This document shows, piece by piece, positions 1-32,782 of a DNA stretch of 32,782 nt. The first letter of the stretch is position 1, and each line of letters starts with the position of its first letter. The translations under genes were made by a program, and so were the position numbers. This stretch comes from Bacteroidales bacterium (GTDB lineage Bacteria; Bacteroidota; Bacteroidia; Bacteroidales; UBA7960): NCBI GenBank assembly GCA_007129255.1, contig SKVW01000154.1:1-32782 (forward strand). Reading direction: 5' to 3'. The notes under the pieces are model-generated. The model was not told the DNA's origin. It made no database searches and worked only from the letters and a program-made list of their open reading frames with translations.

Positions 1-37
1 AAAAGGATCTGAATTAAAAACCCAGATCCTTTTTTTT
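1..37. terminator. Hairpin terminator, probably bidirectional
   Basis: Bases 1-11 and 23-33 form a perfect 11-bp inverted repeat (arm AAAAGGATCTG) around an 11-nt AT-rich loop. On the plus strand a T run follows (31-37). On the minus strand the second arm ends in TTTT at the window edge, so the flanking run cannot be judged fully. It lies about 20 bp past the stop of the minus-strand acyl-CoA dehydrogenase, so it most likely ends the etfB-etfA-acyl-CoA dehydrogenase transcript. It may also serve a plus-strand gene to the left. Confidence 0.75.
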
Positions 38-55
38 ATGCTTGGCAGGGTAAAA

Positions 56-1768
56 TCAATCAAACCTGATTTTATAATTCCCCAGATCCTTTTCTTCAAA
101 ATTCCGGATGTATTCCTCCCTGGCTTTATTTTCCGTTGAGGCCATACGGATGAATATTTCAGCTGATTTATGGAATTCTTCATTCCTGTGAGAATCCTGA
201 AGGAGCAAATAACCCATTATAATGTTTCCTGCCATTTCAACCAACCTGCGGGAGTGAAAATCAATCAGTTCATTATTTTTGAGTTCCATTACCTTTCCCA
301 CCACAGCTTCAAACCGATCGGTGAGTTCAACCAGAATGCTTTTGAGGAATTCAAATTCGGGTTTTACCTTCTCTTCTTCAAGCTTTCTCATTAGCGAAAG
401 GTAGGTTCCGTTTCCTACTCCCCTGATTGCAGCAACAACCTGCAATTGTGAGGTTCCCTCATAAATGTTGGTAATTCGGGCATCCCTGAACAGCCTTTCC
501 ACGGGAAAATCTTTCATATACCCTGCCCCACCGTGTATTTGCAAGGCATCGGAAGCGATCTGGTTGCAATACTCACTGGCAAAGAGTTTGAGCAATGGGG
601 TAAGCACATCCGCCATACGGGAATGGTATTTAAAATCATTGCGCTCTTCAGGCTCCAGTTTGCGATCTTCCTGTATATAACTATATGCCTTGTAAACATC
701 AACAAAGCGGGCTGTTTCATAGAGCAGACTACGGGTAGCATCAATTTTTGCCCGCATCAGGGAAAGCATTTCATAAACAGCAGGAAACTGAATGATGGAT
801 TTACCAAACTGCTCCCTTTCATGAGCATACTTAAGGGCCTCGCGGTAAGCGGCTTCTGCAATGCCTACAGACTGGGCACCCACCCCAAGACGGGCAGAAT
901 TCATCAATGACATTACATACTTGATGAGGCCCATTTTACGGCTTCCAATAAGCAAGGCCGGTGCATCCTTAAATACCAGTTCACAGGTTGGTGAACCTTT
1001 AATACCCAGTTTATTCTCGATACGCCTTACTTTTACGGCTTTATCCTTACGGTCATATAAAAAGAGGGACAGGCCTCTTCCATCGGTTGATTCGGGTTCG
1101 GACCGGGCCAATACCAGGCTGATATCTGCATCACCATTGGTAATAAAACGTTTTACGCCGTTCAATTTCCACTGCCCGGTTTTTTCATCCTGGGTAGCTT
1201 TCAGCTGTACTGCCTGCAGGTCGCTTCCGGCATCGGGCTCGGTAAGGTCCATGGCTGCTGTGGCTCCCTTGTTAAAGCGGGGAAGAAATTCTTTTTTTAT
1301 TTCTTCATCGGCAAACTCATGAATGGTTTCAGCACAATCCTGTAATCCCCAGATATTGGCAAAGCCGGCATCGGCCCTGGAAACCAGTTCTGCAGCGATT
1401 ACATAGGGCACCATGGAGAAATTCAGTCCGCCATATTCACGTGGCAGGGACATTCCAATCAACCCGGCTTTGGTAAGGGTTTCATGGTTTTGGGCCGTAC
1501 CCGGGGCATATATCACTTCGTTGTTGACCAGTTTTGGCCCGAAGGTATCCACCAGCTCGGCGTTAGGCGCAATGGTTTCTCCACAGATCTCCCCTACAAT
1601 TTCCAGCACCTTGTGGTAGCTGTCCAGGGTATCCTCGAAATCTGCCGGAGCAAATTCGTACTTCTCTTTATCAGCAAAATCTTTTTCCTTCAGCCTGATG
1701 ATCTTTTTCATCAAAGGATGGTTCAAATGGAATTTTAAGCTGGGATTATCATTAAAAAAATTAGCCAT
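56..1768 (-). CDS. Acyl-CoA dehydrogenase, long form with C-terminal extension
   Basis: This is a flavoprotein that removes two hydrogens from the alpha-beta bond of an acyl-CoA and passes electrons to ETF, here encoded just upstream. Of 570 residues, about 50-165 form the helical N-terminal domain. The FAD/substrate middle domain includes MDLTEPDAGSD at 173-183. The C-terminal helical domain carries IYEGTSQ with the expected catalytic Glu437. Residues past about 450 form the extra C-terminal domain seen in long bacterial acyl-CoA dehydrogenases; ordinary short/medium-chain enzymes are near 380 residues. The gene begins with ATG 10 bp after the etfA stop, so the three genes form one operon. 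The acyl chain length used cannot be read from the sequence. Confidence 0.93.
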   Translation of the reverse strand: MANFFNDNPSLKFHLNHPLMKKIIRLKEKDFADKEKYEFAPADFEDTLDSYHKVLEIVGEICGETIAPNAELVDTFGPKLVNNEVIYAPGTAQNHETLTKAGLIGMSLPREYGGLNFSMVPYVIAAELVSRADAGFANIWGLQDCAETIHEFADEEIKKEFLPRFNKGATAAMDLTEPDAGSDLQAVQLKATQDEKTGQWKLNGVKRFITNGDADISLVLARSEPESTDGRGLSLFLYDRKDKAVKVRRIENKLGIKGSPTCELVFKDAPALLIGSRKMGLIKYVMSLMNSARLGVGAQSVGIAEAAYREALKYAHEREQFGKSIIQFPAVYEMLSLMRAKIDATRSLLYETARFVDVYKAYSYIQEDRKLEPEERNDFKYHSRMADVLTPLLKLFASEYCNQIASDALQIHGGAGYMKDFPVERLFRDARITNIYEGTSQLQVVAAIRGVGNGTYLSLMRKLEEEKVKPEFEFLKSILVELTDRFEAVVGKVMELKNNELIDFHSRRLVEMAGNIIMGYLLLQDSHRNEEFHKSAEIFIRMASTENKAREEYIRNFEEKDLGNYKIRFD

Positions 1769-1778
1769 TGTTCTCGGT

Positions 1779-2798
1779 TTACTTGGTGTTTTTCTTATAA
1801 AACTTGATCATTTTGGGAATGATATCCTCAATATTTCCAATAATGGAATAATCGGCAATCTGATTGATGGGAGCCTTTGGATCATTGTTAATGGCAATGA
1901 TTTTGGCCGATTCACTCATCCCCGCGGTATGCTGCACTGCCCCGGAAATACCACAGGCAATGTAAAGTTTTGGCCTGACGGTGACCCCGGTTTGTCCAAC
2001 CTGGCGGGCATGATCCACAAAACCGGCATCTACTGCGGCCCTTGATCCTCCAACTTCACCGCCAAGCACTTCTGCCAATTCAAAAAGCATGTCAAAATTT
2101 TCTTTGGAACCAACACCATAACCGCCAGAGATAATGATCTGGGAGCTTTTGATATTTACCTTTTGCTTTTCAATGTGGCGCTCAACAATCTGCACCGGGA
2201 ACAGTTCATCACGCAAAACTTCATCAAGTTTAATCTTTTTGATTGTTCCCTTATGGTCTTCATTGTAGATTTCTTTTTTCATCACGCCTTCCCGCACAGT
2301 GGCCATTTGCGGCCTGGTATCGGGATTGATAATGGTTGCGATGATATTTCCTCCAAAAGCCGGCCTGATCTGATAAAGCAGGTTTTTATATTCTTTTCCG
2401 GTTTTGGTTTCTTTATGGTCTCCAAATACCAGGCTGGTGCAGTCAGCTGTAAGGCCGCACTTAAGATATGAAGCAACCCTGGGCGCCAGATCCCGGCCTA
2501 CAGAAGTGGCTCCAAAAATAGCAACTTCCGGTTTAATTTTCTCAAACAACTTCACGATCACCTCGCAATGAGGCAATGTGGTGTAAGGGGCAAGCCGGGG
2601 TTCATCGGCAAGATGCAAAATGTCTACCCCAAAAGGGAACAATTGCTTTTCGATGCCCTCCAGCTTATGACCAATAACTGCTGCTTCCAGCTTACAATTA
2701 ATTTCATTGGCAAGCTTGCGGCCCTTGGTGAGCAATTCCAGGCTAACATCAGCCACCTGTCCGTCCTCTATTTCACAATAAACAAAAATATTATTCAT
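1779..2798 (-). CDS. etfA: Electron transfer flavoprotein alpha subunit
   Basis: The alpha subunit of the heterodimeric ETF binds FAD in its C-terminal domain and relays electrons between acyl-CoA dehydrogenases and the next redox partner. The 339-residue length is normal. The N-terminal ETF domain covers about residues 1-190. The FAD domain follows, with GGYGVGSKENF (225-235), the conserved Arg253 in GGSRAAVDAG, GQTG at 268-271, and GISGAVQHTAGM (283-294) with His290. It sits between etfB (33 bp gap) and the acyl-CoA dehydrogenase (10 bp gap), all on the minus strand, which supports co-transcription and joint function. Confidence 0.95.
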   Translation of the reverse strand: MNNIFVYCEIEDGQVADVSLELLTKGRKLANEINCKLEAAVIGHKLEGIEKQLFPFGVDILHLADEPRLAPYTTLPHCEVIVKLFEKIKPEVAIFGATSVGRDLAPRVASYLKCGLTADCTSLVFGDHKETKTGKEYKNLLYQIRPAFGGNIIATIINPDTRPQMATVREGVMKKEIYNEDHKGTIKKIKLDEVLRDELFPVQIVERHIEKQKVNIKSSQIIISGGYGVGSKENFDMLFELAEVLGGEVGGSRAAVDAGFVDHARQVGQTGVTVRPKLYIACGISGAVQHTAGMSESAKIIAINNDPKAPINQIADYSIIGNIEDIIPKMIKFYKKNTK

Positions 2799-2831
2799 TT
2801 TTTGGGAGTTTTCTAATTTGAGGTTTTACAA

Positions 2832-3704
2832 TTAGCCAATAACATGACTTTCAATGAGATCCTTCATCAACTGGTCGATGTCTTTATTGTCACTGGAAAG
2901 AACAACAGACTCTTTGGCTGCGAATACCACATTTTCGATCTTTTTTACTTTGGTTGGCGAGCCTGATATACCAAGTTGTTCCACTTTAGCGTCAAGGTCA
3001 GCCACTCCCCATTCATCAATCCGTAAATAGGGCTTATTGGTAAGCATCTCGGTGTAATCCTTGGTTTCTTCCTGAAGTTCGGAAACCGTTCTGGCATGTT
3101 TGTACTGCATGAGCAACCTGGCATTGCGTGGTCTGCATGAAGCCGCGGAACTATGCACGGTAATCAGGGTAGGAATTGGGGAAGTAACAGTTTCCACTCC
3201 CCTTTCAAGGCGCCTTTTTATAGTAATTTCTTTTTGGCTAATATTTTGGATCTCTTCACAGTAGGTCACCTGGGGCAAACGGAGTTTTTCCCCAACTTGT
3301 GGTCCCACCTGGGCGGTATCTCCATCAATGGCCTGACGCCCTGCAATAACCAGGTGATAGGGTTCCAGCTTTTTCACGGCAAGTGACAATACATAGGAGG
3401 TGGCCAGGGTATCGGACCCGGCAAATTTCCGGTCGGTGATCAGGTAGCCTTTGTCAGCTCCCCGGTACAAAGCCTCCCGGATAATGTCGGCAGCCCGTGG
3501 AGGTCCCATGGTGAGTAAGATAATTTCTACATCCTTGCGCAGTTCTTTTATCCGCAAGGCTTGTTCAAGGGCATGCAGATCTTCCGGGTTAAAAATGGCC
3601 GGCAGTGCGCCTCTGTTTACCGTACCATCGGCTTTCATGGCATCCTTGCCGACATTGCGCGTATCTGGTACCTGCTTGGCTAATACTATTATTCTGAAAC
3701 TCAT
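2832..3704 (-). CDS. etfB: Electron transfer flavoprotein beta subunit
   Basis: This is the beta subunit of ETF and the first gene of the operon. Its 290 residues include the ETF signature VIAGRQAIDGDTAQVGP at 119-135. The stretch DGDTAQVGP resembles the form found in electron-bifurcating EtfB proteins such as Acidaminococcus. Mitochondrial-type EtfB, which binds AMP, has a divergent sequence here (DDDCNQTGQM in human). That suggests, without proving, a second FAD in this subunit and possible NADH-dependent chemistry. The ATG start at 3704 has a TAnnTTTG-type promoter element about 50 bp upstream. Confidence 0.95.
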   Translation of the reverse strand: MSFRIIVLAKQVPDTRNVGKDAMKADGTVNRGALPAIFNPEDLHALEQALRIKELRKDVEIILLTMGPPRAADIIREALYRGADKGYLITDRKFAGSDTLATSYVLSLAVKKLEPYHLVIAGRQAIDGDTAQVGPQVGEKLRLPQVTYCEEIQNISQKEITIKRRLERGVETVTSPIPTLITVHSSAASCRPRNARLLMQYKHARTVSELQEETKDYTEMLTNKPYLRIDEWGVADLDAKVEQLGISGSPTKVKKIENVVFAAKESVVLSSDNKDIDQLMKDLIESHVIG

Positions 3705-3752
3705 GAAAAGATTGGTTTTCTTACTGAATTTTTATGAATTAAAAATACCGGG

Positions 3753-3784
3753 CAAAGATAGGAAAATATTTAAAACCATGGTTT
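3753..3784 (-). promoter_or_regulatory. Putative etfB operon promoter with adjoining palindrome
   Basis: On the minus strand TATCTTTG (3760-3753) matches the Bacteroidetes -7 consensus TAnnTTTG and would give a 5' leader of roughly 40 nt before etfB. Just upstream, 3773-3784 is a perfect 12-bp palindrome, AAACCATGGTTT, lying about where the -33 element should be. No clear TTTG is present at -33. The palindrome could be an operator, which is inference only. Confidence 0.4.
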
Positions 3785-3807
3785 GCCCTGTATGGATAGG
3801 CTCCTGC

Positions 3808-4656
3808 TTATTTATCAGGAAGATGCTCGTGACAGTCTCCCTTGCAAACGAAGCAGTTTTCTATTACCTGGTCACTGATTCCCATATTGGAATACCCGCC
3901 ATCGTGATAAAGGTTTTGCATGGTTACCATACGGGTAAGGTCTGAAAACAGGGAAATACAATAATTGGCACAATCATCCGAAGTAGCATTGCCCAATGGT
4001 GACATGCAATTGGCATAAGCATAGAAACTGTTAAAACCTTTCACACCAGTACCTGCTGTAGTAACTGTGGGTGACTGGGAAATCGTATTCACCCTAACTT
4101 TTCGTTTTTGGCCGTAATGATACCCAAAACTTCGGGCAATACTCTCCAGCATGGCTTTGGCCTGGGCCATATCGCTGTAACTGCTGAATGTTCTTTGGGC
4201 TGCAATATATGACAAGGCCACCACACTCCCCCACTGATTCATGGCATCCATCTTAAAGGCTGTCTGTAAAACCTTATGCAATGATATGGCTGAAACATCC
4301 AGGGTTTTTTGAAGGTAGTTATAATCTAGGTCGGTATAATGCAAACCCTTTCTCACGTTTGGCGACATTCCAACAGAATGAAGGATAAAGTCGATCTTCC
4401 CACCAAGAATTTCCATGCTCTCCTGAAACAGGTTTTCGATATCGTCAACCTGTGTGATATCTGCAGAGATCACTTCACTGGTGGTTTTTTTCCCAAGCTC
4501 AAAAATATCGCCTTTGCGAAGCGCAATGGGAGCATTGGACAATACAAAGGAAGCCCCTTGTTCATGGGCTTTTTCAGCAACTTTCCATGCAATGGAATTA
4601 TGGTCCAGTGCGCCAAAAATAATTCCCCTTTTCCCGTTTAAAATATCTTTTACCAT
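3808..4656 (-). CDS. fabI: Enoyl-[acyl-carrier-protein] reductase (FabI, SDR family)
   Basis: FabI catalyses the last step of each fatty-acid elongation round, NAD(P)H-dependent reduction of trans-2-enoyl-ACP. The 282-residue protein has the N-terminal Rossmann segment GIIFGALDHNSIAW (11-24). The FabI active site is Tyr150 (ALSYIAAQR) and Tyr160-x6-Lys167 (YSDMAQAK), matching E. coli Tyr146/Tyr156/Lys163. TISQSPTVTTAG (191-202) corresponds to the substrate-loop region. The last 15 residues are unusual: Cys268-x2-Cys271-x3-Cys275-x-His277 follows the end of the normal fold. The gene lies 16 bp after recN on the same strand, so it may be read from the recN transcript; I found no own promoter. 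Confidence 0.92.
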   Translation of the reverse strand: MVKDILNGKRGIIFGALDHNSIAWKVAEKAHEQGASFVLSNAPIALRKGDIFELGKKTTSEVISADITQVDDIENLFQESMEILGGKIDFILHSVGMSPNVRKGLHYTDLDYNYLQKTLDVSAISLHKVLQTAFKMDAMNQWGSVVALSYIAAQRTFSSYSDMAQAKAMLESIARSFGYHYGQKRKVRVNTISQSPTVTTAGTGVKGFNSFYAYANCMSPLGNATSDDCANYCISLFSDLTRMVTMQNLYHDGGYSNMGISDQVIENCFVCKGDCHEHLPDK

Positions 4657-4672
4657 TTAATTTAAGCTTTGA

Positions 4673-6340
4673 TTAATTTTTCCTTTTATTAAAGATAAGC
4701 TCTTTTGCGGTTTCCATCATACTTCCGGAAGGTTTTTCTCCACCTAGCATTTTTGCAACCTCCAGGATCCGCTCCTGGTTTTCAATTTTTTTTATCCTGG
4801 TTTTGGTCTTTCCGTTGTCAATGGTTTTGTAAACCAGCAAATGGGCTCTGCCTCTTGAGGCAATTTGAGGGAGGTGAGTGATGGTGATCACTTGCATATT
4901 TTGGGCGATGGTTTCCAGAATATTGGCCACGCGGGTACCGGTTTCCCCGGAAACCCCGGTATCAATCTCATCAAAAATAATGGTTGGCAGCAGATTCTTG
5001 CGGGAGATCATACTTTTTACACTGAGCATGAGTCGGGAAAGTTCACCACCGGAAGCCACCCTGGATATTTCCCTGAGCTCTCCCCCAGTATTCGCCGAAA
5101 AAAGAAAGTCGATTTCATCCAATCCGTTGGATGAGAGATTGTCTGACTGACGGCAGTCAATTTTAAATCCGGCACCCGGCATACCCAGTTGACGCAACAT
5201 ACCCGTAATTTCTTTTCCGATGGAAGGAATGGCTTCAAGCCGCTTTGCTGACAAGTTTGCTGCAAAAACCATCAGACGGTCATGGAGCTTCTGTATCTCC
5301 GCTTTCAAACCACTGATCTGTTCTTCCATAAAATCCAAACCCTTGATGTTGGCCCGGTAATCCTCCCTGATCTTTTCCAGATCACTGACCGAAGAAACAT
5401 TATGTTTTAAAAACAACTTGTTTATCAGGTCCAGTTTTTGCTGAATCTCCATGGCCTGCCGGGGGTCATGAACAACCTCTTCGGCCATACCGGAAATTTC
5501 AGAGGAAATGTCGTGGGTTTCAATCAATACCGAATCCAGACGATCCGCCAGGGCACGGTATTTTTCATTAAAGCGGTCCAGGGGTCTCAGCAATTGTAAA
5601 ACCTCACGCAAGCTGCCAACGGTATTTATATCGGCATCATTTAATAAAAAAGCCGCTTTTTCAAGATTCAATTTGATCTCTTCAGCATTTTGTATGATCT
5701 GCATCTCCCCTTCCAGCTGGTCAAACTCATCCTGATCGAGCCCGGCTTTATCCAGTTCATCCAACTGGAAGCGGAAATAATCCAGGTCGGTTCGGGATTG
5801 TTTTTCCTGTTCTTCTAGTTTTTGGAGGGTTTGTATTTTTTGTTGCAGTTCCCGGTATTCTTTTCTAAACTTCAGAACATCTTCATAGTTTCCGGAATAG
5901 CTGTCCACCACGTCAAACTGGAAAGAGGATTCCCCGATAAGCAAATTTTGATGCTGTGAATGAATATCGATGAGTTTTTCAGCCAGCTCCTTCATGATCT
6001 GAAGGGTGACAGGGGTATCGTTAATAAACGCCCTTGATTTGCCCTGGGCGTTTATTTCCCTTCGGAACAGGGTCTGTGGATCGTAATCAAGCTGGTTTTT
6101 TTCAAACCATTCCCCCATCGGGATATTTTCCACATTAAAAACCCCTTCAATGATGCACTTTCTGGATTTGTCCATCAGTACCTGTGTATCGGCACGCTGA
6201 CCTAAAATAAGGGATAAAGCCCCTAAAAGGATGGACTTACCTGCACCCGTTTCACCGGTAATGACTGTGAGCCCCTCTTCAAAATCAATGTCGAGCTTTT
6301 CTATCAGGGCATAATTTTCAATCAGCAGGTGTTTCAGCAT
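4673..6340 (-). CDS. recN: DNA repair protein RecN
   Basis: RecN is an SMC-like ATPase that acts at double-strand breaks during recombinational repair. Of 555 residues, the N-terminal half-ATPase has Walker A GETGAGKS at 29-36. A long coiled-coil region follows, about 150-380. The C-terminal half carries the ABC signature SGGE (430-433), Walker B IIFDE (ending Asp457-Glu458) and the THLPQ switch His489. All ATPase elements are intact and the length is normal. Only 16 bp separate it from fabI. In Bacteroidota recN is commonly next to the DUF4835 gene and coaBC, as here. Confidence 0.96.
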   Translation of the reverse strand: MLKHLLIENYALIEKLDIDFEEGLTVITGETGAGKSILLGALSLILGQRADTQVLMDKSRKCIIEGVFNVENIPMGEWFEKNQLDYDPQTLFRREINAQGKSRAFINDTPVTLQIMKELAEKLIDIHSQHQNLLIGESSFQFDVVDSYSGNYEDVLKFRKEYRELQQKIQTLQKLEEQEKQSRTDLDYFRFQLDELDKAGLDQDEFDQLEGEMQIIQNAEEIKLNLEKAAFLLNDADINTVGSLREVLQLLRPLDRFNEKYRALADRLDSVLIETHDISSEISGMAEEVVHDPRQAMEIQQKLDLINKLFLKHNVSSVSDLEKIREDYRANIKGLDFMEEQISGLKAEIQKLHDRLMVFAANLSAKRLEAIPSIGKEITGMLRQLGMPGAGFKIDCRQSDNLSSNGLDEIDFLFSANTGGELREISRVASGGELSRLMLSVKSMISRKNLLPTIIFDEIDTGVSGETGTRVANILETIAQNMQVITITHLPQIASRGRAHLLVYKTIDNGKTKTRIKKIENQERILEVAKMLGGEKPSGSMMETAKELIFNKRKN

Positions 6341-6362
6341 AAAGGCAAAAATATGGAAAGCA

Positions 6363-6370
6363 CAAAGTTA
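6363..6370 (-). promoter_or_regulatory. Putative recN promoter, -7 element
   Basis: The minus-strand TAACTTTG matches TAnnTTTG exactly and lies 22 bp upstream of the recN ATG, which allows a short leader. No convincing TTTG lies 17-23 bp further upstream, so only the -7 box supports the call. Confidence 0.35.
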
Positions 6371-6415
6371 GTAAACTTCGGAATAGTTTAAACCATTATA
6401 CCGTTGGTAAGGGGA

Positions 6416-7339
6416 TCAATTCCTTCCGGTTCCTTCACCCCCACCCTGGGTCATGCGGCGGTATTTGGAGCTATTTGCCGGGTCTATTTCGGAGAGGATG
6501 TTCACCGCTTTGTTTCTATCCATGCTTGAGGCTTCAGAAAACAGATTGACCAGTTCATCGCTTTTGGTGGTCATGATGATCTGCATCAGAAAGCTACCGG
6601 GCCTTGCCCTGTGGGCTCTCTGAAACATCTCCAGGGCGTTGACAACTTCCCCCCTGGCTATTTCCATATTTTCTGTCATTTTGTCAAACCCAAGACGGTG
6701 GTAAGTATAAATGGCTTCCCGGATGGGGCTATATGTGTTGTTAAACAGGTTTTCTACCAGCCAGTAACGGTTTCTCTGGCCTTCAAAAGACTTCCATCCG
6801 CGCTCAGGGGCATTCTGCGCGTTATTTACAATGTTTTGAGCGCGCTCAAAATAAGGGTTACCTCCAAGGGGAGCAAAAGTATCAAAGTCAAACCCAATGA
6901 TAATATAAACATAATAAGCTATCACAGCGGTTAAGTTAGAACTGTGGGTGTTGTCTGAATAATCCAGGGCTTGATTTTCTGTATAGCGAAACTGAAAATC
7001 GCGATCCTGATGATTGAATATCGGCGTGCTGTATGAGGTCTGGTAGACAGGTCGCCGGGACTGCACCTGTATGGTGCCGCGGTATTCATCAGATCCCATT
7101 CTCTCGCTGATGGTGATCACAATGGAAGCCTCAATCCGTTCGTTGGACTCAAACTGGTAATCTGTCCAATTGCGTTGATTCACAAATTCGTAAAGATCTG
7201 ATTGAAGGGTGCGCATAATCTGCCGGTCGGTTTCAGACATCCCGGGAGTGGAAATGGAGATCATGCAGTTCATCTCCTGTTGTCCGTAAAGATTCGGGGC
7301 AATGAGCAGAAAAAGAAATAAAAAAAGGTATCGGATCAT
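6416..7339 (-). CDS. DUF4835 family exported protein (PorD-like)
   Basis: The 307-residue protein starts with a signal peptide (MIRYLFLFLFLLIAPNLYG, probably cut before QQEMNC), so it should be periplasmic or outer-membrane associated. I chose the ATG at 7339 because the upstream in-frame extension begins with TTG and would put 16 polar residues before the signal peptide. The body matches the Bacteroidota family DUF4835 by order and motifs such as the SSNLTAVIAYYVYIIIGFD region (about 134-152) and FERAQNIV. Some annotation schemes associate this family with type IX secretion (PorD), which would fit the T9SS-type protease in this window, but the role is unproven. It lies between coaBC and recN, the usual arrangement in the phylum. 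Confidence 0.82.
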   Translation of the reverse strand: MIRYLFLFLFLLIAPNLYGQQEMNCMISISTPGMSETDRQIMRTLQSDLYEFVNQRNWTDYQFESNERIEASIVITISERMGSDEYRGTIQVQSRRPVYQTSYSTPIFNHQDRDFQFRYTENQALDYSDNTHSSNLTAVIAYYVYIIIGFDFDTFAPLGGNPYFERAQNIVNNAQNAPERGWKSFEGQRNRYWLVENLFNNTYSPIREAIYTYHRLGFDKMTENMEIARGEVVNALEMFQRAHRARPGSFLMQIIMTTKSDELVNLFSEASSMDRNKAVNILSEIDPANSSKYRRMTQGGGEGTGRN

Positions 7340-7384
7340 TTTCTGAAGTTTTTCCGGTTGATTGAGGCTGCTAATAACTTCACT

Positions 7385-7419
7385 CAAAGTTAAAAAACCT
7401 ATGATTTTTTTTCTACAAA
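7385..7419 (-). promoter_or_regulatory. Putative promoter of the DUF4835 gene
   Basis: On the minus strand TTTG (7419-7416), a 23-nt spacer and TAACTTTG (7392-7385) match the Bacteroidetes -33/-7 pattern, with the spacer at the long end of the range. The -33 box lies in the 3' end of coaBC. The leader to the ATG at 7339 would be about 40 nt. Confidence 0.4.
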
Positions 7420-8613
7420 AGCGGTAAGATTATCAGCCACATCTGATGCTGCGGCCTTTTTGCTTTTTAAATTAAAACGAATAATCTCTCCATTATTGTT
7501 TAAAATGGATATTTTGTTTGTGTTTGTGCCAAAGCCGGCACCGGTGTCTTGGAGAGAATTGAGGACAATAAAATCCAAGTTCTTTTTCTTTAGTTTGGCT
7601 TTGGCATTTTCTTCCTCCTTATCGGTTTCCAGGGCAAACCCGGCCAGTACCTGGTTTTTCTTCTTCATTTTTCCCAATGCTTCCAGTATATCTGGTGCAG
7701 GAACCAGTTCCAAAGCCATTCCTTTAGGATTGTCGGATTTTTTTACTTTAGCAGTATGCCGGTTGGCCGGGGTAAAGTCAGCCACCGCAGCAGCCATGAT
7801 TGCTGCATCCACTTCCGGAAATACTTTTTGACAGACATCCAGCATTTGACCGGCGGAAGTGATTTTAATGAGGTTAATTGCAGGGTCATTTAAACCAATA
7901 TCCACAGGACCCGAAATCAAATGAACCCTTGCCCCCCTGCGGGAAAGTTCTTCTGCAATGGCATAACCCATTTTACCTGAGGAGTGATTTCCAATATAGC
8001 GCACCGGGTCAATGGCCTCATGGGTGGGGCCGGCAGTAACCAAAATGGTTTTACCTGAAAGAGATTGGCTTTGTAAAAAATAAGCCCTTACCTTGTCAAA
8101 AATAACCTCTGCCTCTTCCATACGGCCTTTACCTTCATAACCGCAAGCCAGGTAACCCTCGGCCGGTTCAATGATCTCAAGGTTATTATACTTTAAGGTT
8201 TGAAGGTTTTTTTGGGTGGCAAAATGGTCATACATTTTACAGTTCATGGCCGGGGCCACGAAAATTTTTTTATTAAAAGCCAACAGTGAGGTGGAAAGGG
8301 CATCATCGGCAATGCCATTGGCAAGTTTCCCGATAATATTGGCCGTTGCAGGTGCAACCACAAATACATCACCCCAGTCGGTCAGGGAAATATGCTCGGT
8401 GGTATAATCGTTTTCAGGGCCAAATACTTCATCGTAAACCTTATTTTCCGAAAGGGACTCCAAAGTAACTTTGGTGATAAACTCAAAGGCATTGCGGGTA
8501 CCCACAACCTTTACTTCTGCCTCTGCTTTGCGAAATAAGCGAATCAGAAAAGCGGCCTTATAGGCGGCAATTCCTCCACTTATTCCTAAGATCACCTTTT
8601 TCTCCTGCAACAT
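7399..8613 (-). CDS. coaBC: Bifunctional phosphopantothenoylcysteine decarboxylase / phosphopantothenate-cysteine ligase
   Basis: CoaBC makes 4'-phosphopantetheine for coenzyme A: the CoaB part joins 4'-phosphopantothenate to cysteine and the CoaC part (flavin-dependent) decarboxylates the product. Of 404 residues, CoaC is about 1-180, with the GISGGIAAYK start, His74 (TTEHISLTDW), PAMN at 121-124 with Asn124, and Cys157 in GYLACGYEGKGRM. These correspond to the E. coli His75/Asn125/Cys158 set. CoaB is about 186-404, with TAGPTHEAIDPVRYIGNHSSGKMG (193-216) and the AAAVADF segment. The ATG at 8613 directly precedes the flavin fold. The leader is unusual: an intrinsic terminator ends only 13 nt before the start codon. 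Confidence 0.95.
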   Translation of the reverse strand: MLQEKKVILGISGGIAAYKAAFLIRLFRKAEAEVKVVGTRNAFEFITKVTLESLSENKVYDEVFGPENDYTTEHISLTDWGDVFVVAPATANIIGKLANGIADDALSTSLLAFNKKIFVAPAMNCKMYDHFATQKNLQTLKYNNLEIIEPAEGYLACGYEGKGRMEEAEVIFDKVRAYFLQSQSLSGKTILVTAGPTHEAIDPVRYIGNHSSGKMGYAIAEELSRRGARVHLISGPVDIGLNDPAINLIKITSAGQMLDVCQKVFPEVDAAIMAAAVADFTPANRHTAKVKKSDNPKGMALELVPAPDILEALGKMKKKNQVLAGFALETDKEEENAKAKLKKKNLDFIVLNSLQDTGAGFGTNTNKISILNNNGEIIRFNLKSKKAAASDVADNLTAFVEKKS

Positions 8614-8626
8614 GGGTTTTGGAGTT

Positions 8627-8669
8627 AAAAAAAGCCTGCCAGGGAAAAAAATCGCATAAGGCAGGCTTT
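8627..8669 (-). terminator. Intrinsic terminator between rpoZ and coaBC
   Basis: Bases 8631-8640 and 8660-8669 form a perfect 10-bp inverted repeat (AAAGCCTGCC), seven pairs of it GC-rich except one, with a 19-nt loop. In the minus-strand direction the second arm runs straight into seven T (8633-8627). On the plus strand only A residues follow, so the structure points at the bamD-rpoZ transcript. It begins 15 nt after the rpoZ stop codon and its T run ends 13 nt before the coaBC ATG. Confidence 0.8.
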
Positions 8670-8684
8670 AAAAAAGAGAAAATG

Positions 8685-9020
8685 CTATTTCTTTTTGTCA
8701 GTTTCCTGCTCAGGAATGCGGTAATAAATATTGCCATTAAGAAATTCGTTGATGGCAATAAGGCTAGGTTTTGGCAACTGTTCGTAATACCTGGCTATTT
8801 CAATCTGCTCGCGGTTTTCAAAAATCTCTTCCAAATTATCGGTGGAGCTGGCAAACTCTTCAAGCTTGCTATTAAGCTCTTCTTTCATTTCCAGACCAAT
8901 TTGGTTGGCACGCTTTCCAATTATAACAACAGCCTGGTAAATATTCCCGGTTTCCTTGTCAAATTGCCTTAAATCACGCGTTTCGGTGGTAATTTCGCTT
9001 TTTACTTTTTTATAATCCAT
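8685..9020 (-). CDS. rpoZ: RNA polymerase omega / Rpb6-family subunit
   Basis: This 111-residue protein matches the Bacteroidota form of the omega (Rpb6-like) subunit, which helps assembly and stability of RNA polymerase around the beta' subunit. The core is KETGNIYQAVVIIGKRANQIG at about 22-42, the conserved helix pair of the omega fold. An acidic middle (about 44-72) and a C-terminal PKPSLIAINEFLNGNIYYR segment follow. It starts with ATG 5 bp after the bamD stop, so the two are co-transcribed. A terminator follows. Confidence 0.85.
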   Translation of the reverse strand: MDYKKVKSEITTETRDLRQFDKETGNIYQAVVIIGKRANQIGLEMKEELNSKLEEFASSTDNLEEIFENREQIEIARYYEQLPKPSLIAINEFLNGNIYYRIPEQETDKKK

Positions 9021-9025
9021 GGGTT

Positions 9026-9862
9026 TTAATTTTTATCTGAAATTTCTTCTGTTGGCCTGAGTTCCTGAATGGTAGCAAGGGCTGCTTCTTTCATGCTTTT
9101 TGCCCTCGGCAGGTATTCGCTTTCAGGGTAGAAGCGCTCTAAACGACGATAAGCCTCTATCGCCTTTTCAAACCTTTCAACCTGCCTTGCCACAATGCTA
9201 CGTTCGGCAAAATCGAAATAGGAACGGACAATGTAAAACATGGCTTCTTCACGGAATTCCGTATCGGGAAAATCCTTGATCAGGGTTTCAAAACTGGTGG
9301 CAGCTGCCGTGTACTGACTCAAATCATAATAAAGCCTGGCGGTCCTGAATTGTTTTTTTTCCAGTTTTAAACGAAGCTCATCAATCAGTTGGTTCGCTTC
9401 CTCAACCCTTTCGCTATGAGGATACCGGTTAATATATGATTGGAGTTCCCGGATCGCCTCCCGGGTAGGGGTTTGGTCCAGACTCGGCCTTGGTGATAGC
9501 AAATATTGGCAATAAGCACTCAGGTATAAAAACTCTTCCGCATGCTCGCTGCGTGGAAAAGCATTGGCAAAAGATTTAAAATAATGGCTGGCAAGCAAAT
9601 AGTCGCCCTGCTTATAGTGCGACATGGCATAATAGTAATTGATGGTTTCTGCTTTGGCAGTACCCCGGTAAACCGGAATAATGTCCGTGAGCAAACCAAT
9701 GGTACGTCCATACTGCTCATCTTCATAATATTCAATGGCCTTTTCAAATTTAAGCTCATGGTCAGTGCTTTTCAGAAGACGCTGGTATTCTCCGCAGGCC
9801 GATACAACAACTACCAGGCTGAATATTAATAGAAGACGAAGGATTCCTTGTTTATTTAACAT
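9026..9862 (-). CDS. bamD: Outer membrane assembly lipoprotein BamD
   Basis: BamD is the essential TPR lipoprotein of the BAM complex that inserts beta-barrel proteins into the outer membrane. The 278-residue product has a lipoprotein signal peptide ending in VVVVSAC, so Cys23 should be lipidated. TPR-like helical repeats follow, for example AIEYYEDEQYGRTIGLL (43-59), YYAMSHYKQGDYLLASHYF (77-95) and YYDLSQYTAAATSFETLIKD, with the FP(R/D)(S/T)E turn motifs usual in BamD (FPRSEHAEEF, FPDTEFREEA, YPESEYLPRA). It is the first gene of a bamD-rpoZ unit. Confidence 0.92.
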   Translation of the reverse strand: MLNKQGILRLLLIFSLVVVVSACGEYQRLLKSTDHELKFEKAIEYYEDEQYGRTIGLLTDIIPVYRGTAKAETINYYYAMSHYKQGDYLLASHYFKSFANAFPRSEHAEEFLYLSAYCQYLLSPRPSLDQTPTREAIRELQSYINRYPHSERVEEANQLIDELRLKLEKKQFRTARLYYDLSQYTAAATSFETLIKDFPDTEFREEAMFYIVRSYFDFAERSIVARQVERFEKAIEAYRRLERFYPESEYLPRAKSMKEAALATIQELRPTEEISDKN

Positions 9863-9924
9863 TGATGGAAATTAGGCTTTTGTATTTACTTAACAAAGAA
9901 CGCAACTTTTGCCGAATCAGTTTG

Positions 9925-9932
9925 CAAAAGTA
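9925..9932 (-). promoter_or_regulatory. Putative bamD promoter, -7 element
   Basis: The minus-strand TACTTTTG matches TAnnTTTG and lies 62 bp upstream of the bamD ATG, within the 128-bp gap to the response regulator gene. No good -33 TTTG is seen at the expected spacing. Confidence 0.35.
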
Positions 9933-9990
9933 ACAATTTTTAACGTTTAATGTTAAAAAACAATGCTTTTAAGCAAATAGGGCCTGCCAA

Positions 9991-10752
9991 TTAAAAATCC
10001 AGGTGCTTCTTCAGCAATGAATACCCCGCCTTACTTACTGAAACCCGGCGATCATTTTTTAATATGGCAATGTATGCATCTTTTGAGTAAGGTTCAATTT
10101 TACGAATGGCATCCATCCGCACAATAAAAGAACGGTGTACCCTGAGAAAATGAACCGGATCAAGGTTGTCCTCGTAGAATGTAAGGGTTTTCTTTTTCAG
10201 GAATTCTTCTTTACCGGTGGAGATGAGTACATAGTCATCCTGAGCTTCCAAACAATACAAATCTTCTTCAGGAATGACCCGTAAACCCGAACCGGTTCTC
10301 ACAACAATACGCTTGAGAAATTCCGGGGAGTTATCTCTTTTTTCCAAAAATATTTTGATGGCTTCCTGACTGTTAACCCCTTCCCGGAGCTGACTTAATG
10401 CTTTTTCCAATGCCCGGTCAAAACGACCGGATGCGATGGGTTTTAAAAGGTAATCCAGGGTATTGTATTCAAAAGCTTTTATTGCAAATTCATCATATGC
10501 GGTGGTGAAAATAATCAATGGCATTTTCTTTTCACCTTCAAAGAGTTCCAGCATTTCAAATCCATCCACGCGGGGCATTCGGATATCCAGAAAGACCAGA
10601 TGGGGATCGTGGCGGTTGATCTGCCTGGCACCTTCCAGGCCATCTGCACATTCTGCCACCACCTCAAAATGCGGATGTTTTTCCAGAAAATGTTTGATCA
10701 GGTTCCTGGCCGGAACTTCATCTTCAACAATCACAACCTTGAATTTTTCCAT
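9991..10752 (-). CDS. LytTR-family response regulator
   Basis: The 253-residue regulator has an N-terminal receiver domain (about 5-120) with the acidic pair Glu10/Asp11, phospho-acceptor Asp56 (FLDIRMP), Thr84 and Lys104. Its C-terminal LytTR DNA-binding domain (about 150-253) includes the motif FLRVHRSFIVRMDAI. I use the ATG at 10752; the longer frame begins at a TTG six codons earlier and adds nothing conserved. It lies 58 bp downstream of the LytS-type kinase gene on the same strand, its probable partner. Such regulators bind DNA as dimers when phosphorylated; targets are unknown here. Confidence 0.93.
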   Translation of the reverse strand: MEKFKVVIVEDEVPARNLIKHFLEKHPHFEVVAECADGLEGARQINRHDPHLVFLDIRMPRVDGFEMLELFEGEKKMPLIIFTTAYDEFAIKAFEYNTLDYLLKPIASGRFDRALEKALSQLREGVNSQEAIKIFLEKRDNSPEFLKRIVVRTGSGLRVIPEEDLYCLEAQDDYVLISTGKEEFLKKKTLTFYEDNLDPVHFLRVHRSFIVRMDAIRKIEPYSKDAYIAILKNDRRVSVSKAGYSLLKKHLDF

Positions 10753-10810
10753 GTTTTCAGCGTTTTGCAAAACGGTAAACTATTTTACCTGTTAGGCGGC
10801 CATTATGCGT

Positions 10811-11875
10811 TTAGTCTTTTTTTTCAGCTTTTAACGGTATGGTTAAATTAGCAATAAAAACTTTGTCTTCTGCCCTTATCTGCAGCAGGTTTCCATTGCC
10901 GTATATCAGTCTCAAGCGGTTGCGTATATTTTCCAGGCCAATCCCTTCACCCTTGAACCTGGTGTAGCGGGGATCGAAAGTATTGGTCAGGCTTAAAACA
11001 AGGTTTTTATCCTTTCGAAAAGTTTTAAAAAATATGTTCACAGGCTGTTCGCTTTCCTGAACCCCATGCTTTATGGCATTTTCAAAAAGAGGCTGAAGGA
11101 TCATCACCGGTAATTCCTGCGCCAGGTCTTCGTTCTGGATGTTGAATTCAGGATAGAGTTTTTCCCCGAAGCGAACCGCCTCAATTTCCAGATATAATTT
11201 TATGGAAGCAATTTCATTTTTCAGGGTTGTCAGTTGCATGGCATCCTGCTTGAGGGCATATCGTAGAAAGTCGGATAACCTGATAATCATTTCCCTGGCT
11301 TTTTCAGGAGCGATGGTGGTAAGGCTGCTGATGGTATTGAGGCTGTTGTATATAAAATGCGGATTGAGCTGGTTCTTCAGGGCCTGTAATTCGGTTTGCT
11401 GCACCAGGTTTTTTAGCTGATGCTCTCTTTTTACTACCTCACGGGTAACCCTGATCAGGTGATAATTGTAAAAAAAGAAATGGACAATGATCCCCATCCC
11501 CAGGCCAAAAACGGCCCTGATAATCATTGTATCCCCCAAAAATGCCTTATAGGCTTCATTGACTGCAAAAAGGCTGTCCAGCAACTTGCGGGAGGCAAAA
11601 ACCCATATCAATACCAAAAATAGAAGTGCAAAAAAACTACCGGAGAACTGCCTCAGGGAAGTGGCAGAATGCGCCCCGGAAAAACGAATAACATACCAGA
11701 GAGACAACAAAATCATGAACAACAACACCTGAGAAACCAACGCATCAACAAGGATTATCACGGTTTCGAAGCCTCCCTGAATATACATTACCAGAAAATG
11801 CAATATGGTAAACAATCCGAACAAAACCAGGTAAAAAGAAATTATCCGGCGGTCGGCCAATAAAAAATTTCTCAT
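10811..11875 (-). CDS. LytS-type membrane sensor histidine kinase
   Basis: This 354-residue kinase has four or more predicted membrane segments in the first 145 residues. A short linker helix follows (REHQLKNLVQQTELQALKNQ). The His_kinase domain has the phospho-acceptor in QLNPHFIYNSLNTI. The ATP-binding domain has an N box (LQPLFENAIKHGV) and a G box (GEGIGLENIRNRL). No large periplasmic sensor domain is present, so the signal is probably sensed in the membrane or by a partner protein. The ATG at 11875 is preferred to the TTG one codon earlier. Together with the LytTR gene downstream and the LiaF-like gene upstream it forms a likely envelope-stress module. Confidence 0.92.
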   Translation of the reverse strand: MRNFLLADRRIISFYLVLFGLFTILHFLVMYIQGGFETVIILVDALVSQVLLFMILLSLWYVIRFSGAHSATSLRQFSGSFFALLFLVLIWVFASRKLLDSLFAVNEAYKAFLGDTMIIRAVFGLGMGIIVHFFFYNYHLIRVTREVVKREHQLKNLVQQTELQALKNQLNPHFIYNSLNTISSLTTIAPEKAREMIIRLSDFLRYALKQDAMQLTTLKNEIASIKLYLEIEAVRFGEKLYPEFNIQNEDLAQELPVMILQPLFENAIKHGVQESEQPVNIFFKTFRKDKNLVLSLTNTFDPRYTRFKGEGIGLENIRNRLRLIYGNGNLLQIRAEDKVFIANLTIPLKAEKKD

Positions 11876-11926
11876 CAAATGGGCTTTTTCAAGGAAAAAA
11901 AAGAATCCGGTTTTTCTGTAATCCGT

Positions 11927-11964
11927 AAAAAAGGGGAAACTTCCCTGTATCCGGAAATTTCCCC
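11927..11964 (-). terminator. Intrinsic terminator between the LiaF-like gene and the kinase
   Basis: On the minus strand GGGGAAATTTCC and GGAAGTTTCCCC form a 12-bp stem (one U-G wobble) with an 8-nt loop, followed directly by six T (11932-11927). Read on the plus strand the wobble becomes a C-A mismatch and no T run follows, so the direction is minus. It begins 10 bp after the stop of the LiaF-like gene and ends about 50 bp before the kinase start. Confidence 0.82.
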
Positions 11965-11973
11965 AATGGCAGT

Positions 11974-12684
11974 TTATGCAGGTTTTATTTCTCCTCCTCC
12001 AAACAACAGGGTTCCCCGGATCAACAATACCTTTTCGGGATCAGTGACCAGGTTGGGGTTGCTTTTGGCACGGGCATCCGAAAACCCGGCAAATAAAACC
12101 GTAGATTCGGTTTTAACGGTCCAGTCCTCCGGAACATAAAAGGTAAATCCGCCAAAAATGCAGGTTACATCCACCACATTTACCCCCCTGGCAAGGTCTG
12201 CATTCTTAAAAGAAAGTTCTGACCCCCCAAATATGCAGGTCACCTCTCCCCCTTTAAAGTTGCGGGAGTTGATGTTTTTGTTCCCTCCACTGAAGATATT
12301 CACCTCATCAATACTGTCCATGGCGTCGTCGGATTCAATCTTGTTAAAACGGCTTTTGGGGTATTTTTTTCGGGGCATAAGAATATAAATTCCCACGATC
12401 AGAAATACAATGGGGATGGCAACCTGAATGACCTCTCTTAGACCCACCCCAAAAATATTCTGGGATAAAAATACCGCACCGATCACAAACAAGATCAGTC
12501 CTGTGGATTTGTTCTTTTCGGTCAACATCAGCACCACCCCAAGAATAATCAGGATCATCTGCCAGGAAAAAACGTAAAAAGGGAGGGTAAAAGGCAAAAC
12601 GCCAAGCCAGCGCATCAGCAGAATGGCTCCAATGGTGATCAGGATCAAGCCGGCCAGTACCCGCCGGGAACTATTTGTTTTCAT
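11974..12684 (-). CDS. LiaF-like membrane protein (DUF5668 / cell-wall-active antibiotic response type)
   Basis: This 236-residue protein has four hydrophobic segments in the first ~102 residues (about 9-29, 38-54, 61-78, 86-102), as in DUF5668. A soluble C-terminal domain of the LiaF/DUF2154 type follows. That domain shows periodic F-G turns: NIFSGG (129-134), CIFGGS (150-155), CIFGGF (175-180), VLFAGF (196-201) and LLFGGG (226-231), the pattern of a small right-handed beta-solenoid. In Firmicutes LiaF restrains the LiaS kinase. Here the downstream partners are LytS and LytTR types, so a similar regulatory role is inferred, not shown. Confidence 0.8.
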   Translation of the reverse strand: MKTNSSRRVLAGLILITIGAILLMRWLGVLPFTLPFYVFSWQMILIILGVVLMLTEKNKSTGLILFVIGAVFLSQNIFGVGLREVIQVAIPIVFLIVGIYILMPRKKYPKSRFNKIESDDAMDSIDEVNIFSGGNKNINSRNFKGGEVTCIFGGSELSFKNADLARGVNVVDVTCIFGGFTFYVPEDWTVKTESTVLFAGFSDARAKSNPNLVTDPEKVLLIRGTLLFGGGEIKPA

Positions 12685-12713
12685 GGTTTAAGTATTTAAG
12701 TGAATAACTGTGA

Positions 12714-12744
12714 CAAAAATAGGATGAAGGGGATATTCCATCAA
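12714..12744 (-). promoter_or_regulatory. Putative promoter of the LiaF-like gene
   Basis: On the minus strand TTG (12744-12742), a 20-nt spacer and TATTTTTG (12721-12714) match the Bacteroidetes -33/-7 promoter. The leader to the ATG at 12684 would be about 20-25 nt. This is the best full promoter match in the window. Confidence 0.5.
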
Positions 12745-12791
12745 TCCTCTGTCGGTAAATGACACTATTGGGTCGGTGAAAGCCTTTTTAA

Positions 12792-13196
12792 TTAAATATT
12801 TTCATGATCCTCCAGGTCACTGATATGGATGTTCAGGGCTTTAACGCTAATGTTGATCTCCCAGATGCTGATGGCAAGGCTCAGGATCAGAAGAATCAGG
12901 GCTATTCCAAAAATGATCTCTGCCACCAAAATATAGCCGATGTAAATCAAAAACATACAGGCTACGCACAAAAGCAAGCTTGCCAGGCCATATATCTGCA
13001 TGCTCCGCGTCAGGTTAATGCGGCGCTTCAGATTGGCAATCTGTCCCTTGAGCAGCCTGCTGGGATTTTCCTTATGTCGGTCGTGCAGGTTTCTGACCAA
13101 TCCCGCCATGGTAAGGAAACGGTTGGTATAAGCCAGCAGCAGCAGGGAAATAGCTGAAAACAATAAAGCCGGCGTAGTGAGGGTGAGGCTTTCCAT
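12792..13196 (-). CDS. DUF2721 family membrane protein
   Basis: The 134-residue protein has a family-typical N-terminal segment, TPALLFSAISLLLLAYTNRFL (8-28), then a basic cytoplasmic stretch (about 33-62) and two further membrane helices (about 68-90 and 93-113). This is the DUF2721 pattern; its function is unknown. It begins 9 bp after the stop of the outer-membrane barrel gene upstream, so the pair is probably one transcript. Confidence 0.8.
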   Translation of the reverse strand: MESLTLTTPALLFSAISLLLLAYTNRFLTMAGLVRNLHDRHKENPSRLLKGQIANLKRRINLTRSMQIYGLASLLLCVACMFLIYIGYILVAEIIFGIALILLILSLAISIWEINISVKALNIHISDLEDHENI

Positions 13197-13205
13197 GGTT
13201 CGGGC

Positions 13206-13844
13206 TTAAAAAAGGATGGACAACCCTATTGAAGGAAATGAAGGGGCTGCGACAAAGTCAAAATTAAAATTCCTTCGTTTATTGTCGTCATTAAAATAAC
13301 GGGTATCCCAATCAAGGGAGAGCCCGGCAAAATTGAGTTCCATTGCCACAACAGGTGAAATATAATAAGCAAGACCCATGCGGCCCCCGAAGCCTAAAAT
13401 AAAACGGTTATCCTCATCAGTAATCGTGGTACCCCCAATTGTTTCCTCATCCTTATATTTTCCAAAACCTATCTCTGCAAAACCTCCTCCGTAAACATAA
13501 AGATCCCCGGCAACATTAAGATAATACCTGGCAAAGGGTGAAAAGAAATACAATGGCCGGCTTTGTCTCTCCTCCCAATTATTGCCGGTTGATTTTGCAA
13601 TGGAATTGGAAAAACCAACCGATGCCCCTACCAGAAAATTTTCATCAAGGAAAAACCCGGCAGTAGGACCGAAACGGTAAGAAGTGAAGGTGGGCCCATC
13701 TGTTGTGGTGTTTCCGGATATATTTTTACTGCCGGAAACAGAGAACTGCAAATTCCCTGAAACATAAAAATTACCTTCTGCAGGCTGGGCAATCAGCGCA
13801 ATTGGCAGTAAAGCCAATAAAAAAAGAATGGAAGTTTTTTTCAT
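13206..13844 (-). CDS. Outer-membrane beta-barrel protein (porin-like)
   Basis: The 212-residue product has a signal peptide (MKKTSILFLLALLPIALIAQ). Alternating hydrophobic/aromatic strands follow, such as YRFGPTAGFFLDENFLVGASVGF (about 56-78), FFSPFARYYLNVAGDLYVYGGGFAEIGFG and FILGFGGRMGLAYYISPVVAMEL. It ends in Phe (GLSILF), the usual BAM recognition signal. The length fits an eight-stranded barrel. No ligand or enzymatic role can be assigned. It is the first gene of a two-gene unit with the DUF2721 protein, divergent from the TonB-dependent receptor. Confidence 0.8.
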   Translation of the reverse strand: MKKTSILFLLALLPIALIAQPAEGNFYVSGNLQFSVSGSKNISGNTTTDGPTFTSYRFGPTAGFFLDENFLVGASVGFSNSIAKSTGNNWEERQSRPLYFFSPFARYYLNVAGDLYVYGGGFAEIGFGKYKDEETIGGTTITDEDNRFILGFGGRMGLAYYISPVVAMELNFAGLSLDWDTRYFNDDNKRRNFNFDFVAAPSFPSIGLSILF

Positions 13845-13878
13845 GACAGTTAATTTTTGTTTAAAAAAATGAATTTCG

Positions 13879-13886
13879 CAAATATA
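13879..13886 (-). promoter_or_regulatory. Putative promoter of the outer-membrane barrel gene, -7 element
   Basis: The minus-strand TATATTTG matches TAnnTTTG and lies 34 bp upstream of the ATG at 13844. It is within the 226-bp divergent gap before the TonB-dependent receptor. The -33 region is AT-rich with no clear TTTG. No convincing plus-strand promoter for the receptor was found in the same gap. Confidence 0.4.
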
Positions 13887-14070
13887 TATTTTTTGAGATT
13901 AACCATTCCTGAAAAAGGTAAAGTCATTTATCAGCGAGATGAACAATTCCGAAATGTGATTTTTTTATATTTAAAAAAATCTAATAAACATATTGTATTC
14001 CGGATTGTTAGTATGAAAAAATATGATCACTACACATTTTAAGCAAATGGCGCCCGAATAATAATCATTA

Positions 14071-16473
14071 ATGAAAGCAATTAACCCCATCATTCGTATT
14101 TCCTTACTGCTTAGCATGCTCCTTGCTCCGTTCCTGGTTTTATCCCAACAGGGAACCATCAAAGGCCGTGTTTTTAACGAAGAAAACAATGAGCCCCTCC
14201 CCTTCACCAACCTGATCCTTTATGAAACCAACATTGGCAGTACTACCGATCTGGATGGGAATTTTACTTTCACGGGTGTAAAGCCCGGGTTTGTGCGTTT
14301 AAAGGTTTCAGCCGTGGGCTTTGAAACCCGCATTACCGATGAATTCCTGGTGACCAACACCCGCATCGCCAATATTGATATTGGTTTGAGAGAAAAGCAA
14401 ATTGAACTGGATGCTGTGGATGTGCGGGCCTCCCAGTTTGAGCGCCGGGATGAAAGCCCGGTATCATTGCGCCGTATCGGGGTGAAAGAGATTGAACGCT
14501 CACCAGGAAGTAACCGGGATATTTCAAGGGTCATACAGTCGCTTCCCGGCGTGGCCTTTACACCGGCTTTCCGCAATGATGTCATCATTCGCGGCGGTGG
14601 TCCAAGCGAAAACCGTTTTTTTCTCGACGGGATGGAAATTCCGAACCTGAATCATTTTGCCACCCAGGGAGCCAGCGGTGGTCCGGTAGGCATTATCAAT
14701 GTGGATTTTATCCGGGAGGTGGAAATGTATTCCGGGGCCTTCCCTGCCAATCGGGGAAATGCCCTGAGTTCGGTTTTCGAGTTCAGGCAAATTACCGGTA
14801 GCCGGGATCGCTTTAACTTCAGAACCACCCTTGGAGCCAGTGACTTTGCCTTTACCATGGACGGGCCTGTAACCTCCAATACCTCCCTGATCTTTTCTGC
14901 CAGAAGGTCTTATCTGCAATTTATCTTCTCTGTCATCGGATTGCCGTTTTTGCCCATTTACAACGATTTTCAATTCAAAAGCAACACCAAAATCGGGGAT
15001 AATTCCGAGTTGAATATCATTGGGATCGGGGCCATCGATCAATTTGACCTGAACCTTTCGGCTAATGAAACTGAAGAACAAAGATTTATTCTGGATTACC
15101 TCCCTGTTAACGAGCAATGGAACTATGCCATTGGAGGAGTTTACCGCCGCTTTCGCAGCAACGGTTCCGATTTGCTGGTACTGAGCCGGAATATGCTGCG
15201 AAACACAGCCTTTAAATATCCTGGCAATGATGAATCCCTGGATCGGTCATTGGATTATCTTTCTGACGAGATCGAAAACAAGTTCAGGGCCGAACGCAAT
15301 ACCCGCCTCGGAGACTACCGCATCAACTTCGGCTTTGGTGTAGAATATGCAAGATTCAACAGCAGCACTTACCAGGAAGTTTTTATCATGAACCAACCCG
15401 CATTTATTGACTATGAATCTTCTCTGGATCTTTTTAAATGGAGCACTTTTGGTCAGGTAACCCGAAGATTTTTCAACGAACGCCTGTCCTTGTCATTTGG
15501 TGCCAGGGCCGATGCAAACAGTTACTCATCGGAGATGTCGAATATGCTTGATCAGTTCTCCCCAAGGTTTTCAGCATCCTATCAGCTGCAAAGGGATCTT
15601 TACCTCAACTTTAACACAGGACGGTACTTCCAGCTGCCGGCGTATACTACCCTGGGATTTAGAAACAATGAGGGACAGTTGGTCAACAGGGTCAACGGCT
15701 TGAAATACATTTCCGTAAACCATTATGTCAGCGGCATAGAATGGATGCCTCGCCGAAGCAGCAAAATTTCCCTGGAAGGGTTTTTCAAGCAATATGGAAA
15801 TTACCCATTCAGTGTTCAGGATTCGGTTGTCATAGGCAGCCGGTCTGCTGATTTTGGAGTTTTTGGAAGCGAGGAAGTGGTTCCCGTCGGAACAGGACGT
15901 GCCTTTGGGACAGAACTCTATTACCGGGAGGAAAACTTTCGCAAATTCAACATTACACTGTCCTACACTTTTGTTCGCAGCGAATTTGAGGATATTCAGG
16001 GGGAGTTTGCCCCTTCGGCATGGGATAATCGCCACATTGCCATCCTCACCGTATTAAGACCTTTGCCACGTAACTGGGAAGTGGGCTTTAAATGGCGGTT
16101 TTCAGGGGGTGCCCCCTACACCCCCTACGACCTTGAGTTGTCAAGCATAAGGCAGGCATGGGATGCCCAGAATATGGCCTATTTGGATTTCAACAGGTTC
16201 AACTCCATGAGGCTTTCCTCTTTTCATCAGCTTGACCTGCGCATCGACAGACAATTTTTCCTGGAGAGATGGTCGCTGATGGTTTACCTGGATGTGCAAA
16301 ACGTTTACAACTTTAAATCAGATGCCCCGGATAATATTGTCCGTAAAGAGGATGAATCCGGCAACCCCATTACATTTGTCGATGATGACGGGATAGAGCG
16401 CTATGAGTTAAAAAGGCTAAGAAATCGTCTGGGATCCGTTTTGCCAACCATTGGCATCATGCTGGAATTTTGA
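14071..16473 (+). CDS. TonB-dependent outer-membrane receptor with carboxypeptidase-regulatory-like N-terminus
   Basis: The 800-residue protein should import a ligand across the outer membrane using TonB energy. A signal peptide (about 1-26) precedes a CarboxypepD_reg-like domain (about 28-110: GTIKGRVFNEENNEPLPF, STTDLDGNFTFTGVKPG). A plug domain follows (about 125-240: SRVIQSLPGVAF, NDVIIRGGGPSENRFFLDGMEIP). The rest is a long barrel ending in Phe (GIMLEF). There is no SusD-like partner gene, so this is not a typical glycan-uptake SusCD pair. The substrate is unknown. The next gene, 30 bp on, encodes a secreted DUF2271-like protein, perhaps functionally linked. Confidence 0.92.
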   Translation: MKAINPIIRISLLLSMLLAPFLVLSQQGTIKGRVFNEENNEPLPFTNLILYETNIGSTTDLDGNFTFTGVKPGFVRLKVSAVGFETRITDEFLVTNTRIANIDIGLREKQIELDAVDVRASQFERRDESPVSLRRIGVKEIERSPGSNRDISRVIQSLPGVAFTPAFRNDVIIRGGGPSENRFFLDGMEIPNLNHFATQGASGGPVGIINVDFIREVEMYSGAFPANRGNALSSVFEFRQITGSRDRFNFRTTLGASDFAFTMDGPVTSNTSLIFSARRSYLQFIFSVIGLPFLPIYNDFQFKSNTKIGDNSELNIIGIGAIDQFDLNLSANETEEQRFILDYLPVNEQWNYAIGGVYRRFRSNGSDLLVLSRNMLRNTAFKYPGNDESLDRSLDYLSDEIENKFRAERNTRLGDYRINFGFGVEYARFNSSTYQEVFIMNQPAFIDYESSLDLFKWSTFGQVTRRFFNERLSLSFGARADANSYSSEMSNMLDQFSPRFSASYQLQRDLYLNFNTGRYFQLPAYTTLGFRNNEGQLVNRVNGLKYISVNHYVSGIEWMPRRSSKISLEGFFKQYGNYPFSVQDSVVIGSRSADFGVFGSEEVVPVGTGRAFGTELYYREENFRKFNITLSYTFVRSEFEDIQGEFAPSAWDNRHIAILTVLRPLPRNWEVGFKWRFSGGAPYTPYDLELSSIRQAWDAQNMAYLDFNRFNSMRLSSFHQLDLRIDRQFFLERWSLMVYLDVQNVYNFKSDAPDNIVRKEDESGNPITFVDDDGIERYELKRLRNRLGSVLPTIGIMLEF

Positions 16474-16503
16474 TTAATTTCGTTTTTATAACCTTCAATG
16501 ATC

Positions 16504-17307
16504 ATGAAAACATATTCCGGGCTATTAAGCGGGAAACACTTTGTTGCAGTAGTTATTACTGCATTGGTTTTGCTGGCAGGAACCGTTTTTGCCGCAGAGC
16601 CGCAGCGCAGCTTATTCGGCAGAAAGGCCATGGTTGAAGATCCGGTAACCGAAATCAAAACCCGCATCAACGGAACGCAAACAATTCTGGAGATCAACTT
16701 CACTAAAGGGAAAGAGCACAACCATCCATTGATGGCCGTTTGGCTGGAAGACCTGGACAGCAATTATATTCAGACGCTATATGTGGCCCAATCCATTGCC
16801 GAAGGGGTTTTTCGTCATGGTGATGCCAGCACCGGACGCTGGATGCCCGGGCCCATTCGCAGGCCGGCTGCCCTGCCCTACTGGGGCCACCAGCGTGGCA
16901 TAAAAGCACCCGACGGGTATTACCTCCCCACACGGGAGGATCCCATGCCTGATGCAATCACCGGCCCAACCCCCAAAGGAAGTTTTCTCCTGCACACAGG
17001 AGCACCGGAGGAAACCCCGCCTCAATTCAGGGTCATGTTCGAAATCAACCAATCCTGGAACTGGAATGAATACTGGACAAACAACAAATTTCCGGGCGAT
17101 GAGCACTACATGACCTCTTCACAGCCTGCCATCGTTTATGAAGCGGTTATTGACCTCGACCGTCCCAAAGAGGAATACACCATGAAACCAATCGGCCACA
17201 GTCACTGGTCAGGAAAAACCGGAGAATTATTCACCGACCTGAGTACCATCACCACCGCCCTGGAAATAGCCGAAACCATTAAGGTGGTTCTGAAGGAAAA
17301 CCCATAA
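16504..17307 (+). CDS. Secreted protein, possibly DUF2271 family
   Basis: This 267-residue product has a signal peptide (hydrophobic core about 11-28, ending TVFAAEP). A body of beta-rich sequence follows with HPLMAVWLEDLDSNYIQTLY (about 72-91), TPKGSFLLHTG and QFRVMFEINQSWNWNEYW. The AVWLEDLDSNYIQTL stretch resembles the start of DUF2271 domains, but the protein is longer than most and I am not sure of the family. Of two in-frame ATGs, 16504 gives the cleaner signal peptide; 16498 adds two residues. Its closeness to the TonB-dependent receptor suggests co-expression. I do not assign a function. Confidence 0.7.
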   Translation: MKTYSGLLSGKHFVAVVITALVLLAGTVFAAEPQRSLFGRKAMVEDPVTEIKTRINGTQTILEINFTKGKEHNHPLMAVWLEDLDSNYIQTLYVAQSIAEGVFRHGDASTGRWMPGPIRRPAALPYWGHQRGIKAPDGYYLPTREDPMPDAITGPTPKGSFLLHTGAPEETPPQFRVMFEINQSWNWNEYWTNNKFPGDEHYMTSSQPAIVYEAVIDLDRPKEEYTMKPIGHSHWSGKTGELFTDLSTITTALEIAETIKVVLKENP

Positions 17308-17340
17308 ACTTTCTCATTGCGCGGAAAATCCCTTTTACAG

Positions 17341-17661
17341 CTAATTGCTTTCAGCGGGGTGTTCTATTTCCACGCACTCTTCACTTATGGCTTTTTCAAT
17401 GGCAGCTTTAAGCTTGATAAGTTCCGTTTTGTTAAAACTAGTGCTTGTTTTCCATTCACCGTCTTTCTGGTAAAATTTTTCCACCTGAAAGTTTTTCCAG
17501 GTTGTACCGTCATCCCGGCGGTTCTCCCAAACCACCACTTTTGTATTGTCTACCCGGTAGACCGCTTTGGGCCTTTGGCGGGAAGAATCCTGCCTTTCCT
17601 GCGCATACCCCGTCAATGCAAATGAAAGGACCAGGAATACCACAAAAATCTGCTTTCTCAT
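17341..17661 (-). CDS. Small secreted protein, PC4-like sequence pattern
   Basis: The 106-residue product has a signal peptide (MRKQIFVVFLVLSFALTGYAQ). A short basic linker and a compact domain follow: TKVVVWENRRDDGTTWKNF, then VEKFYQKDGEWKTS, then a helix KTELIKLKAAIEKAI. Strand-strand-YxKDGxW-helix resembles the PC4/p15 single-stranded-DNA-binding fold, where the helix starts after a similar KDG turn. Export makes a DNA role unlikely, so this may be only a shared fold or chance. No family is firmly recognised. It lies convergent with the DUF2271-like gene and downstream of the subtilase. Confidence 0.7.
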   Translation of the reverse strand: MRKQIFVVFLVLSFALTGYAQERQDSSRQRPKAVYRVDNTKVVVWENRRDDGTTWKNFQVEKFYQKDGEWKTSTSFNKTELIKLKAAIEKAISEECVEIEHPAESN

Positions 17662-17735
17662 TGTCGTTGATTTAATGGTTATACCTCTAAAACTTGAAAA
17701 AAACTATCCATTTTTGGAGACCAAAGTTTTTAAGG

Positions 17736-20700
17736 TTATCTAAGGATCAGTTTGCCGCTTTTAACAAATGGACGGTGGTCACCTCTTACCTCAAAACGGT
17801 AAAAGTATATTCCGGTGTTGTGGCTTCCTTTCCTGATAGCAACCTCATGCATTCCGGCATCAAAAAACCTGTCGGTAATGACTTCAACCACCTGCCCGTG
17901 AGTATGGTAGAGGCTCAACCTTACCTGTGCCTCCCGGGAAAGCTCAAAAGGAATGATAGTCACCTCACTGAAAGGGTTGGGAGATGGGGTGCCGACAAAG
18001 ATATTCCCGCCGGGGTCCCAGATATTTAAGGCCGTTTGATCTGAAACATTCAGAATATAAGGTTCATCAAGGGTTCCGGCTTGTTTGAGAGCGCTAAAGG
18101 TCATGGTTTCTTCCAGATCCAGGAGTTGTTGTTCATCCTGAGACCATAATCGGAAATGTATTGACTCCCCTTCTTTTTGGTCTGAGCCAATGGTCAGGAA
18201 AATTTTCCCGTCGTGATCGAGCATGGGTGCGGCCATTCCACGGCACTCATCCCCTGCAAATGCATAAACCACATCTTTAGGGTTCAGGGAAAAAATACCT
18301 TCAGGTAATTCCAGCTGTGCCAGCAGCATCATGCCATATTGTTTAAAACTTTCGGGATAAATCCCTGCCGGAGATGAAAAGGTTTGGAACAACGGTTCAG
18401 CACACAGGTTTTTATTTTCAGGAAATACGATCGTGGCGGAATTGCTGAAATTCAGAATGTAACCTTCACCAGGACAAAGCTGGGTAATGGATCCCACCCA
18501 AAGTCCCAGATCGGCATTGTATGCGGAAAACCCTGACTGGTTAAGGATTCTGTCATTATTCTGCGGCAGGGGCGAAATATTTTCAAGCGCCTGATTGATA
18601 TCCATACACTCCTGCAGTGGATAACCCATCCAGGAAAAGCCGGCATTGACCTCAAGTGGCAAAACTTCCAAAGGTTGTCCTTGCAGGATCATGTTTTGGT
18701 CGCTGCAAAGGAAAAGTTTATACATCTGCATGGGGTCAAGGGTGGTTAAGCTGCCAAGCCAGAGGTCAAGGCTCTCATTGTAGGAAGCGAAAGCACCCTG
18801 TGCAATGAGCTGATCTCCCTCGCAAGGTTCAAGGTCTTGCAGAACGTTGTTTACGCTGAATCCACCAGGATCCAGATTGATTGAAAACCAATTGTAGCCC
18901 TGTCCGAAAGAAAGAAGCAGCTCCTGCAGTTGCTGGGCAAAACTTACCTGTATAGTATGGTCGCTTTCTACCTGTGAAAAGGTGTAGGAATAGGTTACCT
19001 GCCCATGGGCTTCCGGTACCGGATTGCCATCCACCAGCAAAAGCTCTATAAGAAATCCCGGATCTGCAGTTATGTCAAAGATCTGGTTTTCTCCGGGGTT
19101 TACTTCAATATTACCTTCCGGCACAATTTCTCCACCTTCACCACCTTCCGATACAATGATGAAGGGAGCCGCTGTGTATTCAATCTTAAAATTATCAATC
19201 ACCCACCAGTTAATGTTGTAAGAATTTGCACCATGAGCCCTAAACCTCACATTAAAGACCTGGTTGGAAACCAGGGAGGTAATATCCATGGAATGGGTGG
19301 CCCATGAAATGCCTCCCCCGCTGTTGTTAAATTCCATTATTTCTGTCCAGGCACCCTGACTGAAAACTTCCACACTCATTTTTTCCAGGGTGTTGGAGGA
19401 AAAGTTGTTTAAAAAGAGATCATACTCAAGGGTAATGCTGGAGGTATTAACCATTCCGTTTATAGGAGGACTCTCCAGTGCAAAGGAATAATTGGTAACC
19501 GTGGGGTTCCAGGTAAACCTTACTGCAGGTGCCGGATTTCCATAATCGGTGGTAAACTGCCAGTTACCCTGGGAGGGATCAAAAGTCCAGCATTCCAGAA
19601 ATCCGTCATCGCTAAAACCCTCAAATACCGGCATGGTCAGGATTCCACAGGCAGTTGTGGCATCTGTGCCGGTTCCCCATGAATAAACCCCTTCCCCGCT
19701 TAAAGACCAAATACGGTAATAATAAATTGTGGAGGCATTCAACGCGCTATGCACAAAGTCCTGATCATTGCCGGAATAAATCACGGTTCCTCCACCGGGA
19801 ATCGTACTTCCCAAAGGGTAGGTATTCCCTTCTTCGGGAATGCCAAACTCTCCGTCGGCACTCCAGGCCAGCAACACATCATGCCCCTGGTCGTTTAAAA
19901 GCCATCCGAGCGCAATCTCAGTGTCGGAGATCGCAAAAGCCTCAAAGTTTTCAGGATTGGGTGGAAGGATCTGGTAAGCCTGTGTAAGCAGCAATGCCTG
20001 GTAAGCATTTAGCCTGCCACTTCCCAATAACCCCTGATAAGAGGGATTGGCCCCGTAATGATTGTCTGTGGTGGAAATAAGAATATCTTCCACCTCATCA
20101 GGAGAAAGGGTTCCATAAGCCAGCGAAAGCATAAGAGCTGCAACCCCCGACACATGGGGGCAGGCCATGGATGTGCCCTGGTAATAATTATAACTGTTTC
20201 CGGTGATGGTGCTTAAAACTCCCCGCTGGGCTACATTATTGGTTTCTCCTCCGGGAGCAGAAATATCTATCCATGTGCCGAAATTTGAATACCATGCTTT
20301 GGCATCCTGGTTGTTGGTGGCAGCCACGGCCATGGTACCGGAGTAATAGGCAGGATAATAGGCAGATGAAGAATTGCTGTTGCCGGCAGCAAAAATGGTA
20401 ATACCCCCTGACATGGCATCTCCCCCACCATTCACATTAAAATAATCAATGGCATCCAGCACGCTCTGTTCATAATATCCTGGAGAGGTATAACTCCAGC
20501 TGTTTTGAGAGATGGAGGCATTATTATCGGCGGCATATATGGGTGCTAGATGAAAGCCTCCCTGGCTGGATGAAGTAAAAACCTGGCAGGACATAAGCCT
20601 TACCCCGTCTCCGGTCCCGGAACCTCCGGCAATGCCGGCCACGCCGGTATTGTTGTTGCTTACGGCCGCTACGGTACCGGCAACGTGCGTACCATGGTTA

Positions 20701-21479
20701 CCGGGTTCTATGTTGGAAGTATTATTAACAAAGTTATAACCGATACCGCTCCACATGTTACCTGAAAGATCAGGATGGTTCTGATCGATTCCGCTGTCAA
20801 TGATTGCAACTACCACATTGTTGTTTCCTTTTTCAATTTCCCATGCGGCAGGAAGGCTGATATCCGAACCCAGGGTGCCGCCCTGCTGTCCGGTATTGTG
20901 GTAATGCCATTGGTTCACAAACTGGGGGTCGTTGGGAAACCAGTCGTTTGATTGTTTATTGTCGGTTTCATTTTCATCGGTCAGATACTGCCGGTCTGAA
21001 CCAAATACGGATTCTTTTTTTAAAATGGGTTCCGCAATTTCAATATCCTTAAGGCTGCCATACTGAATTACCGCCTCCCGGATATCGGTTTTTGTATTCA
21101 CCCGGAGCAGGTACCAAAGGTGAAAACCCCATGCCCTGTGCCGTTCAGAAAATTCGTTATCCAGGGCAGGGCTCAAAAAATAGGGTGTTGCCTCAAAAAC
21201 TCCAAAATGGTTATTCAGGCGGTCCACTTCCTCCAGCTGAAACTCAACAACTCCCTTATGGTTGACAACAAGCGGGTCCTGATCAAGGTGAGCAGTATGT
21301 CGCCCTGTAAACTTAACCAGAAATACTCCCTCTTCCAGAGCTTCAGCGGGCAACTCCCTGTAATTTATGGGCGGTCGTTCACCACGGTTTACTTCATACA
21401 AATGGTTTCCGTCTGCCTCTGTTATCAGGCTCCCAAAACAAATAAGCAATAAACACAAGGTAAAATGGAGTTTTTTCAT
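17736..21479 (-). CDS. Subtilisin-like (S8) serine protease, T9SS-secreted, multidomain
   Basis: This 1247-residue exoprotease has a signal peptide (1-24) and a propeptide-like region (about 45-155). The S8 catalytic domain (about 205-500) has an intact triad: Asp228 (IIDSG), His262 (NHGTHVAGT) and Ser437 (GTSMACPHVSG), with oxyanion Asn367 (AAGNS). Then come an Fn3-like domain (508-612), a jelly-roll/adhesin-like domain (about 615-770) and a short beta repeat domain (773-848). Two tandem copies of a W-rich repeat follow (about 860-938 and 945-1018; paired FASYNESLDLWLGSL / FSAYNADLGLWVGSI), then a GDECRGMA-containing domain (about 1030-1145). The C-terminal T9SS sorting domain (1164-1247) has PSPNPFSE and ends in SGKLILR. 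It should be exported by T9SS and attached to or released from the cell surface. Confidence 0.95.
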   Translation of the reverse strand: MKKLHFTLCLLLICFGSLITEADGNHLYEVNRGERPPINYRELPAEALEEGVFLVKFTGRHTAHLDQDPLVVNHKGVVEFQLEEVDRLNNHFGVFEATPYFLSPALDNEFSERHRAWGFHLWYLLRVNTKTDIREAVIQYGSLKDIEIAEPILKKESVFGSDRQYLTDENETDNKQSNDWFPNDPQFVNQWHYHNTGQQGGTLGSDISLPAAWEIEKGNNNVVVAIIDSGIDQNHPDLSGNMWSGIGYNFVNNTSNIEPGNHGTHVAGTVAAVSNNNTGVAGIAGGSGTGDGVRLMSCQVFTSSSQGGFHLAPIYAADNNASISQNSWSYTSPGYYEQSVLDAIDYFNVNGGGDAMSGGITIFAAGNSNSSSAYYPAYYSGTMAVAATNNQDAKAWYSNFGTWIDISAPGGETNNVAQRGVLSTITGNSYNYYQGTSMACPHVSGVAALMLSLAYGTLSPDEVEDILISTTDNHYGANPSYQGLLGSGRLNAYQALLLTQAYQILPPNPENFEAFAISDTEIALGWLLNDQGHDVLLAWSADGEFGIPEEGNTYPLGSTIPGGGTVIYSGNDQDFVHSALNASTIYYYRIWSLSGEGVYSWGTGTDATTACGILTMPVFEGFSDDGFLECWTFDPSQGNWQFTTDYGNPAPAVRFTWNPTVTNYSFALESPPINGMVNTSSITLEYDLFLNNFSSNTLEKMSVEVFSQGAWTEIMEFNNSGGGISWATHSMDITSLVSNQVFNVRFRAHGANSYNINWWVIDNFKIEYTAAPFIIVSEGGEGGEIVPEGNIEVNPGENQIFDITADPGFLIELLLVDGNPVPEAHGQVTYSYTFSQVESDHTIQVSFAQQLQELLLSFGQGYNWFSINLDPGGFSVNNVLQDLEPCEGDQLIAQGAFASYNESLDLWLGSLTTLDPMQMYKLFLCSDQNMILQGQPLEVLPLEVNAGFSWMGYPLQECMDINQALENISPLPQNNDRILNQSGFSAYNADLGLWVGSITQLCPGEGYILNFSNSATIVFPENKNLCAEPLFQTFSSPAGIYPESFKQYGMMLLAQLELPEGIFSLNPKDVVYAFAGDECRGMAAPMLDHDGKIFLTIGSDQKEGESIHFRLWSQDEQQLLDLEETMTFSALKQAGTLDEPYILNVSDQTALNIWDPGGNIFVGTPSPNPFSEVTIIPFELSREAQVRLSLYHTHGQVVEVITDRFFDAGMHEVAIRKGSHNTGIYFYRFEVRGDHRPFVKSGKLILR

Positions 21480-22016
21480 AACGTTAAAGTTTTTTATTAA
21501 CGATTAACAGGCTGAATTATTCAACTTCAAACAGGCTGATCAAGCTCTTATGCGCTACTTCTTCAATAACAGCTATAAAAAACACCTGCTTCAGGTCGAA
21601 CATACAACCTGGCCTATTTGGCCGATTTGACATAATAACCACCTAAACTGAATAAACCAAAATCTGCTGATTGGAGGGGAGTTCAACAGGTTTGCAAAAC
21701 GGAGTAGAAGATGCAGGGCCCGGGCAACCTCAACAATTGGATCTTTTTTAGTACGGGAAAGGTTTCAGGACCCCGAAAAAAGTTAAATGCTCAAAAAAAA
21801 TAAAATCAATAATTATCTACAAATCTAAAAATTTATCGGCTCAATTTCAGTTTTCATGGAAAGTTTTTTAGCATTTGTTTATCTTCTTATGTTTTAAAAC
21901 TACCGATTTGTTTATTTCTCAAAAACAGACAATGCACAATCATTGGTTTTCTTCGTCTCACCAATATTTTTTTGTTATTTTGTGACGGAATTATTCAAGC
22001 ACACAAATCCGGGTCC
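21480..22016. other. 537-bp divergent intergenic region
   Basis: This region separates the subtilase (minus) from the M20 hydrolase (plus) and has no convincing gene. On the minus strand TAGATTTG (21827-21820) matches TAnnTTTG, which would give the subtilase a leader of about 330 nt. A short hairpin ACCTG-CTT-CAGGT lies at 21584-21596 and GGCC-TATTT-GGCC at 21611-21623. I see no promoter match close to the M20 gene, no U-tract terminator and no structured RNA I recognise. Confidence 0.5.
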
Positions 22017-23171
22017 ATGCCAGAAATCATATCTGAAAAGTTATTGAACCAAATCATTAAGTTTCGTCAAACCCTGCACCGTTATCCTGAACTCTCCGGA
22101 GAGGAAAAAGATACGGCTGCCCGGATAAAAACCTTTTTGCAGCAACAAAAGCCTGATGAGATCATAGAGAATATCGCGGGCCATGGGATCGCAGCAGTTT
22201 TCGATTCGGGCAAGGACGGCCCTACTTTGCTGTTGCGCAGCGATCTGGATGCTTTGCCTATTGAAGAGGTAAACGATTTTGCCCACAAAAGCCGCAATGA
22301 AGGTGTTGGACATAAATGCGGTCACGACGGTCACATGGCCATTCTGGCTGGCGTAGCCACCCTGATCTGTAAAATCAAGCCAAAAAAAGGCAGGCTGGTG
22401 CTTTTGTTTCAACCCGAAGAAGAAACCGGTCAGGGCGCAGAAAAAGTAATCAATGATAAAGCCTTTAACCGGATCAAACCCGATTACGCCTTTGCCCTCC
22501 ATAACCTGCCAGGCTATGAAAAAAAAGCCATTGTATATAAAGAAGGATCTTTTGCCGCGGCTTCAAAAGGGATGATCATCCGCCTGCAGGGAGCTTCCTC
22601 TCATGCCGCCCATCCCGAGCAGGGACATACCCCTGCTCCCATGATGACAAAGCTGATAGACGGGTTGATGGCCATTGCAAAAAACAAAAAAAATTTTAAG
22701 GACTTTACCCTCCTGACGGTAATCCATGCCAAATTAGGAGAAATTGCCTTTGGCACCACCCCCGGCAAGGCAGTGGTTATGGCAACACTTCGAACCTATC
22801 TTGATGAAGATATGGAGGTTTTAACGGAAAAGGCGGAAAAACTTGCCCATGAGCTTTCCAAAGAGTACGATATCAAAATAGAGATCAGCTATACGGAAGT
22901 ATTTCCTGCTACGAATAACCATACAGAGGTAACTGAAATTATTGAAAAAGCCAGCAAATTAAGTGAAGCCAAACTTTTATCTATCAAAGAGCCGTTTCGC
23001 TGGTCGGAAGATTTTGGACATTTTACAGCAAATTATAAAGGCGCCCTTTTTGGTCTTGGCTCGGGTAAGGATCATCCAAGCCTGCACAACAATGACTATG
23101 ACTTTCCGGATGAAATAATAAAAACCGGCATCCGGATGTTTTATCATATAACCCAGCAAATATTAAAATAA
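22017..23171 (+). CDS. M20-family amidohydrolase / carboxypeptidase
   Basis: This 384-residue metallohydrolase is of the M20D type, which cleaves N-acyl amino acids or similar amides (hippurate, IAA-amino acids, N-acetyl-diaminopimelate). Metal and catalytic residues are visible: GHKCGHDGHM (98-107) with Cys101 and His103, PEEE (133-136), His162 in LHNLPG, and a C-terminal His in DHPSLHNNDYDFPDE. The lid domain contains GASSHAAHPEQG (192-203). I chose the ATG at 22017, since the upstream extension begins with TTG and lacks homology-like sequence. It is followed after 7 bp by the racemase gene, so the two are almost surely co-transcribed. The exact substrate is unknown. Confidence 0.88.
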   Translation: MPEIISEKLLNQIIKFRQTLHRYPELSGEEKDTAARIKTFLQQQKPDEIIENIAGHGIAAVFDSGKDGPTLLLRSDLDALPIEEVNDFAHKSRNEGVGHKCGHDGHMAILAGVATLICKIKPKKGRLVLLFQPEEETGQGAEKVINDKAFNRIKPDYAFALHNLPGYEKKAIVYKEGSFAAASKGMIIRLQGASSHAAHPEQGHTPAPMMTKLIDGLMAIAKNKKNFKDFTLLTVIHAKLGEIAFGTTPGKAVVMATLRTYLDEDMEVLTEKAEKLAHELSKEYDIKIEISYTEVFPATNNHTEVTEIIEKASKLSEAKLLSIKEPFRWSEDFGHFTANYKGALFGLGSGKDHPSLHNNDYDFPDEIIKTGIRMFYHITQQILK

Positions 23172-23178
23172 CCCGCTG

Positions 23179-24330
23179 ATGTTCAACACTTCCTATATAG
23201 AAATTAGCAGGACCGCTTATAAAAACAATATCCGTTACCTGAAAAGAATAATCGGTAAGGAAGTCAGGTTTTCTTCGGTAATAAAGGGTAATGCATATGG
23301 CCACGGGGTGCACAACATTGTTCCCCTGGCGGAAGAGGCCGGCATTGATCATTTTTCTGTTTTTTCGGCCAAAGAAGCCCTGGATGCCCAAAAGGTAAAA
23401 TCACCCTATTCCCAGATCATGATCATGGGTTTGTTGGATGATGAAGAGATAGAGTGGGTTATAAAAAATGACATTGAGTTTTTTGTTTTTGATATGGGCC
23501 GCCTTGAAAAAACCCTGGAAATCGCCAGGAAATTGGGAAAAAAGGCCCGGATTCATATTGAAATGGAAACCGGCTTTAATCGTACCGGCTTTGATTACCA
23601 TCAGCGTAAAGAACTGGTTGCCATCCTGAAAAAAAACCGGGAGCATTTTATTTTTGAGGGGTTGTGCACCCATTATGCCGGGGCCGAGAGCATAGCTAAC
23701 TATTTAAGGATCAAAAACCAGATTGCCTTATACCGCAAGATCAGCAATTACTTTTCCCGCAATGAGCTGATCCCTAACTTAAAACATACCGCCTGCTCTG
23801 CTGCCGCTCTTACCTATCCCAATACCATTATGGATATGGTGCGTTTTGGAATTGCACAATACGGCTTCTGGCCCAGCCCCGAAACCCATATGTTCCGGTT
23901 TCGTAAAGACCCCAAAGAAAGCAATCCCCTGAGACGTCTTATATCCTGGAAATCAAAAGTAATGGTGGTAAAAGACGTGCAACCCGGACAATTCGTGGGT
24001 TACGGCTCTTCCTACCTTGCCAACAAAAAAATGAAAATTGCCATTATTCCTGTTGGTTATGCCAATGGCTTCAGCCGCTCGCTTTCCAACATGGGCAGGG
24101 TACTCATCCGCGGGAAAAGAGTGCCCGTTATCGGCACGGTAACCATGAATACTATGACGGTGAACGTTACGGATGTTCCCGGAGTGGAAAAAGGTGATGA
24201 AGTGGTGATCATCGGCAAGCAAAAGCGCATGAGCATCAGTATAGCCTCATTTTGTGAGCTGAGTGACCAGCTTAACTACCAGTTGCTTACACGCCTGCCG
24301 GTAGAAATCCCAAGGTATATTGTGAAATAA
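23179..24330 (+). CDS. alr: Alanine racemase-like PLP enzyme
   Basis: This 383-residue fold-III PLP enzyme resembles alanine racemase. Lys36 in SVIKGNAYGHG should hold PLP, and Tyr275 in VGYGSSY matches the second catalytic base (Geobacillus Tyr265). IPVGYANGFSR and GTVTMNTMTVNVTD are the C-terminal motifs, with Asn where classic enzymes have Asp (YADG, MD). The residue aligned with the carbamylated lysine (Lys129) is Glu128 (HIEMETGFNRTG), while the following Arg135 is kept. Substrate may therefore be alanine or another amino acid. Bacteroidota usually carry their cell-wall alanine racemase fused to MurF, so this standalone copy may be a second, catabolic enzyme. It lies between the M20 hydrolase and the aldolase. 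Confidence 0.83.
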   Translation: MFNTSYIEISRTAYKNNIRYLKRIIGKEVRFSSVIKGNAYGHGVHNIVPLAEEAGIDHFSVFSAKEALDAQKVKSPYSQIMIMGLLDDEEIEWVIKNDIEFFVFDMGRLEKTLEIARKLGKKARIHIEMETGFNRTGFDYHQRKELVAILKKNREHFIFEGLCTHYAGAESIANYLRIKNQIALYRKISNYFSRNELIPNLKHTACSAAALTYPNTIMDMVRFGIAQYGFWPSPETHMFRFRKDPKESNPLRRLISWKSKVMVVKDVQPGQFVGYGSSYLANKKMKIAIIPVGYANGFSRSLSNMGRVLIRGKRVPVIGTVTMNTMTVNVTDVPGVEKGDEVVIIGKQKRMSISIASFCELSDQLNYQLLTRLPVEIPRYIVK

Positions 24331-24358
24331 GCCGGTTTCAGGCCAAAAAAAATTGATC

Positions 24359-25390
24359 ATGCCAGATTTAAAAAGTTTTGCCAGTGATAACAATGCCCCG
24401 GTGCATGAAGCCATTTTCAAAGCAATGCAGGATGCCAACATTGGTGACACCATTGCTTATGGCGACGACCTTTTTACCTTTGAAGCCGAACAAAAATTCA
24501 AAGATCTTTTTGGGCAGGATATCAAGGTATTTTTTGTTTTTAATGGAACAGGAGCAAACGTTTCAGGAATTGCACACCTCACGCATTCATACCATTCCAT
24601 TGTATGTGCACAAACCGCCCACATTCATAACGATGAATGCGGAGCCCCGGAAAAATTTACCGGGTGCAAGGTGCTTACCATACCCTCTGAAGACGGCAAA
24701 ATCCGCACATCCGAAATAAAGCCTTTTCTTCACTCTGTTGGTTTTCAGCATCATTCGCAACCAAAGGTTATTTCAATAACCCAGGCTACGGAACTGGGAA
24801 CGGTTTACACCCCGCAGGAGATCAGTGAACTGGCCAGATTTGCTCACCAGCACGAACTTTTTCTGCATATGGACGGAGCCCGCATTGCCAATGCGGCCGC
24901 GCATCTTGGACTGTCCTTTTCCGAAATGGTTTCCGATACAGGGGTAGATCTGCTTTCGTTTGGAGGGACCAAAAACGGCATCATGCTGGGAGAAGCGGTC
25001 GTATTTTTAAATACTGAATTAGCCAAAGCCTACGAATATACCCGAAAACAATCCATGCAGCTGGCGTCCAAAATGCGTTACATCGGCGCACAATTCAATG
25101 CCCTGCTTACCAACGACCTTTGGCTGAAAAATGCCCGCCACGCCAATGAAATGGCTGCCATGCTGGCCGAAAAAGTTGCAGCCTTCCCGGGGGTAAAAAT
25201 AACCCGCCCGGTTCAGACCAATGCCGTTTTTGCAGCAATGCCTCCTGAAGCCATTGAGAAATTAAAGCGCAGGTATTTCTTTTATGTCTGGAATGAGCAA
25301 AAACATGAGGTAAGATGGATGACCGCCTTTAATACCACAGAACAGGATATTGAAAATTTTGTAAAAGCTTTGATTGAATCCCTGGATTAA
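24359..25390 (+). CDS. Threonine aldolase-like PLP enzyme (beta-eliminating lyase family)
   Basis: The 343-residue enzyme resembles low-specificity L-threonine aldolases, which split threonine or allo-threonine to glycine and acetaldehyde. Visible motifs are FNGTGANVSG (61-70), the PLP-stacking region TAHIHNDECGAPE (86-98), HMDGARIANA with Asp172 and Arg175, and the PLP lysine Lys205 in SFGGTKNG. ATG at 24359 is preferred over an in-frame TTG at 24353. The 28-bp gap from the racemase suggests one transcript. Related aldolases also act on other beta-hydroxy amino acids, so the substrate is open. It is convergent with prmC. Confidence 0.87.
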   Translation: MPDLKSFASDNNAPVHEAIFKAMQDANIGDTIAYGDDLFTFEAEQKFKDLFGQDIKVFFVFNGTGANVSGIAHLTHSYHSIVCAQTAHIHNDECGAPEKFTGCKVLTIPSEDGKIRTSEIKPFLHSVGFQHHSQPKVISITQATELGTVYTPQEISELARFAHQHELFLHMDGARIANAAAHLGLSFSEMVSDTGVDLLSFGGTKNGIMLGEAVVFLNTELAKAYEYTRKQSMQLASKMRYIGAQFNALLTNDLWLKNARHANEMAAMLAEKVAAFPGVKITRPVQTNAVFAAMPPEAIEKLKRRYFFYVWNEQKHEVRWMTAFNTTEQDIENFVKALIESLD

Positions 25391-25426
25391 TTAAGGCTTT
25401 GTACCGGCAGCCTGCAGGCCTAAGGG

Positions 25427-26320
25427 TCAAACCGGCCGGACCGGCTTCCTGGCCCTGATAAACCGGTCCTTACCGTTTATATCCTGCTTTAATTCTACTT
25501 TGATAAACCCATTACGCTCAATTAAATCAAAGGCTTTGGATCCCAGGCTCTCATTGATTTCAAAATAAATCCAGCCTCCCGGTTTTAGCCATTTCATCCC
25601 TTTCTCACATATTGCCCGGTAAAAAACCAGTGGATCCGTATCTTCAACAAAAAGGGCATGCTCGGGTTCATAATCCAGTACATTGGCCTGCATCTTTTTT
25701 TTTTCCTTTTTCATAACATATGGGGGGTTGCTTACCAGGAAATCAAGAAGAGGAATGGGTCGGAAATCACTTAAAACATCCATCAAGATAAAACTAACTT
25801 CTACATTGTTTATCAATGCATTATGTTTTGCTACTTCAAGTATGATTTTTTTATAATCGCAAGCCAGAACTTCAGCACCCGGGAGTTTGGCAGCAAGACT
25901 AACAGCAATGCATCCGCTACCAGTACCAACATCCAGAATGGTCATTTTCCTTTTCTCACGGGAAAGCTTTTTTCGAATGTGTTCCAATAACCATATTACC
26001 AATTCCTCGGTTTCCGGGCGGGGAATCAGTACCTGGGGACTTACTTTAAATTCAAAATCCAAAAAGGTAGTTTTGCCGGTAATGTATTGTACAGGCTCTC
26101 CCTTAACCAGGCGGTTAATCCCCCAGTGTAATTGCTGAATGCAGGATTCAGATAAAGGAGCTTCAGGGTACAACACCCTTTGGTCGGTTGCAATGCCACA
26201 GCAATGCTCAAACAATTCCCTTCCAAGGGCATAAGCCTCTTTTGCAGGGAAATGCCGGGCCAGGGCTTCGGTAAGCCAGCGCCAGACCGTGGCCGTTTTA
26301 TTGTCAACAGGCAAAGTCAT
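25427..26320 (-). CDS. prmC: Peptide chain release factor N5-glutamine methyltransferase
   Basis: PrmC methylates the glutamine of the GGQ motif in release factors RF1 and RF2. The 297-residue protein has the usual helical N-terminal domain (about 10-85) and IPRPETE (99-105). The SAM-binding motif is DVGTGSG (130-136), and NPPY at 198-201 positions the glutamine. All match the family, as does the length. It is convergent with the aldolase gene, 36 bp away, and divergent from the first DUF3857 gene. Confidence 0.94.
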   Translation of the reverse strand: MTLPVDNKTATVWRWLTEALARHFPAKEAYALGRELFEHCCGIATDQRVLYPEAPLSESCIQQLHWGINRLVKGEPVQYITGKTTFLDFEFKVSPQVLIPRPETEELVIWLLEHIRKKLSREKRKMTILDVGTGSGCIAVSLAAKLPGAEVLACDYKKIILEVAKHNALINNVEVSFILMDVLSDFRPIPLLDFLVSNPPYVMKKEKKKMQANVLDYEPEHALFVEDTDPLVFYRAICEKGMKWLKPGGWIYFEINESLGSKAFDLIERNGFIKVELKQDINGKDRFIRARKPVRPV

Positions 26321-26431
26321 CAGGTAAAGTTTATAGCAATATTACAAAAGAAAGGAAGACAAAACACAGCAGGTTTTCCTGACAAAAGAATTTTTTCTAA
26401 TAAAAACCTAAATTTTTCTCTAAAAAATTCC

Positions 26432-26459
26432 TTGATTTTTTTGATTTTTTGTATTTTTC
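26432..26459 (+). promoter_or_regulatory. Putative promoter of the first DUF3857 gene
   Basis: TTG (26432-26434), a 17-nt spacer and TATTTTTC (26452-26459) resemble the Bacteroidetes -33/-7 pattern with one mismatch in the last base of the -7 box. The leader to the ATG at 26483 would be short, about 15-20 nt. The stretch is very T-rich, so chance matches are possible. Confidence 0.3.
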
Positions 26460-26482
26460 GACAAAATTAAAAAAAACCACAT

Positions 26483-28501
26483 ATGTTTGCCTCCCGCCTC
26501 CTTTTTGCAATTTTTATTGCCTTCTTAATTTCTGCCCATACCGGTTTTTCCAGCCCTTTTGAATTTGGAAACATTTCCAATGAAGACCTTGATCTGGAAA
26601 AATACCGGGAGAAATACCCTGACGATCATGCCGTAATGATTGGAGATATTGGTGAATGTCGGTTTGTTTATAACAACAGTACCGATCGTTTCCAGTTTGA
26701 ACTTCAACGCACTTTTCGATTGATGGTACTCAATGAGTCGGGAACGTATCTGGGTGATTTCACCATTCCCTATTACGCAACTGATGAAAACAGCGAGTCC
26801 ATTTCCCGCTTCCGGGCTCATATTTATAATCCCGGAGAACGCAGGCCCGATCGCGAACGGGTAAGGCAACGTCACGGGTATACTGAACATGTCAGAGACA
26901 ATTGGCATGAGCTTAGGTTTGCACTTCCCAATGTTAAACCCGGATCCCTAATTGAAGTAAGGTATACCATTACCTCAGATTTTCTTTCGCACCTGCGAAA
27001 CTGGCAATTTCAATATGAATTTCCGGTGGAGCACAGTGAGTTTTCTTTGTCCCTTTTATCCATATTTAGCTATAGGATGAACTACCGGGGATTGATCGAA
27101 TTGGATGAAGCGGAAACAAGGGAGGTGGTTGAAAATATCCGGGTAAACCGTTCTGCCAGTGCTTATGGTACTGCACTGGATGCCGGACATCTCAATGTAA
27201 ATATTGATGCTAAGGAGTTCCGCTGGTTTGCAAAGAATATACCGGCTTTTCGCGAGGAACCTTTTACGGACAATATCAATAACTATTTGGCATCCATGAA
27301 ATTTGAAATGGTGGGCGAACAATGGCCGGACAGACCTCCAAATAATTTTACCCGAACCTGGAATGATGTGCAGAAAGGCCTGTATGAACACGACCGTTTT
27401 GGTAGCTTTCTGAGCTCTGCCATGTTTGAAGTAAATAAACTCGCCCAATTTGAAAAAGAAAAAAGTGAAGAAGAGATCATGGAAAAAGCCCTTGAGGTCA
27501 TTCGGGAAAAAGTCAGGTGGAACAATCGCTCTTCCTATCTCACGAATCAATTTCCTTATGCCGTTATTGAATCCGGAAGCGGTAATGCCGCTGAAATAAA
27601 CCTGCTGCTCATTGCCTTTTTAAAGAATTATGGATTGGATGCCAGGCCGGTTTTGCTAAGTACGGTAAAAGGAGGCCATCTCAATTACAAAAGCCCTACC
27701 CTTAAGTTTGACTACCTTTTGGCGGCCGTTAAAAAACAGAACGACGATTATGTGCTGCTGGATGCCACAGACCCCGTTTTACCGCCAGGGTATATCCCAC
27801 CCCGTGTTATCAATGGCAAAGGAAGAATCATTACCGAAAATTCATCGGAATGGATCCCCCTGATTAACCCGGACTTCCCAAAAACCGTGAAAACCTATAA
27901 CCTGGTGCTGGAAGAAAATGGAAGGCTATCAGGGCGAATGGAGTATACATATCATGATTATGCTCGCCACCTTTTAAAAGGCCATATCGAAACCAGGGGT
28001 AAAGAATGGTTTTATGACAGAACTCAACAAGATCTGGAAGCAATCCTCGAGCAATTTGATCTAATAATCCCTGAAAACCCCAACAATCCTATCGTAGCGG
28101 AAGCTTCCTTTTCAGTTGAACCTTCTCAAAGCCAGATACCAAATGAATTTTATTTTTCACCCCTCCTGTTTGAAAGCCTGAAAGAAAACCAATTTCGCCA
28201 GGAAGAAAGACAATATCCTGTTTACTTTGGACAACCCAGCCAAACAGAAGTAATCATTAATCTTCAATTTCCTAAGCAATTTTCCCTGGATCATTTACCG
28301 GACGATTATCAGGTAAAATGGAAAAATGAATTGGTTTATGAGTTTTTTTCAGAAAAAAAGGGAGAAAATCGAATTCAGCTCAGAGCCAATACCATTATTG
28401 GCTCACCTGTCTTCGAAGCAGCTAATTATAAACAGGTTAAAGAGTTTTTTGACCATATAGTTAATAAAAACAGGGAACAAATTGTTTTTATCTCTAATTG
28501 A
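26483..28501 (+). CDS. DUF3857 / transglutaminase-like protein, catalytically degenerate (copy 1)
   Basis: The 672-residue exported protein has a signal peptide (about 1-24), a DUF3857 domain (about 45-245), a transglutaminase-like core (about 295-435) and a C-terminal DUF3858-like beta domain (about 470-665) ending in KNREQIVF. In the core, the position of the nucleophile Cys (GDC in active relatives) is GNA with Ala369, and the His (FNH) is Tyr411 (FDYLL). Asp427 in LLDATD remains. It should therefore not be an active transglutaminase or peptidase and may bind peptide or glycan. It carries EHDRFGSFL (302-310), shared with copy 2 but not copy 3. Its cellular role is unknown. Confidence 0.85.
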   Translation: MFASRLLFAIFIAFLISAHTGFSSPFEFGNISNEDLDLEKYREKYPDDHAVMIGDIGECRFVYNNSTDRFQFELQRTFRLMVLNESGTYLGDFTIPYYATDENSESISRFRAHIYNPGERRPDRERVRQRHGYTEHVRDNWHELRFALPNVKPGSLIEVRYTITSDFLSHLRNWQFQYEFPVEHSEFSLSLLSIFSYRMNYRGLIELDEAETREVVENIRVNRSASAYGTALDAGHLNVNIDAKEFRWFAKNIPAFREEPFTDNINNYLASMKFEMVGEQWPDRPPNNFTRTWNDVQKGLYEHDRFGSFLSSAMFEVNKLAQFEKEKSEEEIMEKALEVIREKVRWNNRSSYLTNQFPYAVIESGSGNAAEINLLLIAFLKNYGLDARPVLLSTVKGGHLNYKSPTLKFDYLLAAVKKQNDDYVLLDATDPVLPPGYIPPRVINGKGRIITENSSEWIPLINPDFPKTVKTYNLVLEENGRLSGRMEYTYHDYARHLLKGHIETRGKEWFYDRTQQDLEAILEQFDLIIPENPNNPIVAEASFSVEPSQSQIPNEFYFSPLLFESLKENQFRQEERQYPVYFGQPSQTEVIINLQFPKQFSLDHLPDDYQVKWKNELVYEFFSEKKGENRIQLRANTIIGSPVFEAANYKQVKEFFDHIVNKNREQIVFISN

Positions 28502-28580
28502 TTAAACACCACTAGTTAAAAGTCTACCATAGTTTATCTTTAATTATTTTTATTTTTTATTCCTTCAAAACAACTGCTTT

Positions 28581-30611
28581 ATGACCACACTCAACAAAAC
28601 CAAACCATGGGGAATCCTATGCATTTTATTTTTATTTATGACCGTTTCCCTGATCAATGCCCAGGCCCAGCCTTTCCGTGTTGGTCGTGTATCGGCCGAA
28701 GATTTTATCCAGGGGGAATATGAAAAAGACCCTGATGCATCTGCTGTCATCCTGTATGATTACGGAAACACTTATATGGACCTAGATACAAGAAGCGGCA
28801 GTTTTTATTATGTATACGAAAAGCAGATCCGTGTGCAAATTCTTAATGAAGACGGTTATGACTGGGCTGATTTTTCCATTCCGCTATTGGATATCCGTGG
28901 AACCCGGGAAAACATGTCCCGCTTCAGAGGACATGTGCACAATCTGGATGGCAGCCGGGTAAGGTCTACCCGCATAAGATCAAGAGACGGGATGACCGAA
29001 AGAACTTCGGAAAACCTGAGGACCATTAAATTCAGCTTCCCTGATATACAGCCAGGGTCAATCGTTGAATACCGGTACACCATTCGCTCTCCTTTTTTAT
29101 ACAACCTGCCCTCCTGGCAATTTCAGCATACCGTTCCTGTTGAATACAGCGAATACAATCTTGAACTTCCGGAATTTTATAATTATCAGTTTTACATGCA
29201 GGGCTATGAGACCCTGGATATTGCAGAACAGGACGTTGCTTCTATGACCTATTTGCTTCCCATGGGCAATCGTCCAAGAGATGGTACCGGCCGGGTAACT
29301 GCCTCAACAACTACCTACAAATGGGTAATGAGCGATGTTCCTGCCATGCGCAGCGAGCCATATACCAGTAACATCCGCAATTTTTTATCCATGATCCGCT
29401 TCGAGTTGTCCAGTATTAATTTTCCGGGGCAAACACCCATACCTTATACCCTCAGCTGGCTGGATATTGACGAGCGCCTCAGGGAAGATGATCGTTTTGG
29501 AGGTTTTCTTTCCGGAAGCAGGCAGCTGCGCCGGGAAATGGAAGACCTTGATGAAACAGCCACCACTGAAACAGAAAAAATTGTCGCAGCATTGAATTAT
29601 ATTCATGACAATATCCGCTGGAACGAGCGAAGGGGAATTTATGCCAGTGGCTCTCCCCGCAACATATTGCGCGAAGGAACAGGCAATGCCGCAGATATTA
29701 ATCTTATGCTTGTAGCTGCGTTAAGACAACTTGGAATAAATGCCGACCCGGTGGTCTCCAGTACACGCGATAATGGCATTGTCATCCCGTCTTTCCCGAC
29801 CATGTCCAGGTTTAACTATGTGTTGGCTGCCCTAACCCTGGATGATGGAGAAGTAATGTTGCTGGATGCCACCGATACTTTTTGTCCTCCCGGAATGATC
29901 CCTGCCAGGGCACTTAACGGGGAAGGACGCAGGATAAAGGATAACAATGCTGAATGGGTGAAGCTGGAAACAGATTTTCCTTCTCTTGAAAAAAGGAATT
30001 ACCATTTTTCTATAGACCAACAAGGTAACCTCAAAGGAAACTCAAGGGCCGAAAACAGCGACTACGCTGCATACTCCATTCGGCGTGATCTGGAAAGGGA
30101 ATTAAACCAGGATGATTATATTAAAAGTTTGCAGGAAGAGGTACCCGGATTAGAGATCACTTCACTCACCATAGAGAATGCAGAGGATCTGGACCAACCC
30201 ATTATTAAGGAAATGGACATGGAACTGGCCGAAGCCATAAGCCATGCCGGGGATATGATCCTTTTCACTCCTTTGCTTTTTGAGGCGCTGGAAGAAAACC
30301 CATTCCGAATTGATGAAAGAAACTATCCTGTGGACTTTACCGTGCCTTTCAAAGAGCAAATTTCCATGATTTTTGAAATACCCGAAGGTTTTGAAGTGGA
30401 TTTTTTACCGGAATCCCTCAATATCACCTATGATGATCAGGCCAATTTTGATTTTGCAGTCCGCTTAAATGAAAAAAATCAAATTGAGGTACATTCTACG
30501 TTTGAAGTGCTCAAAACCATGTTTTTACCCTCAGATTATGATGGACTGAAAAGTTTTTTCGGGAAAATGGTTGAAAAGCAAACCGAACAAATCGTATTAA
30601 CTGCTATATAA
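28581..30611 (+). CDS. DUF3857 / transglutaminase-like protein, catalytically degenerate (copy 2)
   Basis: The 676-residue protein has the same architecture as the preceding gene: signal peptide (about 1-29), DUF3857 (about 50-250), transglutaminase-like core (about 295-435) and a DUF3858-like C-terminus ending KQTEQIVL. The core again has GNA (Gly368-Asn369-Ala370) in place of GDC and FNY (Tyr413) in place of FNH, while Asp429 in LLDATD is kept. The REDDRFGGFL motif (301-310) parallels copy 1, so copies 1 and 2 are a closer pair, likely from tandem duplication. The 79-bp AT-rich gap from copy 1 has no clear terminator, so the two may be co-transcribed. Confidence 0.86.
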   Translation: MTTLNKTKPWGILCILFLFMTVSLINAQAQPFRVGRVSAEDFIQGEYEKDPDASAVILYDYGNTYMDLDTRSGSFYYVYEKQIRVQILNEDGYDWADFSIPLLDIRGTRENMSRFRGHVHNLDGSRVRSTRIRSRDGMTERTSENLRTIKFSFPDIQPGSIVEYRYTIRSPFLYNLPSWQFQHTVPVEYSEYNLELPEFYNYQFYMQGYETLDIAEQDVASMTYLLPMGNRPRDGTGRVTASTTTYKWVMSDVPAMRSEPYTSNIRNFLSMIRFELSSINFPGQTPIPYTLSWLDIDERLREDDRFGGFLSGSRQLRREMEDLDETATTETEKIVAALNYIHDNIRWNERRGIYASGSPRNILREGTGNAADINLMLVAALRQLGINADPVVSSTRDNGIVIPSFPTMSRFNYVLAALTLDDGEVMLLDATDTFCPPGMIPARALNGEGRRIKDNNAEWVKLETDFPSLEKRNYHFSIDQQGNLKGNSRAENSDYAAYSIRRDLERELNQDDYIKSLQEEVPGLEITSLTIENAEDLDQPIIKEMDMELAEAISHAGDMILFTPLLFEALEENPFRIDERNYPVDFTVPFKEQISMIFEIPEGFEVDFLPESLNITYDDQANFDFAVRLNEKNQIEVHSTFEVLKTMFLPSDYDGLKSFFGKMVEKQTEQIVLTAI

Positions 30612-30628
30612 TTCTTTTTATAACTTGC

Positions 30629-30659
30629 TGCACCGGCCTTCGGAATGGCGGCCGGTGCA
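30629..30659. repeat. Strong GC-rich hairpin between copies 2 and 3
   Basis: TGCACCGGCC (30629-30638) and GGCCGGTGCA (30650-30659) form a perfect 10-bp stem with an 11-nt loop. Neither strand has a good T run after it (CTTTACC on plus; GCAAGTTAT on minus), so it is a weak candidate as a classical terminator. It lies between the stop of copy 2 (30611) and the start of copy 3 (30678) and may be a processing or transcript-stabilising element. Confidence 0.7.
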
Positions 30660-30677
30660 CTTTACCGCATTCTCACT

Positions 30678-32603
30678 ATGAAAAAAAACCTCCATATATC
30701 CCGGCTTTTGGGTGCTTTACTGACGGTTTTCCTGTTGGCTTCTGGCTCAGCCTGGTCGGGAAATCCTTACGATGTGGCCAACATTCCGGATCATCTCAAA
30801 GAAGATGCCATTGCCGTGATCAGGGAAAGGCATGAAACCTTTGAAGTCAGATCCGAGAGGAGAGCAAGCTATACCGAGCGTCGCGTCATTACCATCCTGG
30901 AGCGCAGGGCCGAAGGACTGGCCGATCTTTATGTTCAATATGACGACTTTCGCAGGGTAAGTAACCTTTCCGGAACCATTTACGATGCCAAAGGAAACAA
31001 GATCCGCGATCTGAGAAGCCGGGAATTCATGGATCGCAGCGCAGCTTCTTCTTTCTCTCTCTATGAAGACAACCGGTTGATCTATACCGATATTTATCAA
31101 AGTCAATTGCCCTTTACCGTTGAATTTGAATATGAGGTAGATTACCGCAGGGGTTTCTTTTTCCCGGATTGGTTTCCCCAAATGGTAGCCGGGGTTTCGG
31201 TGCAACAAACCAGCTTTACCCTTATCACTCCCCGAGAAATGGAATACCGTTACCAGGTTTACAACCATGATGATCTCGAATCGGAAATTTCCATGCCGGC
31301 CAGGAGAATGGCCCGCAAATGGGAACTTAAAGAATTACCGGCTATAAAGTCCGAGAGTTACATGCCCCCTTTTCACCGCATTGCAATCCACTTGCTGGCA
31401 GGTTCCAACGATTTTCAATATGACCGTGTCCCCGGCGATATGAGCAACTGGGAAAATTATGGAAAATGGATAGCAGGGCTGAATGAAGGCCGTCAGTCCC
31501 TGCCGGAAAAAACCCGCCAGAAACTGCATGCCCTGACCGAAGGCATTGAAGATCAGATGGAAAAAACAAGAATAATTTATGAATATATGCAATCCCGCAC
31601 CCGTTACGTTAGCATTCAGCTAGGGATTGGGGGTTTTCAACCCTTCGATGCAGAAACTGTTGACGAAACAGGATACGGGGATTGCAAGGCACTGGTAAAT
31701 TATACCAAATCCATGCTGGATGAAGTAGGGGTCAGTTCATATTATACATTGATTCACCATGGAGAAGCAAGGATACCCGCGAAACCTGAATTTTCTACAA
31801 AAGCCTTTAACCACGTGATTCTTTGTGTTCCTGTTGGCCAGGATACCCTTTGGCTGGAATGTACCAACAACAGGATACCGATGGGGTACATCGGAAGCAA
31901 CAACGCAAACCGCCATGTTTTGCTCATCACCCCTGAAGGGGGTAAACTTACACGCACCCCTGCATACGGACATGAGGAAAACCACCGTTTGCGAAAAATT
32001 GAAGCCCGTTTACATCCCAATGAGGATGTGGAATTCCAAAAAAACACCTTGTATAAAGGCCTGCGACTGGGTGACCGGCTTGGGGTTTCTTTCAGGGGAA
32101 GCGGCGATCAACTTCGATATTACCAGGAAAATCTCGGGATCAATAACCCTGAAATCCTGGATATTTCTTTTAACCTTTTGCAAGGACAACTCCCGGTGCT
32201 GGAAGAGCACATTCATGCAAAAACCAACCATTATGTGTCCAGGGCTGGAAACCGCATTTTACTGCAACCCAACATCCTTTCAAGGCGAGAGTCGGTACCC
32301 CCGGTTACCAGCAAACGGATCCATCCCATTTATTTAAATGCAAGCGCACTTTATACCGATACGGTAATCTGGGAAATACCCGAAGCCTATGAAATTAGCT
32401 TCATTCCGGAGGATTTGGAAATTGATAATGAATTTGGTTATTACAGGGCACATTACAGGGTTGAAGAAAACAGGTTGGTTTTTGAAAGGCAGTATTATAC
32501 CCGTAGGGGCACACATCCTCAGGAAAAATATGATGAATTTGTTGAGTTTTTCCGGACCATAGGCAATACTGACAGGGCACAGGTGATAATCACCCGCCAG
32601 TGA
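30678..32603 (+). CDS. DUF3857 / transglutaminase-like protein with Cys and His retained (copy 3)
   Basis: The 641-residue protein has a signal peptide (MKKNLHISRLLGALLTVFLL, about 1-28), DUF3857 (about 40-230), a transglutaminase core (about 290-400) and a DUF3858-like end. Unlike copies 1 and 2, the core keeps GYGDCKAL with Cys336 and FNHVI with His379. The third triad position is Glu394 (LWLECTNN) rather than the usual Asp. It could be an active cysteine-type hydrolase or transferase in the periplasm or at the surface. I reject the upstream ATG at 30645, because it lies in the hairpin and would bury the signal peptide behind 11 residues. Confidence 0.87.
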   Translation: MKKNLHISRLLGALLTVFLLASGSAWSGNPYDVANIPDHLKEDAIAVIRERHETFEVRSERRASYTERRVITILERRAEGLADLYVQYDDFRRVSNLSGTIYDAKGNKIRDLRSREFMDRSAASSFSLYEDNRLIYTDIYQSQLPFTVEFEYEVDYRRGFFFPDWFPQMVAGVSVQQTSFTLITPREMEYRYQVYNHDDLESEISMPARRMARKWELKELPAIKSESYMPPFHRIAIHLLAGSNDFQYDRVPGDMSNWENYGKWIAGLNEGRQSLPEKTRQKLHALTEGIEDQMEKTRIIYEYMQSRTRYVSIQLGIGGFQPFDAETVDETGYGDCKALVNYTKSMLDEVGVSSYYTLIHHGEARIPAKPEFSTKAFNHVILCVPVGQDTLWLECTNNRIPMGYIGSNNANRHVLLITPEGGKLTRTPAYGHEENHRLRKIEARLHPNEDVEFQKNTLYKGLRLGDRLGVSFRGSGDQLRYYQENLGINNPEILDISFNLLQGQLPVLEEHIHAKTNHYVSRAGNRILLQPNILSRRESVPPVTSKRIHPIYLNASALYTDTVIWEIPEAYEISFIPEDLEIDNEFGYYRAHYRVEENRLVFERQYYTRRGTHPQEKYDEFVEFFRTIGNTDRAQVIITRQ

Positions 32604-32628
32604 CAGGCAATAAGCTTTCGGGATTTTA

Positions 32629-32782
32629 TTACTGCAAGGCCTGGCTTTTCTGCTGAAAGGTTATGGCTTCTTCCATTTTTCCTAACTGCCGGTATGCCAT
32701 GGAAATATTATGCAGCAACTGTGCATTATCCGGCTTCAGTTCGTATGCCTGCAAAAAGTAGTCAAGGGAAGTTTCTACTTCT
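32629..32782 (-). CDS. TPR-repeat protein, C-terminal fragment (cut by window edge)
   Basis: Reading the minus strand from the right edge gives an open frame of 50 full codons ending in TAA at 32629-32631. It contains a TPR unit: SLDYFLQAYELKPDNAQLL, then NISMAYRQLGKMEEAITFQQK, with the Leu/Ala/Pro pattern of tetratricopeptide repeats. Only the C-terminus is visible, so the full protein and its job cannot be judged. It is convergent with the third DUF3857 gene, whose stop lies 25 bp away. Confidence 0.75.
   Translation of the reverse strand, partial: EVETSLDYFLQAYELKPDNAQLLHNISMAYRQLGKMEEAITFQQKSQALQ

Follow-up and report, generated by a model that had tools for sequence, protein, structure and literature searches.

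The closest solved relative of the three proteins considered here (c1, c2 and c3) is 3KD4, the ‘putative protease’ BDI_1141 of Parabacteroides distasonis, which shares the fold of c2 and c3 and which we take to be the PDB structure mentioned in the Pfam descriptions of DUF3857 and DUF3858. It is the sole PDB sequence recovered by either family profile and, unlike c3, groups with the inactive kind, having proline opposite the catalytic cysteine in the profile alignment. After 3KD4, the nearest solved transglutaminase (TG)-domain fold to c3 is that of LapG (4FGO, 4FGQ), a periplasmic TG-like cysteine protease whose likeness is limited to the TG core of c3 (residues 276–426; Z 12.0, 3.4 Å, 133 residues). 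According to its title, entry 4u65 holds LapG bound to a LapD orthologue's periplasmic domain. LapD is a regulatory partner of LapG and is not known to be a pseudoenzyme copy. Erythrocyte protein 4.2 (7UZS; Z 9.6 with c3, Z 8.3 with c2) is a non-catalytic member of the TG fold in which Cys is replaced by Ala, as in c1 and c2, but it is eukaryotic and has sequence identities of 5% to c3 and 12% to c2. TG-fold cores are also found in peptide:N-glycanase (1X3W; Z 11.2 to c2), an enzyme, and in Rad4/XPC (2QSF; Z 8.3 to c3), a non-catalytic binding relative, both being eukaryotic, cytosolic or nuclear proteins with other domains. Vasohibins are presented in PMC4866520 as TG-like proteases with a Cys-His-Ser triad, the third residue, usually Asp or Glu, being variable in the superfamily; they retain the Cys and His that c1 and c2 lack. 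A record-level literature search on inactive TG-like proteins in Bacteroidota returned nothing useful, and in the literature searched DUF3857 was named by a single paper, in one passing sentence.

The window, that is, the whole analyzed stretch of 32 782 nucleotides from a Bacteroidales bacterium, is a complete contig, so that the array of three consecutive open reading frames (Table 1) ends 179 bases short of the contig end. The frame of c3 is open from position 30645 (30645–32603, 652 aa), and the ATG given in Table 1 is the preferred start, with which the c3 residue numbers of an earlier note on this DNA agree. That note described a trio of exported DUF3857/TG-like/DUF3858 proteins. Export and DUF3857 stand: judged by eye, each protein begins with a Sec-type signal peptide and lacks a lipobox, and DUF3857 scores 35.5, 45.5 and 84.8 bits in c1, c2 and c3, respectively, above the Pfam cut-off of 24.6. 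DUF3858, on the other hand, is sub-threshold in c2 and c3 (13.3 and 13.1 versus 27 bits) and has no match in c1 in the Pfam search. In the same search Transglut_core (cut-off 23) is above threshold in c2, reaches 20.1 in c1 (23.3, barely above, in the whole-genome search) and is not detected in c3. The NCBIfam search gave no match above any cut-off. The rest of the assembly (3.14 Mb, 95% complete) contains no further match to DUF3857 and none to Transglut_core. Judged from the signal sequences, the proteins would reside in the periplasm. A promoter and terminator scan found signals no commoner than in shuffled sequence, and conservation of the neighbouring genes is weak, in small groups only. 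None of the results singles out the cell-surface peptides or peptidoglycan stems that the earlier note offered as examples of targets, and the division into binding and processing roles that it suggested is putative.

Table 1. Genes of the array and their catalytic positions
Feature	Position	Strand	Remarks
c1	26483..28501	+	672 aa; exported DUF3857/TG-fold pseudoenzyme (A-Y-D); paralogous clade, not that of c2
c1 Ala369, nucleophile position	27587..27589	+	–
c1 Tyr411, His position	27713..27715	+	–
c1 Asp427, third triad position	27761..27763	+	–
c2	28581..30611	+	676 aa; exported DUF3857/TG-fold pseudoenzyme (A-Y-D); its clade mirrors the c3 clade
c2 Ala370, nucleophile position	29688..29690	+	begins helix 370–383 in model
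c2 Tyr413, His position	29817..29819	+	begins strand 413–419 in model
c2 Asp429	29865..29867	+	Asp in 99% (weighted) of c1/c2 family
c3	30678..32603	+	641 aa from ATG 30678; exported DUF3857/TG-fold enzyme; Cys-His-Glu intact
c3 Cys336, predicted nucleophile	31683..31685	+	begins helix 336–349 in model
c3 His379	31812..31814	+	begins strand 379–386 in model
c3 Glu394	31857..31859	+	c3 family: 97% Glu, 3% Asp (weighted)

The residues which the earlier note assigned to the three active sites (A369/Y411/D427, A370/Y413/D429 and C336/H379/E394) are all as claimed. The triad Cys and His are present in c3 and replaced by Ala and Tyr in c1 and c2; in an alignment of 171 c3-family members both are invariant (100%, weighted). 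The same note regarded all three sites as divergent, which applies to c1 and c2 but not to c3: its acidic third residue is the norm of its subfamily, and a damaged triad was therefore rejected. Asp and Glu are also the usual third residues of the TG superfamily according to PMC4866520. c3 is apparently a working cell-envelope cysteine enzyme. The structures of c2 and c3, the two proteins modelled, were predicted with confidence and have a three-domain fold like that of 3KD4, which is the best structural match of both (c3: VIA Z 26.2, rmsd 3.9 Å, 488 residues; c2: VIA Z 19.6, rmsd 5.1 Å, 482 residues). Despite the sub-threshold DUF3858 scores, the alignment to 3KD4 extends to the C terminus of both models. 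Moreover, at the level of predicted secondary structure, the c2 triad positions are in register with those of c3.

Among 195 non-redundant multi-gene DUF3857 clusters, 193 have exactly one member with both Cys and His, against a mean of 94 and a maximum of 116 in 2000 label shuffles, which ignore relatedness. Additional copies are always inactive, and active genes are never neighbours, save in one double pair. The rule is present in all three subfamilies observed (types I, II and III), and outside type I every one of the 31 clusters is active-then-inactive. By contrast, the inactive-inactive-active order of the window, whose conservation the earlier note had proposed to survey, is a minority form (17/195). 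The conserved unit is one active gene with at least one inactive gene, not the inactive-inactive-active array, and in this respect the clusters are as an enzyme-pseudoenzyme pairing should be. Active and inactive partners have an operon-like arrangement, lying on the same strand in 158/158 pairs with a median gap of ~6 nt to the first Met. Two long frames (1273 and 1290 aa) considered as active-inactive fusions were rejected, each consisting of TPR repeats and a single DUF3857/TG unit, and so provide no fusion evidence for contact; the check covered these two of three such frames, the other being G096:C24 (1253 aa), and no fused pair was found among the frames examined. That the enzyme is nearly always kept beside an inactive look-alike in the relatives suggests a functional role for the dead copy within the system.

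We consider the chances somewhat better than even that the locus is a periplasmic enzyme-pseudoenzyme module, with c3 as the catalytic component, c2 as its dedicated non-catalytic partner and c1 as a second, older pseudoenzyme. The sequence and the predicted folds of c2 and c3 speak for this reading, as do the one-active rule, co-occurrence, mirrored descent and purifying selection; that the proteins bind each other, which reaction the module performs and on what substrate are matters that we infer. In such a module, c3 would be the only catalytic subunit, a TG-fold cysteine enzyme with the predicted triad Cys336-His379-Glu394, most likely making or breaking an amide bond via a thioester intermediate, as a peptidase, isopeptidase or acyl transferase. 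Its putative partner c2, with the same three-domain fold and a strongly conserved, nucleophile-free site, most likely acts as a non-catalytic subunit that binds c3 and probably also part of the substrate. Finally, c1 would be a pseudoenzyme of ancient divergence which was added to the array and probably serves as another possible partner or as a third subunit.

Alternatively, the inactive proteins might not be substrate-binding subunits but regulators, an inhibitor or chaperone pair holding c3 off until a signal arrives. This would explain the single active gene, the varying number of inactive genes and the dependence of c3-type on c1/c2-type genes, and LapG with its LapD-orthologue domain offers an analogy. 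An inhibitor, however, would not need the complete three-domain fold. Furthermore, within the c1/c2 family conservation is higher in the three ex-catalytic segments than across the TG core overall (5000 permutations, p 0.0004), which regulation alone leaves unexplained, and we regard the regulatory role as unlikely. Counting against the main reading, the two other subfamilies show no conservation of the partner's site, which there fits a structural role better than a substrate-binding one.

It is rather unlikely, in our estimate, that the copies have independent jobs and are neighbours only through the lasting linkage of tandem duplicates. Were duplication the whole cause, active-active neighbours would be expected, contrary to the cluster survey. 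In a set comprising the window's own genome and 97 relatives, every genome with a c3-type gene also has a c1/c2-type gene (29/29, own genome and 28 relatives), as do 7/7 additional genomes whose c3-type gene had shown no intact neighbour. Conversely, among 33 genomes carrying type I genes, 4 possess the inactive family and no full c3-type gene (one of the four has a c3-type fragment), and six relatives have c1-type genes in clusters without an active gene, several of them close to contig ends, so that c1 at least may exist apart. The distance matrices of the partners correlate (r 0.77 for 158 pairs; the largest of 500 permutations was 0.14), and wherever a genome holds two full pairs (7/7), the adjacent partner is a better fit than the other, a fidelity which independent jobs do not predict, although mirrored trees would also arise from co-inheritance through linkage alone. 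The correlation with c3 is 0.78 for c2 versus 0.63 for c1. Within triplets, proximity does not regularly go with the better fit to the active gene: the far inactive copy fits better in 5/25 and equally in 3/25. On the question of a single or repeated origin of the inactive partners, a tree of 54 rows groups type I partners with those of type III (98/98) and places those of type II beside their own active partners (85/64), but the AU test does not reject one clade comprising every inactive copy (p-AU 0.066). The active member beside non-catalytic paralogues, which the earlier note had pointed out in one genome, is thus a real conserved unit.

Could c1 and c2 be alive, using a non-canonical catalytic residue? 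In their family Ser is commonest at the nucleophile position (49%, weighted), the Asp is nearly invariant, and odd triads do occur in the TG superfamily, according to PMC4866520. Nevertheless, both window copies carry Ala at a position where Val (19%), Ala (15%) and Gly (5%) are also found, and the His is Tyr in 71%. Other Cys or His residues to take over in these sites, which the earlier note had named as refuting it, were not found: the only cysteines are C59 in c1 and C14 and C435 in c2, no column of the family alignment exceeds 47% Cys or 50% His, and compensation by another Cys or His was rejected on both counts. An alternative catalytic residue is thus very improbable. Relative to G045, dN/dS is 0.13, 0.11 and 0.11 for c1, c2 and c3, respectively, rough values because dS is near saturation (1.4–1.6), and purifying selection acts on both c1 and c2. 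Decay of duplicates, to which the absence of two catalytic residues out of three might point, is scarcely credible and was rejected on these values, which resemble that of c3, the loss being moreover clade-wide and the family present in other orders of the phylum.

Tentatively, the enzyme-pseudoenzyme module may be generalized, a step that we hold possible without thinking it probable: paired DUF3857 TG-fold enzymes across Bacteroidota would be obligate heteromers of a single catalytic subunit and at least one ancient pseudoenzyme subunit, in which live and dead copies share a functional active centre, the emptied pseudoenzyme site serving as a dedicated substrate or acyl-acceptor pocket, and duplication would add dead copies only, widening specificity. 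Should the rule hold, annotation by automatic means can be misleading, as for the solved ‘putative protease’ 3KD4, which lacks the nucleophile, and expression of the enzyme alone may fail. In the whole-genome search, Transglut_core flags inactive c1 and c2 and misses active c3. The clusters would also provide a natural series of live/dead pairs for studying how a pseudoenzyme supports an enzyme. DUF3857 matches are found in 121 of the 296 genomes sampled from the window's phylum; in a control search, the domain also matched in Caulobacter vibrioides, outside this phylum.

Among 195 multi-gene DUF3857 clusters, exactly one active member was found in 193, where active (A) means that both Cys and His are present and inactive (p) denotes a pseudoenzyme; one protein of genome G037, truncated before the His, was set active by hand. 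DUF3857 matches occur in 47 of 98 genomes (the source assembly and 97 relatives), from which 80 regions were fetched, with the listed place G096:C24 left out and the weak match G047:C15 yielding no protein; these regions gave 145 proteins, of which 139 reached 380 aa and entered the alignment. In a phylum sample, 121 of 296 genomes have matches, and 80 regions, mostly higher-scoring, were chosen among the matches listed. Together with the best 80 of 591 from a contig scan for relatives of c3, the active gene of the window, these make 160 loci with 349 proteins, of which the 333 of at least 400 aa were used. Removal of six identical clusters from 238 left 232, the 195 with at least two genes within 2.5 kb and single genes (24 A, 13 p). 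When labels were shuffled (n = 2000), a mean of 94 and a maximum of 116 clusters had one active member, compared with 193 observed, in a test that ignores kinship among clusters which, being shared by related genomes, are not independent. The two exceptions are a divergent inactive pair on a short contig of G032 (pp) and a double pair (pApA), L161 (G259:C15), where two complete pairs stand consecutively and which is the sole cluster with two active members. The inactive-inactive-active order of the window, which the earlier note had considered as a possibly conserved arrangement, turned out to be a minority pattern, ppA accounting for 17 of the 195 clusters versus 113 for pA. The remaining patterns, in coding order, are Ap (48), App (10, seven belonging to one genus code, g65), pAp (4) and pApp (1). 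In all 32 ppA, App, pAp and pApp clusters, the genes beyond the pair are inactive.

Three kinds of DUF3857 pair can be defined, and that of the window is type I. Type I actives have the motif GYGDCKAL..FNH..WLECT (Cys-His-Glu), with Cys and His in 173 of 173 untruncated members, and their partners have GN[SA]ADIN..NY..LLDAT; the partner profile collects 210 inactive proteins, its threshold being also passed by the stand-alone Cys-His-Asp proteins L175 and L176. Type II (L034, L036-L044, L048) and type III loci (L063, L068, L082, L090, L102, L104, L106-L108) each have one Cys-His-Asp member and one degenerate partner, in which the site residues vary freely. The order is active-then-inactive in 31 of 31 type II and III clusters; among type I pairs, 113 are inactive-then-active and 17 active-then-inactive. 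A gene of ~1100 aa lies beside the pair in five type III loci (L068, L082, L090, L102, L104), and the one examined, in L090, encodes TPR and MORN repeats. Lone active genes of other subfamilies exist, two of them with fused TPR repeats; no partner gene lies alongside the TPR-DUF3857 proteins of L089 and L064.

Features of the window and of two loci with fused proteins (TG, transglutaminase)
Feature	Location	Strand	Length (aa)	Description
c1	window	+	672	predicted exported protein, inactive
c2	window	+	676	predicted exported protein, inactive
c3	window, start ATG 30678 (chosen over 30645)	+	641	predicted exported protein, active
S8 subtilase	window 17736-21479	-	1247	large; on the c1-c3 contig
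prmC-like methyltransferase	window 25427-26320	-		divergent from c1
TPR-DUF3857 protein	L089:4566-8384		~1280	single protein, TPR repeats and one active DUF3857/TG unit
TPR-DUF3857 protein	L064:6107-9976		~1280	single protein, TPR repeats and one active DUF3857/TG unit

All three window proteins score above the Pfam cut-off for DUF3857, and sub-threshold DUF3858 matches are seen in c2 and c3 only. The site residues assigned in the earlier note, A369/Y411/D427 (c1), A370/Y413/D429 (c2) and C336/H379/E394 (c3), are correct. AlphaFold2 models of c2 (59 sequences, pLDDT 92.0, pTM 0.85) and c3 (61 sequences, pLDDT 91.8, pTM 0.85) are confident. In c2, helix 370-383 and strand 413-419 start at the substituted residues and strand 425-428 precedes 429; the corresponding c3 elements are helix 336-349 and strand 379-386, starting at Cys and His, and strand 389-393, followed by 394. 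These matching positions place the emptied site of c2 in register with the c3 triad, as judged by secondary-structure position in the two models. The best structural match of both is 3KD4, the 'putative protease' BDI_1141 of Parabacteroides distasonis (Foldseek 1.2e-27 for c2 and 4.3e-31 for c3; VIA Z 19.6 and 26.2), which the c3 profile also matches at sequence level (5.5e-12); in that alignment, a Pro stands opposite the catalytic Cys of c3.

The two type I kinds occur together in 29 of the 98 genomes, the source assembly included, and the active kind without the inactive one in none. Four genomes have the inactive kind only. Completeness is 86-87% for G034 and G030 and 85% for G036, which carries a fragment of the active type; G069, at 99%, is a true exception. 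A search of seven genomes whose active gene had appeared to lack an intact neighbouring partner showed that all contain an inactive gene, cut or broken close to the active one in three, 2.6 kb off in one and elsewhere in three. Type I pairs are on the same strand in 158 of 158 cases, with a median gap of ~6 nt, a lower bound counted up to the first Met in the ORF. Pair distances correlate (r 0.77; maximum of 500 permutations, 0.14). Where a genome has two full pairs, the neighbouring partner is a better match than the distant one in every case (7 of 7). In the window, the partner that mirrors c3 is c2. The other inactive protein, c1, falls in a different clade, members of which elsewhere adjoin a sister active clade or sit in clusters without an active gene; 15 of its 17 members have Ser at the nucleophile position and Ala is seen in the window and G045 alone, a local change within the clade. 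When 25 triplets were compared, the fit favoured the far inactive copy in five and was equal in three, so near and far copies often fit alike.

Both inactive window proteins are under purifying selection. In the c1/c2 family (205 aligned, weighted), Asp429 is 99% Asp, and Gly368 (97%), Asn374 (94%), Asn412 (91%) and Ser394-Thr395-Arg396 (92%, 90% and 82%) are conserved; the nucleophile column is led by Ser (49%), ahead of Val (19%), Ala (15%) and Gly (5%), and Tyr (71%) outnumbers His (14%) in the His column. The three ex-catalytic segments average 2.53 bits versus 1.54 for the remaining TG core columns (p 0.0004, 5000 permutations), rising to 2.65 with the 394-399 motif, which was picked after being seen. 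Relative to G045, dN/dS is 0.129 for c1, 0.112 for c2 and 0.105 for c3, at dS 1.4-1.6. In 166 of 205 inactive type I proteins, the residue after the predicted signal peptide is Gln (column of c2 residue 28); the active members showed no comparable column. PMC10653852 describes this Gln in Sec-exported Bacteroidetes proteins (Q-rule), a rule that c2 follows and c1 and c3 break. Few proteins have a lipobox-like pattern (3/205 inactive, 7/171 active).

That no type I active was found without a partner, together with the inactivity of extra copies, points to a partner required by the enzyme, spare copies being less favoured. The system is best read as a periplasmic heteromer that would have a single catalytic subunit. 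Binding of substrate at the emptied site would fit type I, in which that site is conserved, and a structural or regulatory role fits types II and III better. Cys-His-acid enzymes of the TG fold act mostly on amide bonds, and the active member, judged from its superfamily, may do the same; passages of PMC4866520 agree with such chemistry. DUF3857 proteins are an already known kind. TG-fold pseudoenzymes and enzyme-pseudoenzyme pairs are likewise each known; a phylum-wide one-active rule was not found among the open-licence PubMed Central papers searched, and subscription papers may contain it.

The window is the entire contig 69 of its assembly (3.14 Mb, 95% complete), in which neither DUF3857 nor Transglut_core has matches beyond c1-c3. 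The closest named relatives are Bacteroidales and Bacteroidia assemblies (74-75% identity to c3), one with a 'CSSed' isolate name, which we take to denote soda lake sediment. A gene of the same cluster as the prmC-like methyltransferase is also found next to the DUF3857 arrays of G015, G023 and G027, marking a stable locus. Within the c1-c3 array (window 26483-32603), Pfam Transglut_core, run on the source genome, picks up the inactive c1 and c2 and misses the active c3, so automatic annotation labels the wrong genes as transglutaminases.
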